A stretch of DNA of 64,000 bases, from NCBI RefSeq assembly GCF_000332175.1, contig NZ_KB235910.1:736278-800277 (forward strand), written 5' to 3'. Below, piece after piece: positions 1 to 64,000 of the stretch (the first letter of the stretch is position 1; every line of letters starts with the position of its first letter). Source of the stretch: Pseudanabaena sp. PCC 6802. Its GTDB lineage: Bacteria > Cyanobacteriota > Cyanobacteriia > Pseudanabaenales > Pseudanabaenaceae. A model generated the notes under the pieces. It saw only the letters and a list, made by a program, of their open reading frames with translations, had not been told where the DNA came from and did no database searches. A program made the position numbers and the translations under genes.

Positions 1-1
1 C

Positions 2-1363
2 TTAAAAGAAATTAGAGGGCATAAGGGGTGGGTCGTGCCAGTTAACTTTAGTAGTGACGGCAAGAGATTAGTCAGTGGGGGATTTGATTGTACGGTCAGA
101 ATTTGGGATATTGAAGACGGTAGCTGTTTGCGCGTTCTTCAGGGACATACGGCATGGGTATGGGCAGCATCCTTTAGTCCTGATGACCGACTTGTTGCCA
201 GTGCCGGTGTAGATGGAACGATAAGGATGTGGGACAGCGAGACTGGAGAGTGTCTGCATACCCTGAAAGCACATACTAATCAGGTTTGGTCGCTAGCCTT
301 TCACCCTGATGGCAAACTATTGGCTAGTGGCAGTGACGATCAGACCATCCGCTTTTGGGACGTACAAAATGGAAGGTGTCTTAGAATCATTCGAGGCTAC
401 ACCAATTGGATTAAATCAGTAGCATTTAGTCTGGATGGTAAATTTTTAGTCAGCGGTAGCAAGGATGGTTTGGCCAGAGTTTGGGATATCCAAAACAGAC
501 AATGTTCGCACATTTTAAAAGAGCATAAGGAAGGCGCAACTACAGTTGCTATTCATCCAGGCAGTCAACTAATTGCCAGTGGGAACGAAGATTGTAAGAT
601 AAAAATCTGGAATCTTTTAAATCGATCTTGTGACTTTACGTTACAGGGACATACGCAGCCTGTCTGGTCAGTAGCCTTTAGTCCTGATGGGCAATGGCTG
701 GCAAGCAGCAGTTTCGATCGCACTGTCCGAATTTGGAATGTTAGCGATTGGTCGTGCTTGCACGTTCTTGAAGGGCATACAGATCGAGTCGGGACGATCG
801 CTTTTAATGCCGAAAGTTCCATCGTTGCTAGCGCCAGCGAAGACATGACCGTGAAACTCTGGGATGTGGCCAGCGGTAAATGCACTCATACTCTAAGGGG
901 GCATACTAATCGAGTGCTTGCTGTCGCGATCGCCCCAAATGGAATCCTGGCTAGCGGTGGGATGGATAACACGATTCGACTATGGGATGTTCGGACTGGC
1001 GAATATTTACAAACGCTAGAAGGGCATAGTGGCTGGATTCTTTCTCTAGCATGGAACCCAAGTGGCTCTAATCTAGCGAGCTGCGGCTGCGATCGCACCG
1101 TAAAAGTTTGGAATATCGCCAATATGGAATGCAGTCATACGTATGAAGGACATACGAACTGGGTATGGTCGGTGGCATTTAGTCCTGATGGTTGCACGCT
1201 GGCGAGTAGTGGTGAAGATGAAACCATTAAGCTGTGGGATCCCTCGCAGGAACGTTCGAGTACTTTGCACATGCAAAGGCTCTACGAGGGTATGAATATT
1301 ACAAATACAAAAGGTCTCACTGAGGCGCAAAAGGTCTCGCTGAGAGAATTGGGAGCGAAGTAG
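2..1363 (+). CDS. WD40-repeat protein, C-terminal part (5' end outside window)
   Basis: The frame is already open at base 2 and encodes WD40 sequence (GHKGWV) before the first possible GTG at 35, so the true start lies upstream. Ten WD40 blades are readable, each running from a GH-type turn to a WD or WN end (IWD, MWD, FWD, VWD, IWN, IWN, LWD, LWD, VWN, LWD). They should form one or two beta-propellers for protein binding. The tail YEGMNITNTKGLTEAQK closely matches the C-terminus common to cyanobacterial NB-ARC/WD40 (STAND) proteins. I therefore infer that the missing N-terminus holds an NTPase or effector domain; this cannot be seen here. A partner cannot be named. Confidence 0.9.
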   Translation, partial: LKEIRGHKGWVVPVNFSSDGKRLVSGGFDCTVRIWDIEDGSCLRVLQGHTAWVWAASFSPDDRLVASAGVDGTIRMWDSETGECLHTLKAHTNQVWSLAFHPDGKLLASGSDDQTIRFWDVQNGRCLRIIRGYTNWIKSVAFSLDGKFLVSGSKDGLARVWDIQNRQCSHILKEHKEGATTVAIHPGSQLIASGNEDCKIKIWNLLNRSCDFTLQGHTQPVWSVAFSPDGQWLASSSFDRTVRIWNVSDWSCLHVLEGHTDRVGTIAFNAESSIVASASEDMTVKLWDVASGKCTHTLRGHTNRVLAVAIAPNGILASGGMDNTIRLWDVRTGEYLQTLEGHSGWILSLAWNPSGSNLASCGCDRTVKVWNIANMECSHTYEGHTNWVWSVAFSPDGCTLASSGEDETIKLWDPSQERSSTLHMQRLYEGMNITNTKGLTEAQKVSLRELGAK

Positions 1364-1424
1364 ATAGTTATATTTTGTCTTAGTTTTCGATATACACCTA
1401 AGAGAATAAAGGAGCACCATCACC

Positions 1425-3803
1425 ATGACGGGTAGAGTTTTTTTGCCTAAATCGATTGTTGAAACTACTTCTGAAGCGATCGCGAGTCGCCGCCAAGAGA
1501 GAGATGTAAACGATCTGGACGTGCAAGTTTGCTTTTATTGCGATCGCGAAACTTATGCGAGCTTAAACTTGAGTGCTGGAGTTGTGACAGAAATCATAGA
1601 GTTGCCCAGTGGATATCTACTTTGTGTTGACTGTCACAAACAAGGGGAGGATATAGCGATATCACAAGAAGTGCTGGAATTAGCGCAAAAAATCCATCCA
1701 GATATAGATTTCCTGGAAAACCAATTACCTTTACCGAGGGGACTGCATGGATATGCTTTTCACGTTGCTCCTATCCCTCCCGTAATCCCTTATGGGAAGA
1801 GAAGCTCGCGCGGATTCCGTATGGCGCTCAACGGTGATGGGATGGTATTTCGGCTGGGTTTTGAGTCTGGTAAAGCCCATCTCAAATCGAGAATTCCTAA
1901 ACCTCCCGAGTACTATGCCGACCAAGCGACAAATGCATTCTATGCTGATGAAGCAACAAAAAACAACCATTATTGGATGGCTTTTCGCGATGGCGGCCTT
2001 GCTCGTACCAGCCTGCTTCTAGGCAATCCCGATCAACTAAATACCGCTTTTCTCGTAACGAAAGAACATCTCCTGCTTACCTTTGATGCAGGTCGCCCTT
2101 ACATTGTCGATCCCGATACGTTAGAAGTAATCCAGCCGACGGGCGCAACCCAGGAGTGGCTCAGCATGTTTCCTGGGGTTCCGATTCCCTTTACCTTTTT
2201 AGGTATGCAAAGTCCCGCACACCCAGTCTGCGACGTGCGTAAAACCAGTAGCACCCAGGATGAGTTTTTTACGACCAACTATTCGACTGGTTACAACGGT
2301 GGATTTGCCTTTATCGTCAATTTTTTCTTCCATATTATGTTTTGGATTAATAAAATAATAAATGTGATTTTGGGCAGGCAAAAACCATCTTGTAAGGGTT
2401 ACAAGGTTAGCTATACCGATCTACTGCGATATCGCTTTAGGCAAGGGGCGAGTCAAGCGATATTAGAGCGATGGCGATTGGTGCGGCGCGACAACCATAA
2501 ACCCGTAGCTATTCAGCAGACCATGCATCAAATGGGCATTACTGAGGACTACATTATTTTGGCCGATATTGCCTTTAAGATGGAATTTTCGCAAATATTC
2601 TCGCCGTTCATTCTAGGATGGATACATGATGATTTTTGGATGCTACCTGGCTTAAAATGGCTGAGGTATCAAGTAGGATCGTTTCTCAATGCTTGCTTTC
2701 TACGTTTAATCAAACCCAAACCGTTCACGCAATTTTACATTGTCAATCGTAAAGACTTAGATACGATTCCTGGAGGAAGTGTTGAAAATACAGAAGATCT
2801 CCCCACTCTCGAAGTTACTCCCATAACCCTGCCTAAAGAAGTATCGCATTACGCAGTGGATTATCAAAATCCTGACGGTCAAATCTTAATTCAGGTCGCC
2901 CACAACAATAACTGGGATGCTACGGAATGGATTACAGAGTTTGAAACATCGAATCCTAACAAACCCCTCAGAACTGATTTGAAAGGTATAAATGCAGGCA
3001 CGATGGATTTAGGATCGTTGGCAAAGTATACAATCGATGCCAAAACTGGTGCGGTAAATAGAGTTGGGAATCTAGTTGTCGATCGGGATAAAAACACCTG
3101 GTCGCCATCGGTCTATACGCACCGCGAACTCTGTCGCGATCGCGCTACCGAGTCAAGCCAAACTGTCAAAAACATTTTTTGGATGTCCTGGGGATTTTCC
3201 TGGGAAATTATTCCCGGTCGCGTTTATGAGGCTTACAAACAAGGCAATAATCGAACTTTACCCATCGAACAAATGCCTTCAGACGACAAGCCCATGTCCC
3301 TAGTGCGGTTGGATACGACCACGATGCAAATAGCCGACTATTTCGAGTTTCCATTTGGACATTTTGTGCGATCGCCGCAATTTATTCCTAGTTCTGAATT
3401 ATGTCCGGCAGATCGGGATATCTCAGTACATGGTTATGTTGTCTGCCTCGTTTTGGGTGACTCTCCCGAGGGAAAACCTAAAGACGAATACTGGGTTTTC
3501 CATGCCTATGACCTTAAGGGCAAACCCATTTATCGTTTAAGCCATGAAGAGCTACAACTGGGCTTGACAATTCACTCCACCTGGATACCCAATCTTCAGC
3601 GCGACAAGTACTCAGAAGCAGAACGGCAGCAGCTAAGAGAGGACTCTGTCAGGCGCGATTACGAGGAGTTAGTAGATCGGGCGTGTTTGAGTGGGCGAAA
3701 GAAGAGAGAACTTTTTGATACAGTTGTGTATGAAGGTTATATCAGACAAGTTGCGGAGCAGGACTTAAAAGATTTTTACAAACAGCAGGGATGGCAACCC
3801 TAG
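1425..3803 (+). CDS. Carotenoid oxygenase family protein with N-terminal CxxC pair
   Basis: A 792-residue member of the RPE65/carotenoid cleavage oxygenase family, Fe(II) enzymes that cleave a polyene double bond to give apocarotenoids. All four iron-binding histidines can be placed from context: H266 (AHP), H368 (MHQMGITEDY), H493 (AHNNN) and H717 (IHSTW). NGDGM and DAGRPY are also typical of the family. Two features are unusual. Residues 36-39 and 67-70 form CxxC...CxxC, like a small zinc-binding module in front of the enzyme. A strongly hydrophobic insert near residues 290-315 could bind membrane. The protein is longer than classical bacterial ACO (~490 residues). The substrate is unknown. 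It lies 61 bp after the WD40 gene on the same strand. Confidence 0.85.
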   Translation: MTGRVFLPKSIVETTSEAIASRRQERDVNDLDVQVCFYCDRETYASLNLSAGVVTEIIELPSGYLLCVDCHKQGEDIAISQEVLELAQKIHPDIDFLENQLPLPRGLHGYAFHVAPIPPVIPYGKRSSRGFRMALNGDGMVFRLGFESGKAHLKSRIPKPPEYYADQATNAFYADEATKNNHYWMAFRDGGLARTSLLLGNPDQLNTAFLVTKEHLLLTFDAGRPYIVDPDTLEVIQPTGATQEWLSMFPGVPIPFTFLGMQSPAHPVCDVRKTSSTQDEFFTTNYSTGYNGGFAFIVNFFFHIMFWINKIINVILGRQKPSCKGYKVSYTDLLRYRFRQGASQAILERWRLVRRDNHKPVAIQQTMHQMGITEDYIILADIAFKMEFSQIFSPFILGWIHDDFWMLPGLKWLRYQVGSFLNACFLRLIKPKPFTQFYIVNRKDLDTIPGGSVENTEDLPTLEVTPITLPKEVSHYAVDYQNPDGQILIQVAHNNNWDATEWITEFETSNPNKPLRTDLKGINAGTMDLGSLAKYTIDAKTGAVNRVGNLVVDRDKNTWSPSVYTHRELCRDRATESSQTVKNIFWMSWGFSWEIIPGRVYEAYKQGNNRTLPIEQMPSDDKPMSLVRLDTTTMQIADYFEFPFGHFVRSPQFIPSSELCPADRDISVHGYVVCLVLGDSPEGKPKDEYWVFHAYDLKGKPIYRLSHEELQLGLTIHSTWIPNLQRDKYSEAERQQLREDSVRRDYEELVDRACLSGRKKRELFDTVVYEGYIRQVAEQDLKDFYKQQGWQP

Positions 3804-3814
3804 AAGTGAAGGAA

Positions 3815-3970
3815 CTGGTTGACTGACAAATCTATAGCCCCTCATCCCCCAACCCCTTCGCCCAAAAGGGGCGAAGGGGAGTCAGAAGGATCGATCGGCT
3901 TTCAAAGTCCCTCTCCCGCCCTGGGAGAGGGACTTAAGGTGAGAGCAGTAGACTTTTGTCAGTCAACCAG
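3815..3970. repeat. Repeat family C, MITE-like, 16-bp terminal inverted repeats
   Basis: The element starts CTGGTTGACTGACAAA and ends with its reverse complement, TTTGTCAGTCAACCAG. The interior is G/C-rich with short hairpins (ccccttcgcccaaaaggggcgaagggg type). A partial second copy in reverse orientation lies near 45682-45750. No coding capacity. The structure fits a non-autonomous miniature transposon or a dispersed palindrome. With repeat A1 it fills the gap between the oxygenase and the carbonic anhydrase gene. Confidence 0.7.
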
Positions 3971-3988
3971 GGTTTGTCATAATAGAAA

Positions 3989-4145
3989 TATAGCGGTTTT
4001 CAGATGAAAACGAGAAGGGGGTTTGGGGGCGTTGCCCCCAAGAAGGGGAGGCAGGGCGGTCTTGGGGGTTCCCCGCTAGAGCCACTGCCGTGTGAAACCC
4101 CTGCACCCCGTCAATAAAACCTGTTCTCAATTGAAAAACGCTATA
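3989..4145 (+). repeat. Repeat family A, copy A1 (long form with 43-bp cassette)
   Basis: 157-bp palindromic element starting TATAGCGGTTTTCA and ending TTGAAAAACGCTATA. The centre has a GGGGGCGTTGCCCCC hairpin and a cassette running from aggcagggcggtc to ccactgccgtgtg. Same length as A2 (15510-15666, opposite orientation). It is 43 bp longer than A4 (60072-60185), which lacks the cassette. Confidence 0.8.
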
Positions 4146-4240
4146 TGAGCGCAATTGTTAAATTTCATTCATTCACTCTAATTAGTTCATTCGTCAAACT
4201 TAGAATAAACATATTGACTTAAGACAACTAACAGGCACCT

Positions 4241-4969
4241 ATGCGCAAACTAATTCGAGGTCTACGGGACTTTAAGGATAACCATTTCCCTTCTCATTTA
4301 GAGTTATTTCAACTGCTAAATATGGCGCAAAAGCCCAGGGCTTTATTTATTACCTGTTCCGATTCGCGGATCGATCCAAACTTACTGACCCAAGCGGAAG
4401 TTGGCGAATTGTTTATTATGCGCAATGCTGGCAATATTATTCCACCATACGGGATACGGAGTGGGGAGAGTGCTACGATCGAGTATGCAATTCAGTCGCT
4501 TGGTATCGAGCAAATCATCGTTTGCGGACATACGCATTGTGGTGCGATGAAAGGTTTATTAAAGCTCGATCGCTTACGCGAAGAAATGCCCTTAGTTTAT
4601 GAATGGCTAAAACTAGCTGAGGGGACGCAGCGTCTGGTTTTAGAGAATTATACTAATTACCCTGAAAAAGAGTTGCTGGAAATCACAAGTGCGGAAAATG
4701 TTCTGACGCAAATCGATCATCTCAAAACCTATCCAATCGTGCGATCGCGTCTTTTTCAAGGTAGGCTCAATATTTACGGCTGGGTTTACAATCTGGAAAC
4801 AGGTGAAGTACTGGCGTACGATGCCGTCAGCCATTCATACGTTCCGCCACTGCATCAGATCTTAGACGACCTTCCCGAGCCATCTTTTAACGCGGAAGCA
4901 ATAGGCAACATGGAAGATTTGACCGCGCGAGATCCTAAGAAGCAGTATCAAGCTCCCATACCTGAGTAG
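4241..4969 (+). CDS. Beta-class carbonic anhydrase
   Basis: 242 residues. It interconverts CO2 and bicarbonate using zinc. The ligands and catalytic dyad are plain: C39-S-D41-S-R43, then H97-x2-C100 in CGHTHCGAM. The ESATIEYA segment of the family is also present. The length suits the short cyanobacterial beta enzymes related to IcfA/CcaA of the carboxysome, but it lacks a long C-terminal extension. Carboxysomal versus cytoplasmic location cannot be decided here, and no carboxysome genes are adjacent. The 3' end overlaps the convergent permease gene by 22 bp. Confidence 0.92.
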   Translation: MRKLIRGLRDFKDNHFPSHLELFQLLNMAQKPRALFITCSDSRIDPNLLTQAEVGELFIMRNAGNIIPPYGIRSGESATIEYAIQSLGIEQIIVCGHTHCGAMKGLLKLDRLREEMPLVYEWLKLAEGTQRLVLENYTNYPEKELLEITSAENVLTQIDHLKTYPIVRSRLFQGRLNIYGWVYNLETGEVLAYDAVSHSYVPPLHQILDDLPEPSFNAEAIGNMEDLTARDPKKQYQAPIPE

Positions 4970-5733
4970 TGTTTCAAACCCTTACGCCACAGCCAGCGAT
5001 TGAGTATATAAAACATCGCACCCCAAGCGAACATCACGGCAATACCTTTGCCAAAGCTTACAGGTAAACCGATAATAATGGCAGATGGGAAATGTACCAT
5101 GTACGGAAACGGAGTCCACAGTACTATTTGACGAACGTGCTCTGGAAATACCTCTAGCGGTGCCACCAGCCCAGAGAGGAAAAGGTAGATAAGGAACCAG
5201 AATTGCTCGATCGCGCTGGCGCGCTCTGTCCAGAAAGCAAATAAGGCAAACGTATACTGAATCAAGAATCGCAGTGAAAAGGCGATCGCTACCACTACCG
5301 CAAATTCCAAAACCTGAATTAAGTTAGGTATCCAAAACGAACCGGGATAGAGAGCAAAGAATAGACCCACCAGCACGAAGATGAATGGCAAACGAGCGAA
5401 GCGCTCTGCTACGTGGGAGGCGAAGTGATGCCAAACCGGATCGAGCGGTTGCAAAAGTTTATTGGATAACTTGCCCTGGACGACCTCCTTCTCGAATTCC
5501 CAAATCACCCACACTACGTTGAACTGTCGTACCACAAATGCTGCTAAAAAGTACCGCACAAAGTCTAGAGGCGAGAGACCAAATCGACCGCCCTGTGCCG
5601 CCTGTATCCAGACACCCATCAGGATGAATGGAAGGGAATTAGACAATGCCCACAGGAGCAATTCTGCTCGGTACTCCAGCATGTAGGCATAATAGGTACT
5701 GAGTAAGGTTCTGGCTACGCGCACTTGCTGCAT
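4948..5733 (-). CDS. ABC-2 type transporter permease
   Basis: 261 residues with about six hydrophobic segments. The FxxxFVVRQFNxxWVIWEFE and PLDPVWHHFASHVAERF patterns are those of ABC-2 exporter permeases of the COG3694/COG4587 type, which usually work as pairs with an ATPase. No ATPase or second permease is next to it. Its ATG overlaps the last base of the upstream kinase stop codon (TAATG), so translation is probably coupled to the kinase. Substrate unknown. Confidence 0.8.
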   Translation of the reverse strand: MQQVRVARTLLSTYYAYMLEYRAELLLWALSNSLPFILMGVWIQAAQGGRFGLSPLDFVRYFLAAFVVRQFNVVWVIWEFEKEVVQGKLSNKLLQPLDPVWHHFASHVAERFARLPFIFVLVGLFFALYPGSFWIPNLIQVLEFAVVVAIAFSLRFLIQYTFALFAFWTERASAIEQFWFLIYLFLSGLVAPLEVFPEHVRQIVLWTPFPYMVHFPSAIIIGLPVSFGKGIAVMFAWGAMFYILNRWLWRKGLKHYSGMGA

Positions 5734-8687
5734 TATTTCCGGCTCCAGCGATCTAAGACCATTTGCAAATCTTCGAGGCGAATGGGTTTGGCGATATAAT
5801 CTTGCATGCCTGCCGCCAAACAGCGATCGCGATCTTCTTTCATGGCATTAGCAGTCATGGCAATAATGATGGGGCGTTTTCCCTTTTCAATTTGGGCATG
5901 AATGCAGCGTGTCGTTTCAAACCCATCCATCTCTGGCATTTGGATGTCCATTAAGATCGCGTCATAGTCGCACCGATCTAATGCAGCCAGGACTTCCTTA
6001 CCGTTACAAGCAATATCTGCAACATAGTTGAGTTTGTGCAGCATGCGCAGCGCCACTTTTTGGTTGACGGGGTTATCCTCGGCGAGGAGAATGCGCAGTG
6101 GTAGGTGTGTGGGAGTTGTTGACGATCTAGTGCCATCGGTCGCATCTGTGGAAGCTTGAGCGATAGCAGCAGGCGGAGAAACTTTGCGAACTTTAATAGC
6201 GAATGTGAAAGTCGTTCCCTTTGCCAAGCCGCTGCTAACTGCGATATTACCACCCATAAGTCGGATGAATTTGCGGCTAATCGGTAGTCCTAACCCCGTT
6301 CCCTCTGATGCTTGGCGACCTGATGCGCTTTGGACAAATGGCTTGAAGACATTAAATAAATCCTCTCCAGCAATTCCCACACCCGTATCTTCAACTTCAA
6401 ATTGGATAATTGCATGCTCGCTATCCCGATCCTGGTAACTCGCAGGCGACGACAACCGCAACGTGATGCTGCCCTCCTGGGTAAACTTAATGGCATTTCC
6501 AATTAAGTTAATCAAAATCTGGCGCAATTTCATCTCGTCTGTACATACATACTGAGGCACGTCATCAGCACGCTCGAATTGGAGATGAAGGCCCTTGGCC
6601 TCAGCTTTTAGTCGCAGCATATTTTTGAGACTGTCCAGCATGCGATAGAGATCGAAATTACTTTCATTTAAAACTACCCTACCCGCCTCGATTTTGGACA
6701 TCTCAAGCACATCATTCACTAGAGAGAGTAGATGTTCGCCGCTGTTGCTAATAATACTAAGAGTTTCCTTTTGGGCAGCATTGAGCGATGGATCGTCGTT
6801 CATGAGTTGAGTAAACCCTAAAATAGCGTTGAGAGGCGTGCGCAATTCATGGCTCATGTTGGCTAAGAATTCGCTCTTAGCGCGACTGGCAACTTCGGCT
6901 GCTTCTTTAGCTTTTTGTAACGCATCCTCTACCTGCTTGCGATCGCTAATATCGCGAATCACCCAAATAACTGACTCGCGATCGATTGGAGAAATCGAGG
7001 CGGAAAACCACTTCTCTCGATCGGCAAATTTGAGGCTGTACTCAACATTAAAATTTTGCTCCGTGCTTAATACGGCTTGAATGTAGCGGAGAAATAAATC
7101 TGCTTGTTGTTGAGGAAACACTTCATGTAAAGTCTTGCCAACTAATTCGCTGGCATCCTGGTTCAGCAGATCGGCATTTGTCCGTGGAATCCTCAGATAT
7201 CGCCCTTCGGCATCGAAGACCACTATTAGTTCTCTCATGGCGGCAAATAGCCCTCGCAATTCAGCTTCAGTCGAGCTTAGTTCTGCAGTTCTCGCCACCA
7301 CTCGCATCTCCAATTCCAGGTTATTGGCTTTTAGGGCAGTAAAAGACTCGCGTAGCTTGCCAGCCATCTGGTTAAACGATCGCGCTAAACTCTCCAGTTC
7401 GCTAATACTTGTTGCCCGCACGTTACGATTTAATGCTTCTTCCTGTGGATTTGTAGCCTCAAACAGCGTGGCTAATTCCTCGGATGCACTGCTCAGGCGG
7501 GAAATTGGTTTAGCAATCCAGCGGGAAGTGAGAATCCCTAAAACTATCGTCACGCCCAAGGCTGCCAGACATAGGATAAATGTATTGCGCGTATTCGCAT
7601 TAATCTCAGCCATAAAGTCATCTTCAGGCATTACCACTACAGCCAACCAATCGAGATTTCGCTCGTCTCGATATGGTAGGATCTGGACGTATTGCACTTT
7701 TTCTCCAATCTTGAAGTCTAGTTGGTAAGCCCGATCGATATTTTGGAGAAGGCCAAAATAATTAACTAGAAATTCTGCTGTAGAACGCGTGAGTTTATTT
7801 TTACTCTCCGTGGCTTTAATCCGCCGCGCCCAGCTATTGCCCTGAGTATCTTTCTCAAACAAATAAGGCTTCTCACTCGTAGAAGTAGCGACAATCGAAC
7901 CAGAGCGTTCGATGATAAAGGTTTGACTGTTAGCACTCACTTCGATCTTACGCAGAAAATCGCTTATTTGCCCCAGTAACAAATCTACTGCCATCACGCC
8001 TTGCAAATTATCCTGGCGATCGTAAAACGGTTGCGCTGCTGTAATCCCTATTTCACCTTGAGCAAATGTATAGATCTCGCTCCAGGTCGGTTTCTTCGTC
8101 GCGATCGCCTTTTTAAACCAGGGTCTTGTGCGAGTGTCATAATCAGGTAGGACTTTTAAGAATTTGGTGCGATTGCCACGTTCGTCTAAGGCATAGATAT
8201 GACGTTGCGGAAATTTGCCCGTGGTTTTCGCAACTATAGAACCATCTTCTAGTGACCCAGCCAGGGCGATATGACCGTTGGCTAAACCTATATAAATTTG
8301 ACTAACTGATTGTTGGCGTTTTAGTTGTAAGGTGAAATGTCTTTCCAGCGCTGGCTTGTTATCAATATCTAGCTCGCCAAGCATGACGCTGTTAATGTTA
8401 GCTTGCGTGATGTGAAATGGTTCTTCTAAGTAAGTACTTAAATGTTGTTGAATGCGGTTGCTAACTTCCATCCGTGCCTGACCTGCTAGGGCGCTAGTGG
8501 CTTTTTGCCCGTTGCGAAATGCCAGCCATGCAGTTAACCCTACAACTGTCACCATTTGCAATACAAATGGCACGACAATCACCAGTACTAATGGCAAAGC
8601 TTTCGAGTTTTTTGCTGCCCGATCGGACAAAGCACTACTGGAGTTGTCAGACCGATCGGATAGTTGACTCAACTCAGAAGGTACCAT
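5733..8687 (-). CDS. Hybrid sensor histidine kinase (Cache-HAMP-PAS-HisKA-HATPase-REC)
   Basis: 984 residues. A first membrane helix (about 31-53) is followed by a ~310-residue periplasmic dCache-like sensor (YALDERGNRTKF, YDTRTRPWF, IGITAAQPFYD). A second helix (about 370-392) leads into HAMP (SRWIAKPISRL), a coiled segment, and a PAS domain (VVFDAEGRYLRI). The HisKA box is SHELRTPLNAILGF with phospho-acceptor H613, followed by HATPase N/G1/G2 boxes (NLIGNAIKFT, DTGVGI, GTGLGLPIS). The C-terminal receiver has phospho-acceptor D914 (LMDIQMPEMDG). It is a membrane receptor for a small ligand, passing phosphate internally and perhaps on to an HPt protein. No response regulator is adjacent; its only close partner is the coupled ABC permease. 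Confidence 0.95.
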   Translation of the reverse strand: MVPSELSQLSDRSDNSSSALSDRAAKNSKALPLVLVIVVPFVLQMVTVVGLTAWLAFRNGQKATSALAGQARMEVSNRIQQHLSTYLEEPFHITQANINSVMLGELDIDNKPALERHFTLQLKRQQSVSQIYIGLANGHIALAGSLEDGSIVAKTTGKFPQRHIYALDERGNRTKFLKVLPDYDTRTRPWFKKAIATKKPTWSEIYTFAQGEIGITAAQPFYDRQDNLQGVMAVDLLLGQISDFLRKIEVSANSQTFIIERSGSIVATSTSEKPYLFEKDTQGNSWARRIKATESKNKLTRSTAEFLVNYFGLLQNIDRAYQLDFKIGEKVQYVQILPYRDERNLDWLAVVVMPEDDFMAEINANTRNTFILCLAALGVTIVLGILTSRWIAKPISRLSSASEELATLFEATNPQEEALNRNVRATSISELESLARSFNQMAGKLRESFTALKANNLELEMRVVARTAELSSTEAELRGLFAAMRELIVVFDAEGRYLRIPRTNADLLNQDASELVGKTLHEVFPQQQADLFLRYIQAVLSTEQNFNVEYSLKFADREKWFSASISPIDRESVIWVIRDISDRKQVEDALQKAKEAAEVASRAKSEFLANMSHELRTPLNAILGFTQLMNDDPSLNAAQKETLSIISNSGEHLLSLVNDVLEMSKIEAGRVVLNESNFDLYRMLDSLKNMLRLKAEAKGLHLQFERADDVPQYVCTDEMKLRQILINLIGNAIKFTQEGSITLRLSSPASYQDRDSEHAIIQFEVEDTGVGIAGEDLFNVFKPFVQSASGRQASEGTGLGLPISRKFIRLMGGNIAVSSGLAKGTTFTFAIKVRKVSPPAAIAQASTDATDGTRSSTTPTHLPLRILLAEDNPVNQKVALRMLHKLNYVADIACNGKEVLAALDRCDYDAILMDIQMPEMDGFETTRCIHAQIEKGKRPIIIAMTANAMKEDRDRCLAAGMQDYIAKPIRLEDLQMVLDRWSRK

Positions 8688-8740
8688 TTCAGTTCTTTCA
8701 CCGATTTGTTAGATTACTATCTACCCCCTTCTACTTTACC

Positions 8741-11700
8741 TCAATCGAGATCGAGCGGCGCAAAGCCTTGTCTTTGTGTATTTTCGGTAATTGCCCGAGG
8801 TTCGAGGAATTGGAGTAAATAGTCGGGGCCACCAGCCTTAGAGCCGATGCCGCTCAGTTTAAACCCGCCAAAGGGATGGCGATCCACCAAAGCTCCTGTA
8901 ATGCCTCGATTAATATACAGGTTTCCCACCTCAAATTCTTGGTAAGCACGCTCGATATGAGATGGAGTGCGCGAATATAGACCGCCTGTGAGGGCGTAGG
9001 GCGTATTATTAGCGATCGCTAAAGCCCGATCGAAGTTATCTACCTTAATAACCGCCAGTACGGGGCCAAAGATTTCTTCCTGCGCGATCGCTCCTTCGGG
9101 ATCGACATCGGTAATGATCGTCGGCCCAACGTAAAAGCCGCGATCGGGGGCAGGCATTTCCAGTGCTATGGTGGCCGTTTCGCGGCTCTTTTCGATATAG
9201 CTGCGGATCTTGGCTTGGGCGGCAGCATCGATGACGGGCCCCACCTTAGTATTGGGATCGCTGGCATCGCCAACGACCAGCGATCGCGTGGCTTCGACCA
9301 AACGCTGCAAGAAAGTTTCATATACTGGCGCGAGAACCACCACGCGGGAACAGGCAGAGCATTTCTGCCCGGCATAGCCAAAGGCAGAATGCACCACTCC
9401 CACCACTGCCTGGTCGAGATCGCTGCTTTCATCAATAACGATCGTATTCTTGCCGCCCATCTCTGCGATTATGCGCTTGAGATGTTTTTGTCCGGGGCGC
9501 AAAATAGCAGCATCAGCATAGATCTGACAGCCTACCTGTTGCGATCCAGTAAAAGCAATGAGATGTACGTCAGGATGCTTGACTAAATGCGCTCCTACCT
9601 CCGAGCCGCGACCGGGCAAGTAATTAAATACGCCATCCGGCATTCCCGCTGCTTGAAACACCTCTGCAATTTTTGACGCGATCGCCGATGACTGTTCGGC
9701 GGGTTTGAGAATGACTGTATTGCCAGTAACCAGCGCGCCTGCACTCATGCCCAGGGCGATCGCCAGCGGGAAATTCCAGGGTGAAATTACCACCGTAACG
9801 CCACGCGGTTGATAGATGTAGAGATTATCTTCACCGGGCACGGAACGCGCGTGCGGCTTGGTAATGCGTTCGATCTCTTTGGCATAGTAGCGACAGAAGT
9901 CAATTGCTTCCGATACTTCCGCATCAGCCTCGCGCAATGGTTTTCCCACCTCCCAAACGATCCAGGCCGCCAGTTCTGCCCGTCTGGTTTCCATAATTTC
10001 AGCGGCACGACGCAGGATATTGGCGCGATCGCTGGCCGACCTGTACTTCCATGCCGGAAATGCTTGTTTTGCTGCCGCGACAGCTTGTTCTGCTTGCTCT
10101 ATACTTGCCAAACCAATCCTGCCCACTACTTGACTAGAGTGAGAAGGATTGAGCGAATCGACAAAGGTGATTGTGGATACGGCTTCTCCTGCAATTATTG
10201 GGAAGTAGGTTTGACCAAATTGACTGGCGACGAATTGAATTGCATCGGTGGCAGCGGTGCGTTCCTGCACCTGCGCGTAATCGGCATCCGGGGCATTGCT
10301 GAAGCCATCAAAGATGACCTGGCAATGCTTCCCATCTGAGGTTTCCATCGTTGGTGGAGCTATTAACTCCGATATGGGGCGCGATTCGCTCGTACTGAGC
10401 CGCAGAAACGAGCTATTTGCCGTATTCTCTAGCAAACGACGGATGAGATAGGACATACCTGGGATTAACTCGCCAAACGGGCAGTAGATTCGCATCCGAT
10501 GCCCCATATCTACAACGGACTTGGCAAATCGATCGCCCATGCCGTATAGTGCTTGCAATTCAAAGCATCTTGGCGGGATTTGCAAAGTTTGCGCGATCGC
10601 GATTGCTTTAGCGAGCGATCGCACATTATGGCTGCCAATCGCTGCATAGAGATACTGGTGATTTTCCAAGAGAATTTGTACTAAGCGCTCGTAGTTAAAG
10701 TCAGTGGAGCTTTTTTGACTGTAGACGGGCAAATCCCAACTGTATTGATAAGCCTTAATTGTTTCTTGATCCCAATATGCCCCTTTCACCAGGCGTACGG
10801 TTATGGGCTTGCCGCGTTCCTTTGCCCAAGCGACTAAGTCGATCAAGTCCCGTTCGCTATCGCGCAGATAGCCTTGAAGAGTCATGCCGACATCGGTGCG
10901 ATCGCGGAATTCTGGTTCCATTAAGACCTGCTTCAGAATATCCAATGTCAGAGTTTTATAGGCATACTGCTCCATATCGAAATGAACTCCGCAGCCTAAC
11001 TCCGCAGCTTTCCTCAGTAAAGTGCGTGCGGGTTCGCTAACTTTTTTTGCTGTCGTCACGGGATCGAGCGGATCGAATTGCGAATAAAAAGCACTCAGTT
11101 TGACGGATACCTGTACCTTGGGCAAAAGTTCGTCACCAAAGCGATCGACACCTTCAATTGCTTGCCAGGTTTTAGCTCGCTCCGATAGCTCGTTCATCAT
11201 GTGTAGATATCGATCTAGATAAGCCTGCGCCTCTTGCTCGCTAATCACCGCCTCCCCTAATAAATCCATCGTAAAACAGAAGCGATCGCGCCTCAGTTTC
11301 TCAATGGTTTTGATGGCTTCTGGCAAATTTGCCCCACTAATGTATCGCCGCGCCAAGGTTTCTACTGCTGTGCCAAACGTACTAGCAGCTAGGGTCGCAG
11401 TGGGAGAGTTGGGGTTATCGGTACCGAAGTTGAGAAGGGACTTAATGGCGGGCATGTTAACCGCATCGCTAGCGAGGTACTCGTGCATATGTCTTGCCGT
11501 TCCAGACTTGCTGCGTAGAGAAGGTAAGCAATCGATCAGGCGAAATAACTGCACGCGCAACCCCTCATTCGCCATCGCCCAAGCCATCAGCTTATCGTCA
11601 AGACGCATTTGCGCTTTCAGACCTTCCCAGAAAGTACCCTTACCCGCCGCCAAGATTTTCTGGGCAATTTCTTGAGTCGTTGCTTCATAGCGATCCTGAG

Positions 11701-11809
11701 ACTGTGGGGTATTGGAGACGGGTAAGTCACGATCTTGGCTAATCACGTTAATAAAAACTCCTGATATGTCTATGCTTGGCAGCTTGGGAAATTTGAACTG
11801 CACGCTCAT
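8741..11809 (-). CDS. putA: Bifunctional proline dehydrogenase / P5C dehydrogenase PutA
   Basis: 1022 residues. It oxidises proline to glutamate in two steps, FAD-dependent then NAD-dependent. The N-terminal half (about 90-480) is the proline dehydrogenase barrel (SVKLSAFYSQFDP, VRLVKGAYWD, GSHNVRSLA, YCPFGELIPGMSYLIRRLLEN). The C-terminal half is aldehyde dehydrogenase (PWNFPLAI, AEMGGKN, GYAGQKCSACSR with catalytic C817, EIFGPVLAV). No N-terminal DNA-binding domain is seen, so it should act only as an enzyme, unlike E. coli PutA. Single gene, not in an obvious operon. Confidence 0.95.
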   Translation of the reverse strand: MSVQFKFPKLPSIDISGVFINVISQDRDLPVSNTPQSQDRYEATTQEIAQKILAAGKGTFWEGLKAQMRLDDKLMAWAMANEGLRVQLFRLIDCLPSLRSKSGTARHMHEYLASDAVNMPAIKSLLNFGTDNPNSPTATLAASTFGTAVETLARRYISGANLPEAIKTIEKLRRDRFCFTMDLLGEAVISEQEAQAYLDRYLHMMNELSERAKTWQAIEGVDRFGDELLPKVQVSVKLSAFYSQFDPLDPVTTAKKVSEPARTLLRKAAELGCGVHFDMEQYAYKTLTLDILKQVLMEPEFRDRTDVGMTLQGYLRDSERDLIDLVAWAKERGKPITVRLVKGAYWDQETIKAYQYSWDLPVYSQKSSTDFNYERLVQILLENHQYLYAAIGSHNVRSLAKAIAIAQTLQIPPRCFELQALYGMGDRFAKSVVDMGHRMRIYCPFGELIPGMSYLIRRLLENTANSSFLRLSTSESRPISELIAPPTMETSDGKHCQVIFDGFSNAPDADYAQVQERTAATDAIQFVASQFGQTYFPIIAGEAVSTITFVDSLNPSHSSQVVGRIGLASIEQAEQAVAAAKQAFPAWKYRSASDRANILRRAAEIMETRRAELAAWIVWEVGKPLREADAEVSEAIDFCRYYAKEIERITKPHARSVPGEDNLYIYQPRGVTVVISPWNFPLAIALGMSAGALVTGNTVILKPAEQSSAIASKIAEVFQAAGMPDGVFNYLPGRGSEVGAHLVKHPDVHLIAFTGSQQVGCQIYADAAILRPGQKHLKRIIAEMGGKNTIVIDESSDLDQAVVGVVHSAFGYAGQKCSACSRVVVLAPVYETFLQRLVEATRSLVVGDASDPNTKVGPVIDAAAQAKIRSYIEKSRETATIALEMPAPDRGFYVGPTIITDVDPEGAIAQEEIFGPVLAVIKVDNFDRALAIANNTPYALTGGLYSRTPSHIERAYQEFEVGNLYINRGITGALVDRHPFGGFKLSGIGSKAGGPDYLLQFLEPRAITENTQRQGFAPLDLD

Positions 11810-11957
11810 ATTCTCTCTTATGCCACATTTGCAATTGTTGCCAAGTCAACCAACTCCAACATGGTAAACGGCTTGAAAACTATAAGTGGTTGAGCGCTCA
11901 CTTTTATTTAATCCTTTAACCAGTAAGGTTTTACAGGTTTAGGCTTCAAGTGTATTG

Positions 11958-12007
11958 GGTGTTTTAATGGTGTTTTAATGGTGTTTTAGTAAAGCTTCTT
12001 TACTAAA
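11958..12007. repeat. Three 11-bp tandem repeats followed by a hairpin
   Basis: ggtgttttaat occurs at 11958-11968 and 11969-11979, and as ggtgttttagt at 11980-11990. Overlapping the end is a perfect 10-bp stem, tttagtaaag/ctttactaaa (11985-11994 with 11998-12007, loop ctt). It lies in the 327-bp gap between putA and the DUF4327 gene. It could be a regulatory site or hairpin in the DUF4327 leader; function unknown. Confidence 0.55.
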
Positions 12008-12136
12008 GCTTAACTATTTAGAGCGATCGCAAAAAATTAAAAACGGGTATAATTTTTGTATAAATCGTGACAAAAAGTTGCGAAAAAGTTTGTATCGCAA
12101 TTGTCTCAGCGAAATATACCTTAATCAAAGACATTT

Positions 12137-12358
12137 ATGCTACCCACTCTCCATTATTCAATTGATGCTATTCGTGACGAGGCGCGTCATTTAGTTGAAA
12201 CTGGTAGCCTTACCCGCCAGCAACCCATTCATTCTCTCTGCCGCTTCATTCCCGATCGCCAGTGGAGCGATGTCGAACACGAACTAGAGGTCAACCAGTT
12301 TTTACTGCGCGATCGCATTGCCGATCTGTTCAGTCAGGAGGACTGGTCTAACGACTAG
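12137..12358 (+). CDS. DUF4327 family small protein
   Basis: 73 residues (MLPTLHYSIDAIRDEARHL, then SLCRFIPDRQW and FLLRDRIADLF). It matches the cyanobacterial DUF4327 family in length and in the conserved start and end of the domain. Probably a soluble helical cytoplasmic protein; biochemical role not established. Stands alone with long flanks, so probably has its own promoter. Confidence 0.8.
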   Translation: MLPTLHYSIDAIRDEARHLVETGSLTRQQPIHSLCRFIPDRQWSDVEHELEVNQFLLRDRIADLFSQEDWSND

Positions 12359-12754
12359 CGACTTGCTTTACAGGTATGCCACCTATAGCCTGTAAGGTAT
12401 TGAGAAGTACAAACAGGCCACTAACAATTGAGATAAGCGTAAAAAAGATCGCACTCCAGCTATGGTTCTTTAGCTAGGGTGATAGAGCGGTCTATTTGTT
12501 AGCGCTTGTTAGTAGGTACCAGCATGTAAAAATTCAAAAATTCTGATTGCAAGCCACAACATGCCATACTTTATATAATGTTAGGGCTTGTGTTTTTTAA
12601 AACCATTGTTAATATATTTTTAATTATTGAAACCTATTGAAATGATTTTTACGGGAGGTCACCAAGGAAGTTGGGCGGTAGCCAGGAGCATAAAGCGAGA
12701 CAAAGCCAACAGCAAATTGACAGGCTCAAGCAGTTTGCCGATCTTTCTGCTACT

Positions 12755-13609
12755 ATGCTGAACTTAGATACAGAAATGGCAGTGGCAACAGGCATGTCTC
12801 AACCAACTAAAGCTGCGACAATTGTAATTGGCGGTGGGGAAGACAAGGTACAAGACCGCGTAATCCTTCGTACGTTTGTGGAAAGATCGGGTGCCTCCTC
12901 GTCGCGCATTGCCATTATTCCTTCTGCCTCTCGCGAACCTGATATTATCGGACGCATCTATTATGAAATTTTTTCCGAATTGAGAGCTGAGAAAGTAGAA
13001 GTGCTTGATATTCGGGAGCGCCAGCAGCAAACTATGGAGGAAGCCCAAGAGCAACTCGATCGCTTCACTGGCGTGTTTATGACCGGCGGCGATCAGTTGC
13101 GCCTGTGCAGTCTCATTGGCGAAACTCCGCTTGCGATCGCCATTAGGGAAAGAGTCCATCAAGGCAAATTGGTGCTGGCAGGTACTAGTGCTGGTGCCGC
13201 CGCCATGGGGTATAACATGATTTCCGGTGGCGGCAGTGGCGAATCGCCCCATAAGGAAATTGTCACGATGAGTATCGGGTTGGGAATTTTGCCTGACATT
13301 GTCGTCGATCAGCATTTCCATAACCGCAATCGCATGGCCAGACTGATGACTGCGATCGCCGCCCACCCAGATAAGTTAGGTATTGGCATTGATGAGGATA
13401 CGGCAGCCATCTTCGAGCAGGATGGCTTGATGAGGGTCATGGGTAAGGGCACTGTTACAGTAGTCGATCCTGGCGAAGTTTCCTACAGCAATCAGGTGTG
13501 GGTAAGTAATACAGCCCCCCTCACCATTCATAATTTGCGAGTACATATTCTTAGCTCAGGCGGTACTTACCACCTGAAAAAGCGAATGCCCTTAAGCCCG
13601 ATTATCTAA
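12755..13609 (+). CDS. cphB: Cyanophycinase
   Basis: 284 residues from ATG 12755. It hydrolyses the nitrogen store cyanophycin to beta-Asp-Arg dipeptides, as a serine peptidase of family S51. Core motifs: VIGGGEDKV, IPSASREP, FMTGGDQLRL, the nucleophile elbow GTSAGAAAMG, and VDQHFHNRNRMARL. I chose 12755 because MLNLDTE resembles the start of other cyanobacterial cyanophycinases; MSQPTK at 12794 is also possible. The frame stays open back to a TTG at 12671 that follows a GGGAGG, so a longer form is not excluded. No cyanophycin synthetase gene is adjacent. Confidence 0.9.
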   Translation: MLNLDTEMAVATGMSQPTKAATIVIGGGEDKVQDRVILRTFVERSGASSSRIAIIPSASREPDIIGRIYYEIFSELRAEKVEVLDIRERQQQTMEEAQEQLDRFTGVFMTGGDQLRLCSLIGETPLAIAIRERVHQGKLVLAGTSAGAAAMGYNMISGGGSGESPHKEIVTMSIGLGILPDIVVDQHFHNRNRMARLMTAIAAHPDKLGIGIDEDTAAIFEQDGLMRVMGKGTVTVVDPGEVSYSNQVWVSNTAPLTIHNLRVHILSSGGTYHLKKRMPLSPII

Positions 13610-13704
13610 TACCAAATCTGCACCAATTACCCCCTATTGCCCGGCGACTGGAAGTAGGGGCTATACAAACAAAGTCGGCCTGCGCAAGCCCTGAAAAAAG
13701 TGGG

Positions 13705-15303
13705 TCAAACCAGTAGCGGAGTAACTTCCGCCGGAGCTAACGTTACAGATAGGCTGACGTGAAATTGCGATTCAAAGGGTTGCTTTTTATAATCCAGGCT
13801 CCACAGTTCCAGGGTGCAAGGATCGTTACTCTGCGCTGGGACAACTTGCAGATGACAAACTTGGGCTTTGAGGTCACAGGCGAGCTTAATCTCTTTGACT
13901 GCGCCAATTTGTCTGCGATCTAACGCTACCGCTAGCCTGAGTAATGGGTTGACCTGATCTACAAACAGGCGAAAGCGCTTGTTCGCGATCCGTCGATAGT
14001 TCTCGTGCTTCTTGCGCGGTTCGCTTTTGCGGTGGTAGCGTGCCAGATTGGCAATGGCTTCAATCTCTGATTCCGTATAGCCCAGTAGCCCACCGTTGCG
14101 AATTAGATAGTAGGAATGTTTGTGGTGGGCGCTATGGTTCACAAAGTGACCGCAGTTATGCAAGATCGCGGCGGCCCACAGCAAACTGCGTTCGGTATCT
14201 CCCCAATTGTGCAGGAAACCCCTGGTTTGGTCAAAAAGGCTTAAGGCTAGTGTTGCTACCTGGCTGGCATAGTTGATATTAACCCCAAATTTCTCAGCCA
14301 ATTTCATCACATTGCGATCGCGCACGGAACTTTGGTAGCGCATCCGATCTTCGATCAGACCGTGCTCTAGCATCCACTCCACAATCAGACCTTCGCGCAG
14401 CGATCGCTGGCAGATCGTAATTTTATTGGCCTGGAGCATTCGCATTGTCTCCAGGAGAATCATCGACCCGGCTAAAATAATATCCGCCCGCCGTTCTCGT
14501 ACTAAAGCAGTGCGCTCGGCCAGGTTCATCTTTTTGAGGCGCAATACAATTCTTTCCACGTCCGCAAAGGTCATTTCATATCCCTGCAGGGGGTTTGGCA
14601 CTGTGCCAAACTTTTCTTTGGCATGGATCGCGGCAATAGTTTCAATCGTGCCGGAGGTGCCGATCGTGCGAGCTGGACTGCCATCTAACAATACGCGCAG
14701 ATCGTCGGTCGGTCTTTCTAACATGCCGCGAACGTAGATTTGCAAGCGCTCGAATTCCGGATTCGAGATGGGATCGGTACTGATAAACAGGTCGCTTAGT
14801 CTCACGGCACCAACTTTGGTACTGCTCAGAAAATCCGGATCGCGTCCGTCACCTAAAATTAATTCCGTGGAGCCGCCGCCGATATCAATGATGACGTGGG
14901 GCTGGTTGTTGAGTTCGAGCGCCGATAGCACGCCCAAGTAGATCCGCCGCGCCTCTTCTTGCCCCGAAATTAGATCGACCCTCAACCCCAATTCCCGCTC
15001 GATGCTAGCAATGAAGTCCTCACCGTTGGGGGATTCGCGCACGGCACTGGTGGCGACCGCAATAATTTCTTCCACCTCCATGCTGCGACAAATTTCTTGG
15101 CAGCGGGCTAATGCTACTAGCGATCGGTGCATGGCCTCATCCGTGAGGCTACCTGTCTTAGCACAGCGCTCGCCCAGCCTGGTTGTCGCTTTTTCAGTCG
15201 CGATAATTGTCATGCTAGGCAAGTTAGTATTTACCTGTACAACCACCATATGGATGGAGTTAGTACCAATATCGATCGCCGCCAGGATTCTATCTGAGTT
15301 CAT
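13705..15303 (-). CDS. ppx: Exopolyphosphatase / guanosine pentaphosphatase family (Ppx/GppA)
   Basis: 532 residues. N-terminal ASKHA-fold half: AAIDIGTNSIHMVV, ATSAVRESPNG, SGQEEARRIYLGVLSAL, IDIGGGSTELIL, GTSGTIETIAAIH. The C-terminal half is an HD-like helical domain (HNCGHFVNHSAHHKHSYYLI, LARYHRK), as in the long Ppx form. It degrades polyphosphate chains and may hydrolyse pppGpp. Ppx and GppA cannot be separated by sequence reading alone. Monocistronic; polyphosphate and cyanophycin are both storage polymers, so its position beside cphB is suggestive only. Confidence 0.92.
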   Translation of the reverse strand: MNSDRILAAIDIGTNSIHMVVVQVNTNLPSMTIIATEKATTRLGERCAKTGSLTDEAMHRSLVALARCQEICRSMEVEEIIAVATSAVRESPNGEDFIASIERELGLRVDLISGQEEARRIYLGVLSALELNNQPHVIIDIGGGSTELILGDGRDPDFLSSTKVGAVRLSDLFISTDPISNPEFERLQIYVRGMLERPTDDLRVLLDGSPARTIGTSGTIETIAAIHAKEKFGTVPNPLQGYEMTFADVERIVLRLKKMNLAERTALVRERRADIILAGSMILLETMRMLQANKITICQRSLREGLIVEWMLEHGLIEDRMRYQSSVRDRNVMKLAEKFGVNINYASQVATLALSLFDQTRGFLHNWGDTERSLLWAAAILHNCGHFVNHSAHHKHSYYLIRNGGLLGYTESEIEAIANLARYHRKSEPRKKHENYRRIANKRFRLFVDQVNPLLRLAVALDRRQIGAVKEIKLACDLKAQVCHLQVVPAQSNDPCTLELWSLDYKKQPFESQFHVSLSVTLAPAEVTPLLV

Positions 15304-15509
15304 TTCGGTTACTTAGGCGTTCCCCAGGAATGATTTGAGCCTATTAGCTAAGTTACCAAAAAAATTGCGCTCCAAAATTACCGCAATATTTGTTTGCAGA
15401 AGTTTCAGGTGATGTTTGCGAAATCTTCATATTTATCGCAATTCTCACAGTCAAGATCCTTTTCATGCCGCTTCCCAGTTCAGACGGGCTATGCCTGCAA
15501 TTGTTGTTT

Positions 15510-15666
15510 TATAGCGGTTTTCACTTGAGAACGGGTTTTATTTTTGGGGTGAAGGGGTTCCACACGGCAGTGGCTCTAGCGGGGAACCCCCAAGACCGCC
15601 CTGCCTCCCCTTCTTGGGGGCAACGGCCCCAAACCCCCTACTCTTTCCGATCTGAAAACCGCTATA
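15510..15666 (-). repeat. Repeat family A, copy A2 (long form with 43-bp cassette)
   Basis: 157 bp, starts TATAGCGGTTTTCA and ends GAAAACCGCTATA. The cassette (acggcagtggctctagc to ccgccctgcct) is in the orientation opposite to A1. It fills most of the 431-bp gap between ppx and the CAP-domain gene. Nothing else was recognised in that gap. Confidence 0.8.
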
Positions 15667-15734
15667 GACTAGAATCCCACCGCCAAGAGCGAAATGCAGA
15701 TGTGGAGGTATGTCAAAATTAACTTAATGCGATA

Positions 15735-16388
15735 ATGGTAAAACTATGGTTGTTACGCAAAGTAGTCCCCTTAAGCCACCCGATGGCATCTAAGATGGCT
15801 AAACAAAAAAGCCACCCTGCTCTGGTTGGCGCTCTTGTCGTAGCGATCGCAGCACTAGCTGGTTGGCAACTCTACAACCTGCGGCAATATTTGGGACGCA
15901 AACAACCGCAAATTGATATTGCCGCCCTGGAAAGGCGGATTCACGCGCTGACGAACGAACAAAGGCGCAAACACGGTATTCCAGAGCTACAATTTGACGA
16001 TCGTTTAGCAAAAGTTGCGCGCGCGCACAGCCAGGATATGTCAAACAGGAACTTCTTCCAACACATTAATCTGGAGGGTGAAGATCCGGGCGCGAGGGGA
16101 AAAAAGCTAGGCTATAGGTGCGTAAAAAACTACGACACCTATTACACTGAAGGCTTATCAGAAAACCTCATGCGTACCTATCTCTACGATTCTGTTTTGG
16201 AACGGGCTGGCATTGTGGTTGGCTACGACTGGCGTACTCCTGAGGAGATCGCCCAAATTAGCGTTGATGGTTGGATGAATAGCCCCGGCCATCGCCGTAC
16301 CCTACTGACCGCCACCTACGATCGCGAGGGAATTGGCGTTACGATTTCACCGCACCAAGAAGTGTACGTTACCCAAAACTTTTGCTAG
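15735..16388 (+). CDS. CAP-domain (SCP/PR1-like) membrane-anchored protein
   Basis: 217 residues. A basic N-terminus and one hydrophobic helix (about 29-47, ALVGALVVAIAALAGW) form a signal anchor. A CAP domain follows (HALTNEQRRKHGIPELQFD, ARAHSQDMSNRNFFQHIN, GWMNSPGHRRTLLTATYDREGIGV, VTQNFC). Its histidine and glutamate cleft residues (HS, H, GLSENL, GH) are present. Bacterial CAP proteins are extracytoplasmic; their biochemical activity is mostly unknown. A second start at MASKMAKQ (codon 17) is possible. The stop codon overlaps the ribosome binding site of the next gene. Confidence 0.85.
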   Translation: MVKLWLLRKVVPLSHPMASKMAKQKSHPALVGALVVAIAALAGWQLYNLRQYLGRKQPQIDIAALERRIHALTNEQRRKHGIPELQFDDRLAKVARAHSQDMSNRNFFQHINLEGEDPGARGKKLGYRCVKNYDTYYTEGLSENLMRTYLYDSVLERAGIVVGYDWRTPEEIAQISVDGWMNSPGHRRTLLTATYDREGIGVTISPHQEVYVTQNFC

Positions 16389-16397
16389 GAGGACTCT

Positions 16398-18665
16398 ATG
16401 GCCGATCGAGATAAACAAGAATCTGGACGAGAATCCAAACCTACTATGGGTGGTGGGATGCCTGTAGTGAGCTATTGGGCTGAGAAGACTCTAACGCCCC
16501 AAGGGTCTCTTCTGTGGCAGACGCTGATGCACAAAAGTGCTTGTCTCTCTTGCGCCTGGGGCGCGGGCGGTCAAAAGGGAGGATTTCGTAATGAAGATGA
16601 AGAGCCGCTGCAACGATGTGCGAAAAGCGTAGAAGCGATCGCCTCAGAATTGATGGAGCCAGTACCGGAACGCTTGTTTGCCGATCGCAGCATCGCCGAA
16701 CTCCAACAGTTAACTTCCCAAGCAGCAGATCGACTGGGCAGGCTCAGTTTCCCAGCTATCCTCAGAGCCGGATCGTCCCACTACGAGCGCATAAGTTGGG
16801 ATGAAGTTTATGAGTTGGTGGCAGCGGCATTGCGAAGATCGCCGGAACGGGTAGCATCCTACAGTTCTGGACGATCTTCTAACGAAGCGGCGTATTTACT
16901 GCAACTGATGATGCGGGCTTTGGGTTCCAACAACCTCGCGGATTGTTCCGATCTTTGTCATGCTGCTTCTACGGTGGGACTGAAGCAGATGTTTGGTTCG
17001 GGCACGTCAATGGTAAGTCTGAGCGATCTAAAGCAGGCGGATTGCGTTGTGTTAATTGGCTCCAACGCTCCTGCCAATCACCCTCGCTTAATGAACGAGT
17101 TGATTAAACTGCGCGATCGCGGCGGCAAAATTGTCGTTGTCAATCCACTCCAGGAAGTGGGATTGGTGAAATTTGCTTCGCCAGCTTATCCCTTAACTTC
17201 GCTCTTAACTGGATCCGAGATTGCCTCGCTCTATATTCAACTAATTCCAGGTAGCGATGTCGCTTTGTTTGTCGGCATCCAGAAATCTCTACTAGAGCAG
17301 GGACTAGTCAAGTTTGACTACCTCAAACAACATGCGGAAGGGTGGGAAGCGGTAATTCACCAGGCCGAGCAGACTAGCTGGGATGCGATCGCCAGCACCT
17401 GCGGGATCGATCGCGAAGCGATCGCCGCTGCTGCCAAAGTCATCGGCACGGCGGAACGAGTAGTTTTCGCCTGGGCGATGGGTGCCACCCAACATGCTAA
17501 TGGTGTGGATAATATCTTCAGTATCGCCAATACTGCCCTGTTAACTGGTAACGCGGGTAAGGTGGGTGCGGGGACGATGCCCATTCGCGGGCACTCCAAC
17601 GTACAGGGTTTTGGCTCGATGGGCGTGACAATTCGCCTCAAAGAGGAGATCCGCCAGGCACTGGAACAATTGCTACAGCGATCGCTCAGTCGCGTACCTG
17701 GTTATGATACCCGTGCCGCGATCGTCGCAGCCGATGAGGGCAAACTCGATACTCTCTTGTGTTTGGGAGGAAATCTCTATGCGGCGAACCCAGACTCGAC
17801 GCAAGTTCGTCGTGCTTTGGGAAAGATCGAGACGATTATTTACGTAGCAACCAAACCCAATCTGGGACATTTCCACGGTCTTGCTAAGCAAAATACGATT
17901 ATCGTGCCAGTATTTGCTCGATTTGAGAATCCCCACAAAACCACTACCGAGTCGGGTAATAATTTCGTGCGGCTTAATGATGAAGGGACATCTCATCTCA
18001 AGGGGCGATCGGCCACGGATTTAATTTCGGAGGTGGAATTTCTCACTGAAATTGCCCATCGCTTGCATGGCGATACTCCGGTCGATTGGCGCAAGCTTCA
18101 GGATACGAAATATATTCGTCAGCTAATTGCCAAGACTATACCTGGTTACGAGCAAATTGGCGAAATCGACGACACAAAATCTGAGTTCACAATTAAAGAT
18201 CGCATTTTCCACGCGCCGCATTTCCCCACGCCATCTGGCAAAGCCACTATGTTTGTCACTCCGATACCGAACCTGAAGCTACCCACTCTTGCCGACTTTG
18301 ATATTCCCAGTTCTGCCAGAGCGATCGCGGTAACGCTTAGTACGGGACGGAGTTACTCGCAACACAATACTGTAGTTTACAAGCAGGGTGACTACTATCG
18401 CGGTATGCCCCATCGCAACTGCATTCTGATGAATCGAGATGATGTCGAAGGTGCTGGGTGGAAGGAACACCAGCGCGTTACGGTTAAGGGCGATGCGGGT
18501 AAGATGGAGAGTGTAGAAATTATCTACGGTGCAATTCGACGGGGTTGCGCTTTGATGTTCTACCCTGAAGTGAATGCGATTTTCTCTGCTCAGATCGATC
18601 CGCGCTGCGGCACGCCCGCCTACAAGCGCGTACCCGTAGCCATCTATCAGGAACCCATTCTATAG
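16398..18665 (+). CDS. Molybdopterin oxidoreductase, YdeP / FdhA-like
   Basis: 755 residues of the TIGR01701 type (formate-dehydrogenase-like alpha subunit, as E. coli YdeP). Starts 9 bp after the CAP gene with AGGAGG at 16387-16392. ACLSCAWGAGGQKGG near residue 50 is the family signature. NLADCSDLCHAAS aligns with the formate dehydrogenase loop, whose Cys or Sec binds molybdenum. GNAGKVGAGTMPIRGHSNVQG and the C-terminal NTVVYKQGDYYRG/GDAGKME segments bind the cofactor. The substrate is unknown; YdeP homologues are tied to acid resistance in E. coli, which need not hold here. Its stop codon lies inside repeat B1. Confidence 0.88.
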   Translation: MADRDKQESGRESKPTMGGGMPVVSYWAEKTLTPQGSLLWQTLMHKSACLSCAWGAGGQKGGFRNEDEEPLQRCAKSVEAIASELMEPVPERLFADRSIAELQQLTSQAADRLGRLSFPAILRAGSSHYERISWDEVYELVAAALRRSPERVASYSSGRSSNEAAYLLQLMMRALGSNNLADCSDLCHAASTVGLKQMFGSGTSMVSLSDLKQADCVVLIGSNAPANHPRLMNELIKLRDRGGKIVVVNPLQEVGLVKFASPAYPLTSLLTGSEIASLYIQLIPGSDVALFVGIQKSLLEQGLVKFDYLKQHAEGWEAVIHQAEQTSWDAIASTCGIDREAIAAAAKVIGTAERVVFAWAMGATQHANGVDNIFSIANTALLTGNAGKVGAGTMPIRGHSNVQGFGSMGVTIRLKEEIRQALEQLLQRSLSRVPGYDTRAAIVAADEGKLDTLLCLGGNLYAANPDSTQVRRALGKIETIIYVATKPNLGHFHGLAKQNTIIVPVFARFENPHKTTTESGNNFVRLNDEGTSHLKGRSATDLISEVEFLTEIAHRLHGDTPVDWRKLQDTKYIRQLIAKTIPGYEQIGEIDDTKSEFTIKDRIFHAPHFPTPSGKATMFVTPIPNLKLPTLADFDIPSSARAIAVTLSTGRSYSQHNTVVYKQGDYYRGMPHRNCILMNRDDVEGAGWKEHQRVTVKGDAGKMESVEIIYGAIRRGCALMFYPEVNAIFSAQIDPRCGTPAYKRVPVAIYQEPIL

Positions 18666-18808
18666 CCGTAGACAGATCTGTTAGGACAGGGGGTGTGGGG
18701 GCGTAGCCCCCACGCAGGGGAGGCAGGGCAGTCTTGGGGGTTCCCCGCTAGAGCCACTGCCGTGTGGAACCACTGCACCCCGTCCTAAGCCTATTGGCTA
18801 TAGCTATA
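18661..18808 (+). repeat. Repeat family B, copy B1 (long form with cassette)
   Basis: 148 bp from TATAGCCGTAGACAGATC to GGCTATAGCTATA. The first five bases supply the TAG stop codon of the molybdoenzyme gene. Between gcagggg and ctgcacccc it carries the same cassette as A1/A2 (aggcagggcagtc to ccactgccgtgtgg). Copies B2 and B3 lack it and are 105 bp long. Confidence 0.8.
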
Positions 18809-18873
18809 TGAGGCGATACCCACGAAAAATTTACAGGCAATTTCTTCTTTCCAGTAGTTTGGCTTGGTTGCGT

Positions 18874-20406
18874 TCATGTCATCCGATCTAAGGTGCGGTA
18901 TTGGACGGCCTCGGCGAGGTGGGGTGTTTCGATCGCTTCTTTGCCAGCGAGGTCGGCAATCGTGCGGGAAACTTTGAGGATGCGATCGGTGGCGCGGGCG
19001 GAGAGTCCAAGGCGGCGGATGGCAGCTTCAAGAAGGCTGAGGGATGACTCGTCGAGCTGGCACCACTTACGTAGGTGGCGACTTTGCATTTGGGCGTTGC
19101 AGTTGAGTTTTGCTTCTTTTTGGAAGCGCTCTTGCTGGCGTTGGCGGGCAGCCTGGACGCGCGATCGCACCTCGGTTGAACTTTCGCCTTCCTTATAGCT
19201 GGTCATTTCCTCGGGTTTGAGGCGGTTGACTGCGACCTGGAGGTCGATGCGATCCATTAATGGCCCTGATAGCTTAGCCCAATATTGTTCGCGTTGTTTG
19301 GGCGTGCAGGTGCAGGCTTGAATGGAATCGCCGTAGTAACCGCACTGGCATGGATTTGTACTTGCAACTAAAGTGAATTGGGATGGGTACGTAACGGACT
19401 GTCGCGTACGGGAAATAGATACGTAGCCATCTTCTAAGGGCTGTCGCAGGAATTCCAATACTTCGCGTTTAAATTCTGTAAGTTCGTCAAGGAATAAAAT
19501 ACCATGATGAGCGAGGGATATCTCACCAGGCTTGGGATAACTGCCACCACCCACAAGTGAGGGGCCGGAAGCGGAGTGATGGGGACTGCGGAAGGGGCGA
19601 TCGCTGACCAAACCTCTGCCCTTGAGCAATCCGGCGACGGAATGCACTTGAGTAGCTTCTAAGGCTTCTTGGAAAGTCATGGGAGGCAAAATCCCCGGCA
19701 AGCGTCGTGCCAGCATGGTTTTGCCAGAACCAGGCGGCCCCACAAAAATCAAGTTGTGCCCGCCCGCCGCCGCAATTTCGAGGGCGCGGCGAGCGTGTTC
19801 CTGACCCTTGACATCTTTAAGATCTAATGGAAAGGGGGCGGCAGAATTGGATGAATTTGAAAGTGTTGTTGCCCTGCTGGCTGGAGTGTACTTATGGGGC
19901 GTAGCGAGAAATTCTCCCACTTCGGTGAGGTTGCGCAGGCCGTAGACAGATAAACCTTCAACTACTGCTGCCTCTTGAGCGTTCTCGACCGGAACGATCA
20001 GGGCTTTGATGCCTAGTTTAATCGCTGTAGCAGCGATCGGCAGCACGCCTGCGACGGGACGCAAGGAGCCATCGAGGGATAGCTCGCCCAGGAACAAAAA
20101 ATTATCGATTAGTTGCACGTTGACTTGCTCGGAGGCGGCCATAATCCCGACACTGATTGGCAGATCGAAGCTGGGACCCTCTTTACGCAGATCGGCAGGC
20201 GTAAGGTTGATAACTATTTTTTTCATGGGAAAGGTATAGCCGGAATTTTTGAGGGCGGACTTGACGCGCTCTTTACTTTCCTGGACGGCGGTATCTGGTA
20301 ACCCCACCACCACAATTCCCGGCAGTCCTCCGGCCACATCAACCTCAACCCCTACCTGGATGGCTTCGATTCCTAGAACTGAGGCACTCCAAACTCTTGC
20401 TAACAT
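18874..20406 (-). CDS. comM: YifB/ComM family Mg-chelatase-like AAA+ ATPase
   Basis: 510 residues. N-terminal ChlI-like domain (VGLPDTAVQESKERVKSAL, INLTPADLRKEGPSFDLP), then an AAA+ core with Walker A GPPGSGKTMLARR, Walker B ILFLDELTEF and a Cys-rich loop (STNPCQCGYYGD). The family helicase drives branch migration of incoming ssDNA in natural transformation (shown for ComM in other bacteria). The ATG directly abuts the stop of the TOPRIM-like gene upstream (TAAATG), so it is the last gene of that run. Confidence 0.92.
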   Translation of the reverse strand: MLARVWSASVLGIEAIQVGVEVDVAGGLPGIVVVGLPDTAVQESKERVKSALKNSGYTFPMKKIVINLTPADLRKEGPSFDLPISVGIMAASEQVNVQLIDNFLFLGELSLDGSLRPVAGVLPIAATAIKLGIKALIVPVENAQEAAVVEGLSVYGLRNLTEVGEFLATPHKYTPASRATTLSNSSNSAAPFPLDLKDVKGQEHARRALEIAAAGGHNLIFVGPPGSGKTMLARRLPGILPPMTFQEALEATQVHSVAGLLKGRGLVSDRPFRSPHHSASGPSLVGGGSYPKPGEISLAHHGILFLDELTEFKREVLEFLRQPLEDGYVSISRTRQSVTYPSQFTLVASTNPCQCGYYGDSIQACTCTPKQREQYWAKLSGPLMDRIDLQVAVNRLKPEEMTSYKEGESSTEVRSRVQAARQRQQERFQKEAKLNCNAQMQSRHLRKWCQLDESSLSLLEAAIRRLGLSARATDRILKVSRTIADLAGKEAIETPHLAEAVQYRTLDRMT

Positions 20407-21153
20407 TTAAGTGCCCCTCCATGAATCTTGGCTTAATTGTATTTGTGTAATGCTACTAAGCTTCCCGTTTAAAAGTTGATATTGGTCAGTTCGAGGTTGA
20501 TGCAAACATTGCCAACACCATGCAAATAATGTTCGCAAGGATGCACAGGTATCCGGGTTTGATAAAACTTTTTCAGTATCAAGGCAAGCGAGAATTTGTC
20601 CACCATGTTCTAACTCCTCAAAGCCCTGATAAATTGCCTTTAATTTATTTTTAGGATGAGGAATCTCTTCAACATCATAGTCACAGTCTTCTAAAGAAGT
20701 CCCCAGGACTGAATTTACTGCGCTAGCATCAGCAAAATAGTATGCTTCCAACATGTTAACGAGGAAATGCACAGAAGCTCGATGTTTTTCTTGAGAAAGC
20801 ATCGTATCAAGTGCAAGTCGGTAACGATTAAAAACTTCTGTTGCTTGGTCTCTGCGATCCTGTTCTAGATCGTCAATCAAAAGTACATAGTCGATGTTTT
20901 CATTTAACCGCCTTCTGGCTTCAAGCCCAATCTCCTCCTCATCTCGATTGGGAATTGTTTGACCGCTCCCTACCATTTTTAACTTTTTCTTGTCAGAAGT
21001 AATTGGCGATCGCTGTCCGATTTGACGAATGACCTCAAAATAACAAGTCCCCAATTTTGTCAGCGAACGAAAAAGCATAGGTAAGTGTTGAGCTTCAGTA
21101 TCTCCAGTCACAATTAAGCCAAACTTGACGAAACGCCATGCTGAGTCGCTCAT
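20407..21153 (-). CDS. TOPRIM-like (DUF4276-type) protein paired with AAA ATPase
   Basis: 248 residues. The start VKFGLIVTGDTEAQHLPMLFRSL resembles the TOPRIM opening with E20 (usual form EGxTE). YVLLIDDLEQDR (D94, D95, D99) matches the DxD strand. HFLVNMLEAYYFAD matches the E/D helix found in DUF4276/DUF4435-like nucleases. Such proteins act as the nuclease partner of an AAA15 ATPase in defence modules (for example AriB in PARIS). Its ATG overlaps the ATPase stop by 4 bp (ATGA). Assignment to TOPRIM is by motif reading only. Confidence 0.6.
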   Translation of the reverse strand: MSDSAWRFVKFGLIVTGDTEAQHLPMLFRSLTKLGTCYFEVIRQIGQRSPITSDKKKLKMVGSGQTIPNRDEEEIGLEARRRLNENIDYVLLIDDLEQDRRDQATEVFNRYRLALDTMLSQEKHRASVHFLVNMLEAYYFADASAVNSVLGTSLEDCDYDVEEIPHPKNKLKAIYQGFEELEHGGQILACLDTEKVLSNPDTCASLRTLFAWCWQCLHQPRTDQYQLLNGKLSSITQIQLSQDSWRGT

Positions 21154-22349
21154 CTAGCTAACCCTTCAACCAAAGTCTGACTTTGCCGACTTTGTGGTGC
21201 GATCGCCTCAGACATATACAGCGAACCAACAGCATATTCCTCTAGCAAATCCTGGACTTCCTCCATTTCGCTAACTCTTTTAATTACAGTTTGCCCCAGA
21301 TCGTCTACTTCGGTAACTAATATATTTTCTGGATTAAATTGACTCATCAAAACAGGAGAATGAGTAGCAATAAATACTTGTTTATTCCAGCTTGTTGTAG
21401 CTAGTTTTACTGCCTTGGCAAAGGTAGCGATCGCCCAGGGATGTAGAGATATTTCTGGCTCATCAAATAAGATTAAAGAATTGCGCTCTTCTCCTTCAGA
21501 AAAAAGCGCTGTGAGGTGTATAAGCATTTGCAAATAACCATCAGACACTCCCGAAGCTTGAATTGGTTTTCGTCTTCTTCTCTCTAAAAAACTCCCATAG
21601 ACTGTACTTGGGCCAGTCTGCTCGATTAAAAGATCGTCAAACAATGGGAAACTTTCTCTCATGAGATCGACAATTGTATCGTACCGTCGATCGATTCTGC
21701 GCTTATCATGCAGGTTTCTTAAAACTGACCAGAGGTTATCAGATCGATCCCACAACCATGTGTGATAGCTAGACTCCGATCCTCTTTGCTTCAAGACAAA
21801 TAAGTTAGCTTGTCGCGCATGATAGAGATGTACGAAATGAAGTAACTTGTCTAATTCAGAGGTTTCTTCAACATCTTCTTGAAAATCAACATACTTACTA
21901 AAGGCAAGTCTTTCGGGATCTCTCAGATCGAAAGTAGCATAACCAAGGGATAGATGATAGAATTTAACCTTATCACTACCAACTTTGCGATCGATTAAAT
22001 TAATATTTCTAACCTTGGAGTATAATTTTTCTCCTACAAAGGGTTCGATTCTTCCTGATGAATAGCTGAATAGAACCTCATATTTTACACTCTCAGTTTC
22101 AATCTCAATTGATATATTTGTATTTTCATCGTCTGCTCCATCCCACAATGCTCCAATGCCGTGGCTCCTAGCGCTGGATGCTTGTTCAACCCCTCTAATT
22201 GCACAATCTCGAATAAACCAGATTGTATCTAGAAATGTTGACTTGCCAGCACCGTTTGCGCCAAATAGGACGTTCAAATCTTTAAGCTCGATGTCTATAT
22301 CTGCTAACGAGCGAAAGTTTTTAACTCTGAGGTGCGTTAATTTAGACAT
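21150..22349 (-). CDS. AAA15/OLD-like ATPase (RecF-SMC type)
   Basis: 399 residues. N-terminus LRVKNFRSLADIDIEL with Walker A G30-ANGAGKST; signature region SGVSDGYLQMLIHLTALF; Walker B SLILFDEPEISLHPW; switch histidine FIATHSPVLMSQF. This is the ABC-type ATPase of the COG1106/COG4637/AAA15 group, which is the sensor part of several two-gene phage-defence systems. Starts 9 nt after the dapF stop and overlaps the TOPRIM-like gene by 4 bp, so the two must be co-translated. Confidence 0.85.
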   Translation of the reverse strand: MSKLTHLRVKNFRSLADIDIELKDLNVLFGANGAGKSTFLDTIWFIRDCAIRGVEQASSARSHGIGALWDGADDENTNISIEIETESVKYEVLFSYSSGRIEPFVGEKLYSKVRNINLIDRKVGSDKVKFYHLSLGYATFDLRDPERLAFSKYVDFQEDVEETSELDKLLHFVHLYHARQANLFVLKQRGSESSYHTWLWDRSDNLWSVLRNLHDKRRIDRRYDTIVDLMRESFPLFDDLLIEQTGPSTVYGSFLERRRRKPIQASGVSDGYLQMLIHLTALFSEGEERNSLILFDEPEISLHPWAIATFAKAVKLATTSWNKQVFIATHSPVLMSQFNPENILVTEVDDLGQTVIKRVSEMEEVQDLLEEYAVGSLYMSEAIAPQSRQSQTLVEGLAR

Positions 22350-22358
22350 GGTACCTAA

Positions 22359-23234
22359 CTAACTGTCTTGACTTATCTGAGCCTGACCTGTAAATACTTT
22401 TTGGGCTGGGCCTGTCATTAAGACATGGTTGGTTTCCGCAACCCAATGAATCTTGAGATCGCCGCCGGGGAGGTTAACGGTACAGGTGCGATCGCACAGG
22501 TCATTTAAGACGCCGGCAACCACAGAAGCGCAAGCTCCCGTACCGCAGGCGAGGGTAGCTCCAGCTCCGCGCTCCCAAACGCGCATTTTCATGTAGTCGC
22601 GACGCACCATTTCAATAAACTCGGTATTGGTGCGCTGAGGGAAAACGGCATGATGCTCGAATTTTGGGCCAATCTCAGCTAAAGTGATATTACCTACATC
22701 GGTCACAAAAGTAATGCAGTGGGGGTTACCCATGCTGACGGTGGTGACATGCCACGTTTGTCCTGCCACTTCAAGCGGAACGTTAATGGCTTTGCTGTCC
22801 GGCTCGGCTAGTGTAGTGGGGATTTCCCGAGCCAGCAGGCGCGGTTCTCCCATATCGACGGTAATCTGTCCGTCCGCATCCAGTTGCAGTACCATCAGAC
22901 CCGCTCCAGTTTGGATGTGGTAGCGTTTGTCTATAGGAGCTATTTCCAGATCCACCATAAATTTGGCAAGGCAGCGGATGCCGTTACCGCACATTTCTGG
23001 CTCGGAGCCGTCGGAGTTAAAGATCCGCATGCGGTAATCTCCAGGCTGACCATCTGTGGCGGGGAGCAGGAAAATTACGCCGTCAGCACCAATGCCAAAG
23101 TTACGATCGCACCACTTAATTGCTTGTGCTGCTGTGAGTTTTGGTTCGGGGCGATCGCGGTTATCGATCAGGATAAAGTCGTTACCGAGACCGTGATATT
23201 TGCTAAATGCTAATTGTTCTACCTGTGATGCCAT
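22359..23234 (-). CDS. dapF: Diaminopimelate epimerase
   Basis: 291 residues. Converts LL- to meso-diaminopimelate for lysine and peptidoglycan. Opening [15 protein letters not shown], first catalytic cysteine in EMCGNGIRC, second in [10 protein letters not shown], and VSMGNPHCI between them. Full length for the family. First gene of a minus-strand run dapF-ATPase-TOPRIM-comM. Confidence 0.95.
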
Positions 23235-23304
23235 GCCCGAAACCTAGATCGTAAGTACTTATTTGCCTTAATCGTAACTTAATACCAATTTAAATTGTTG
23301 TGGT

Positions 23305-23390
23305 TGCGGATGGGAGGTGGGGGCAATGACCCCATGCAGGGGTTCTACCCCTTCACCCCGTTCGATCTGAGGACAGCATGTTGGACTGGC
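23305..23390. repeat. Degenerate A/B-type palindromic repeat
   Basis: ggtgggggcaatgacccc, then gcaggggttctaccccttcaccccg and gatctgagga, resembles the core of the A/B repeats without intact ends. It occupies part of the 213-bp gap between trpD and dapF. Decayed copy. Confidence 0.45.
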
Positions 23391-23447
23391 ATCGGCATAG
23401 TGTGCGTGACTTGAAAGGGGCTTGCCCCCCATTGCTTAGTCCCCCCA

Positions 23448-24485
23448 TCAACTGTTCAGAAATCCTACTAATTGCTCTAATTTTTGCCATGCGGCACCGC
23501 TGCTAATCACTTCAGATGCCAGCTTTACTCCTTCTGCCCAGGTATTTGCTTTGCCTGCTACCCGTAAAGCAATGCCACTATTGAGGGCAACGCAATCTGT
23601 CTGGGCGACTGTACCCTTACCCTGCAATACAGAGCGTAGAATTTCAGCATTTTCAGCGATGCTGCCACCTTTAAGTGCAGAGCTAGAAGCATTGGATAAT
23701 TCTAAAGCTTGCGAGTCGATCGCTTCTAAGGTAATGCGATCGCCCTGTAGAAAGGCAATATCCGTAAGATCGCCCAAACCTGCCTCGTCCATCCCTTCGC
23801 GGCTGTGCAAGACGACGGCTTGCTGGCGACCCAGGATCTGGAGCGCCTGAGCCACAGTCTGAAGCAAATCCTTGTGATATACGCCCATTACCTGCGCGGT
23901 TGGTTGTGCGGGATTCACCAGTGGCCCGATCAGATTAAAAACGGTGCGAACGCCCAAACTGCGACGAATGGAACCCACAGCTTTCATGGCAGGATGCCAG
24001 TTAGGCGCAAACAGGAAGGTAATTCCCACAGAGGGGAGCGCGTCGTAAATTTTCTCTGGTGTCGCTGCCAGATTCACGCCCAGCGCTTCCAGGACATCGG
24101 CTGAACCCGAGCGGCTGGACATGGCGCGATTGCCGTGCTTGGCAACTGGAACGCCAGCGGCGGCAGCGACAAAAGCTACGGCAGTTGAGATGTTAAATGT
24201 CTCTGCTCCATCACCGCCCGTACCGCAGGTGTCCAGGAGACTGTTCATGCCATGACTGAGGGAGGAATCTGCCGCCTGCCCCAGAGATAGCTGCTGCAAT
24301 ACGCCTGCCATTGCTGCCAGTTCCACTGCTTCTATGCCCTTACATTGCAGTGCCACTAAAATTGCACCTGACAACTCCGGTGCGATCGCCGCGTCTAGCC
24401 AACCCTGCATCAGTGTAGTGGCTTGCTCGCGATCGAGCGATCGTTTATCAATCAGTTGTTTGAGAATCTCAGACCAATTTGTCAT
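23448..24485 (-). CDS. trpD: Anthranilate phosphoribosyltransferase
   Basis: 345 residues. Second step of tryptophan synthesis, joining PRPP to anthranilate. PRPP loop [67 protein letters not shown]. Starts 27 bp after the DUF4440 gene on the same strand, probably co-transcribed. No other trp genes are adjacent, as is usual in cyanobacteria. Confidence 0.95.
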
Positions 24486-24512
24486 GTTAGTTGGGATAAA
24501 GATGTTGGGAGT

Positions 24513-24890
24513 TTATACGATCGCACTAACGCTGCCGCCTGCAATTTGCCAGCCGTTTTCGCCTTTGCGCCACACCCTCATATAGCGGTAGTCGCCCGCG
24601 AAGGCATTTCCTAAATAGGTACCGCTCAGGAAGATTTTAGCCGATGCCAGAACGAAGCGATCGCTCCAAACTCGTATCTCTAGCTCCTTGAGCACGAATT
24701 CATGGAACTGCGTGCCACCAGTGCGATGCAACTCCAGATCCATCGCTTTGGTCGCCAAATCGCCAGTCGGCCCCGCGAACAACAGGTCATCGGCGATGAG
24801 CGCGTCCAACTCGGCCACATCTGAAGCACGCATTGCGGCATAAAGTCGCGCTTCGCATGCGCGGATTTGGGTTTCGATGTCTGGACTCAT
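24513..24890 (-). CDS. DUF4440 / SnoaL-like NTF2-fold protein
   Basis: 125 residues (IRACEARLYAAMRASDVAELDALIADDLLFAGPTG, MRVWRKGENGWQIAGGSVS). This is the single cone-shaped NTF2-like domain of DUF4440. Such proteins bind small molecules or act as minor enzymes; substrate unknown. Its ATG is the edge of the left 25-bp direct repeat of the 24.9-26.4 kb islet. Before that insertion it would have followed the TIGR01777 gene by 3 bp. Confidence 0.8.
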   Translation of the reverse strand: MSPDIETQIRACEARLYAAMRASDVAELDALIADDLLFAGPTGDLATKAMDLELHRTGGTQFHEFVLKELEIRVWSDRFVLASAKIFLSGTYLGNAFAGDYRYMRVWRKGENGWQIAGGSVSAIV

Positions 24891-24913
24891 GTCTTAAACA
24901 ATTTGGGCTAAAG
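24889..24913. repeat. Islet boundary direct repeat, left copy (attL-like)
   Basis: 25 bp, atgtcttaaac...gggctaaag, identical to 26410-26434. It reads as the last codons and stop of the TIGR01777 gene (LALAQIV, TAA) plus 5 bp, yet sits 1.5 kb away from that gene. It looks like a duplicated target or attachment site. Confidence 0.8.
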
Positions 24914-24923
24914 ATTTAGCGTA

Positions 24924-24940
24924 GGTGGGCAATGCCCACC
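24924..24940. other. Perfect hairpin
   Basis: GGTGGGC-AAT-GCCCACC, 7-bp stem with a 3-nt loop, just inside the left islet boundary. It could stop transcription coming from the islet genes on the minus strand, though no T-run follows. Confidence 0.5.
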
Positions 24941-24948
24941 AGCCTTAG

Positions 24949-25086
24949 CCTGGATTATTCATGACGATCTGCAAAAATCCTCAAAAACCTCACTGGGAAA
25001 GCAATCTAGCGGGTTACCCAAAAATACAGTCTGTTTTTTGGAATCCACCCACCGTCAGGGTTTCGCGGACTGGTGAATAATCCAGG
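24949..25086. repeat. MITE-like element with 13-bp inverted ends
   Basis: cctggattattca (24949-24961) and tgaataatccagg (25074-25086) are exact inverted repeats enclosing 112 bp with no ORF. Probably a small non-autonomous insertion inside the islet. Confidence 0.5.
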
Positions 25087-25198
25087 TTAATTCAGTGACA
25101 TTCGATTATAGTTCCACTTGTCGATCACTGGTAGCTATCATTCCTAAATGTGATCGATTCGCTATGCTTACCTAACTGCGTTAGCTTGCGTGTCAGAG

Positions 25199-25383
25199 TC
25201 AACTGCTCAGTTGAATCAATTTCTTGTGTTCTGTAGAAGTGAGTGCTTCTGCTTACCTTTTAGCAATTATTAGGGCAAGATATTTCTCCCGAGTTTGGGC
25301 TGAGAAGCTGATGTCGATTTGTTGTAATAGTTCGGTTTCGGTAGTTTGAGGATGGCTGCTTGAGGCTGAAGATGTCCTTGCAT
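25199..25383 (-). pseudogene. Decayed antitoxin-like protein remnant
   Basis: One minus frame reads TETELLQQIDIS...REKYLALIIAKR, then TAA, then AEALTSTEHKKLIQLSS, then TGA. It resembles a common small cyanobacterial protein (typically ETELLxxIN...RYxELIAKRRAExLTxEExxELI) often found beside HNH or PIN toxins. The internal stop replaces an expected arginine codon, and the rest is out of frame. Broken; no partner toxin gene remains. Confidence 0.5.
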
Positions 25384-25405
25384 ATAAACCAATCTAAATC
25401 TCAAT

Positions 25406-25537
25406 CTAGTTATTATTTTTGGGCGGTTCTTTAGGTGGTTTTACTGGCGGCATAGGTAACTTAATAGAACTGGGGGGCAATGAATGCTGCCTATCTTGTC
25501 GCTTCTCACCCTTATCTTCTTTCTTCCGTTCAAGCAT
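25406..25537 (-). CDS. Proline-rich 43-residue peptide, coupled to the upstream membrane protein gene
   Basis: Not a long ORF but well supported. ATG at 25537 lies 1 bp after the stop of the upstream gene. The GGGAGG ribosome site (25543-25548 region) is formed by that gene's last codons (LGGN). The peptide is a charged head, MLERKKEDKGEKRQDRQ, then a tail LPPSSIKLPMPPVKPPKEPP and KNNN. No signal peptide or membrane helix. PxxP-type tails bind other proteins, so it may be an adaptor or inhibitor of the membrane protein; this is inference. Confidence 0.65.
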   Translation of the reverse strand: MLERKKEDKGEKRQDRQHSLPPSSIKLPMPPVKPPKEPPKNNN

Positions 25538-25538
25538 T

Positions 25539-26042
25539 TTAGTTTCCTCCCAAATAATTCTGCTTAAAGTATTTCTCAGTTTTAGTTTCAGCCGTAGTGA
25601 GATATTTTTTGTTGTCTGGCAGAGGACTGGAAGACAGATAAAGATTTACAGCCTTCTGTTTCCTACGCTTTAGTTCAAGCGTTAGGTTATGAATTTCAGC
25701 ATCTGTCAACAATCCTTCAGAGACTGCATACCATTTCTCCTCAGCATAGAGCAGCAAATCTACCAATTCCGCATTTAGAGACTCAATACTGCGTACCCTT
25801 TTTTGATATGGTAAGTGAGGTCTAATAGCAGTTATTAGATGTGATAATGCAATTATAGCAGCCCAAACAAATTGAGCTTTTGACCAAATAACCCAGCCTG
25901 CAATGCTGCCATTTGATACAACAGCCAGAAAAATTTCTGTTGATGTATCTAGTCGTACGGCTTCAAGATGAAAGCATTCGAGATACTCAATATGAACTTT
26001 TAACTCAACTAGCTCATTCCAAAATCGCTGCTGACAGCTAAT
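25539..26042 (-). CDS. Two-membrane-helix protein (SLATT-like layout) with ATT start
   Basis: The frame is open from a TAA at 26046-26048 down to 25539 with no ATG, GTG or TTG before residue ~93. The only well-placed start is ATT at 26040-26042, 8 nt after a perfect GGAGG (26051-26055). That gives 167 residues: a helical head (CQQRFWNELVELKVHIEYLE); two hydrophobic helices (about 39-57, TEIFLAVVSNGSIAGW, and 64-81, FVWAAIIALSHLITAI); then a charged helical tail (LNAELVDLLLYAEEKWY, LKRRKQKAVNLYL). This layout resembles SLATT two-helix effector proteins, but I cannot name a family. Translation is coupled to the peptide gene that follows. Confidence 0.65.
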   Translation of the reverse strand: MSCQQRFWNELVELKVHIEYLECFHLEAVRLDTSTEIFLAVVSNGSIAGWVIWSKAQFVWAAIIALSHLITAIRPHLPYQKRVRSIESLNAELVDLLLYAEEKWYAVSEGLLTDAEIHNLTLELKRRKQKAVNLYLSSSPLPDNKKYLTTAETKTEKYFKQNYLGGN

Positions 26043-26150
26043 AGCTTATACCTCCAATGTGACAAAGTTACTTAACCTAGATTACAGCAATCTTGCTTAT
26101 AGTTATAGCTCAAAAGTCTGCCAATGAACTTATTCTAACTAAAGGTGTAA

Positions 26151-26240
26151 TATGAAATCCAGCTAATTAATTATTGATACATTAACTGTTTACAATGGTT
26201 TCAGCCTATTTTTGCGATAAGCAATCAACCGGATTTCATA
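26151..26240. repeat. Inverted-repeat element in the islet
   Basis: tatgaaatcc (26151-26160) and ggatttcata (26231-26240) are exact inverted repeats around an AT-rich centre. No ORF. Part of the ~370 bp at the right of the islet, where nothing else was recognised. Confidence 0.45.
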
Positions 26241-26409
26241 ATAATTAAGCCATCATTAAGATCGCTTTTAACATACTCCTTAGAAGATTTACGCCAAAAA
26301 AAGAAACCTATTGTGCAGGCGTAAGAAGATAAGTAGCACTCATAGCCGAGGCGGTTAAAATTCAATTACTTCCATCATGAAGGTATGTTTTGTACTTTGA
26401 GCGCTAACT

Positions 26410-26434
26410 ATGTCTTAAACAATTTGGGCTAAAG
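26410..26434. repeat. Islet boundary direct repeat, right copy (attR-like)
   Basis: Identical 25 bp to 24889-24913. Here it covers the genuine 3' end of the TIGR01777 gene, including its TAA (26415-26417), so that gene stays intact after the insertion. Confidence 0.8.
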
Positions 26435-27332
26435 CCAGATTTATAGTGGGATACTGGAACTGAAAGCCGTACTGTGCTGCCTTTTTGGGCAGTACCTTTT
26501 GCCCTTCCAAGGCCAGGATGGAAGCTTCACCCAGCAGAGCTTGCAACGCAAACGCAGGTACGGGTAATGGGGCAGGGCGCTTCACCACCTTGGCTAAAGC
26601 TTGGGTAAATTCCTCATTAGTAACAGGGTGAGGAGTCGTAGCGTTAACCGCCCCTTTAATTTGCTCGTTTGTAAGAGCAAAAATAATCAGATTCACCAGA
26701 TCGTCGCGGTGAATCCAGGACAACCATTGCTGGCCGGAGCCAAGCTTGCCGCCCGCACCCAACTGGAAGATAGGCAGGACTTTACCTAAAAAGCCACCCA
26801 AACCCATGACAATGCCGTTGCGTAGTTTGACGACCCTCACTCCTAATGCCTCAGCCGCATCGGCTTCTGCTTCCCAAGCTTTGCACACCCCGGCGAGAAA
26901 ATCGTTGCCTCCCAAACTGTATTCGTCGAATTCCTGGGTTGGGTCGGTACCGTAGTAGCCAACGGCTGAAGCATTCACTAACACCTTGGGTTTAGGCGAG
27001 GCCATCTTCATCGCCTCTACAATTTGGCGCGTTCCAAGCTGACGGCTTCGTAGAATTTCCTGCTTGCGGGACTGACTCCAGGGTGTCTCGGAAAGCGGCG
27101 CTCCAGCTAAATTTACAACGGCATCGCAGTCAGAAAATATTTTGCCCCATTCACCGGCAACGGTTGGGGTATAGCCGATCGCATCTACGTTTGGAAAAAC
27201 TGCTTTGGGAAATTGGCGCGTTGCTTTTTGGGTATTGCGCGTCAAGATGACGACAGCATGACCGATCGAGTTTAACTGCTCTACTAATCTCATGCCTACA
27301 AACCCAGTAGCACCAGCTACTACAACCTTCAT
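26415..27332 (-). CDS. TIGR01777 family NAD-dependent epimerase/dehydratase
   Basis: 305 residues. Rossmann start VVVAGATGFVGMRLVEQL, NLAGAPL, active-site-type YYG (ASAVGYYG), then the C-terminal DUF1731-like part (NATTPHPVTNEEFTQALAKV, GEASILALEGQKVLPKKA). Related to E. coli YfcH and the cyanobacterial SulA-like protein tied to cell division. Reaction not established. Inferred ancestral first gene of a TIGR01777-DUF4440-trpD operon, now separated by the islet. Confidence 0.88.
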   Translation of the reverse strand: MKVVVAGATGFVGMRLVEQLNSIGHAVVILTRNTQKATRQFPKAVFPNVDAIGYTPTVAGEWGKIFSDCDAVVNLAGAPLSETPWSQSRKQEILRSRQLGTRQIVEAMKMASPKPKVLVNASAVGYYGTDPTQEFDEYSLGGNDFLAGVCKAWEAEADAAEALGVRVVKLRNGIVMGLGGFLGKVLPIFQLGAGGKLGSGQQWLSWIHRDDLVNLIIFALTNEQIKGAVNATTPHPVTNEEFTQALAKVVKRPAPLPVPAFALQALLGEASILALEGQKVLPKKAAQYGFQFQYPTINLALAQIV

Positions 27333-28929
<1,597 letters not shown>

Positions 28930-28943
28930 AATCTAACAATTAA

Positions 28944-28966
28944 GAGGGCGAACGTAGTTCGCCCTC
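28944..28966. terminator. Hairpin between convergent sqdB and PPC-protein genes
   Basis: GAGGGCGAAC-GTA-GTTCGCCCTC, a perfect 10-bp stem with a 3-nt loop 15 bp after the sqdB stop. Placed between two convergent genes, it can serve both; there is no long T-run. Confidence 0.65.
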
Positions 28967-28989
28967 CATTGTGTTGATAATCTGGTAGT

Positions 28990-30039
28990 TTAACGCAAGC
29001 GCGAAGAAGAGCTAATCGTTAGTCGATAATTGCCGCGATCGCCAGGTCTTAATGAATTGACCAGAACCTTATAGGTGCCGCTTTTCGGTAGGCGGTACTC
29101 CAATGCAGCATTGCGATCGCCGATGGAGTTGTCATTGCTAGCGAGAACGCGATCGTCAGAGTCGAGCAAAAAAATGACTGGGAAGAAGCTAGAACTGCTG
29201 ACCCTGACCGTAACGAGGCGATCCTGCTCCCCCTGAAACTCGGAAATATTGTAGGGGCTATTATCCTGAATGAGCCTGGAACTACGAGCGTCCAGTTCTT
29301 CTATGCGATCGACACTGTAAAGATTAGAGTCTCTCTCGACCACCACACTGTAACGTCCGGTCTGTTTGGTATCGCCATTGCTTGCCAAGATCGTGTAGAT
29401 GCCAGTTTCAGGCAATTTGATATTCACCTGCGCCACTCTCTGTCTAGTGGCGTTATCATCAGCGGCGATTACCTGACGCTCTGGATCTAGCACGATCAGA
29501 TAGGGGCTTAGTTGCCAGTCACCTGGCTTGCCACCGATCAACTTAGCGACAATTGGCTGATTAGCTTTGCCCTGAAATTGATAGATGTGCATTGGTCTGC
29601 CACTGCTGCGAAAGCTGTTGTCACCCAGGACGCAGTGTACGACTTCACCATACCTAATCCGGCGAATCGCTCTGATATGACCTTCTTCATCGCAACTCAC
29701 CACACCACTGGGTAGGGGCGGTCGAGGGCGTGTTTCTACAACGGTTTGCGGTGGTGGGCCTGGCTCGTACACGGGTAGGGGATCGTAACTTTGGTTACTT
29801 ACACTGGTAGATTGGGCACGAGGGGACTGAACGGCAGCTAGTTCTGGCTCCGGTATCCTATTGACGGGAACTGGAACAGCAGCAGGTGGCTGGGGTGCCG
29901 GTACCCTTGGCTTTGGAACTTCAGTCGGGACGGCATTTGCCAACGAAGCTGTAGCAAGAACTAGCAGACAATCAAGTACAAAAGTTGCCAAGCCTAGGTT
30001 TAGCAAGTACTTGTGTTTTTTAAGGATGTCTCTGGGCAT
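28990..30039 (-). CDS. Exported protein with two PPC (pre-peptidase C-terminal) domains
   Basis: 349 residues. Signal peptide (LNLGLATFVLDCLLVLATASLANA), a proline-rich linker (about 38-105), then two beta-sandwich PPC-like repeats (YQFQGKANQPIVAKL...SPYLIVLDPERQVIAADDN...LPETGIYTILAS, and ISEFQGEQDRLVTVRV...FPVIFLLDSDDRVLASND...LPKSGTYKVLVNS). Such domains bind surfaces or help secretion. No enzymatic domain is present. Periplasmic or extracellular. Confidence 0.85.
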   Translation of the reverse strand: MPRDILKKHKYLLNLGLATFVLDCLLVLATASLANAVPTEVPKPRVPAPQPPAAVPVPVNRIPEPELAAVQSPRAQSTSVSNQSYDPLPVYEPGPPPQTVVETRPRPPLPSGVVSCDEEGHIRAIRRIRYGEVVHCVLGDNSFRSSGRPMHIYQFQGKANQPIVAKLIGGKPGDWQLSPYLIVLDPERQVIAADDNATRQRVAQVNIKLPETGIYTILASNGDTKQTGRYSVVVERDSNLYSVDRIEELDARSSRLIQDNSPYNISEFQGEQDRLVTVRVSSSSFFPVIFLLDSDDRVLASNDNSIGDRNAALEYRLPKSGTYKVLVNSLRPGDRGNYRLTISSSSRLR

Positions 30040-30335
30040 GATAAAAACTCACAGTCTCAGTTAAGGGAAATGCGTCGTTTCAACGCTAATTATGTACGCT
30101 GCAAAATTTAGCCATGCTAAATGCGGGAAAACCAGAAGAATGTTTTAATAACCACCCTGGTTTGCATTTTCCCACAGATGCACGATCCTGCTGGCTACTA
30201 TGACGCAACTTCGTAAATTTAGTTCGCAAATGCATGCGCTTGCTTGGATATTTAGCTACCTAATAGAGTCTTCAAGCAAATGGCAAGTATGGCAAAATAA
30301 CTTATATTCGCCTATAAAGTCAAGACAAGCTTTTT

Positions 30336-32057
30336 GTGATAGTTGGCACAATACTCCGCAATCGTTATCGGATTACTCGACAGCTTGGCAGCGGTGGCTT
30401 TGGTGTCACTTATTTAGCAGAAGATGAAGATTTACCAGGTAAACCCAAGTGCGTTGTCAAGCATTTCAAACCCAGGCATCCCAACCCATCGACCTTACCG
30501 ATCGCTAAAGGTTTATTCGATCGCGAAGCTAACGTTCTCTATAGACTCGGACAAGAACACGACCAGATTCCCAAGCTATACGCCCATTTTGAGGAGGATG
30601 GAGAATTTTACTTAGTCCAGGAGTACGTTCACGGTCATAATCTCGCCACAGAATTTAAGCAAGATCGGTGTTTGACCGAACCAGAGGTTTTTAATCTACT
30701 ATTTAGCATCTTGGGCGTGCTGTCAGTCGTCCATCAGCATGGCGTAATCCATCGGGATATTAAGCCACCGAATTTGATGCGCCGCTACCGCGATGGCAAA
30801 ATTGTCCTGATTGATTTTGGCGCAGTTAAAGAGGCCAGCACCTTAACGGTCGATGCTCAAGGCCAGACGAGTATCACTGTGGTGGTTGGCTCATCTGGCT
30901 ATATGCCCGACGAGCAAGCGAACGGCAAACCCAAACTATGCAGTGACGTTTATGCTGTGGGCATGATTGGGGTTGAGGCACTGACAGGTGTAGCGCCCAG
31001 CAAACTACCGGAAGACTCCGAGACAGGTGCAATTATCTGGCGCGATCGCACCAATGTCAGCGATAGTCTGGCGAGTGTTTTAGATAAGATGATCGAACCC
31101 CACTTTAGCCAGCGCTACCGCTCTGCTTCCGAAGCACTGCAAGCACTGCTCGCGGCGGCGGCAATAGCGACACCACATCGCACTGGCGATCGAGTTAGTG
31201 CCGCCATTAATACGGTCGATCCGCCGTTAACGGTACTGGATGCGGACACCGAACTGACTCGCAATCTTTCTGCTGACGACCTCTCCACATCTGACGTTCT
31301 TACCATGGCAGACAATGGAGATTCCTCAGAGATCGTTACCTCGGAAACCGTTATACTCAGCAATATTCCCACATCTATATCTCCAGGTTCAGCGCCGTTG
31401 CCTACCCACTTAATCGATACTCCCACCGCGATCGCTCATCCAACCGAGACTTCTGAGTTGCCAAGATCTTCGATTGTCGCTATAGCGCAGGACAAATTCG
31501 GCTACTATTTATCCTCTCTAGGATCGAAACGATTAATGTTGGGAATTGGAGGGATAGGCGCGGTAATTGCTGCCGTGCTTGTGAGCTTGAGCTTTTCTCA
31601 ACTATCTACACCAAATCGCTCAGAGGTTGAAACAACTAAACCCGTATCGCCCATCCCTACCAAAGTCACAGTGCCTGTAGCTCCTCCAAAAGTTAAGAAA
31701 GGGAAGATGGCTATGCCTGGTGGAACTACATATGAGGGAGAATTGGTAAATGGGAGGCCAAATGGTAAGGGTAAGATAATTGCAAAAACCTATAGCTGTG
31801 AGGGGAATTTTCGGAATGGAGCACTTAACGGACGGGGGTTTTGCAACTATAAGAACGGCGATCGCTACGAAGGAGAATTTAGCGATAATAAATTTAGCGG
31901 TCGCGGAAAAATTGCATATGCTTCAGGCATTCGCTACGAAGGAGAATTTAGCAATGATAACCTCAATGGCAAAGGAGTGCTGATTTATCAAGATGGTAGG
32001 CGAGATGAAGGCATCTGGAAAGATGGGGAATTAGTGGATCGTAAAAGCATTAAATAG
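30336..32057 (+). CDS. Serine/threonine protein kinase with C-terminal MORN repeats
   Basis: 573 residues from GTG 30336 (LRNRYRITRQLG follows at once). Kinase domain about 10-270: GSGGFGVTYLA, Lys in CVVKHF, HRDIKPPNLM, DFGAVKEAS, GYMPDEQANG. One membrane helix near 385-410 (LMLGIGGIGAVIAAVLVSLSF). The exported tail holds about five MORN repeats (TYEGELVNGRPNGKGK, GNFRNGALNGRGFCNYKNGDRYEGEFSDNKFSG split by strand turns). The kinase faces the cytoplasm and MORN the other side, so it may sense envelope lipids or proteins. Target unknown. The 296 bp upstream holds no other gene. Confidence 0.92.
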   Translation: MIVGTILRNRYRITRQLGSGGFGVTYLAEDEDLPGKPKCVVKHFKPRHPNPSTLPIAKGLFDREANVLYRLGQEHDQIPKLYAHFEEDGEFYLVQEYVHGHNLATEFKQDRCLTEPEVFNLLFSILGVLSVVHQHGVIHRDIKPPNLMRRYRDGKIVLIDFGAVKEASTLTVDAQGQTSITVVVGSSGYMPDEQANGKPKLCSDVYAVGMIGVEALTGVAPSKLPEDSETGAIIWRDRTNVSDSLASVLDKMIEPHFSQRYRSASEALQALLAAAAIATPHRTGDRVSAAINTVDPPLTVLDADTELTRNLSADDLSTSDVLTMADNGDSSEIVTSETVILSNIPTSISPGSAPLPTHLIDTPTAIAHPTETSELPRSSIVAIAQDKFGYYLSSLGSKRLMLGIGGIGAVIAAVLVSLSFSQLSTPNRSEVETTKPVSPIPTKVTVPVAPPKVKKGKMAMPGGTTYEGELVNGRPNGKGKIIAKTYSCEGNFRNGALNGRGFCNYKNGDRYEGEFSDNKFSGRGKIAYASGIRYEGEFSNDNLNGKGVLIYQDGRRDEGIWKDGELVDRKSIK

Positions 32058-32073
32058 CCGTCCTTATAGAACA

Positions 32074-34389
32074 CTAGGAATATGCTTTTCGGGAGAGCCA
32101 ACGGAGAGAAAGAGAACTGACGACAACGCTCACAGAGCTAAACGCCATTGCCATCCCTGCCATCATTGGATTCATGAGAATACCAAACTGAGGATAGAGA
32201 ATGCCTGCGGCAATGGGAATACCGATCGTGTTGTAGGCAAATGCCCAGAAAAGATTCTGACGGATTTTGCTAAAGGTGGCACGGCTGAGAGCGATCGCAT
32301 TTACGACATCGGTAATATCCTGGCGCATCAAGACAATATCGGCAGTGGAGATCGCCACATCCGTCCCCGAACTAAGGGCTATTCCTACTTCCGCACATGC
32401 CAGAGCGGGCGCGTCGTTAACTCCATCGCCCACCATTGCTACCCGTTGACCCTGCGACTGTAATTGCCTGATGGCAGCAGCTTTACCATCGGGCTTGACA
32501 TCAGCAATTACCCGCTCTAAAGGTAGGTTAGCCTGAGCCGCGATCGCTCTGGCGGCGGCATGGCGATCGCCAGTGAGCATCCATACCTGCAAGCCCATAT
32601 CTTGCAAAGTTTTGACCACTGAGATGGCTTCGGGTTTGAGCGTATCCCGGATGGCGATCGCGCCAAGCAGTTCCGGTAATTGTGGATTCTGTTCGGAGCC
32701 AAAGACTTGCGCGACAAATACTGGGGTCTTCCCATCATCTGCCAAATTGTTTGCTCGTTCCTGCCAGGAGTTATCTATATTGACACCCTCGCTTTGCAGC
32801 CAGGTCTGATTGCCAACCCAGATCCTGCGATCGCAAAATTCTGCCTTCACGCCACCACCACTGATGAGTTGGCAATCCTTCGCCATTTCCAGAACTAGGT
32901 CGTGCTGCTCGGCCTCAGCCACAATTGCTGCACCGAGGACGTGGTTAGCGCAAGCTTCGGAGCTTGCAGCCCATTTCAGCAACTCCAGACTCCGAGCGGA
33001 GCGCTCGGATGCATGTGAGTCGAGCGCGGGAACGATATCGGTGACTCTGGGCTTGCCCTCTGTCAGCGTACCAGTTTTATCAAACATAACCGCCGTCAGG
33101 TTATGCACTTTTTCCAGACTGGCACCGCCTTTGATTAAAATGCCTCGTTCTGCCCCCATCCCCGTACCAACCATAATGGCACTGGGCGTTGCCAGACCAA
33201 GCGCGCAGGGACAGGCAATCACCAACACCGAAATCGCATTTTTGAGGCTAAATACCAATTCGCGCTCGCCCAGCACCCACCAGAAGAGAAATGTCAGCGA
33301 GGCGATCGCCATCACCGTATAGGCAAAATAGCCTGCCACTCGATCGGCTAAATATTGGATCGGAGCTTTGCTGGCTTGCGCCTCTTCGACCAACGAGATA
33401 ATTCTGGCCAGGGTTGTTTGTTCTGCAGTTTGCATCACCTCTACTGTAATTGCACCGGTGAGATTCAGGGTTGCCCCCGTTACCCGCGCGCCTTCCTGCT
33501 TGACTGCGGGCAATGATTCACCCGTCAACATGGCTTCGTCAACGCTGGAGTTGCCCGCAATGACTTTGCCATCGATGGGAATCTTTTCGCCCGGTAACAC
33601 GAGAATGCGATCGCCAATTTGTAAATCTTCTACCGCCACCGATGCCTGTATGGGAGGCTCGGCACGACCGACTAACAATCTGGCAGTAGGTGGCTGTAAC
33701 TGCATCAAACTACTAATTGCTTCTGCTGCCCGCCTGCGCGCCCGTTGCTCTAGCGATCGCCCCAATAGGACAAAGCCCAATAACATTACTGGCTCTTCAA
33801 AAAAACAATGCCAACCTAACTTTGGCATTAAAAGTGCCGTCATACTGGCAGTGTAGGCGGCCAACGTCCCCATACCCACCAGAGAGTTCATATTGGGCGC
33901 GCGATACCAAAAGCCCTTCAGACCATCCCACCAGATCTGACGACCGGGGATTAATAAAGCGAGCGTGGCGATCGCGGCATGGGCGTACATGTTACTGAGT
34001 ACGGGCAGTTTAATTATGCCCATCGGCCCCAAATGCCCCAATACCGCCAGACCGATCAGAGCTAAAGCCAAAAATATATCCAGCGCCGCTCGATTTTGCT
34101 TGTCGTCAGCAACTTCTTGCAGCTTTATCTGCCTGCGTTCCTGTAGCTGGGCCACAAAACCTGCCGAGGCGATCGCTTCAGTCATGCTCGTTACGAATGC
34201 GGAGCGCTCGACTTCAGCATCGTGAACGACAGTAGCTTTTTCTGTCAGCAGATTAACTGTTGCTGCACTAACACCTGGGCAGGCTAACAGGCGCTTTTCC
34301 ACCAAGGCAACGCAGCCCGCACATTTCATGCCCTGGATACTGAGTGTGGTGGAAGTTAAAGCAGAAGAAGTTGATGGGGTTGTAGTCAC
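32074..34389 (-). CDS. ctaA: Copper-transporting P1B-type ATPase (CtaA-like)
   Basis: 771 residues. One N-terminal HMA domain ([15 protein letters not shown]), then P-type ATPase core: TGES, membrane metal site [11 protein letters not shown], phosphorylation site [47 protein letters not shown] plus HMA GMxCxxC indicates Cu(I). In cyanobacteria CtaA imports Cu for plastocyanin and PacS loads thylakoids; the [19 protein letters not shown] and [18 protein letters not shown] segments look more CtaA-like, so the symbol is tentative. Confidence 0.88.
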
Positions 34390-34840
34390 GATAATTGAAG
34401 TTACTTGGTCTATCTTGACCTATGATGCCATAAGCCCTATCTTGCATCTATAGCCCTAATACATGGGGTCGAGACAAAAGCGATCCGTCTCGGACAGAAT
34501 CACCTGGAAATTGTCTAATTTGCGATCGAGATCACTGCATTTAGCGGCATTTGTCGATAATTTGCGATCGGCATTGAGCAACCTGAAATTATTCAAGATT
34601 TAGTCCCGCAGACTGGCACGATCGCCAACATAAATCCATTAAAATTTAGAGATGCAAGTCGGATTGTAAAATATTATTTTCAAATTTTTTAAAGTAATTA
34701 AAGTAACTATTAACCACTAAAATTAACCAGACTCCGCTATTTATGTTGCCTTAATTTGCTCTTTCGACTCCCAGAAATATGCAGCTAGGGCTGTGCGATC
34801 GCCACTTTGTTCTGTGAATAACCACAATCTAAGCGCACCC
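34390..34840. other. 451-bp intergenic region
   Basis: Divergent upstream region of the copper ATPase and MBL-fold genes. AT-rich from 34600 to 34760. No gene, repeat or clear operator was recognised. Confidence 0.5.
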
Positions 34841-35758
34841 ATGTCCATAATTGACAGCCAATTTTCAATACATTTTTGGGGGGTGAGGGGTAGCATAGCT
34901 ACACCTGGCATTAGTACTGTCCGTTATGGTGGCAATACTCCTTGCGTGGAGATGCGCTGTCACGGCAAGCGTTTAATTTTTGATGGTGGTACGGGCATGA
35001 GGTCGTTAGGGCACGATCTGATGCGATATGTACCTGTGGAAAGCGATATTTTCTTTACCCACACCCATTGGGATCACATTCAAGGGTTTCCCTTTTTCAC
35101 ACCGGCATTTATTCAAGGTAATAAATTTAATATTTACGGTCGGCAAACGCCTAGCGGAGCAACCATTCAGGAAATTCTAGAGGGACAAATGCTGCATCCT
35201 AACTTTCCTGTGCCCCTAAGGGTAATGGCAGCATCGATGCAATTTCATAATGTGAAGCTCGGCGAGCCTATAGAACTTGGGAATGGTGTAATAGTAGAAC
35301 CTGGAGCGTTAAATCATCCTGGGGAAGCAACTGGTTATCGGGTAAGTTGGGGATCGCAAGTGGCAGTCTATGCCACAGATACAGAACATTTTCCCGATCG
35401 CCTCGATCCCAATCTCGTTTACCTGGCGCGCAATGCGGACGTGCTTATCCTTGACTGTACCTACACCGATGACGAGTACTGGTCGGAGAAATCGCCTAAA
35501 ATTGGTTGGGGGCATTCCACATGGCAAGAAGCAGTTAAAGTGGCAGAAGCAGCAAACGTGAAAAAACTAGCGATCTTTCACCACGATCCCTGTCATGACG
35601 ATGATATGTTGGATGCCATTGGAGAGCAGGCCAAAGAGAGGTTTCCAAATGCAGTGATGGCCAAAGAAGGGATGTCATTAGAGATTTCCGCTGGCGATCG
35701 AGATCGCGAGGCGGTGCTTTCTAGTTCAAGAGCAGGGGCTGTTGATCTGACTCACTGA
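34841..35758 (+). CDS. Metallo-beta-lactamase-fold hydrolase
   Basis: 305 residues from ATG 34841 (MSIIDSQFSIHFWGVRGS); an upstream in-frame GTG at 34793 adds 16 residues without family likeness. Metal sites: HTHWDHIQG, LNHPGEATGYRV, DTEHF, DCTYTDDEY, IFHHDPCHDDD. FWGVRGSIATPG at the start is typical of the group related to RNase Z/phosphonate-type phosphodiesterases. Two-metal hydrolase, cytoplasmic, substrate unknown. Confidence 0.85.
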   Translation: MSIIDSQFSIHFWGVRGSIATPGISTVRYGGNTPCVEMRCHGKRLIFDGGTGMRSLGHDLMRYVPVESDIFFTHTHWDHIQGFPFFTPAFIQGNKFNIYGRQTPSGATIQEILEGQMLHPNFPVPLRVMAASMQFHNVKLGEPIELGNGVIVEPGALNHPGEATGYRVSWGSQVAVYATDTEHFPDRLDPNLVYLARNADVLILDCTYTDDEYWSEKSPKIGWGHSTWQEAVKVAEAANVKKLAIFHHDPCHDDDMLDAIGEQAKERFPNAVMAKEGMSLEISAGDRDREAVLSSSRAGAVDLTH

Positions 35759-35782
35759 CAAAACCCCAAAAACCCTGATTCT

Positions 35783-36030
35783 TTATTCTTCGAGCCAGTG
35801 ATTTTGACAAACTTGCCAGCATCTCGCAATATCCCCACCCGTTCCAAGCGAGCTATCAGAGCGCAACCAGCCAGACTCAATATTGCCATCAGCACTTTCA
35901 ACAGTTATCGCCCCACCATCACCCGCATAGAAAACAGTCTGCACATTCGTGATCGCCACATCCTTAGTCCCCTTCACAATTACCTCACCAGAACTAGAGT
36001 TGAAACCAGTAGAGCCAAGTAGAACCGATC
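35783..36030 (-). pseudogene. Duplicated fragment of the adhesin repeat region
   Basis: The minus frame reads SVLLGSTGFNSSSGEIVV, KGTKDVAITNV, then GGAITVESADGNIESG, LRSDSSLGTGGDIA, and then loses frame. It matches the last repeats of the adhesin (RSDSSLGTGGDIAIDAGKFVKVTGSENIDG, about 39190-39265) almost base for base, but lacks two bases (catc[ga]tcgc), which causes the frameshift. A dead duplicate. Confidence 0.75.
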
Positions 36031-36127
36031 CACTGCATTGTAATCTTGGAGTTCACTTCATATACTACCGTATCTGATAGTGTTTAGCGGGATCGCACCA
36101 CCACTACCACCTATCCATCAATCTATA

Positions 36128-36160
36128 TTGGTGCCTTACGCTGTCGCTAACGCACCCTAC
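36128..36160. repeat. Short palindromic repeat
   Basis: GGTGCcTTACGCTGTCGCTAACGCACC, an imperfect palindrome of a type often dispersed in cyanobacterial intergenic DNA. It lies between the dead adhesin fragment and the exported-protein gene. Confidence 0.45.
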
Positions 36161-36170
36161 TTGGCCACTC

Positions 36171-36869
36171 CTAGCTAGATTTTCTGGGATAAATGATAGG
36201 ATACTCCTCTGGGTTACGCCGAGCACACGGTAAATTAACTTTAAAAACTAGGAGATTGAGTTTGTTATCTTCATATTTATACTCTGCTAAGTGGCTTCCA
36301 CAATCGCTTCCTCCAGCCCTAGAAAACATCCTAAAGGTTCTATTTTTTGGGTTGAATGTGGGAAGCCCAGCTACTGATTTTTTGGACACTTCTTTCAATA
36401 AACCGCCATCTTCTATTATAACTTCTTTTAGGGGCAAAGGTCTCAAACTAACTTTCTGGTTGGACTTTTCATAGATAAAAAATTCAAAATTACCTTGATA
36501 ACTTGCCCAAAAACAAAGTACTTCAACAAAAAATTTATTTTCCCCCACGCGAAATATGTTGAGTTGTCTATCTTTATTCTTTTTGAATTCCCTATCGAAG
36601 AAAGAACCTGTGTAATTGCAAATCTTAAATCTTTCTCGATTTGAGAAAACAAACGACCATATCTCTAATTTCTTTTCGGCGCTGGGTAAATAGTCTTTTA
36701 ATTTCTCTTTTTGTAATTCCACAAAGCTTTTCTGTGACGCAGGAACCTCTTGATTTCTTTTGGAAATCTCACACCCCTCACTTGCTCCTTTGAGTATAAA
36801 AGGTACAGTAAAAAGAATGGTGACAAAAGCTTTTAAGCAGAGATTATCGAGCATGTTTTGATTAGGCAT
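36171..36869 (-). CDS. Exported protein with DUF1176-like C-terminus
   Basis: 232 residues. N-terminal hydrophobic signal (LCLKAFVTILFTVPFILKGAS). The C-terminal block FNPKNRTFRMFSRAGGSDCGSHLAEYKYEDNKLNLLVFKVNLPC resembles the end of DUF1176 proteins (DCGssxxWxWdGkxFxLxxxxxxxxC). DNA here is visibly AT-richer than the flanking housekeeping genes. It starts 7 bp after the stop of the broken adhesin/GH19 gene, so it was probably co-transcribed with it and may have served it. Function unknown. Confidence 0.6.
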   Translation of the reverse strand: MPNQNMLDNLCLKAFVTILFTVPFILKGASEGCEISKRNQEVPASQKSFVELQKEKLKDYLPSAEKKLEIWSFVFSNRERFKICNYTGSFFDREFKKNKDRQLNIFRVGENKFFVEVLCFWASYQGNFEFFIYEKSNQKVSLRPLPLKEVIIEDGGLLKEVSKKSVAGLPTFNPKNRTFRMFSRAGGSDCGSHLAEYKYEDNKLNLLVFKVNLPCARRNPEEYPIIYPRKSS

Positions 36870-36875
36870 AAGGAT

Positions 36876-37652
36876 CTAGTTGATTAAGAATTGCTTTGCA
36901 TTTGCTAAATATACACGTCTTCTACTCAAGTAAGTGCGAGGCCCCTCTGTAACATCACCATTTACTATTAGAGTAATGTCTCGCAATATCTTTTCGCTAT
37001 TTATCCCAACATCTTGATCTGCTATTAAACTGAGATCTTGACCTTTAAAGATTTTCCAAAAATATCCAGCACTAAGGGTTGCTAAAGCCGGATTAGTCGC
37101 AACTTGCTTTGGGAAGGGATCAATAGTAAGAGTTTTTCCTAAGCCTAAGTAAAGTGTAAACGTCTCTTCCAGTAATCTGGATTAATCCTCTACCCTTAAA
37201 TCGCTTGCCATCTCCTGGTTCAGTGTTGCCAAGATCTAATCTTCCTTCGTATTCAGAACCATCAGCGTATTCCTCAGTCGTATTAAATGAATCTGCTTCC
37301 TGAATTAGCTGAGCAAAGAAGTGAGACTTCCTAATACCTGTATTGATAGTGTAGACAGCCATAACAACATTTAGATATGGAAGTAACTGACTGGCTAACT
37401 GTGAATTAGTCTCAGGAGCAATTTGAAGAAGCTGTTGTAATGTAACTTGAGGAGATAGACTAAGAGCTAGGCTTACTTGGGCAAATGGCGATCCTGTTGA
37501 AAGACCTGGTAGGAACGGGAGCATATCACTAATCACCTTATCCGTTACAGACTGGGAGCCATTACCTGCAATAATAAAGGGCATTCTGATTTGAATATTA
37601 TTCCAATCACAGTCAGCAACAAAGGCATGAATTCCACTGCTCGCATCAAAGG
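36876..37652 (-). pseudogene. GH19 chitinase-like C-terminal part of a broken adhesin gene
   Basis: Minus-strand reading from the IS edge gives FDASSGIHAFVADCDWNN, a linker, then a GH19-type lysozyme/chitinase domain: HFFAQLIQEADSFNTTEEY, YEGRLDLGNTEPGDGKRF, GRGLIQITGRDVYT. One extra base near 37150 shifts the frame. After it the domain continues as YLGLGKTLTIDPFPKQVAT, NPALATLSAGYFWK, INSEKILRDITLIVNGD, to TAG at 36876. GH19 domains cut chitin or peptidoglycan-like glycans. The frameshift kills the product unless bypassed. Its 5' part lies across the IS element. Confidence 0.75.
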
Positions 37653-39005
37653 GAGAGTGCTCAGATTTTTGTGTAAGCGAGAAATAAGGTCAGTAATTTA
37701 AACGTCCTGGGAATAGGATAGCAAAATATGACAACGCTGCCTTCCAATCTTTAAGGGGGCGAGTCCAACGCTTGGCAATGTTATGCATGGCCAAGAACAT
37801 GAGCTTGAAGACAGATTCCTCATCGGGGAAGACAGCCTTGGTTTTAATCACCTTGCGCAGGGAGCGATTGAGGGATTCAATGGCATTGGTAGTGTAGATG
37901 ACTTTGCGGATGTCCATGGGATAGTCAAAGATGGGGATAATGTTCTGCCAATGGCGCAGCCAGATTTGGCTAATCGCGGGGTATAGGCGATCCCACTTGG
38001 CGGCAAAAGCCTCAAGCGCAGCTTCGGCTTCTGCCAAAGTGGCAGCATGATAAATGGGCTTGAGGTCAGCCACAACAGCTTTAGCGTCTTTCCAGGGCAC
38101 ATGACGCAAACAGTTGCGGATCAGATGCACAATACATAGTTGCACCTGGGTTTGCGGGAAAACAGCCTCAATCGCCTGGGGGAATCCCACTAAGCCATCG
38201 CAACAGGCAATCAGAATGTCCTTGACCCCACGGTTTTTGAGGTCAGTCAGCACCTTGAGCCAGAACTTAGCGCCTTCGGATTCCACCTCCCCAATCCACA
38301 GCCCAAGCAATTCTTTGTTGCCCTCAACCGTAATACCCAAGACGACATAGACCGCTCGCTTGCTCACCCGACCCGACACCTTGATATTCACGTAGAGGGC
38401 ATCGAGGTAAATGATGGGATATACAGGTTCCAGGGGACGGCACTGCCAAGCCTTGACCTCGTCGCTAACTGCATCAGTGACCTCACTGATGAGTGCGGCG
38501 GAGATCTTGGCACCATAGAGTTCTTCGAGTTGAGCACTAATGTCTCGGGTGCTTAATCCCCGTGCATACATAGCCAGGATTTTCTCATCGAGTCCTGCTA
38601 TTCGCCTTTGGTGTTTCGGTACCAGCACGGGGTCAAACTCGCCGTTACGGTCTCGCGGTATCGACAACTCCATTTCGCCCTGTTGCGACTGCACCGTCTT
38701 CTGCGAGTAGCCATTGCGGCTGTTGCGTCGCACAACTTCGTCTTCTACCGCTTCCTCTCCCTTAGGCGTGCTTGATTTGAGGTGATGGCTCAGCTCTCCC
38801 GTGAGCGCTCGCTCGATTAGTCGTTGACTCAGTTGCTTCAGTAAGCCCGATTCTCCTAGAATGTCCTCGGGGCTATGGCACTCTGACACCAACTCGTCTA
38901 GTAGTTCATCTGTACGATTAGTTGCTTGTTTGCCTCTTAACATGTTGCGGTCTCCTTGGTTTTTGTGATTCTAGACCGCTTACACAAAATTCTGATCAGT
39001 CTCTC
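37653..39005 (-). mobile_element. IS256-family insertion sequence, complete
   Basis: 1353 bp. Imperfect terminal inverted repeats read inward as GAGAGtgcTCAGATTTTTG and GAGAGactgaTCAGAATTTTG, followed on both sides by TGTAAGCG, a core typical of IS256 ends. AAAGG flanks both sides (37648-37652, 39006-39010), an apparent 5-bp target duplication; 8-9 bp is usual for this family. It interrupts the adhesin-GH19 gene. Confidence 0.8.
37690..38943 (-). CDS. IS256-family transposase (Mutator type)
   Basis: 417 residues. DDE transposase: YLDALYVNIKV (first Asp), LIACCDGLVGFPQAIEAVFPQTQVQLCIVHLIRN (second Asp, C/H motif), and TTNAIESLNRSLRK (Glu). Full length and apparently intact, so the element may be active. 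Confidence 0.95.
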   Translation of the reverse strand: MLRGKQATNRTDELLDELVSECHSPEDILGESGLLKQLSQRLIERALTGELSHHLKSSTPKGEEAVEDEVVRRNSRNGYSQKTVQSQQGEMELSIPRDRNGEFDPVLVPKHQRRIAGLDEKILAMYARGLSTRDISAQLEELYGAKISAALISEVTDAVSDEVKAWQCRPLEPVYPIIYLDALYVNIKVSGRVSKRAVYVVLGITVEGNKELLGLWIGEVESEGAKFWLKVLTDLKNRGVKDILIACCDGLVGFPQAIEAVFPQTQVQLCIVHLIRNCLRHVPWKDAKAVVADLKPIYHAATLAEAEAALEAFAAKWDRLYPAISQIWLRHWQNIIPIFDYPMDIRKVIYTTNAIESLNRSLRKVIKTKAVFPDEESVFKLMFLAMHNIAKRWTRPLKDWKAALSYFAILFPGRLNY

Positions 39006-41342
39006 AAAGGTGGCAAATCCATCTGACACTCCACTAGAAGTTCCATTTATATTTGCATTACCAATAATAAATTCACTTGGACTGGAGGTGATTCGGCGAC
39101 TATTTGTGATTTTTATAGATGCACCTTGCGGCTCAGTAGTATCAACTGAGTCTGTGTAAATACTAAAGTCAACGCCATCGATATTCTCAGAACCAGTGAC
39201 TTTGACAAACTTGCCAGCATCGATCGCAATATCCCCACCCGTGCCAAGAGAGCTATCAGACCGCACAGCCCCATTGACTGTAATATTTTGGGCATTACTA
39301 GTAATCGAAATATCGCCACTGAGACCAGGTCGCACCGCCTGACTAGTCACCCTCCCATCCAGCACCACATCCCCATCACCCTTCACCGTGATGTTGCCAC
39401 CATTGCTCTCCTCCGAATACGACACCACTCCCTTGGTTGTGACTTTGCCACTATCGATAACACCGCCATCAGCCGCATCCAGCAAAATACTACCGCCTTT
39501 GCCATTCGTTGTAGCAGTAGTCAGAAACCCGCTCACACCTATATCACCTGCCGAGGTCTTCAGAGTGACATCACCACCATCACCATTAGTACCACCAAAA
39601 GCATACAACACATCCCCAACTGTCACATCGCCCTTTGTAGTAGTCAGACTCACATCTCCAGCCGACTTTGACTCCGAAAAAGAAGTAATCCCACCCGTAG
39701 AAATATCACTAGAAGCTAACAGTTTGACTGCACCACCATTACCACCCTGCGAAGTAGTGGTGATGCCCTGAGTTGTAATTTTGTCGTTGTTAAACATACT
39801 GCCATATCTGACCGCATTTAACTCGATCGCACCACCGTTGCCACCTCCCGCCGCCGCACTAACATAGCCATCCGTCGTGATATTCCCCGATGTTGTTAGT
39901 AAAGCAATATTGCCAGCATTCTTGTTAGGACTGCTGGAATTGGCATAGGTACCAATCCCTTGGGTGGTGATATCATCCTTTGATGCCAACGTAATATTGC
40001 CGCCAATGCCATTTTCCGAAGCTGCGGTAAGATAGCCCCCCACATTAATCCCACCTAATACGCTCGTGAGTGTGATATCACCACCATCACCTAAATAGCC
40101 ATCAGCCCCAGAAAACGCATACATCCATCCGCCAATATCAATATTGCCTTCAGCATACAAGTTGATATCACCCGCCGAATTTGACTCTGAATAGGAAACC
40201 ACACCACCTGTACTGATGCTGCCATAGTTAGCATTGAGCGTAATCCTACCACCAAGCCCTCCCTTGGCTGCCGCCGTGGTAAATCTACTGATGGCAATGT
40301 CACCCAACTGGCTGGCTAGAGAAATATTCCCTGCCTTGGTGGTACTAATTGCAGAGCCGTTAGTAAACGCATAAAGTTCCCCGCCTACGGTGATGTTATT
40401 CCCGGCATTGAGCATTACGTTGCCAGCCGTAGAGTTCTCCGAATGAGCGGGCACACTGCCCGTCACAATAGTATCGTCGGCAGTCATGGTAATGCTGCCA
40501 GCCGTATTCTCAGCCGCAGTGTCGATGTCACCTGTCGTAATCTTGTTGGCATTGATATTCAAGCTCCCACCATTGGTGCGAATATACCCACTGCTAAAGT
40601 CGTTCCCTGCCATAAAACTAAGCGAACCACGGCGATCGCCGAAGTCTAACCCAACCGCGATTGTCAGGCCTCTCGTGGCAAATAGCGAGGTGGAGGCACC
40701 TTGCTCGATTAAAGCCTGGGCGTTGATGTACGTGGTGGGTTCGCCATATTCGGTCTCGCCAGGCCTAACGATAATATCGGTGGGATCGAGCAGCAGGGTG
40801 CCAGTTTTGCCCTGCGCCGCTGTCAAATCTGTGATGCCATCAAACCCCAGGTTTTGCTTGCCCGATACCTCGGCAAATCCACCATCGCCAAACACGCTAC
40901 CACCACGGGCGTTAATCTTGCCAGAGAATCTGGTGGTGTCGTCTGCCCAAACGATTACCCTGCCGCCATTCCCACCTTGCAGAGCATTGGCATTGATTAC
41001 CGTATCGCGACTCACAAACGTGCGTTGGGCGTTGGAAACGCTACCTTTGCCCTGATAATCGCCACCAATCAAGACCGTACCGCCACCATTGGTGCCAGAG
41101 GCATCAATCTTGACTCCACTCAAGTCAACTTGCTCGCCCAGTAAATGAATCGTGCCTCCCTTATCGCTGTCCTGCGCTGTAATAGCCCCAGACTCCAACT
41201 TCAAAGCACCGCTGCTGTTGAGCGTAATCCCACTGCCAGAGAGCGAACCCCGGCTGGTGATATTTGCAGCCGCGACATCAATGCGATCGCTACTGCTAAG
41301 ATTACCGTTAATCAGGATGTCATCATCGGTAGCAATCTGCAA
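38937..41342 (-). pseudogene. Filamentous-haemagglutinin-type adhesin, central repeats, cut by IS256
   Basis: 801 codons open. A beta-helix of many short repeats (GGNGGAVKLLASSDISTGGITS, NSAGDINLYAEGNIDIGG-like units, each with GxITL/GNIxL strands) typical of large exported cyanobacterial adhesins. The last ~18 residues (RILCKRSRITKTKETATC) come from the IS, so the original protein ended elsewhere. Removing the IS plus one AAAGG fuses this frame directly to the GH19 part (ATF-DASSGIH). The upstream part is in another frame from 41343 on. Secretion would need a TpsB-type pore such as that at 56109-57821. Now probably non-functional. Confidence 0.8.
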
Positions 41343-41362
41343 GCGATGATGACATCCTGATT
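41310..41362. repeat. Perfect 19-bp inverted repeat at a frame break
   Basis: aatcaggatgtcatcatcg (41310-41328) and cgatgatgacatcctgatt (41344-41362), with a 15-nt loop. It sits exactly where the adhesin frame changes. Probably the scar of a hairpin-mediated rearrangement. Confidence 0.7.
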
Positions 41363-41662
41363 CCCCAGGATCAGCGTATCGCGTCCATCGCCGCCATCAA
41401 AGTCGATCCGCGATATCGTGTCGCGGGTAGCGCCGCGCAGCCGCGCATCGAAGAAGGCAGAGAGCGGATCGCTAGATTTCACCTGTCCGTCGATATCGAT
41501 CTGGAGATAGCCATCATCTCTCATCCACTGTCGCACGGTGTTGTCTCCCGCATCGACTTGAATCGATAACTGTCCTGTCGTCGCGCCAAAGCGAATGTTA
41601 CCAAATGTTACAGGGGGTAAGGCGTTGGTGGAACTGGAGTTGAGGCTTCCGAAAAACCTGAC
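41312..41662 (-). pseudogene. Adhesin upstream fragment, out of frame
   Basis: Reads SSSTNALPPVTFGNIRFG, then DAGDNTVRQWMRDDGYLQIDI, DARLRGATRDTISRIDFDGG and GDGRDTLILGNQ. This segment normally precedes the repeat region in large cyanobacterial adhesins. The frame ends at the 19-bp inverted repeat. The rest of the N-terminus (signal and TPS-type domain) is missing, replaced by unrelated sequence above ~41630. Confidence 0.65.
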
Positions 41663-41665
41663 TCA

Positions 41666-41857
41666 GTGGAAATGGACGCAGCACCGATTTCTTCTTGCCA
41701 CATAGTTGTTTGTGAATTCTATCTGAATGGAATATTGGTTGGGAAAAGTTATCTATCTCATGCGGAAGTGTCTGGCGATCGCAATGCGTATCGCCACATG
41801 GGAAGCCCACATCTCATGCAGACACTGCTACGAGAACGCGATCTCAACAGGATGTAA
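41666..41857 (+). CDS. Possible small protein, unrecognised
   Basis: 63 codons from GTG 41666 (MEMDAAPISSCHIVVCEFYLNG...MGSPHLMQTLLRERDLNRM). Plausible composition, but no family recognised, and it lies at the ragged end of the adhesin remnant. It may be a truncated gene end. No clear ribosome site. Confidence 0.2.
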   Translation: MEMDAAPISSCHIVVCEFYLNGILVGKSYLSHAEVSGDRNAYRHMGSPHLMQTLLRERDLNRM

Positions 41858-42363
41858 TACAGAAAACCTAGCCCATACTGCATTTATGTCTCGGATGCGC
41901 AGTACGGAGAAGTAGATCGAATCTTGCGACTTATTGGGTAGAGATAACCTAGCAAATTTGCGATCAAAAAGATATATTTCTTTATATTTGGTCTAGGTTA
42001 TACTCTTGCGATCGGCAACCCCGAAAAATTTTTCGGGAGTACCTTTTGCACCGAGTTAAGAATGCTTAAAGGGGAGGGGGTGGCAAAAAGGGGGTTAATA
42101 TTTTTACAATCTGGTTTGTATAGCTGCCTTTTAATTAGAGAAGCAGCTATCCTTTTGTGTCTAGCATAGGACTACCAGCTTAACTATTAGAAAAACAAAG
42201 TTCGGGGGTACACTGGTTAACTAATTGGGGGGGCGATAAGTCCCGCGCTCTACCTGAAAGTTGAGCATCGGGATACATGGACTCCCCGCGTCGATTGAGG
42301 GGTACTTTGCGAGAAGCCGCTTCGCGTCTACGATGCCCCGAAAATCGACAAACTATCTATCGG
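41858..42363. other. Intergenic region before the TnpB gene
   Basis: About 500 bp without a credible gene. Contains G-runs (ttgggggggcg at 42222-42236) and hairpin-prone sequence (agaagccgcttcgcgtctacg) that may be the left end of the TnpB element. No tnpA gene is present. Confidence 0.45.
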
Positions 42364-42392
42364 TTCTAACAGAAAAAGTAAATCTGTTAGAA
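42364..42392. promoter_or_regulatory. Hairpin directly upstream of tnpB
   Basis: TTCTAACAG (42364-42372) pairs with CTGTTAGAA (42384-42392), loop 11 nt, 7 bp before the ATG. It may be the subterminal hairpin of the insertion sequence or hold down translation of the transposon gene. Confidence 0.5.
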
Positions 42393-42399
42393 TGTAAGC

Positions 42400-43647
42400 A
42401 TGTTGAACTTGACCTACAGCTACCGAATCTATCCAGGACTTGACCAAGAAGCAATGATGCTCGACTGGTTGGAGCAATGCCGTCGTGTTTACAACTACGC
42501 CCTAGCAGAGCGAAAAGACTGGATCAACTCGCGTAAATGTCCGGTCAACGCTTGCAGTATCAGACAGGAATACATCATCCCTGCTGATACACCCTATCCC
42601 GACTACTACAAACAGCAAAACGCACTGACCAAAGCAAAAGAGGAGATTCCAGAACTCAAGGCAGTTCACTCTCAGGTCTTGCAAGACGCTTTGAAGCGAC
42701 TGGATAAGTCGTTCAAGTTTATGCAGGAGAGAGGATTTGGATTTCCTCGATTCAAAAAGTTTGGTCAGTATCGCTCGTTTGTGTTTCCACAGTTCAAATC
42801 GAATCCAGTCAACGGATTTGAAATAAAACTGCCGAAAGTTGGAGCCATGCCCATCAACCTGCATCGACCAATTCCAGAAGGATTTGAGGTCAAGCAAGTT
42901 CGAGTTGTGTTCAAGTCATCGGGATGGTATGCTCAACTGATTCTGCAAGCCGATGTTTCCGTTCCTGAGCCAATGCCTCATGGTGAACCCATTGGCATTG
43001 ATTTGGGATTGGAAAAGTTCTTGGCAGTGAGCAACGGCAAATTGGTAGAACGCCCTCGCTTTTTCGTGGATTTGCAAAGCAAGCTTCGATGGCTGCAACG
43101 CAAATTGAGCAATAAGAAAAAGGGTTCTGCGAATTACCGGAAGATAAGCGCCAAGATTCGCGCATTGCATGAACACATTTACAACGTTCGTCGTGAGTTT
43201 CATTTCCTGACGGCGCACTCGCTCTGCGACATTGCTGGGACGATCTTTGCTGAGGATTTGAACCTCAAGATGAGCAGTCGCGGCATGTTGGCAAAGCATT
43301 GTCTGGATGCTGCTTGGGGAAGTTTCCTGGAAATCCTGAAATGGGTGTCCTGGAAACGGGGTATTTACTTCGCTAAAGTTGACCCCAATGGGACAAGCCA
43401 GACTTGTCCCCAATGTGGGACGCATACCGGGAAAAAGGAACTAAGCGAACGGGTGCATCATTGTGGCGAGTGTGGATATGTAACGGATCGAGATATTGCT
43501 GCTGCTCAAGTGGTAATGCAGCGTGGACTGCTATTTGTAGCCGATGGACAGTCGGTGATACTGCCTGTGGAGGAAGGTTGCTTGGGAACCCCGATGAAGC
43601 AGGAAACCTCAAGAGCGATCTTGGGAAGCCAGCACCGTACCCGCTAG
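42400..43647 (+). CDS. tnpB: TnpB, RNA-guided nuclease of an IS200/IS605-group element
   Basis: 415 residues. N-terminal helix-turn-helix start (YSYRIYPGLDQEAMML), RuvC-like core with GIDLGLEKFLAVS (Asp), FAEDLNLKMSS (Glu) and TDRDIAAAQV (Asp), and a zinc ribbon CPQCGTHTGKKELSERVHHCGECG. All catalytic residues are intact. No TnpA transposase is adjacent, as in IS1341-type lone tnpB elements. TnpB uses a guide RNA from the element's right end to cut DNA; the guide would come from sequence just beyond 43650-43709. Confidence 0.93.
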   Translation: MLNLTYSYRIYPGLDQEAMMLDWLEQCRRVYNYALAERKDWINSRKCPVNACSIRQEYIIPADTPYPDYYKQQNALTKAKEEIPELKAVHSQVLQDALKRLDKSFKFMQERGFGFPRFKKFGQYRSFVFPQFKSNPVNGFEIKLPKVGAMPINLHRPIPEGFEVKQVRVVFKSSGWYAQLILQADVSVPEPMPHGEPIGIDLGLEKFLAVSNGKLVERPRFFVDLQSKLRWLQRKLSNKKKGSANYRKISAKIRALHEHIYNVRREFHFLTAHSLCDIAGTIFAEDLNLKMSSRGMLAKHCLDAAWGSFLEILKWVSWKRGIYFAKVDPNGTSQTCPQCGTHTGKKELSERVHHCGECGYVTDRDIAAAQVVMQRGLLFVADGQSVILPVEEGCLGTPMKQETSRAILGSQHRTR

Positions 43648-43709
43648 GGTCGGTGTCTGGAGGATGTCACGGAAGCAACGAACCGCAACTAATAGGGAAG
43701 TGGTAGCCC
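43560..43709 (+). ncRNA. Putative omega RNA / right end of the TnpB element
   Basis: By analogy with studied TnpB elements, the guide RNA scaffold overlaps the 3' end of tnpB and its right end. Here the segment with ccgtacccgctagggtcggtg and gaggatgtcacgg can fold and lies between tnpB and the next ATG at 43710. The boundary was not determined; this is inference from position. Confidence 0.3.
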
Positions 43710-44723
43710 ATGAATTCAGGTTTTACCGATCGCGTTTCACTAGAGCTTTTACAAAGTTATGCCGCTGGGAAAAGAGATTTCAGCAAAACCAATTTGGTTG
43801 GGGCAGATCTTTTGGGAGCAGATCTTTTGGGGGTCAATCTCACCAAAGCAGATCTGCGGCGAGCCAATCTCATGCTTGCCTATCTGATTAAAGCCAATCT
43901 GACTAATGCCAACCTGACTGGCATTAAGCTCAACGGTGCTATGCTCAATCAGGCAAACCTGACTAACGCCAACCTTAGCGATGCCGATCTGCACGGCGCT
44001 TCTCTACAAAGAGCTAACTTATTTGGCGCGAATATGTCTCTGGCAAACTTGATGGATGTTAACCTGGCTGAGGCCGATCTGCGTAGTGCCAACTTGAGTG
44101 GGGCTAATCTGCGTTGTGCCATCCTGCGCGGGGCGCTCTTACGCGATGAACGCGGCTATGCCAGTGCCAATTTAAGGGGAGCTAATCTGCAAAAGGCAGA
44201 CCTTAGCGGAGCTAACCTCAGCGGTGCAGCGCTGAGTGGTGTCGATCTCAGCGGTGCGTGCCTGCGAGACACTACCTTAAGCAAAGCAGACCTCAGCGGA
44301 GCCAACCTGAACAGTGCCGATATGCGCGGTGTAAACCTGGGTGAGGCAAATCTGGCTAAGGCAAACCTGGTTGGCTCAAATTTAGCGGAGGCAAATTTGG
44401 CCAGAGCAAACCTGGAGCAAGCTACTCTTAGCGAAGTAAACCTGAATGGTGCCAATATGTCTAAAGCTACTTTGGGGGGCTGCGACTTGAGCTTGGCAAG
44501 CCTGCAACAGGCAGTGCTCAGTGGGGTCAATCTCAGTCGCGCTAATTTGACTAAAGCTAATCTTAGGGAGGCAAGTTTAGTAGATGCGGACTTAGCAAGG
44601 GCAAATCTGAGCAGAGCCGATCTCAGCAATGCCATACTCACCCGCGCTGAGATTAGTGGAGCCAATCTGTTGGGTGCGATTCTCTCCGGCGCGACGATGC
44701 CGGATGGTAAGAGCCATAGCTGA
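43710..44723 (+). CDS. Pentapeptide-repeat protein
   Basis: 337 residues. After a short head (MNSGFTDRVSLELLQSYAAGKRDF) almost the whole protein is A(N/D)LxX pentapeptides (ANLTN, ADLSG, ANLRG, ANLAR), which fold as a right-handed quadrilateral beta-helix. Very common in cyanobacteria; roles range from scaffolds to gyrase protection (MfpA/Qnr), and none can be chosen here. No signal peptide. Its start lies where the TnpB element's guide-coding flank would be, so the element may have landed just upstream. Confidence 0.9.
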   Translation: MNSGFTDRVSLELLQSYAAGKRDFSKTNLVGADLLGADLLGVNLTKADLRRANLMLAYLIKANLTNANLTGIKLNGAMLNQANLTNANLSDADLHGASLQRANLFGANMSLANLMDVNLAEADLRSANLSGANLRCAILRGALLRDERGYASANLRGANLQKADLSGANLSGAALSGVDLSGACLRDTTLSKADLSGANLNSADMRGVNLGEANLAKANLVGSNLAEANLARANLEQATLSEVNLNGANMSKATLGGCDLSLASLQQAVLSGVNLSRANLTKANLREASLVDADLARANLSRADLSNAILTRAEISGANLLGAILSGATMPDGKSHS

Positions 44724-44823
44724 TAAATAGCCAACAACAGCCAGCCATATTTTGGTAGGATGACGAGATAGCATGAAAGCTTCTATGCAACCAACCGATC
44801 TACCCTAAACCTACCCTAATGTC

Positions 44824-45681
44824 ATGTCAGGCTCAAATTTTCTAGATGAAATACTAGATGAAATAGTAGACGAACTGGAGCAAAGCGACAATGTGACGAG
44901 AGTTAAACGGTTGATTCTCTTCACGTGTCATGACTATTGGGTAAACGATGTTAAGGATCTGCAAAATATAGACTTGAAGGAGTTGATTCAAGAGCTATTA
45001 GCGGTAATCCCAAGCCTGAACAATCTCAAGCTGATGTTGCACAGTCATGTCAAAAAACTATCAAAACCGGGAGCATATTTACTGGCAGCCGATATGATTG
45101 TTGATACGGTAGGACAGTTGTATGCCCTCAAGACTAATGACGCACCTGAACCCTTACCTCTTCTAGTGCAAGAAGAGCGCTTTGCCCCCTCAACTCTAGC
45201 GACACCATCGGCGGTCAATCTTAGTCCCAAATTCCCAGGTATTGATAATCTTAATTACCCTGCTGGTGATGGTTATAGTTACGAGATCGATGAAGCAGAA
45301 TCCAATCTCCCATATCAAGAGGAGTTCGAACAAGATGTCCAGATAAATGGGGATACACGACCTGCAGAGAAGCCTCCTAAACTCGACTACATCGCCAAAC
45401 CGTTCGATTTGAGGTACGAAATTGCTAATAAAGTCAGTCCTTTACGGGCGAAAATACTAATCTTCTCCTCGCTGCACTATAAATTTAGCCCCAGAGATCG
45501 AGACTGGGCAGATCTCAGCAGTCACGATCTCGACGATCTGCTCCTGGAGCTATTTCAAACCTGCCAGACCTATGAGGAACTGGAGACAAGACTCTATGCA
45601 ACAGCACGGCAATTGGAAGATCCGCAGGAACAAGAGCAGGCGGCAGGCTCGATCGCAAAGTCAATGCGATCGCTCTACTAA
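44824..45681 (+). CDS. Unrecognised protein with two copies of a ~75-residue helical domain
   Basis: 285 residues. Two similar blocks: about 26-102 (RVKRLILFTCHDYW...LIQELLAVIPSLNNLKLMLHS...AADMIVDTVGQLY) and about 205-285 (RAKILIFSSLHYKFSPRDRDW...LLLELFQTCQTYEELETRLYA...AAGSIAKSMRSLY). An acidic, proline-containing linker joins them. Soluble, with no membrane segment. Function not recognised. It ends 2 bp before repeat C2. Confidence 0.6.
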   Translation: MSGSNFLDEILDEIVDELEQSDNVTRVKRLILFTCHDYWVNDVKDLQNIDLKELIQELLAVIPSLNNLKLMLHSHVKKLSKPGAYLLAADMIVDTVGQLYALKTNDAPEPLPLLVQEERFAPSTLATPSAVNLSPKFPGIDNLNYPAGDGYSYEIDEAESNLPYQEEFEQDVQINGDTRPAEKPPKLDYIAKPFDLRYEIANKVSPLRAKILIFSSLHYKFSPRDRDWADLSSHDLDDLLLELFQTCQTYEELETRLYATARQLEDPQEQEQAAGSIAKSMRSLY

Positions 45682-45750
45682 CCCTGGTGGACTGACAAAA
45701 GTCTACTGCCCTCACCCTAAATCCCTCTCCCGCCCTGGGAGAGGGACATT
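45682..45750 (-). repeat. Repeat family C, partial copy C2
   Basis: ccctggtggactgacaaaag, tctactgccctcacc and the ccctctcccgccctgggagaggg hairpin match the right end of C1 (3815-3970) in reverse orientation. The other end is lost, next to the IS5-family element. Confidence 0.65.
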
Positions 45751-45777
45751 ACTATTTTGCCTCACTACCAAATCAGT

Positions 45778-46725
45778 AGACCTCTTGCAGATTAGGTTGA
45801 GGTTGAGTTGCCAAAGAACCCCAAGATAGGAAAATATCAGGACATAGCAATAACGAAAAAGCGTCCTGATGATGAACTATATAATAGCGCAAACCCTACC
45901 TGCTGCACACTTTAAGCGTCGATTTGGTATCGAGACTAATACGTTCAAAGCAATTGTGAAAGTGCTTAAACCAGAGTGGCGAGCAACGCCAACACCTGGA
46001 GCCAAGCCTAAACTCGGACTAGAAGACCGCATATTGGTTGCCTTCGAGTATTGGCGGGAATATCGCACCTACTTTCACATCGCCACTAGTTGGGGCATCA
46101 GCGAGTCTACAGTTTGTCGAATAGTGCATTGGGTAGAGGAGACTTTAATCCGCTCACGTCGCTTTCGACTACCTGGGAAGCGCCAGTTGGTGCGGGGCTT
46201 TGGGATACCTACAGTCGCGATCGTTGATGTGACTGAAACTCGCATTGAGCGTCCTAAGCGGCACCAACGTGCCTTTTATAGCGGCAAACAGAAAGGGCAC
46301 ACGCTCAAATGTCAACTCATAATTGACGCTCTTACTGGGCAGATTATCTGTACGTTTTTCGGCAAGGGGCGACGGCATGATTTCAAGCTGTTCAAAGCTT
46401 CTGGCATCCATTTCCATCCTCAAACCGAGAGTTTGCAGGACAAGGGTTATCAAGGCATCCAGAAACTGCATCTCTACTGCCGCTTACCCCACAAGAAACC
46501 GAAAGGTGGTCAGCTTACGCCTGAGCAGAAAGCGTTCAACCGCCAACTTGCGCGCCAACGGGTTGGCATTGAGCATGTTAATCGCCGCTTGAAGATCTTC
46601 CGCATCTTATCTGGACGCTATCGCAATCGTCGTCACCGCTTTGGTTTGCGTTGCAATCTAATTGCTGGTCTCTACAATTTTGAACGCTCTCAAGGCTCCT
46701 CAGTTGGCTAATTTGCAAGAGGTCT
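45778..46725 (+). mobile_element. IS5-family (ISL2-type) insertion sequence, complete
   Basis: 948 bp. Terminal inverted repeats AGACCTCTTGCAGATTAG and, inverted, AGACCTCTTGCAAATTAG differ at one position. Flanked by AGT on both sides (45775-45777, 46726-46728), a 3-bp target duplication as expected for the ISL2 group. Inserted beside repeat C2 and upstream of the 3' end of the desaturase gene. Confidence 0.85.
45869..46711 (+). CDS. IS5-family transposase (DDE_Tnp_4)
   Basis: 280 residues from MMNYIIAQTLP. N-terminal helix-turn-helix (WGISESTVCRIVHWVEE), then DDE domain: VAIVDVTETRIERP, LIIDALTGQIICTFFGKGRRHDFKLF, QDKGYQGIQKLH, and the C-terminal RVGIEHVNRRLKIFRILSGRYRNRR with the Glu. Intact. 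Confidence 0.92.
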   Translation: MMNYIIAQTLPAAHFKRRFGIETNTFKAIVKVLKPEWRATPTPGAKPKLGLEDRILVAFEYWREYRTYFHIATSWGISESTVCRIVHWVEETLIRSRRFRLPGKRQLVRGFGIPTVAIVDVTETRIERPKRHQRAFYSGKQKGHTLKCQLIIDALTGQIICTFFGKGRRHDFKLFKASGIHFHPQTESLQDKGYQGIQKLHLYCRLPHKKPKGGQLTPEQKAFNRQLARQRVGIEHVNRRLKIFRILSGRYRNRRHRFGLRCNLIAGLYNFERSQGSSVG

Positions 46726-46762
46726 AGTATAAGTGCGGTACTTTCTGGCGCATCATCAGGTT

Positions 46763-47845
46763 TTATTGCAGCGGGCACGGCATGGAAATTTGTCCAGACC
46801 AAGTGGTAAAGGTGCGTGCATCCTGGTAGTGCCTGGGCGTGTGCCTTAATAGATGCCAAGCTTCGCTGGCACTCAGGTAATGGAAGCGCTCTGGATAGTG
46901 AGTTCTAAGCAGTTCCTGCACGATGGGGTAGTAGTCAGAGTTAAGGGCAGGAAAAATGTGGTGCTCGGTGTGATACGAGAAATTCAGGTGCAGGAGATCG
47001 AAAAATTTGGGCACGCCAATGGAGACGCTGTTAGCGAGGGGATCGTTAACTTCTGTCATCGGGCAAATCATGTGATTTGTATAGACATAGAAAATGATGC
47101 CGCTATAGCCCAACCCGATGGGCAAAAAGTACCCGAGCAGGAGTTCGATCGCATCGAATTGCAAGTAGAACCAGATGCTAAGGTGAATTGCACAAATCAG
47201 GAGAAATTCCCCAGCGATCGCCGCTCTCTCTTTAGGGCGAACCGTAAAAGCGGCTGGCACGTAATCGACGGATTCCTGATTGAACAACAGAACTGCAGTT
47301 AAATTGCGAAAGGCATAGATACCCCATGCAGTTGCCATGCCCGCGATCAGCCAAACCGGATTTACGAGTAAGGAAGGCACAAACAGGTTTTGAATCCATT
47401 TCCCCCAAGTGTTGGGCTGACTGTAGAGGTAATTGCGATCGGGATCGGCGAGGGAGTTGGTCTTATTATGGTGTACGCGATTGTGAACTGCCTGCCAAAG
47501 TGTCGGTGGCATCCATAACATGCTCAATCCCAGCAAGCAGATCGATCGCTGCCAGAAATAATTCTTAACGACACTGCCATGCATCAGATCGTGGGAACTA
47601 AATAGCAATACGATAACGCTGTTTCCCATTACCACCGAGAGGGGTAAATACAACCAGCATAGGTATACAGGGATGCGATCCAGGTAAGTCGCGATCGCCC
47701 AACCCACAATCAAAATTGCGATGTTAATCAATAGGATCGCCAGCTTGCTTGGGTCGGGTTGAAATGCCTCAGCAGGTAGGAAGGGACGCAATTTCTTGGC
47801 ATATTCCGCCTGTGGGATCGGGTGCTCTGCAGTCATGACATTCAC
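46763..47845 (-). CDS. Membrane fatty-acid desaturase / hydroxylase
   Basis: 360 residues with four or more hydrophobic segments. Three histidine boxes bind the di-iron centre: HDLMHG, HNRVHH (in AVHNRVHHNKTN) and HTEHHIFP. Family COG3239 / FA_desaturase. Not one of the canonical DesA/B/C by box spacing that I can confirm, so the double-bond position is unknown. It diverges from a CFA-type methyltransferase gene 163 bp away, suggesting joint modification of a lipid. Confidence 0.88.
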   Translation of the reverse strand: MNVMTAEHPIPQAEYAKKLRPFLPAEAFQPDPSKLAILLINIAILIVGWAIATYLDRIPVYLCWLYLPLSVVMGNSVIVLLFSSHDLMHGSVVKNYFWQRSICLLGLSMLWMPPTLWQAVHNRVHHNKTNSLADPDRNYLYSQPNTWGKWIQNLFVPSLLVNPVWLIAGMATAWGIYAFRNLTAVLLFNQESVDYVPAAFTVRPKERAAIAGEFLLICAIHLSIWFYLQFDAIELLLGYFLPIGLGYSGIIFYVYTNHMICPMTEVNDPLANSVSIGVPKFFDLLHLNFSYHTEHHIFPALNSDYYPIVQELLRTHYPERFHYLSASEAWHLLRHTPRHYQDARTFTTWSGQISMPCPLQ

Positions 47846-48008
47846 GAACTTGTATGAATCGCGTGTGAATTTTATTATTCTCGCAGACTTGGGATTGTAT
47901 ATTTTTCTGTGGTAGTTAACAATTTCAAATATAAGTATGCTTTTCTAGTGAGTAGGTTGGAATACCAGAGGTTCGATCGCAACAAATCAATAACTCAGGA
48001 GGATCGCC

Positions 48009-49142
48009 ATGATCGCTACATCGCAAACATCATCCATCGATCGCTATCTACCCCTTTGGGGCGATATCAATCAAAAAAATCCTCTCGCCTACAAAACAAC
48101 GCGCTTGGCAGTTTCAGCCGTAAATGCCGTACAGATGGCAGTAGCAGAAGCCTATATTAATGGATTGGAAGTGCCGGATGCCGCATTAATCTCTCTATTT
48201 AAAACCTGCATGCCCGTCTTTTTTAAGCACTTCCCAGCTCTACTCGCCCCCTACGAGTGGGTTTTACAAGAGACCGAGCATATGGCAGAAGGATCTAAAG
48301 ATCTAATGGACATCCAATATGACTTGCCTCAGGAAATGCTAAACGTCATGCTCGGTGATAGCGACATTATTTACCCCAAGTACAGTATGGGCTTGTGGGA
48401 AAAAGGAGCGGAGAACCTCGAACAATCCCAAATGCAGATGATCGACGACTTAATTGAGAAGCTCGATATTCAAGATGGCGATCGCATTCTCGATTTTGGC
48501 TGCGGTTGGGGCTGCGTGCCAAATTACATCATGTCTAAGTTCCCCAACGTGCAGTTTACGGGATTGAATCTCAGTCACCATCAATGCAACTACATGCGGC
48601 AAAAGATGCAAGATCCCAAGAGCCAACTCAGTTCCGGTAGATTTACCCTATTGGAGATGGATTTAAACGATGCTCGCTTCGATACAAAATTCGACAAAAT
48701 TCTCTCCGTTGGCGTGTTCTGTCATGTGGGAAATCTCACGCAATCGTTCCAAAAGCTAGCTTCGTTCTTGAAGCCGGGCGGGAAGGTGTTTATCCACATC
48801 ATTACCGTGCGCACTCCCAACAACATCTCCAGCCCGTTCACGCACAAATATATTTTCCCTCACGGACGCTATTGGAATTTCGATGCCGTACCCAGCCATA
48901 ATAAAGATCTCAAAACAATTAAACGCTGGTATCTCAATGGAATCAACTATCATAAAACATTCTTTACCTGGCTGCAGAACTTTGACGCACACCAATCTAC
49001 GGTGAAAGATTTAAACTACAACATGGACTATGCCAAGTTCCGCCGGATCTGGCGATTTTATTTGATGTGGTTGGGGACTAATTTCGCCACCTGCGATGGC
49101 GAATATAACGGCAACGGTCAATTCCTAATGGTTCATGCCTAA
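48009..49142 (+). CDS. CFA synthase / coclaurine N-methyltransferase-like SAM methyltransferase
   Basis: 377 residues. Strong ribosome site AGGAGG at 47997-48002. SAM-binding motif ILDFGCGWGCVPNYI, LNLSHHQCNYMRQ, and FDKILSVGVFCHVGN. The C-terminal YIFPHGRYWNFDAVPSHN and RRIWRFYLMWLGTNFA pattern is that of cyclopropane-fatty-acyl-phospholipid synthases and the related coclaurine N-methyltransferases. Divergent from a desaturase gene, which favours a lipid-tail substrate (methylation or cyclopropanation of the new double bond). Overlaps the next convergent gene by 18 bp. Confidence 0.8.
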   Translation: MIATSQTSSIDRYLPLWGDINQKNPLAYKTTRLAVSAVNAVQMAVAEAYINGLEVPDAALISLFKTCMPVFFKHFPALLAPYEWVLQETEHMAEGSKDLMDIQYDLPQEMLNVMLGDSDIIYPKYSMGLWEKGAENLEQSQMQMIDDLIEKLDIQDGDRILDFGCGWGCVPNYIMSKFPNVQFTGLNLSHHQCNYMRQKMQDPKSQLSSGRFTLLEMDLNDARFDTKFDKILSVGVFCHVGNLTQSFQKLASFLKPGGKVFIHIITVRTPNNISSPFTHKYIFPHGRYWNFDAVPSHNKDLKTIKRWYLNGINYHKTFFTWLQNFDAHQSTVKDLNYNMDYAKFRRIWRFYLMWLGTNFATCDGEYNGNGQFLMVHA

Positions 49143-50213
49143 TTGTCCAGCCATCAGTGCTTCAATGCGCTGTAGCAAATCTGCTTGCGTCCATCCTTGA
49201 TAGAGAGAAGCGGCGATCGCCGCTCCCCCCGCTCCTACCCCTTCTTTGACGAATCCCTGTTCGTAGGCGCGTAACTGTGGATAATAGGAATTGGTGAAAC
49301 TGAGTTGAGCAGCCAGGAGCGGCACATCGCCAATATTTTCCGCCAAACCCACCGTATCGCCGGTGGGATCTTCCGCCACCCACCGCGTCGTACCTACCAC
49401 AATCCGTTCTGGATTCCAGATCTTGCGAGTAGCCCTCGCCAAGGCGTACACCGCCAGCATTTGCGTCCCACCTGCCAGCAACACGCCGACATGACGACTA
49501 GCTGCGATCGCGATCGCAGCCGCTACAATTTGCATCGGATCGCCGACCGCTGCCGCAATCTCCCACGCGGTTGCAGGTTTTGCCAGCTTGGCATTTTGGA
49601 TGCCCTGTCGGACTAATTCCCACTTTTGACCGTGGTTGCAAATAGGATGGGAGCTATTCACCTTGTCTTGAGCGTTAATTCCCAATGCGGTCAGTACGGC
49701 CAGAGCCGTAGTCGTGCCTCCCACAACGCATTCACTGAGAATTACATATGCGCCCTGTCGTGCCAGTTGCTCTCCCCAGATCAGACCCTGCTGCCAGAGA
49801 TGCATTACTGTAGCTAAAGGTAAAGCCCGTCCCGTACTTAAACAATTCGCAGGCTTCCCATCTAGATCGATATGCTCTACGGTTGGCGGTGCGAGTAACC
49901 CGGCATTGAAAATATACAGAGGTAAATTCTGCCCTGCTACTACTGCACGCGAAATCAAAACTGGTGAAGCTCCAGAAACTAAAGGTGGCAGGGGGAAATG
50001 AATATTCTGACCTGTTGCTAGAAACTCAGCATCGGCGATCGCCGTATATCGCCGCGATTCCGGCGTTGCCCCAGCAGCGGAGATCCCCGGAATTAAGCCA
50101 GTTGCCGTAAACCCTAACACGCAAGCAAAGACTGGTTGGCGACCGCGATAGGTTTGCAGCCAGCGATCGGCTTCAGACAATTGCGTATACGCTCGGATCG
50201 TGGTGATTTGCAT
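49125..50213 (-). CDS. TIGR00303/UPF0284 family, CobT-like phosphoribosyltransferase homologue
   Basis: 362 residues from ATG 50213 (MQITTIRAYTQLSEADRWL); the frame stays open 17 codons further up, but that part lacks family features. Motifs: VLGFTATGLIPGISAAG, ECVVGGTTTALAVLTALGI, GVLLAGGTQMLAVYALA, EGVGAGGAAIAA. Homologous to nicotinate-nucleotide:dimethylbenzimidazole phosphoribosyltransferase CobT. Role in cobamide synthesis is presumed but not certain. Confidence 0.85.
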   Translation of the reverse strand: MQITTIRAYTQLSEADRWLQTYRGRQPVFACVLGFTATGLIPGISAAGATPESRRYTAIADAEFLATGQNIHFPLPPLVSGASPVLISRAVVAGQNLPLYIFNAGLLAPPTVEHIDLDGKPANCLSTGRALPLATVMHLWQQGLIWGEQLARQGAYVILSECVVGGTTTALAVLTALGINAQDKVNSSHPICNHGQKWELVRQGIQNAKLAKPATAWEIAAAVGDPMQIVAAAIAIAASRHVGVLLAGGTQMLAVYALARATRKIWNPERIVVGTTRWVAEDPTGDTVGLAENIGDVPLLAAQLSFTNSYYPQLRAYEQGFVKEGVGAGGAAIAASLYQGWTQADLLQRIEALMAGQLGMNH

Positions 50214-50309
50214 GCGAAGGTTAATATCCAGATCGCAGTGGGGTGCCCTGCGATCGCAGTTCATTTGAAAAACGCTATAAAGCTATAGCTGGCAATGTCC
50301 GTAAGGGCA

Positions 50310-52124
50310 TTAACGCTTGGAGGGAAGGGGCTTGGCGCTCTTTGCTTTTTGCTTGAGTTTCATATACGCCTCAATGACTTGAACTACCTTGGGGCCCTGT
50401 TTAGAACCACCACCGCCGCCAGAGTTTTCGCCAAACGATACTACTAAAATCTCGGGTTTGTCGGCAGGTGCGTAGCCCGCAAACCAGGTATGGGAAGAAC
50501 GGGGTGGATCTTCAGCAGTGCCAGACTTGCCCGCCACCGGCACTGAAGCATTGTTTAAAGCTTGCGCCGTACCAAATGTGATTACACCTCTTAACCCCTC
50601 CCGCAGTACCTTAATCGTACTGGGAGCGAGATTTAACGACTTACGCCATACCTTTGACTCGGCGTTATCGAGTAGTATATGGGGTTTGATCAGATAACCG
50701 CCATTGGCAGGAACAGAAGCCATTACTGCTACCTGAAGGGGGCTAGCCTGGAGGTCACCTTGCCCAATGGACATATTAATAGTGTTGCCCTCGTACCAGA
50801 TGTCGTTCAGTACCTTTTTCTTCCAGGCGGGGTCGGGGACTAGACCTGGTGCTTCTTCATCGCTCAACTCTATGCCTGTGCGAGAACCAAAGCCAAACTT
50901 GCGCGACCATGCCGCCAATGACTCTACACCAACCCTCCTTCCTACTTGGTAGAAGAAAGTATCGCTACTAAAGGCAAGTGCCTCGGGGAAGCCAATCGTA
51001 CCAAAACCAGCATTATTATGATCCCAGAACTGAATGCCCCCTATTTCCAAATAGGCAGCCGTAGATAATACATCGTCGGGCGAAAATTTCTTGGTTTCTA
51101 GTCCGGCTGTAGTCGTAATAATTTTATACGTACTGGCTGGGGGATAGCCCTGTAGCGCGCGGTTGACAAAGGGGTGATCCTCCGCTTGCAAACGCTTCCA
51201 GATCGCATCGGTAATTTTGGATGAAAACACGTTAGGGTCAAATGTAGGGCGGCTAGCCATTGCCAACACCTCACCGTTATTGGGATCGATCGCCAGGATC
51301 GCACCTTGCATATTACCGAGGGCAGATTCTGCTGCTTTTTGTAGATCGAGATCGACAGTCAAATGTACGGATTTACCAGGTTTAGGAGGCTTTTGCCCTA
51401 AAACGCGAATCACTTTTCCCCACGCATCAACCTCTACTTGCTGTCCTCCCCAAGTACCGCGTAACTTTGACTCAAAGGCTGATTCTACACCTGCTTTACC
51501 AATGACATCACCTAGACGGTAGCCCTTTGATTTGAGCTTATCTAGCTCCCAATCCGCAATCTCCCCAGTGTAGCCTATGATATGGGCAGCGATATCGCCA
51601 TTGGGATAGTAGCGCACTGCTTCGGGATCGACCTGAACTCCAGGCAACTCCCGACTGTGTTCGGATAGGTGGGTCACGATTTTGGGGCTAATCGCGCCGC
51701 TGACACGCACTAGATCGGCGGAGTTGTAACCTTTTTGTTCTAACTTTTGGAGGATGCTTTTGGCATCAATTCCCGTAATCTCAGACAGCTTGGCGATCGT
51801 GGCAGGCCATTTTTCCTTAGGCTGTGCCACTGGCCAAAGATAAATCACATGAGCCAGCCGACTAGAAGCAATTATCTTATCGTTGCGATCGAGAATACGT
51901 CCCCGTTCCGGAGCTTTAGCAACTAGACGGACGCGGTTGTTTTCGGCGAGTTGACGGTTGCGATCGCCCTCAACCACTTGTAGAAAGAATAACCTGCTCC
52001 CCAGTAAGAATATTAGAATAAACACGCTAAAGGCAAACAATATGCCTGCCTGTGTCCCCCTTCCCATCGTGCGGGTGGTAGCTTCTTTGGGTTTGACAAG
52101 TTTTTTCCTTTGGGTCAGGGTCAT
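50310..52124 (-). CDS. mrdA: Penicillin-binding protein 2 (transpeptidase)
   Basis: 604 residues. One N-terminal membrane helix (ILFAFSVFILIFLLGSRLFFLQ), a PBP dimerisation domain, then the transpeptidase: SxxK in PPASTYKII, second box SSDTFFYQVG, third box AGKSGTAEDP. Crosslinks peptidoglycan; the class B PBP2 type acts in cell elongation. The tail KQKAKSAKPLPSKR is basic and low-complexity. Monocistronic. Confidence 0.93.
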   Translation of the reverse strand: MTLTQRKKLVKPKEATTRTMGRGTQAGILFAFSVFILIFLLGSRLFFLQVVEGDRNRQLAENNRVRLVAKAPERGRILDRNDKIIASSRLAHVIYLWPVAQPKEKWPATIAKLSEITGIDAKSILQKLEQKGYNSADLVRVSGAISPKIVTHLSEHSRELPGVQVDPEAVRYYPNGDIAAHIIGYTGEIADWELDKLKSKGYRLGDVIGKAGVESAFESKLRGTWGGQQVEVDAWGKVIRVLGQKPPKPGKSVHLTVDLDLQKAAESALGNMQGAILAIDPNNGEVLAMASRPTFDPNVFSSKITDAIWKRLQAEDHPFVNRALQGYPPASTYKIITTTAGLETKKFSPDDVLSTAAYLEIGGIQFWDHNNAGFGTIGFPEALAFSSDTFFYQVGRRVGVESLAAWSRKFGFGSRTGIELSDEEAPGLVPDPAWKKKVLNDIWYEGNTINMSIGQGDLQASPLQVAVMASVPANGGYLIKPHILLDNAESKVWRKSLNLAPSTIKVLREGLRGVITFGTAQALNNASVPVAGKSGTAEDPPRSSHTWFAGYAPADKPEILVVSFGENSGGGGGSKQGPKVVQVIEAYMKLKQKAKSAKPLPSKR

Positions 52125-52226
52125 GCCGGATGAATGTAGAATGCAAAGAGTTTTTGGATTAACTGCGCCTTAATTTATCTAACTTTTACCTATTATTTAA
52201 CAACTATCTATAATCTCGATCTCTTT

Positions 52227-52622
52227 GTGAAAACTGAAAAAAGCAATTCATCCGATCCATTACCTCCAGAACAGTCAGAATGGCATGAAGTTGAAACTCA
52301 AATTCAGCAACTAGAGCAGGCATTGCAAGAGTTAAAGCAACGGCTAGCAAATGTTCGTGCTATGCAGAACGAACGCGCTCGGCTCAAGGAGCAGCAACAC
52401 GATCTGCGATCGCAACTACAAGGCTCGCCAGCTTCACCACAGCTAAAACAACAGTTAAAGCAAGATCTTGCCCAGATTAGCAGTCAATTGGATTTGTTGG
52501 AAGTAGACCTTGAAAGCCGCCTAATTTCCTGGAGTAGCTTTCGGGAACCCTTTTGGCAAATAGTTCGTTTTGGCGGCTTAGGTGTTCTGATTGGATTTGC
52601 CATAAAAAGTTGCACGGGCTAG
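52227..52622 (+). CDS. Coiled-coil protein with C-terminal membrane anchor
   Basis: 131 residues from GTG 52227. Residues about 17-95 form a long coiled coil (EVETQIQQLEQALQELKQRL, LKQDLAQISSQLDLLEVDLE), followed by a short tail helix (FGGLGVLIGFAIKSC). Looks like a conserved cyanobacterial hypothetical; function not recognised. Divergent from PBP2, with about 100 bp between starts. Confidence 0.7.
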   Translation: MKTEKSNSSDPLPPEQSEWHEVETQIQQLEQALQELKQRLANVRAMQNERARLKEQQHDLRSQLQGSPASPQLKQQLKQDLAQISSQLDLLEVDLESRLISWSSFREPFWQIVRFGGLGVLIGFAIKSCTG

Positions 52623-52651
52623 AGGACTTGCGGTTAAATAGCGCCCCAACC

Positions 52652-52706
52652 ATAGGATGCGTTACGGCTAATGCCTAACACATCGCGGGTATCCTATGTT
52701 CGTGCA
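52652..52706. repeat. Short inverted-repeat element
   Basis: cataggatgcgttacggct ... cgcgggtatcctatg, with 8-bp inverted ends and a GCGTTACGGCTAA core resembling palindromes scattered in cyanobacterial intergenic regions. Between the coiled-coil gene and a small membrane-protein gene. Confidence 0.4.
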
Positions 52707-52757
52707 AATCCCTAGAGGATTGCTCCACTCGTTCAGGTTACCCAAAAATATTATGAC

Positions 52758-53015
52758 TTAGTCCCTAGGCATCCGACGATCGTTTTTGTTAGTGTCAGCA
52801 ATTTTAGTAATTACGCCGCTAGCGATCGCACCTGCCATCATAATACCCAGCGCCGGTTGAATTAATGGTTGCCACAACTGCTGCCACAGCCCCCACCCCA
52901 AGTTCACGTGCAGGGATTCAGCGGTTACTGCCACTACAAACCAAGCAAAAAAGAAAAATACTAAAAATAGATCGAATACGAGCGCCTTATTTAGCCAGCG
53001 CAGAAATGTTTCCAT
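52758..53015 (-). CDS. Small two-helix membrane protein
   Basis: 85 residues. Hydrophobic helices at about 13-33 (ALVFDLFLVFFFFAWFVVAV) and 48-70 (LWQPLIQPALGIMMAGAIASGVI); short charged tail KNDRRMPRD. Conserved-looking but not recognised. Lies 60 bp downstream of psbK on the same strand and may share its transcript. Confidence 0.6.
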   Translation of the reverse strand: METFLRWLNKALVFDLFLVFFFFAWFVVAVTAESLHVNLGWGLWQQLWQPLIQPALGIMMAGAIASGVITKIADTNKNDRRMPRD

Positions 53016-53075
53016 AGCCTTTAAAAGTGAAGGGCAATCTCAACAATTGCCCCACATACATTTATATTAAGTTCT

Positions 53076-53213
53076 TTATTTAAAACCAACCGCTGCTTGC
53101 CAGACAAAAGCCAGCAACAAAAAGAAAATAGGAATTACAGGTAGTACGTCAATCAATGGATCGAACATTCTGTATGCTTCGGGCAAAACTGCCAATAGCA
53201 TTGATAATTGCAT
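53076..53213 (-). CDS. psbK: Photosystem II reaction centre protein K
   Basis: 45 residues, easily missed because of length. The precursor [20 protein letters not shown], then [20 protein letters not shown] and AVGFK matches PsbK: the mature protein starts at the conserved KLPEAY-like site and has a single helix with DVLPVIP...[17 protein letters not shown] lies 11 nt before the ATG. PsbK sits at the periphery of photosystem II near CP43 and stabilises it. Confidence 0.93.
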
Positions 53214-53328
53214 CTAAAGGCTAACCTCCTTCAATATTTAACCAGCATTTTATCACGTAGAGATTCCCGTATTTGCTAGACTCAAGTTTGCTGTGTCAGA
53301 TAATTCCTTAATCTTGGAACCGCTCGTT

Positions 53329-53802
53329 ATGTCAGCATCTAAAGTTGTTAATTCCCTAAGGTTAAACTTCCGGTTAATGTGGCAAACTGCCAAAACTCTG
53401 CTTTTAGCTGGATTGATTTGCCTAATGGCCTGGGTAATTAGTCCGCCAGTTGGAGCCGCTACCCAAATTAAGCTCACCAATCTTACCTACGAGCAGTGCC
53501 CGGAGGGGATGGGTAAAAACATCGTGTTGGGTGGTGGTGTAATGTCAGCCAGATGTTTTTTGGTCAAAGGCAAGGCACTTAATCCTACGAATAAGACCGT
53601 CTTTGATGCAGATATATTTGGACGAGTTTATGATGTCAATGGTAATGATGTAATACCGGAACGCAATCGTCTGGGGGCAATTCCCGAAGTGCCGCCCGGA
53701 GAAAGTGATTTTGAAATGATGCTCAGCGTACCTGCCGATCAAGAACCACCGCTGACCTTGAAGCAGTTTAAAGCTTCTGGGTTTACGGCACGGGTGCGTT
53801 AG
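53329..53802 (+). CDS. Exported FxLYD-like domain protein
   Basis: 157 residues from ATG 53329; an in-frame GTG at 53293 would add 12. Signal or anchor helix (AKTLLLAGLICLMAWVISPPVGAA), then one beta-sandwich: LTNLTYEQCPEG, FLVKGKALNPTNKTVFDADIFGRVYDVNG, PPGESDFEMMLSVP. The order (xxVxGxxxNxxxxxVxxxxVxxxxYDxxG...PGExxxF) resembles the FxLYD domain. Probably lumenal or periplasmic. Role unknown. Divergent from psbK. Confidence 0.65.
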   Translation: MSASKVVNSLRLNFRLMWQTAKTLLLAGLICLMAWVISPPVGAATQIKLTNLTYEQCPEGMGKNIVLGGGVMSARCFLVKGKALNPTNKTVFDADIFGRVYDVNGNDVIPERNRLGAIPEVPPGESDFEMMLSVPADQEPPLTLKQFKASGFTARVR

Positions 53803-53863
53803 TGTTTTGTGTTTGAATTAAAGTATTAGCTGAATTGCCCACCGCTTAAAGCCGATCGTCGCC

Positions 53864-55144
53864 ATGTCTCCTGAGAATCTCCCCATAGAAGAAGAAAACA
53901 TGTCCGCACCTTTACCGGTGGAGGATACATCTGCAACCACTAGTCAATCTAACCAATCTAGTCAAAGCGATCGCCTGAGCCAGTTTGAACAATCGGACGA
54001 ATTAGATGAATTGGGCGAATTAAGTGCGGACGAATTAAGCGCGCTGGACGATCTAAATGAGTTAATTAACAGTGCAGAGCCAATCGAAGCTCCTGACACC
54101 AGCAGTGCCGATCGCACCGACACCAGTCCTGAACTAGCGCTTGTATCAATTCCAGAATCAACGACCTTACAGCAGGAAGCAGATCGCCTGAAGGCAGAAA
54201 TCGAGCTACTCAAGACAACAAAGCAGGAGATTTTAGAGGCTCAGGTGCAGGAGTTACAGGCTGCAATAGTACGGGCAACCCAGGATAGTTTGGGCGATTT
54301 AGAAAAGCGCCAGCAGGAGTTGCAGGCAAGCATTGCCCTCCTGCAAAGGAAGCAAGAGCGACTGCAAAATGAGATGAAAACAACCTATGCGGGCGCATCT
54401 CAGGACATTGCCGTGCGCGTGCAGGGCTTTAAAGACTACCTGGTCGGTAGCTTACAGGATCTAGTGGCAAGCGCAGAAAAACTAGAGTTAGTTCCACCCA
54501 AAGCAGAGCCTCTAGCCGAACCAGTGGTAACAGCGAAACCACAGGTAGAAGAGTCGCCAATGCTGGCAGAACAAGCGTTTGAATCACAAAAACAAAGGAT
54601 CGAACAGCTACTAGAGCGCTATCGTACCTTACCCGATTACTATGGCCCCCCTTGGAAACTGCGGCGCACGTTCGAGCAGGTTCATGCCGATCGCGTTGCC
54701 AACTGGTTCCTAGCCCAAGCTGGTAGAGGTGCGATTCGCAGTATGGGCACCCGGCTGCAAAATATTCTAGTTGCCGCTGCTGTCGTATCAGTTCTGCGGG
54801 CTTTGTACGCTGACAAAGTGCGCATTCTGGTTTTAGCCACTTCCCCGGAACGTCTGGGAGAATGGCGGCGCGGCTTTCAAGATTGCCTGGGCATCGGTCG
54901 CGATAACTTCGGCCCTGAAAAAGGAGTTGTTTTATTTGAAGACCCCGATCCGCTATCGCTTAAAGGCGATCGCCTCGTCAGCGAAGGCTTAACCCCGCTC
55001 GTAATTATTGATGAAGCCGAGGAATACATCTCCGTCGATCTCCTGCGGTTCCCACTCATACTTGCCTACGGGCGCGATCCGCAAGCCAAACCCAGTTATG
55101 CGTCTAGGGATAAAGATAGAGATAGAGACTTTCGCGATTTCTAA
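53864..55144 (+). CDS. DUF3086 family protein
   Basis: 426 residues. An acidic low-complexity head (about 1-95, many Ser/Asp/Glu/Leu), a coiled coil (about 100-170, TTLQQEADRLKAEIELL, LQRKQERLQNEM), then the cyanobacterial DUF3086 domain (about 240-420: LPDYYGPPWKLRRTFEQVHADRVANWF, RLQNILVAAAVVSVLRAL, DRLVSEGLTPLVIIDEAEEYIS). No membrane segment. Function unknown. Confidence 0.82.
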   Translation: MSPENLPIEEENMSAPLPVEDTSATTSQSNQSSQSDRLSQFEQSDELDELGELSADELSALDDLNELINSAEPIEAPDTSSADRTDTSPELALVSIPESTTLQQEADRLKAEIELLKTTKQEILEAQVQELQAAIVRATQDSLGDLEKRQQELQASIALLQRKQERLQNEMKTTYAGASQDIAVRVQGFKDYLVGSLQDLVASAEKLELVPPKAEPLAEPVVTAKPQVEESPMLAEQAFESQKQRIEQLLERYRTLPDYYGPPWKLRRTFEQVHADRVANWFLAQAGRGAIRSMGTRLQNILVAAAVVSVLRALYADKVRILVLATSPERLGEWRRGFQDCLGIGRDNFGPEKGVVLFEDPDPLSLKGDRLVSEGLTPLVIIDEAEEYISVDLLRFPLILAYGRDPQAKPSYASRDKDRDRDFRDF

Positions 55145-55246
55145 GCCCCACCTCGTAAGGGTTTAGCATTTGTGACGAATGCTAGTGTTTGATGCGAAGA
55201 TTAGTAGACAAATGTCCCACCCCAACCCCTAACACCCATAAACCAA

Positions 55247-55933
55247 ATGCTAGAACTTGCCTTACTCCCCATCGCATACCTGCTCGGATCGATTCCCACT
55301 GGTTATATTGCTGGGCGTTTGGCAGGCATGGATATTCGCGAACATGGCTCCGGCTCGACGGGTGCCACTAATGTGTGGCGCTGCGTGGGCAAGGAAGCAG
55401 GCATTGCTGTATTTGCGATCGATTTACTCAAGGGTATACTGGCAGTTTGGTTAATGCAACGTGCGGAAGCGATTAGCGCCTGGCTGCGAGGGATTTTAGG
55501 AGACGGTCTGCCGTTTACTAGTGCTGGCACAGCATGGGGACAGGAATGGTTTGTCGTAGCAGCAGCCTTGCTGGTTTTATTCGGACATAGCCGCTCCTGC
55601 TGGATTGGGTTTAAAGGTGGCAAATCGGTGGCAACGGGCTTGGGAGTTATCCTGGGCATAAATTGGATTGCCGCTCTCGGAGCTTTTGGTTTGTGGCTGG
55701 CAACAATGGCAATTTGGCGTACCGTATCGATTAGTTCGATTATTGCGGCGATCGCTTCGCCCATATTAATGTTTGTGACGCGATCGCCACTTGCTTACGT
55801 CTTAATTACAGTGGTAGGCGGGCTGTTTGTGATCTGGAGGCACCGTTCTAATATCGAACGGATTCTACAAGGCAGAGAACCGCGCTTTGGTTCTCCCCAA
55901 ATAGAGCAGAATTCACAGGAACCCACGAGTTAA
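55247..55933 (+). CDS. plsY: Acyl-phosphate:glycerol-3-phosphate acyltransferase
   Basis: 228 residues. First acylation of glycerol-3-phosphate in phospholipid synthesis. Motifs of PlsY: YLLGSIPTGYIAGRLAGMDIREHGSGSTGATNVWR, LFGHSRSCWIGFKGGKSVATGLGVILGI and VIWRHRSNIERILQGREPRFG. About five membrane helices. Followed by repeat B3. Confidence 0.94.
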   Translation: MLELALLPIAYLLGSIPTGYIAGRLAGMDIREHGSGSTGATNVWRCVGKEAGIAVFAIDLLKGILAVWLMQRAEAISAWLRGILGDGLPFTSAGTAWGQEWFVVAAALLVLFGHSRSCWIGFKGGKSVATGLGVILGINWIAALGAFGLWLATMAIWRTVSISSIIAAIASPILMFVTRSPLAYVLITVVGGLFVIWRHRSNIERILQGREPRFGSPQIEQNSQEPTS

Positions 55934-55975
55934 CTAACGCGAATATGCCTAAACTTCCCGTATCGCGCGATCTAA

Positions 55976-56080
55976 TATAGCCGTAAACAGATCGGTTAGT
56001 GCGGGGGTGTGTGGGGGCTGCGCCCCCACGCAGGGGTTCCACCCCTGCACCCCATCCTAAACCTGTTGGCTATAGCTATA
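55976..56080 (+). repeat. Repeat family B, copy B3 (short form)
   Basis: 105 bp, TATAGCCGTAAACAGATCGG to GGCTATAGCTATA, with GTGGGGGCTGCGCCCCCAC and gcaggggttccacccctgc hairpins. No cassette. Sits between plsY and the TpsB gene. Confidence 0.8.
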
Positions 56081-56108
56081 ATTTTTGACCTAGGTTTCTG
56101 CAAACAGA

Positions 56109-57821
56109 GTGCGAGTTCAACATAAACTTTTGGTAATGGCAATCGGCCTATCCTGGCTGAGTTTTTCGCCCCTGTTATGGGCGCAGACCCCTAATTCACC
56201 CAATACACTCGATCCAACTGAGCGTAGTCGTCCCAAGTTGCCTGCTCTCCCAAGCGACCTGCCAACCCCTCAACCCCAACCCCTAACTCCCAATCCCCAA
56301 CCCCCAATCCCCAACCCCCAATCCCCAACCCCCACTACCAGAATCCTGGTCAAGCAAGTTCGAGTTTTGGGCAGTACGGTTTTTGATGTTGCAGAACTAG
56401 ACAAGATCGTTGAGCCTTTTATTGGCAAGGAATCTACATTTGAGGATTTGCTAGCTATTCGGACAGCGATTACGCAACTTTATATCAATCGCGGTTACGC
56501 GACATCAGGTGCGTTTCTACCCCCTCAAGATGTTTCCGATGGCGTTGTCACAGTGCAGGTAATTGAAGGCGAGCTAGAGCGTCTCGACCTCAAGGGATTA
56601 GCTCGCCTCAAACCGGAATACGTCCGCGATCGCATCGGCATAGCAACTCAAGCTCCGATTAGTATCCTGCGCTTAGAAGCGGCATTGCAGTTGTTACAGT
56701 CCGACCCACTGTTTGCATCCGTGCAGGCAGAGCTAAAGGCAGGTACCGCTCCCGGTCGCAGCGTTCTGGAGGTGACACTAAAAGAAGCTCCAACGGTCAA
56801 AGGCGATCTAATCGTAGAAAATCGGGATTCACCCAGTGTAGGGGCGATTCGTTATAGTGCGAGTTTGAATCATATTAATCTCTTGGGGTTTGGCGATCGC
56901 CTCAATGCTGAAGTAGGATTTACTTCTGGCATTAGCAGTTACAGGATTGGCTACGATTTTCCCATCAATGCCTATGATGGTAGCCTGAGCATTAATTATA
57001 GCCGCGACAATAGCAGAATTATAGAGCAGCCGTTCTCTGCTTTGGATATCAACGGTATTTCTCACACTCTTTCTTTGGGATGGCGGCAACCGCTCATACG
57101 TACTCCCGATCGGGAATTTGCTTTGGGATTGAGCCTGGACTTGCGCGAAAGTCAAACTTACTTGTTAGGAAATATGCCATTTTCGTTTTCCCCTGGTCCT
57201 GAAGATGGCAAATCGAGAGTAACTGCCATTCGCTTTAGTCAAGATTGGGTCAATCGCAGTCCCACGCAGGTCTTAGCAGCGCGATCGCAGTTTAGCCTGG
57301 GTATCGGTGCCTTTAATGCTACCATCAACGATTCTGGTACAGATGGTAGATTTCTCAGTTGGTTGGGACAATTTCAATACGTGCAATCCCTCGGGCAGGA
57401 TGCCATTCTAATTGGGCGCATTGCGGCGCAACTCAGTAATGGTTCGCTACTTCCCATTGAACAATTCAGCATTGGTGGTTTAGATACGGTGCGCGGCTAT
57501 CGCCAGAATCGGATTGTGGGAGATAATGGCATAGTTGGTTCCATTGAGGCACGGTTACCGATTGTGAGAGAACCTGAAGGCATTGGCCTAATCCAAATCG
57601 CACCATTTTTTGATATTGGCACAATTTGGAATCATGCGGGTGTTGCCTCAAATCCCAGTACACTTGCCAGCATAGGTGTGGGATTGCGATGGCAAATCGG
57701 TTCTGTGGCAACTATCCGACTTGACTATGGCTTGCCGCTGAATCGCAATAATCAACCTGGCAACTCCATAGAGGATAATGGTTTCACCTTTTCAGTGCGC
57801 ATCCAAGCTATGTCCTACTGA
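56109..57821 (+). CDS. TpsB-type outer-membrane transporter (ShlB/FhaC/HecB)
   Basis: 570 residues from GTG 56109. Signal peptide (LLVMAIGLSWLSFSPLLWA), a proline/asparagine-rich linker (about 38-78) encoded by CCCCAAC-like heptamers, a POTRA domain (ILVKQVRVLGSTVFDVAEL, RGYATSGAFLPPQD), a second POTRA, then a 16-strand barrel with VRGYRQNRIVGDNG near the end. Partners of this family export large haemagglutinin-type adhesins; the only such adhesin visible in the window (38.9-41.6 kb) is broken. Confidence 0.92.
   Translation: MRVQHKLLVMAIGLSWLSFSPLLWAQTPNSPNTLDPTERSRPKLPALPSDLPTPQPQPLTPNPQPPIPNPQSPTPTTRILVKQVRVLGSTVFDVAELDKIVEPFIGKESTFEDLLAIRTAITQLYINRGYATSGAFLPPQDVSDGVVTVQVIEGELERLDLKGLARLKPEYVRDRIGIATQAPISILRLEAALQLLQSDPLFASVQAELKAGTAPGRSVLEVTLKEAPTVKGDLIVENRDSPSVGAIRYSASLNHINLLGFGDRLNAEVGFTSGISSYRIGYDFPINAYDGSLSINYSRDNSRIIEQPFSALDINGISHTLSLGWRQPLIRTPDREFALGLSLDLRESQTYLLGNMPFSFSPGPEDGKSRVTAIRFSQDWVNRSPTQVLAARSQFSLGIGAFNATINDSGTDGRFLSWLGQFQYVQSLGQDAILIGRIAAQLSNGSLLPIEQFSIGGLDTVRGYRQNRIVGDNGIVGSIEARLPIVREPEGIGLIQIAPFFDIGTIWNHAGVASNPSTLASIGVGLRWQIGSVATIRLDYGLPLNRNNQPGNSIEDNGFTFSVRIQAMSY
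56263..56337. repeat. C-rich heptamer repeats inside the TpsB gene
   Basis: Tandem variants of CCCCAAC / CCCCAAT read as PNPQPP-IPNPQSP in the linker. They resemble the short tandem heptamers common in cyanobacterial intergenic DNA, here kept in frame. Confidence 0.7.
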
Positions 57822-57870
57822 GCAACGTGTCAGGATGCTACGCAGGAATGGGTCGGATCGTTAATGGCTA

Positions 57871-59145
57871 CTAGGCTTTAACAACTGGTAGTTCTTCCCA
57901 GCAAGTTGTGTATCTGGGGGATCTATACTGCGATCGCAACCTCCATAACTGCTTAATCCCCTCAGCCGCAAACTTAATCGCATCTTGACCTAGCTTGTGA
58001 TTAATTTCATCCACTGTTTGCATTAACTTTCGCGCGCGTTCGCGATCGCGTTCGTCAAATAGATCGATCTGCGATCGCTCCGCAGGCACTAACTCAGACA
58101 TGAGAACGCCAACTTTTTTGTAGCGATATCCTGACTGATAGATATCTTCTAGAGCTTGAGTGGCGTACTGAATTAACTCCGGCGTGTAATTAGAGGCAAC
58201 TGGGAGGGTAATAGTTGTAGATTTACTATACTGCTGGGTTTGATGGCTAAAACGATTAGTTGTGAGATAGACGCTAAGCAGATTGGCCGCCAGGTTTTCT
58301 CTTCTGAGTTTCCGCGCTGCTTTAGCAATATACGTGGCGGTGGCTTCTTTCAGTTCCTCTAGCGACTCCACAGGATGGCTAAATGATTGCGACACTGTAA
58401 TCCCATGCCGTGCCACGGGCATAATCGCCAGGGGCAAGCAGGAGATACCCCGAAGCTCCAACACCACGCGCACGCCAACTATGCCGATCGCTTGCCGGAT
58501 GATTTCTTCATCGGCATCGCGTAGCTGTAGTGCGGTGTTAATGCCATGCGATCGCAAGTGCGTGGCTAGTTTTTTGCCAATCCCCCATACATCTTCTACA
58601 TTTAGCGTGGCGAGTACTGCTTCCTGGGCTTCCTCAGTTAATAACTCTGCCACTCCTCGTGCAGATTGCTTGGCGACGTGACTTGCCACTTTTGCCAGGG
58701 TTTTGGTCGTCCCGATGCCAATCGATACGGGAATTCCAGTCCACTGACGCACTTTGGCGCGCATAAACTGGTTATATCGCAGCAGAAACTCGGGTGCCAA
58801 ACTGGAAAACCCTGATAGATTTAGGAACGCTTCATCTACAGAGTAAATCTCAACCTCAGGGACAAAATAGCTGAGAGAATTCATCACTCGCCGTGACATA
58901 TCACCATAGAGCGCGTAATTGGAGGAATATACCTGCACGTTATGCTTTGCAATCAGATCTTTGGCTTGGAAAACTGGGATGCCCATTTTGATACCCAATT
59001 CTTTAGCTTCAGGCGATCGCGATACCACACAGCCATCATTATTAGATAGGACGATCGTAGGCTTGTTTTCTAAACTCGGATTGAAAACCCGTTCGCAGGA
59101 AACGTAAAAATTATTGCAATCTACTAGCGCAAATAGTCCAGACAT
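57871..59145 (-). CDS. umuC: Y-family DNA polymerase UmuC
   Basis: 424 residues. Catalytic subunit of translesion polymerase [18 protein letters not shown] (first metal site), [33 protein letters not shown] (second site), [17 protein letters not shown], then the little-finger domain and the DUF4113-type tail. No umuD gene is adjacent; the activating subunit must come from elsewhere. Confidence 0.93.
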
Positions 59146-59216
59146 AGTTGTTCTGCAATTTCCTTGGTTGTGTTCGGTAGGGAACTAATACCCAATCCTG
59201 TTTAGCTACCCCCTTT

Positions 59217-59321
59217 TATAGCCATAGACAGATCTGTTAGGACAGGGGGGTGTGGGGGCTGTGCCCCCACGCAGGGGTTCCACCCCTGCACCCCGTCCTA
59301 AGCCTGTTGGCTATAGCTATA
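59217..59321 (+). repeat. Repeat family B, copy B2 (short form)
   Basis: 105 bp, TATAGCCATAGACAGATCTG to GGCTATAGCTATA, near-identical to B3. The region to 59572 also holds the hairpins GCGACT-TTC-AGTCGC and (59446-59464) GTAGGGGCATAGCCCCTAC. No gene between umuC and the VOC gene. Confidence 0.8.
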
Positions 59322-59445
59322 CTTGAAGTCCAAGCAGGTAGACTTCGCTCGTGTAGCCGCGACTTTCAGTCGCCAGGCAATATTAGGGATAACAGTAGTC
59401 CTAAAGAAGTAAGGATATTTAGATGTTGGGGGGAGCTTCCCCCAA

Positions 59446-59464
59446 GTAGGGGCATAGCCCCTAC
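59446..59464. other. Perfect hairpin
   Basis: GTAGGGGC-ATA-GCCCCTAC: 8-bp stem, 3-nt loop, preceded by a second hairpin (gggggagcttccccc). Could be part of another dispersed palindrome. Confidence 0.45.
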
Positions 59465-59572
59465 AACCACACTTTCATCATTACTTCTATACCGCTACTG
59501 GGATAATTAACGCGGATTTGGGATAAAACGAACCAGCCAGGGGGACTCTCTTCCCCCTGCTGTCATGAAGCC

Positions 59573-59965
59573 TTAACTGTTTGAATAGGAAATGAGGTTG
59601 ATTACGGCTCCTTGGGGATCTTGGATGACAGAGAACCGCCCCGTGTCGGGAATATCGGTGGGCGGCACCAGTACCTTCGCCCCAAGTTGCTCGGCTAGCT
59701 GTGTCGAGGCATCTACATCTGCGACCGTAACGTAACTATTCCAGCATGGGTAGGGGGCGCTAGTTTGAGGCGGCATGGGCATAATGCCACCTACACTGCG
59801 ATCGCCGACTTTAACCACCGTATAGGTCATGTTCATCTGAGGTAAGGGCTGATCCTCCATCTGCCAGCCAAACAATTGACCGTAAAACTGCTTGGCCGCA
59901 GCCACATCGGTGGTCATGAGTTCGCACCAACTGAAAGCGCCGTGCTGTTTCATTAAATCGCTCAT
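59573..59965 (-). CDS. VOC-family (glyoxalase/bleomycin-resistance-like) protein
   Basis: 130 residues: GAFSWCELMTTDVAAAKQFYGQLFGWQ, SYVTVADVDASTQLAEQLGAKVLVPPTDIPDTGRFSVIQDPQGAVINL. A paired beta-alpha-beta-beta-beta vicinal oxygen chelate fold, related to lactoylglutathione lyase-like proteins. Substrate unknown. Confidence 0.85.
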   Translation of the reverse strand: MSDLMKQHGAFSWCELMTTDVAAAKQFYGQLFGWQMEDQPLPQMNMTYTVVKVGDRSVGGIMPMPPQTSAPYPCWNSYVTVADVDASTQLAEQLGAKVLVPPTDIPDTGRFSVIQDPQGAVINLISYSNS

Positions 59966-60071
59966 AAAAAGTCTCCTGAATAATGTACAATTATCAAATC
60001 ATGTTTTTTGCTTTTAGGCAACCTTTGCGATCGCAAATTTCAAACAATTTTTTCGAGTAAGCATTTTGACT

Positions 60072-60185
60072 TATAGCACTTTTCAATTGAGAACGGGTTT
60101 TATCGATCAGGGTGAAGGGGTTCCACCCCTTCTTGGGGGCGTTGCCCCCAAACCCCCTACTTGTTCCGATCTGAAAACCGCTATA
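60072..60185 (-). repeat. Repeat family A, copy A4 (short form)
   Basis: 114 bp, TATAGCACTTTTCA to GAAAACCGCTATA. Same as A2 but without the 43-bp cassette: ttccacccc runs straight into ttcttggggg. It fills the gap between the VOC and SWIM genes. Confidence 0.8.
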
Positions 60186-60260
60186 AATCCTTGACTTGAA
60201 GAAACGTTTTGATTATAGTACAATAATCTATAAAAGCAAAGCAACCACATAAAAAAGTCA

Positions 60261-60485
60261 ATGGCAACCAACCCCAAAGTAAAGGCCGATCTGAAGTTCA
60301 CGCAGATCGATCCGCGTACCTGGTCAACCGTAGGTACGCAGGGCAACGTATATACGCTCAGCTTGTTATCTAGCTCTCTACACTGCAACTGCCCTGCCGG
60401 TCGGCATCGCAAAAACTGCTACCATGCCGATCGCCTGGCACAGCTTTTCAAGGCAGAGCTAAATGACTGTCTTGCTTCTTTTTAA
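60261..60485 (+). CDS. Small SWIM zinc-finger protein
   Basis: 74 residues. VYTLSLLSSSLHCNCPAGRHRKNCYHADRL fits the SWIM pattern CxC...CxH (C-N-C then C-Y-H) after the usual beta hairpin, so it binds zinc and perhaps DNA or protein. It is only the domain plus short tails. Convergent with the next gene; the stop codons overlap by 4 bp. Confidence 0.75.
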   Translation: MATNPKVKADLKFTQIDPRTWSTVGTQGNVYTLSLLSSSLHCNCPAGRHRKNCYHADRLAQLFKAELNDCLASF

Positions 60486-60952
60486 GGCAATACCCGTTCG
60501 GTTAATCCCCACTCCCAACTCTGGGGGATAAAATTTCTCAAAACCCACAAGATCGGAGGGATTTTAAAAGGCGATCGCAGTTTGAATCTGAACTCATCAA
60601 CTTCAACCCCGACTAACACATAACGGAATGGAGGTGCAAACCGTAGCGACTGATAGAGCAAGATACCTAACTCTGTCATTAAGTAGGCACTTTCAGGACT
60701 GTCTATTCCCACTTCGCTAAGATTATTGGGCGAAACCCGACACCACCAGTTTTTTTCTATGTCTTGGAAGATGTCCGTGCAACATTGGCAATGGCGACCA
60801 TTTGACAGTAACCATGATATTCCCTCAAAATGTTCAGCGAACTTATGGGCGTTGCCCTCATCAGAACCACATTCTGCTGACAAACCAAATATCCATTTAC
60901 GCTGTGATGCTGGCAGCAAGTAGCCTTGTCCATCTAGGTATCCCGTAGGCAT
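60482..60952 (-). CDS. Unrecognised protein with Cys/His cluster
   Basis: 156 residues. A cluster NGRHCQCCTDIFQD and W-rich segment EKNWWCRVS, then FRYVLVGVEVDEFRF. No membrane helix or signal. No family recognised. It overlaps the SWIM gene at its stop. Confidence 0.5.
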   Translation of the reverse strand: MPTGYLDGQGYLLPASQRKWIFGLSAECGSDEGNAHKFAEHFEGISWLLSNGRHCQCCTDIFQDIEKNWWCRVSPNNLSEVGIDSPESAYLMTELGILLYQSLRFAPPFRYVLVGVEVDEFRFKLRSPFKIPPILWVLRNFIPQSWEWGLTERVLP

Positions 60953-61144
60953 TTGCTCAATGTTTATGTAAGCACGAGAATCAATAAGGTGGCTCTTATT
61001 GACAAAAGCGAAATTCTCAACAATACGAGCTTATTGAGCCTGGTGACTAACGGAAAATCGTTGTTTCAAGGCTAGGTTGAATATATTTCAGGCGCTGCAT
61101 ATAATGGTCGCTTTTTTCTTGCGCTTAGGATTCTAACTCTTGAT

Positions 61145-62470
61145 TTAGGATGCTTGCTGTTCGGCAAGTTCTAGTTCCTGTTGTGATGCTATCTGTTTGC
61201 CAAACGCATCGGCAATTAGAGGGCTAGCTAGGCAAGTGACAATGATATAGACGATAATGGCATTAAAAATTCCATCGTTAATTAATCCCACGTTTTTGCC
61301 ATACAGGGCGATTACCAATACCAAAGCTGCTCTGGACATCGTGAGGCTAAACATCACCATCACTTCCGCAAATGTGTAGCTAAACGCTTTGCCAGCGATC
61401 GCAGCGGCCAGGAACTTCGCGCCTACAGCACCAGCAATTACTGCCAGGGCAATGCCGAGGTTTTCAGGATTGGTGAAGAAAATTTTAGGATTGCACAGTA
61501 CTCCAACTGCAATCATAAATGCGGGGATAAACAGGTTATTGCCCACAAATTCAATCTGTTTCATTAAGGGACTAGTGAAGGGAATCGAACGATTTAAAGC
61601 CAGTCCCGCAATAAATGCACCGACGATTGAATCGATATTCAGCAAAAGAGTGCCAGCGGCAACAATAAACAAGCAGGAAAGCACGTAAATAAACTGCCCG
61701 CCCAAAGCATAGTCCTCCTTGGCTCCCAGCATAAATCTGGAAACTTTAGGTAATCCCCAAAAACATAAAAATACTAGCATTGGGAATAGAACCAGTAGGT
61801 TAATCCATAATTGGGTTCCCACATTCCCACTTTTAACTGCTTGCACTATTGATAAGCCCACTAACGTGAGAATCGAAGTTACAACTGTGCCCCCAACGGC
61901 AACCCCAACTGCTTCTTTTTGAACGATGCCATAACGCGACATAATTGGATATGACATGAGGGTATGGGGAGAATATAAAATACCTAGCAACACGGCGGCT
62001 AACCCGCCTGCTGTCAGCCATTGCCCTGAGATTAACCCAGTTGTAAAAGGAACGCCAAAGGTAAGCAGCCCAAATACGAGCGATCGCACGCCCAAGCGTT
62101 GTAGGTTCTGCAAGTTCATCTGCAAACCTGCCAGCAGCATTATATAGAGCAGCCCTATCCTTTCTAAACCCTGGAGTAACGACTGCTGGTTCAGCACCTT
62201 TAACAGCGCCGATCTTTCCGATGCGAGTATTTCACCTTTGTCAACCAGGGCAGATACTATAGTAGATGTGCCAGCCACGTCTCGATCCAATATTCCTAAG
62301 ACGTTTTTGCCCAGGATGGTACCCAGGATAATTAGTACGACGAGGGGCGGTATTTTGAGGAAATTAGCGATAGGTGGCGCGATCGCAATAATCAATAGGA
62401 TAACGCAAAAAATATAGACGGGGTCGTTAAGGGGCAGGGTGCCGATGGGAATAGCAGCTAGAGGGGGCAT
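61145..62470 (-). CDS. Cation/proton antiporter, CPA2 (Kef/NhaS-type)
   Basis: 441 residues, about twelve membrane helices. Na_H_Exchanger domain throughout (FLKIPPLVVLIILGTILGK, LGLLYIMLLAGLQMNLQ-like, LNIDSIVGAFIAGLALNRSIP, FAEVMVMFSLTMSRAALVLVIALYG). No TrkA-N or USP domain at the C-terminus, so it is the transporter part only. Exchanges Na+ or K+ for H+; ion not determined. Confidence 0.88.
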   Translation of the reverse strand: MPPLAAIPIGTLPLNDPVYIFCVILLIIAIAPPIANFLKIPPLVVLIILGTILGKNVLGILDRDVAGTSTIVSALVDKGEILASERSALLKVLNQQSLLQGLERIGLLYIMLLAGLQMNLQNLQRLGVRSLVFGLLTFGVPFTTGLISGQWLTAGGLAAVLLGILYSPHTLMSYPIMSRYGIVQKEAVGVAVGGTVVTSILTLVGLSIVQAVKSGNVGTQLWINLLVLFPMLVFLCFWGLPKVSRFMLGAKEDYALGGQFIYVLSCLFIVAAGTLLLNIDSIVGAFIAGLALNRSIPFTSPLMKQIEFVGNNLFIPAFMIAVGVLCNPKIFFTNPENLGIALAVIAGAVGAKFLAAAIAGKAFSYTFAEVMVMFSLTMSRAALVLVIALYGKNVGLINDGIFNAIIVYIIVTCLASPLIADAFGKQIASQQELELAEQQAS

Positions 62471-62640
62471 TTGTCAGTCTTTTACTCCAAGATAATTTCA
62501 CAGAATTTTTAGGTTCAAGGCATAATTACCCTTACTGAGGATGCAGGGCGATCGAAATCGCTGTTAGCCTCAATCTTATAGTGCATTTTTAAGCTTTCTG
62601 ATGATCTAAGTCACAGTTTTAATAACTCGCACTACGCGGG

Positions 62641-62676
62641 AATTAAACCCCTAACCCCTAACCCCTCCCCCTCAGG
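62641..62676. repeat. CCCCTAA tandem heptamers
   Basis: aaacccctaacccctaacccctcccc, intergenic. The same class of short heptamer as at 56263-56337. Confidence 0.55.
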
Positions 62677-62713
62677 GAATTTGCGATCGCATTTCCTCAT
62701 CCTTTACGACATG

Positions 62714-62812
62714 TATAGCCAGCCGTAGACAGATCTGTTAGGACAGGTGGTGTGGGGGCGCAGCCCCCACGCAGGGGGGGAACCCCTGCACCCAGTTCTA
62801 ACTGGAGTTTAG
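62714..62812 (+). repeat. Repeat family B, copy B4 (diverged)
   Basis: Starts tatagccagccgtagacagatctgttaggac; core GTGGGGGCGCAGCCCCCAC and gcaggggggg-aacccctgc intact. The right end is altered (cagttctaactggagttt), so the terminal palindrome is lost. Confidence 0.7.
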
Positions 62813-62833
62813 ACTAAAAGGCAACAAGAAGCA

Positions 62834-62858
62834 TCTCGCTAGATAGAAACTAGCGAGA
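62834..62858. terminator. Hairpin after the transposase gene
   Basis: TCTCGCTAG (62834-62842) and CTAGCGAGA (62850-62858), 9-bp stem, loop of 7. It lies 27 bp past the transposase stop on the minus strand; could be its terminator or the end of the element. Confidence 0.55.
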
Positions 62859-62884
62859 GAGAGGATAAAAGGGAAGAAGTTGAG

Positions 62885-64000
62885 CTAAGCAGTTGCAGCG
62901 GAAGCTTTTTTGAGGGGCTTGGCATAGCGTTTTTTGACAGTAGGATAACGAATCCGTTGGGTTCGTTTTTTCCCAAGAGGCCAACCTGGAGACTTACCGC
63001 GAGGTTTAGGGTCAGGGGAAGGAGAGCCAATCCTGACCAAAACTAAAGCAAAAGCATTTGCAACTCGACCAGGAGACAATTTAGTCATCGGTTTCTGCCA
63101 AGGCAGAGGAGAGTCTTGGACAAGTTCACGAGCGAGCCACAATTGCCAAGTAAGTAAAGGCATCAAGTCCGACCAAGTCTCCATCTGAGCAGGGGTAGAA
63201 AGCTGAGGGATTGTCCAATGGAGACGTTGACGCACCAAGCGATACCAATGCTCAATGGCAAATCTGCGCAGATATTTTTGCCATACCTCACTCAAGATTG
63301 GCTCGTCTTTAGCGACCCAAATCAACCACAGGGGTTTCGATTCAGGCATATCAAGACGTTCGACCAGAATGAGTGTAAAGGGATGGTCTGCGGCTTGCTT
63401 TAAGTGCAGGTTTGGCCATCGACGAATTTGCAATCGTCCCAGTTTAGGCTCTGCAATTGTGATGTCTGCTTGGGGAATAGACCAAGTGTCAGAGTCTTTG
63501 AGGCTAAATTTCTCTCCATGCTTATGGGGTCGCCCATGCCCCTCGTAATCCTTTGGGGCATGATACAGAACCCGGTTGGGGCGTAGCCTGAGCAGCTTGA
63601 TACACGGGATGTCTGCTGTTTGCTGCAAAAATGGTGCGCACCCATACTCGCCATCCCCCAGGAAAAGCACAGTCCCAGGAATTTCCGCACAAACCAAGCG
63701 TAACTGACTAGCGGCTTTCTGAATCGGGTTCTCGAAACTGGTGATCCGCTCATGCCGCAACGGTAAGGCAAAACTCCCTTCTGACTCTGGAATCCAGGCA
63801 ATTGTGCTGTATCCTTGCCCCACCGTAACAGGTTTGCTTCCTACTCCCGGTTGAGGTTGATGTTCGTAGGTGCGTTCTTGTAATGTCACCGCATAGGGAC
63901 GCGACCAGGCTGTATGGTCGCCCGCCAATATCGTCACCTCTGCTGCCGGCATTTGCTGTATGTATTGCTTCATCAAGTCTTCACGTGGAGGATGACTATC
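62885..64000 (-). CDS. DDE transposase, 5' end outside the window
   Basis: At least 371 codons; the frame is still open at base 64000 (DSHPPREDLMKQY before the first TTG), so the start lies beyond the edge. Features: ILAGDHTAWSRP (first Asp), FLGDGEYG (second Asp), and RRFAIEHWYRLVRQRLHWT (Glu). This is the transposase type related to IS701/ISAs-like DDE_5 proteins. Basic tail KKRYAKPLKKASAATA. Confidence 0.88.
   Translation of the reverse strand, partial: DSHPPREDLMKQYIQQMPAAEVTILAGDHTAWSRPYAVTLQERTYEHQPQPGVGSKPVTVGQGYSTIAWIPESEGSFALPLRHERITSFENPIQKAASQLRLVCAEIPGTVLFLGDGEYGCAPFLQQTADIPCIKLLRLRPNRVLYHAPKDYEGHGRPHKHGEKFSLKDSDTWSIPQADITIAEPKLGRLQIRRWPNLHLKQAADHPFTLILVERLDMPESKPLWLIWVAKDEPILSEVWQKYLRRFAIEHWYRLVRQRLHWTIPQLSTPAQMETWSDLMPLLTWQLWLARELVQDSPLPWQKPMTKLSPGRVANAFALVLVRIGSPSPDPKPRGKSPGWPLGKKRTQRIRYPTVKKRYAKPLKKASAATA

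Follow-up and report, generated by a model that had tools for sequence, protein, structure and literature searches.

A putative HEC-01-type ATPase/DUF4276 gene pair with a divergent motif I between dapF and comM of Pseudanabaena sp. PCC 6802

The gene pair and its position

The window, i.e., the whole stretch of 64,000 nucleotides of Pseudanabaena sp. PCC 6802 that was analysed, contains two genes, here designated A and B, which lie on the minus strand in the order dapF, A, B, comM. The following features were assigned:

22359..23234, minus strand: dapF, diaminopimelate epimerase, the upstream housekeeping neighbour (GC 0.52)
22350..22358, minus strand: 9-bp junction between the dapF stop and the start of gene A, left edge of the putative insertion
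21150..22349, minus strand: gene A, OLD/AAA_21-type ABC ATPase of 399 aa, HEC-01A type
21150..21153, minus strand: ATGA, 4-bp overlap of the gene A stop and the gene B start
20407..21153, minus strand: gene B, DUF4276 protein of 248 aa, HEC-01B type
20404..20409, minus strand: right edge of the putative insertion, gene B stop codon TAA directly followed by the comM ATG
18874..20406, minus strand: comM, Mg-chelatase-like AAA+ protein, the downstream neighbour (GC 0.54)

Coordinates, strand and the spacing of the four genes (a 9-bp gap, the 4-bp ATGA overlap and a 0-bp gap), all given in the first-pass annotation, were reproduced on the open reading frames. The GC content is 0.40 for A and 0.41 for B, with a GC3 of 0.33 for both, while the other long open reading frames of the window, dapF's neighbours among them, have a mean GC of 0.49 (GC3 0.49, sd 0.06). 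Of 57 other relatives, 34 of them from the same family, none yielded a match to B, and almost all carry dapF and comM. To judge from the sequence, A and B look like a foreign insertion between dapF and comM. Two further open reading frames of low GC (0.36 and 0.41) were noticed in the window at 36171-37584; the first has a sub-threshold match to DUF1176, the second no Pfam match.

In four same-family genomes dapF resides beside comM with nothing in between. At these empty sites the two genes overlap by 11 nt (G002) or by 7 nt (G009 and G007) or are 48 nt apart (G003), and comM begins with GTG instead of the ATG found here. The comparison places the left edge of the insertion close to the end of dapF and its right edge at the start codon of comM. 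It also disposes of the possibility, considered in the first-pass annotation, that the pair might be universally conserved at this locus. The dapF-comM junction itself is not universal, since the two genes are non-adjacent in most other same-family genomes. We recognised neither a mobile-element gene at the insertion nor neighbouring defence genes at the comM/dapF site, and a convincing direct repeat marking both edges was not detected. A perfect 13-nt inverted repeat near both ends of gene B (20428-20440 and 21110-21122, 669 nt apart) is probably due to chance, as are, in all probability, other short repeats. The C-termini of DapF (..QISQDS, 22359-22385) and of B (..QLSQDSWRGT, 20407-20440) are alike, the sequence TAAG[TC]CAAGA being common to both; the resemblance may have arisen by chance or may reflect the origin of the insertion.

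From the spacing of the genes it is plausible that the pair is expressed from the dapF transcript. Promoter and terminator scans yielded signals not above chance and thus speak neither for nor against a promoter belonging to the pair itself. A search of Rfam over 18600-24600 gave no match, and hence no known retron-type RNA in this region.

As a side observation, four genomes of the same family (G023, G029, G026, G030) have comM in two pieces separated by about 45-56 kb. At the break in G023 (L080:16171-18641, L079:1441-1827) there is a gene reading by eye as a large serine recombinase, and because of this gene comM looks like an integration site in that genome.

Relatives and family assignment

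Eleven intact members of the family were identified. In each of them B follows A, with a spacing of -4 to +6 bp, and together they occupy about six different chromosomal sites; decayed C-terminal remnants were found at two. The pair of a Coleofasciculus MAG (L001) shares 79% (A) and 62% (B) identity with that of the window. Five pairs lie beside tldD (G084, G153, G202, G508, G534) and two beside a parA-like gene (G629 and G630, the latter with typA on its other side), while one follows a CbiX gene (G220) and one is flanked by a threonine dehydratase gene and by one that reads as purD (G301). TldD, TypA, CbiX and threonine dehydratase were named by Pfam, parA and purD by reading the sequence. 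Four genomes (G556, G536, G613, G623; loci L168-L171) contain just the C-terminal 50-80 residues of B without an ATPase match. As these remnants adjoin the same tldD or typA/parA genes as intact pairs in relatives, we concluded that old copies decay. The family was detected in 6 out of 386 genomes of the phylum and, remnants included, in 7/155 and 5/62 genomes of two families. This pair thus appears to move as a unit. At the sensitivity used, phage, plasmid and viral-contig collections contained no relatives of B, and two other DUF4276 sets had no relative on viral contigs; the ATPase gave one weak match on a viral contig.

Protein A matches AAA_21 (5e-29) and AAA_15 (1e-22) in Pfam, and its best PADLOC match is HEC-01A (1.4e-51, residues 2-384). 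It exhibits the features of an OLD-type ABC ATPase, namely a Walker A motif (GANGAGKST), a Walker B motif (LILFDEPEISLHP; LILFDEP), a signature-like stretch (SGVSDG) and an H-loop (ATHSPV). Walker A, Walker B and H-loop had been recognised before, and their key residues proved to be invariant in the 11 members except for S/T at position 37. Sequence matches in the PDB include GajA, an OLD-family endonuclease, AriA, PtuA and Rad50. The ATPases of the 11-member group form one clade (100/100); the remaining DUF4276-linked ATPases of cyanobacteria fall outside it, with an identity of about 25% for the nearest.

The assignment of protein B is closer to the limits. Its Pfam match to DUF4276 (PF14103; 3.3e-7) has 31.2 bits and thus lies just over the curated cut-off of 30.2 bits; of its relatives, L001 (34.7) and L166 (37.2) are above and L070 (27.7) is below this value. 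A profile of seven subfamily members matched cyanobacterial DUF4276 (96.8%, E 2.4e-10, 184 columns). In PADLOC six matches were obtained, all to HEC-01B; the best of them is weak (5e-7, residues 7-176) and scores 27.7 bits, where two ordinary members from cyanobacteria reach 268 and 321 bits. The HEC-01 labels used here refer to E-values and bit scores of the PADLOC models. Three families had been suggested for B, of which DUF4276 was affirmed by Pfam and by profile comparison. DUF4435, lacking a Pfam or PADLOC match (profile E 0.39), was rejected. The same holds for RloB (PF13707), which resembles B by eye in its motif order (EG..TE, a D-rich strand end, NE.FE) but lacks a Pfam match; its profile comparison (E 0.038, 59 columns) is not clearly separable from chance. 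NCBIfam named neither A nor B above its cut-offs, and searches of PDB sequences with B, its subfamily profile and the canonical DUF4276 profile returned nothing relevant. Pairwise dN/dS values between relatives are 0.10-0.16 for A and 0.21-0.44 for B, indicating that both genes are under purifying selection and maintained, B changing faster. Along with the matches to curated families (AAA_21, DUF4276), these low values argue against a chance observation.

Attempts were also made to clarify whether B is a TOPRIM protein. The DUF4276 profile aligned weakly to OLD TOPRIM (56% probability, E 1e-4, 36 columns); reversed controls gave E 0.2 or worse and the positive control, DUF4435 against OLD, 97.8%. 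The B subfamily profile alone gave no signal to any of the TOPRIM sets. AlphaFold models of B were poor, with a mean pLDDT of 34 for B alone and of 46 when one relative was added. In the latter, low-confidence model residues 9-118 follow a beta-alpha-beta-alpha-beta-alpha succession and D94/D95 lie where a strand ends, an order compatible with TOPRIM; Foldseek found no significant match to it (best E 0.23). A TOPRIM fold of B is suggested by its membership in DUF4276 and is regarded here as likely.

DUF4276 is common in cyanobacteria (81 of 386 genomes), and at most of twenty additional loci that were examined the gene directly in front of the DUF4276 gene encodes an ABC ATPase of about 390-475 aa. 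The pair of the window would thus represent a diverged offshoot of a two-gene plan that is widespread. The first-pass annotation had likened this plan to PARIS and split OLD systems, but had found that protein sizes and motifs did not clearly fit the named ones; here PADLOC supplies the name HEC-01 by its models (HEC-01A 1.4e-51, HEC-01B 5e-7), and the pair is therefore less unplaced than it had seemed. Judged by its sequence, it belongs to the HEC-01 candidate class as a divergent member whose motif I is altered, and does not constitute a system of a new kind. HEC stands for 'Hma-embedded candidate' (PMC12988326). Our literature search disclosed no description of HEC-01 anti-phage activity (nearly all text matches to HEC-01 were unrelated by title), no mention of DUF4276 and no phage phenotype for the DUF4276/HEC-01-like family.

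With HEC-01 the pair shares the succession of an ABC ATPase gene and a DUF4276-type gene, and B matches HEC-01B models only, although it is far from every one of them and has Thr in place of the motif I Glu. OLD-ABC genes pair with various nucleases (PMC12839542). In PARIS (AriA and AriB, proposed as class 4 OLD) the ATPase and the TOPRIM-type protein are likewise encoded by two genes of a single operon, and A matches AriA models and the Walker B/H-loop half of AriA, whereas neither Pfam nor PADLOC nor profile comparison revealed a DUF4435/AriB match for B. OLD nucleases (class 1, Gabija GajA, retron Eco8) possess an OLD-type ABC ATPase as well, and their TOPRIM motif I aligns weakly with that of DUF4276; in contrast, the window pair is split into two genes, is devoid of a helicase or reverse transcriptase partner and has the metal-ligand Glu substituted in B. 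WonAB and PD-T4-4 also combine an OLD-ABC ATPase with a small nuclease in two genes, but their nucleases are predicted to be PD-(D/E)xK enzymes (PMC12137116), while B matches HEC-01B alone in PADLOC.

Acidic positions of protein B

The motifs of B are VTGDTE (motif I), IDDLEQDR, NMLEAYYFAD and HPK. Motif I aligns without a gap to VEGQTE of other DUF4276 proteins, by which E20 corresponds to the second acid and T16 to the first. Thus, E20, D94, D95 and the LEAYYFAD stretch are present as the first-pass annotation had stated, but E20, which had been taken for the canonical TOPRIM glutamate, aligns to the second acidic position. Thr16, at the position of the VEG-motif Glu, is invariant in all 11 subfamily members, the hhEG glutamate being absent. 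Among 45 scorable other cyanobacterial DUF4276 proteins, 42 have Glu at this position; the remaining three, which make up one other subfamily (L135-L137), have Gly. In these three proteins (B of G275, G308 and G115) the Gly belongs to an AGGG stretch, the strand end reads DDLD and an ABC ATPase gene is adjacent. A second substitution, M134, is also invariant (11/11), at a position occupied by Glu in 37 of 46 other DUF4276 proteins.

The residues E20, D94, D95 and E136 are invariant in the 11 members. All of them have, by alignment, an acid after motif I (E20), a DxD-type strand end (D95-L-E97) and a late Glu (E136). Other DUF4276 proteins retain E136 throughout and D95 and the acid at position 20 in most cases, and D94, E97, K168 and K172 are fixed within the B subfamily. 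In Bp OLD the first Glu (E400) binds metal A and E404 metal B, and with alanine in place of E398, the counterpart of E400, P2 Old loses its lethal effect (PMC7049728). Unlike wild-type AriB, its Toprim mutant E26A does not cause ribosomes to stall (PMC12409363); we infer that E26 is the same position as the first Glu of motif I. Since T16 and M134 replace the usual residues while the remaining acids are kept, B either makes up for the loss with other acids or works by a different chemistry. Both substitutions count against the module proposed below, in which B acts as a nuclease.

Proposed function and alternatives

We consider it probable that the pair is a horizontally moved two-gene defence module of HEC-01 type. 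By analogy with PARIS, where AriA senses and AriB cuts tRNA (PMC12409363, PMC12839542), and with WonAB, where the ATPase is required for toxicity of the nuclease and translation stops (PMC12137116), A would be the sensor and gate, and B the abortive-infection effector. A would form an ABC-ATPase dimer that holds and gates B and senses the invader. B, the DUF4276 effector, would most likely be a nuclease that depends on metal and has a TOPRIM-like core. Infection would cause A to release B or to switch it on, and active B would then arrest the cell or the phage, probably through cleavage of RNA or DNA. A role in defence is supported by the intact ATPase motifs, the fixed pairing, the patchy distribution, the different sites and the decay of old copies. 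Against this reading stand T16 and M134, the poor structure models, the literature read, which gave no phage phenotype, the lack of recognised defence genes beside the pair, and the failure to find relatives of B among phages, plasmids and viral contigs at the sensitivity used.

A so far unlabelled pair is thus placed in a named, little-studied candidate class of defence systems, and it is seen to enter and to decay at junctions between ordinary housekeeping genes, no mobile element having been seen in its surroundings. A naturally altered TOPRIM-type site would show to what extent such effectors depend on the two-metal site. If the pair is just an ordinary member of HEC-01, its value lies mainly in being a test case from cyanobacteria.

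Within the same module, B may not be a standard two-metal TOPRIM nuclease at all: the subfamily with its fixed losses at T16 and M134 and its fixed D94 and E97 beside D95 could have an unstudied metal arrangement, as a one-metal or otherwise altered enzyme, or could be a catalytically dead, non-cleaving binding effector that still serves defence. We regard this as possible though doubtful. It is favoured by the invariance of both substitutions and by the role of the matching OLD Glu as a metal A ligand, and it agrees with E20, D95 and E136 having remained. On the other hand, the strict conservation of the other acids and of K168/K172 and the purifying selection on B suit an active enzyme, D94 or E97 may replace the lost ligand, and the positions were matched through alignment and not through structure.

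Two other explanations abandon defence as the primary role. A toxin-antitoxin-like selfish pair, kept by addiction and with only secondary effects on phages, would account for the compact, overlapping genes and for single copies scattered over chromosomes, and AriA was called an antitoxin by the PDB depositors in some entries. Nevertheless, we judge it unlikely, because A is missing from the remnants, which retain just a C-terminal part of B, indicating that loss is tolerated, and because in WonAB, which has a related plan, the need of the ATPase for toxicity rules out simple sequestration (PMC12137116). Very unlikely, in our opinion, is an OLD-like pair for host maintenance, e.g., in DNA repair or the cell cycle, that is mobile by chance. 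Not all OLD-family ATPases are defensive, as Cran1 of Saccharolobus has a cellular role (PMC12796447), housekeeping genes adjoin the pair, and ABC ATPases like A also resemble Rad50/RecF. However, the very patchy presence, the different sites and the repeated decay do not suit maintenance, and the related PADLOC models were assembled as defence candidates.

A second pair was observed at one of the tldD sites. Directly upstream of the HEC-01-like pair of G202, the region L074:11757-13531 harbors another ABC ATPase gene (413 aa) and a 174-aa partner without a Pfam match, and thus two ATPase-led pairs are arranged in tandem beside tldD in this genome.
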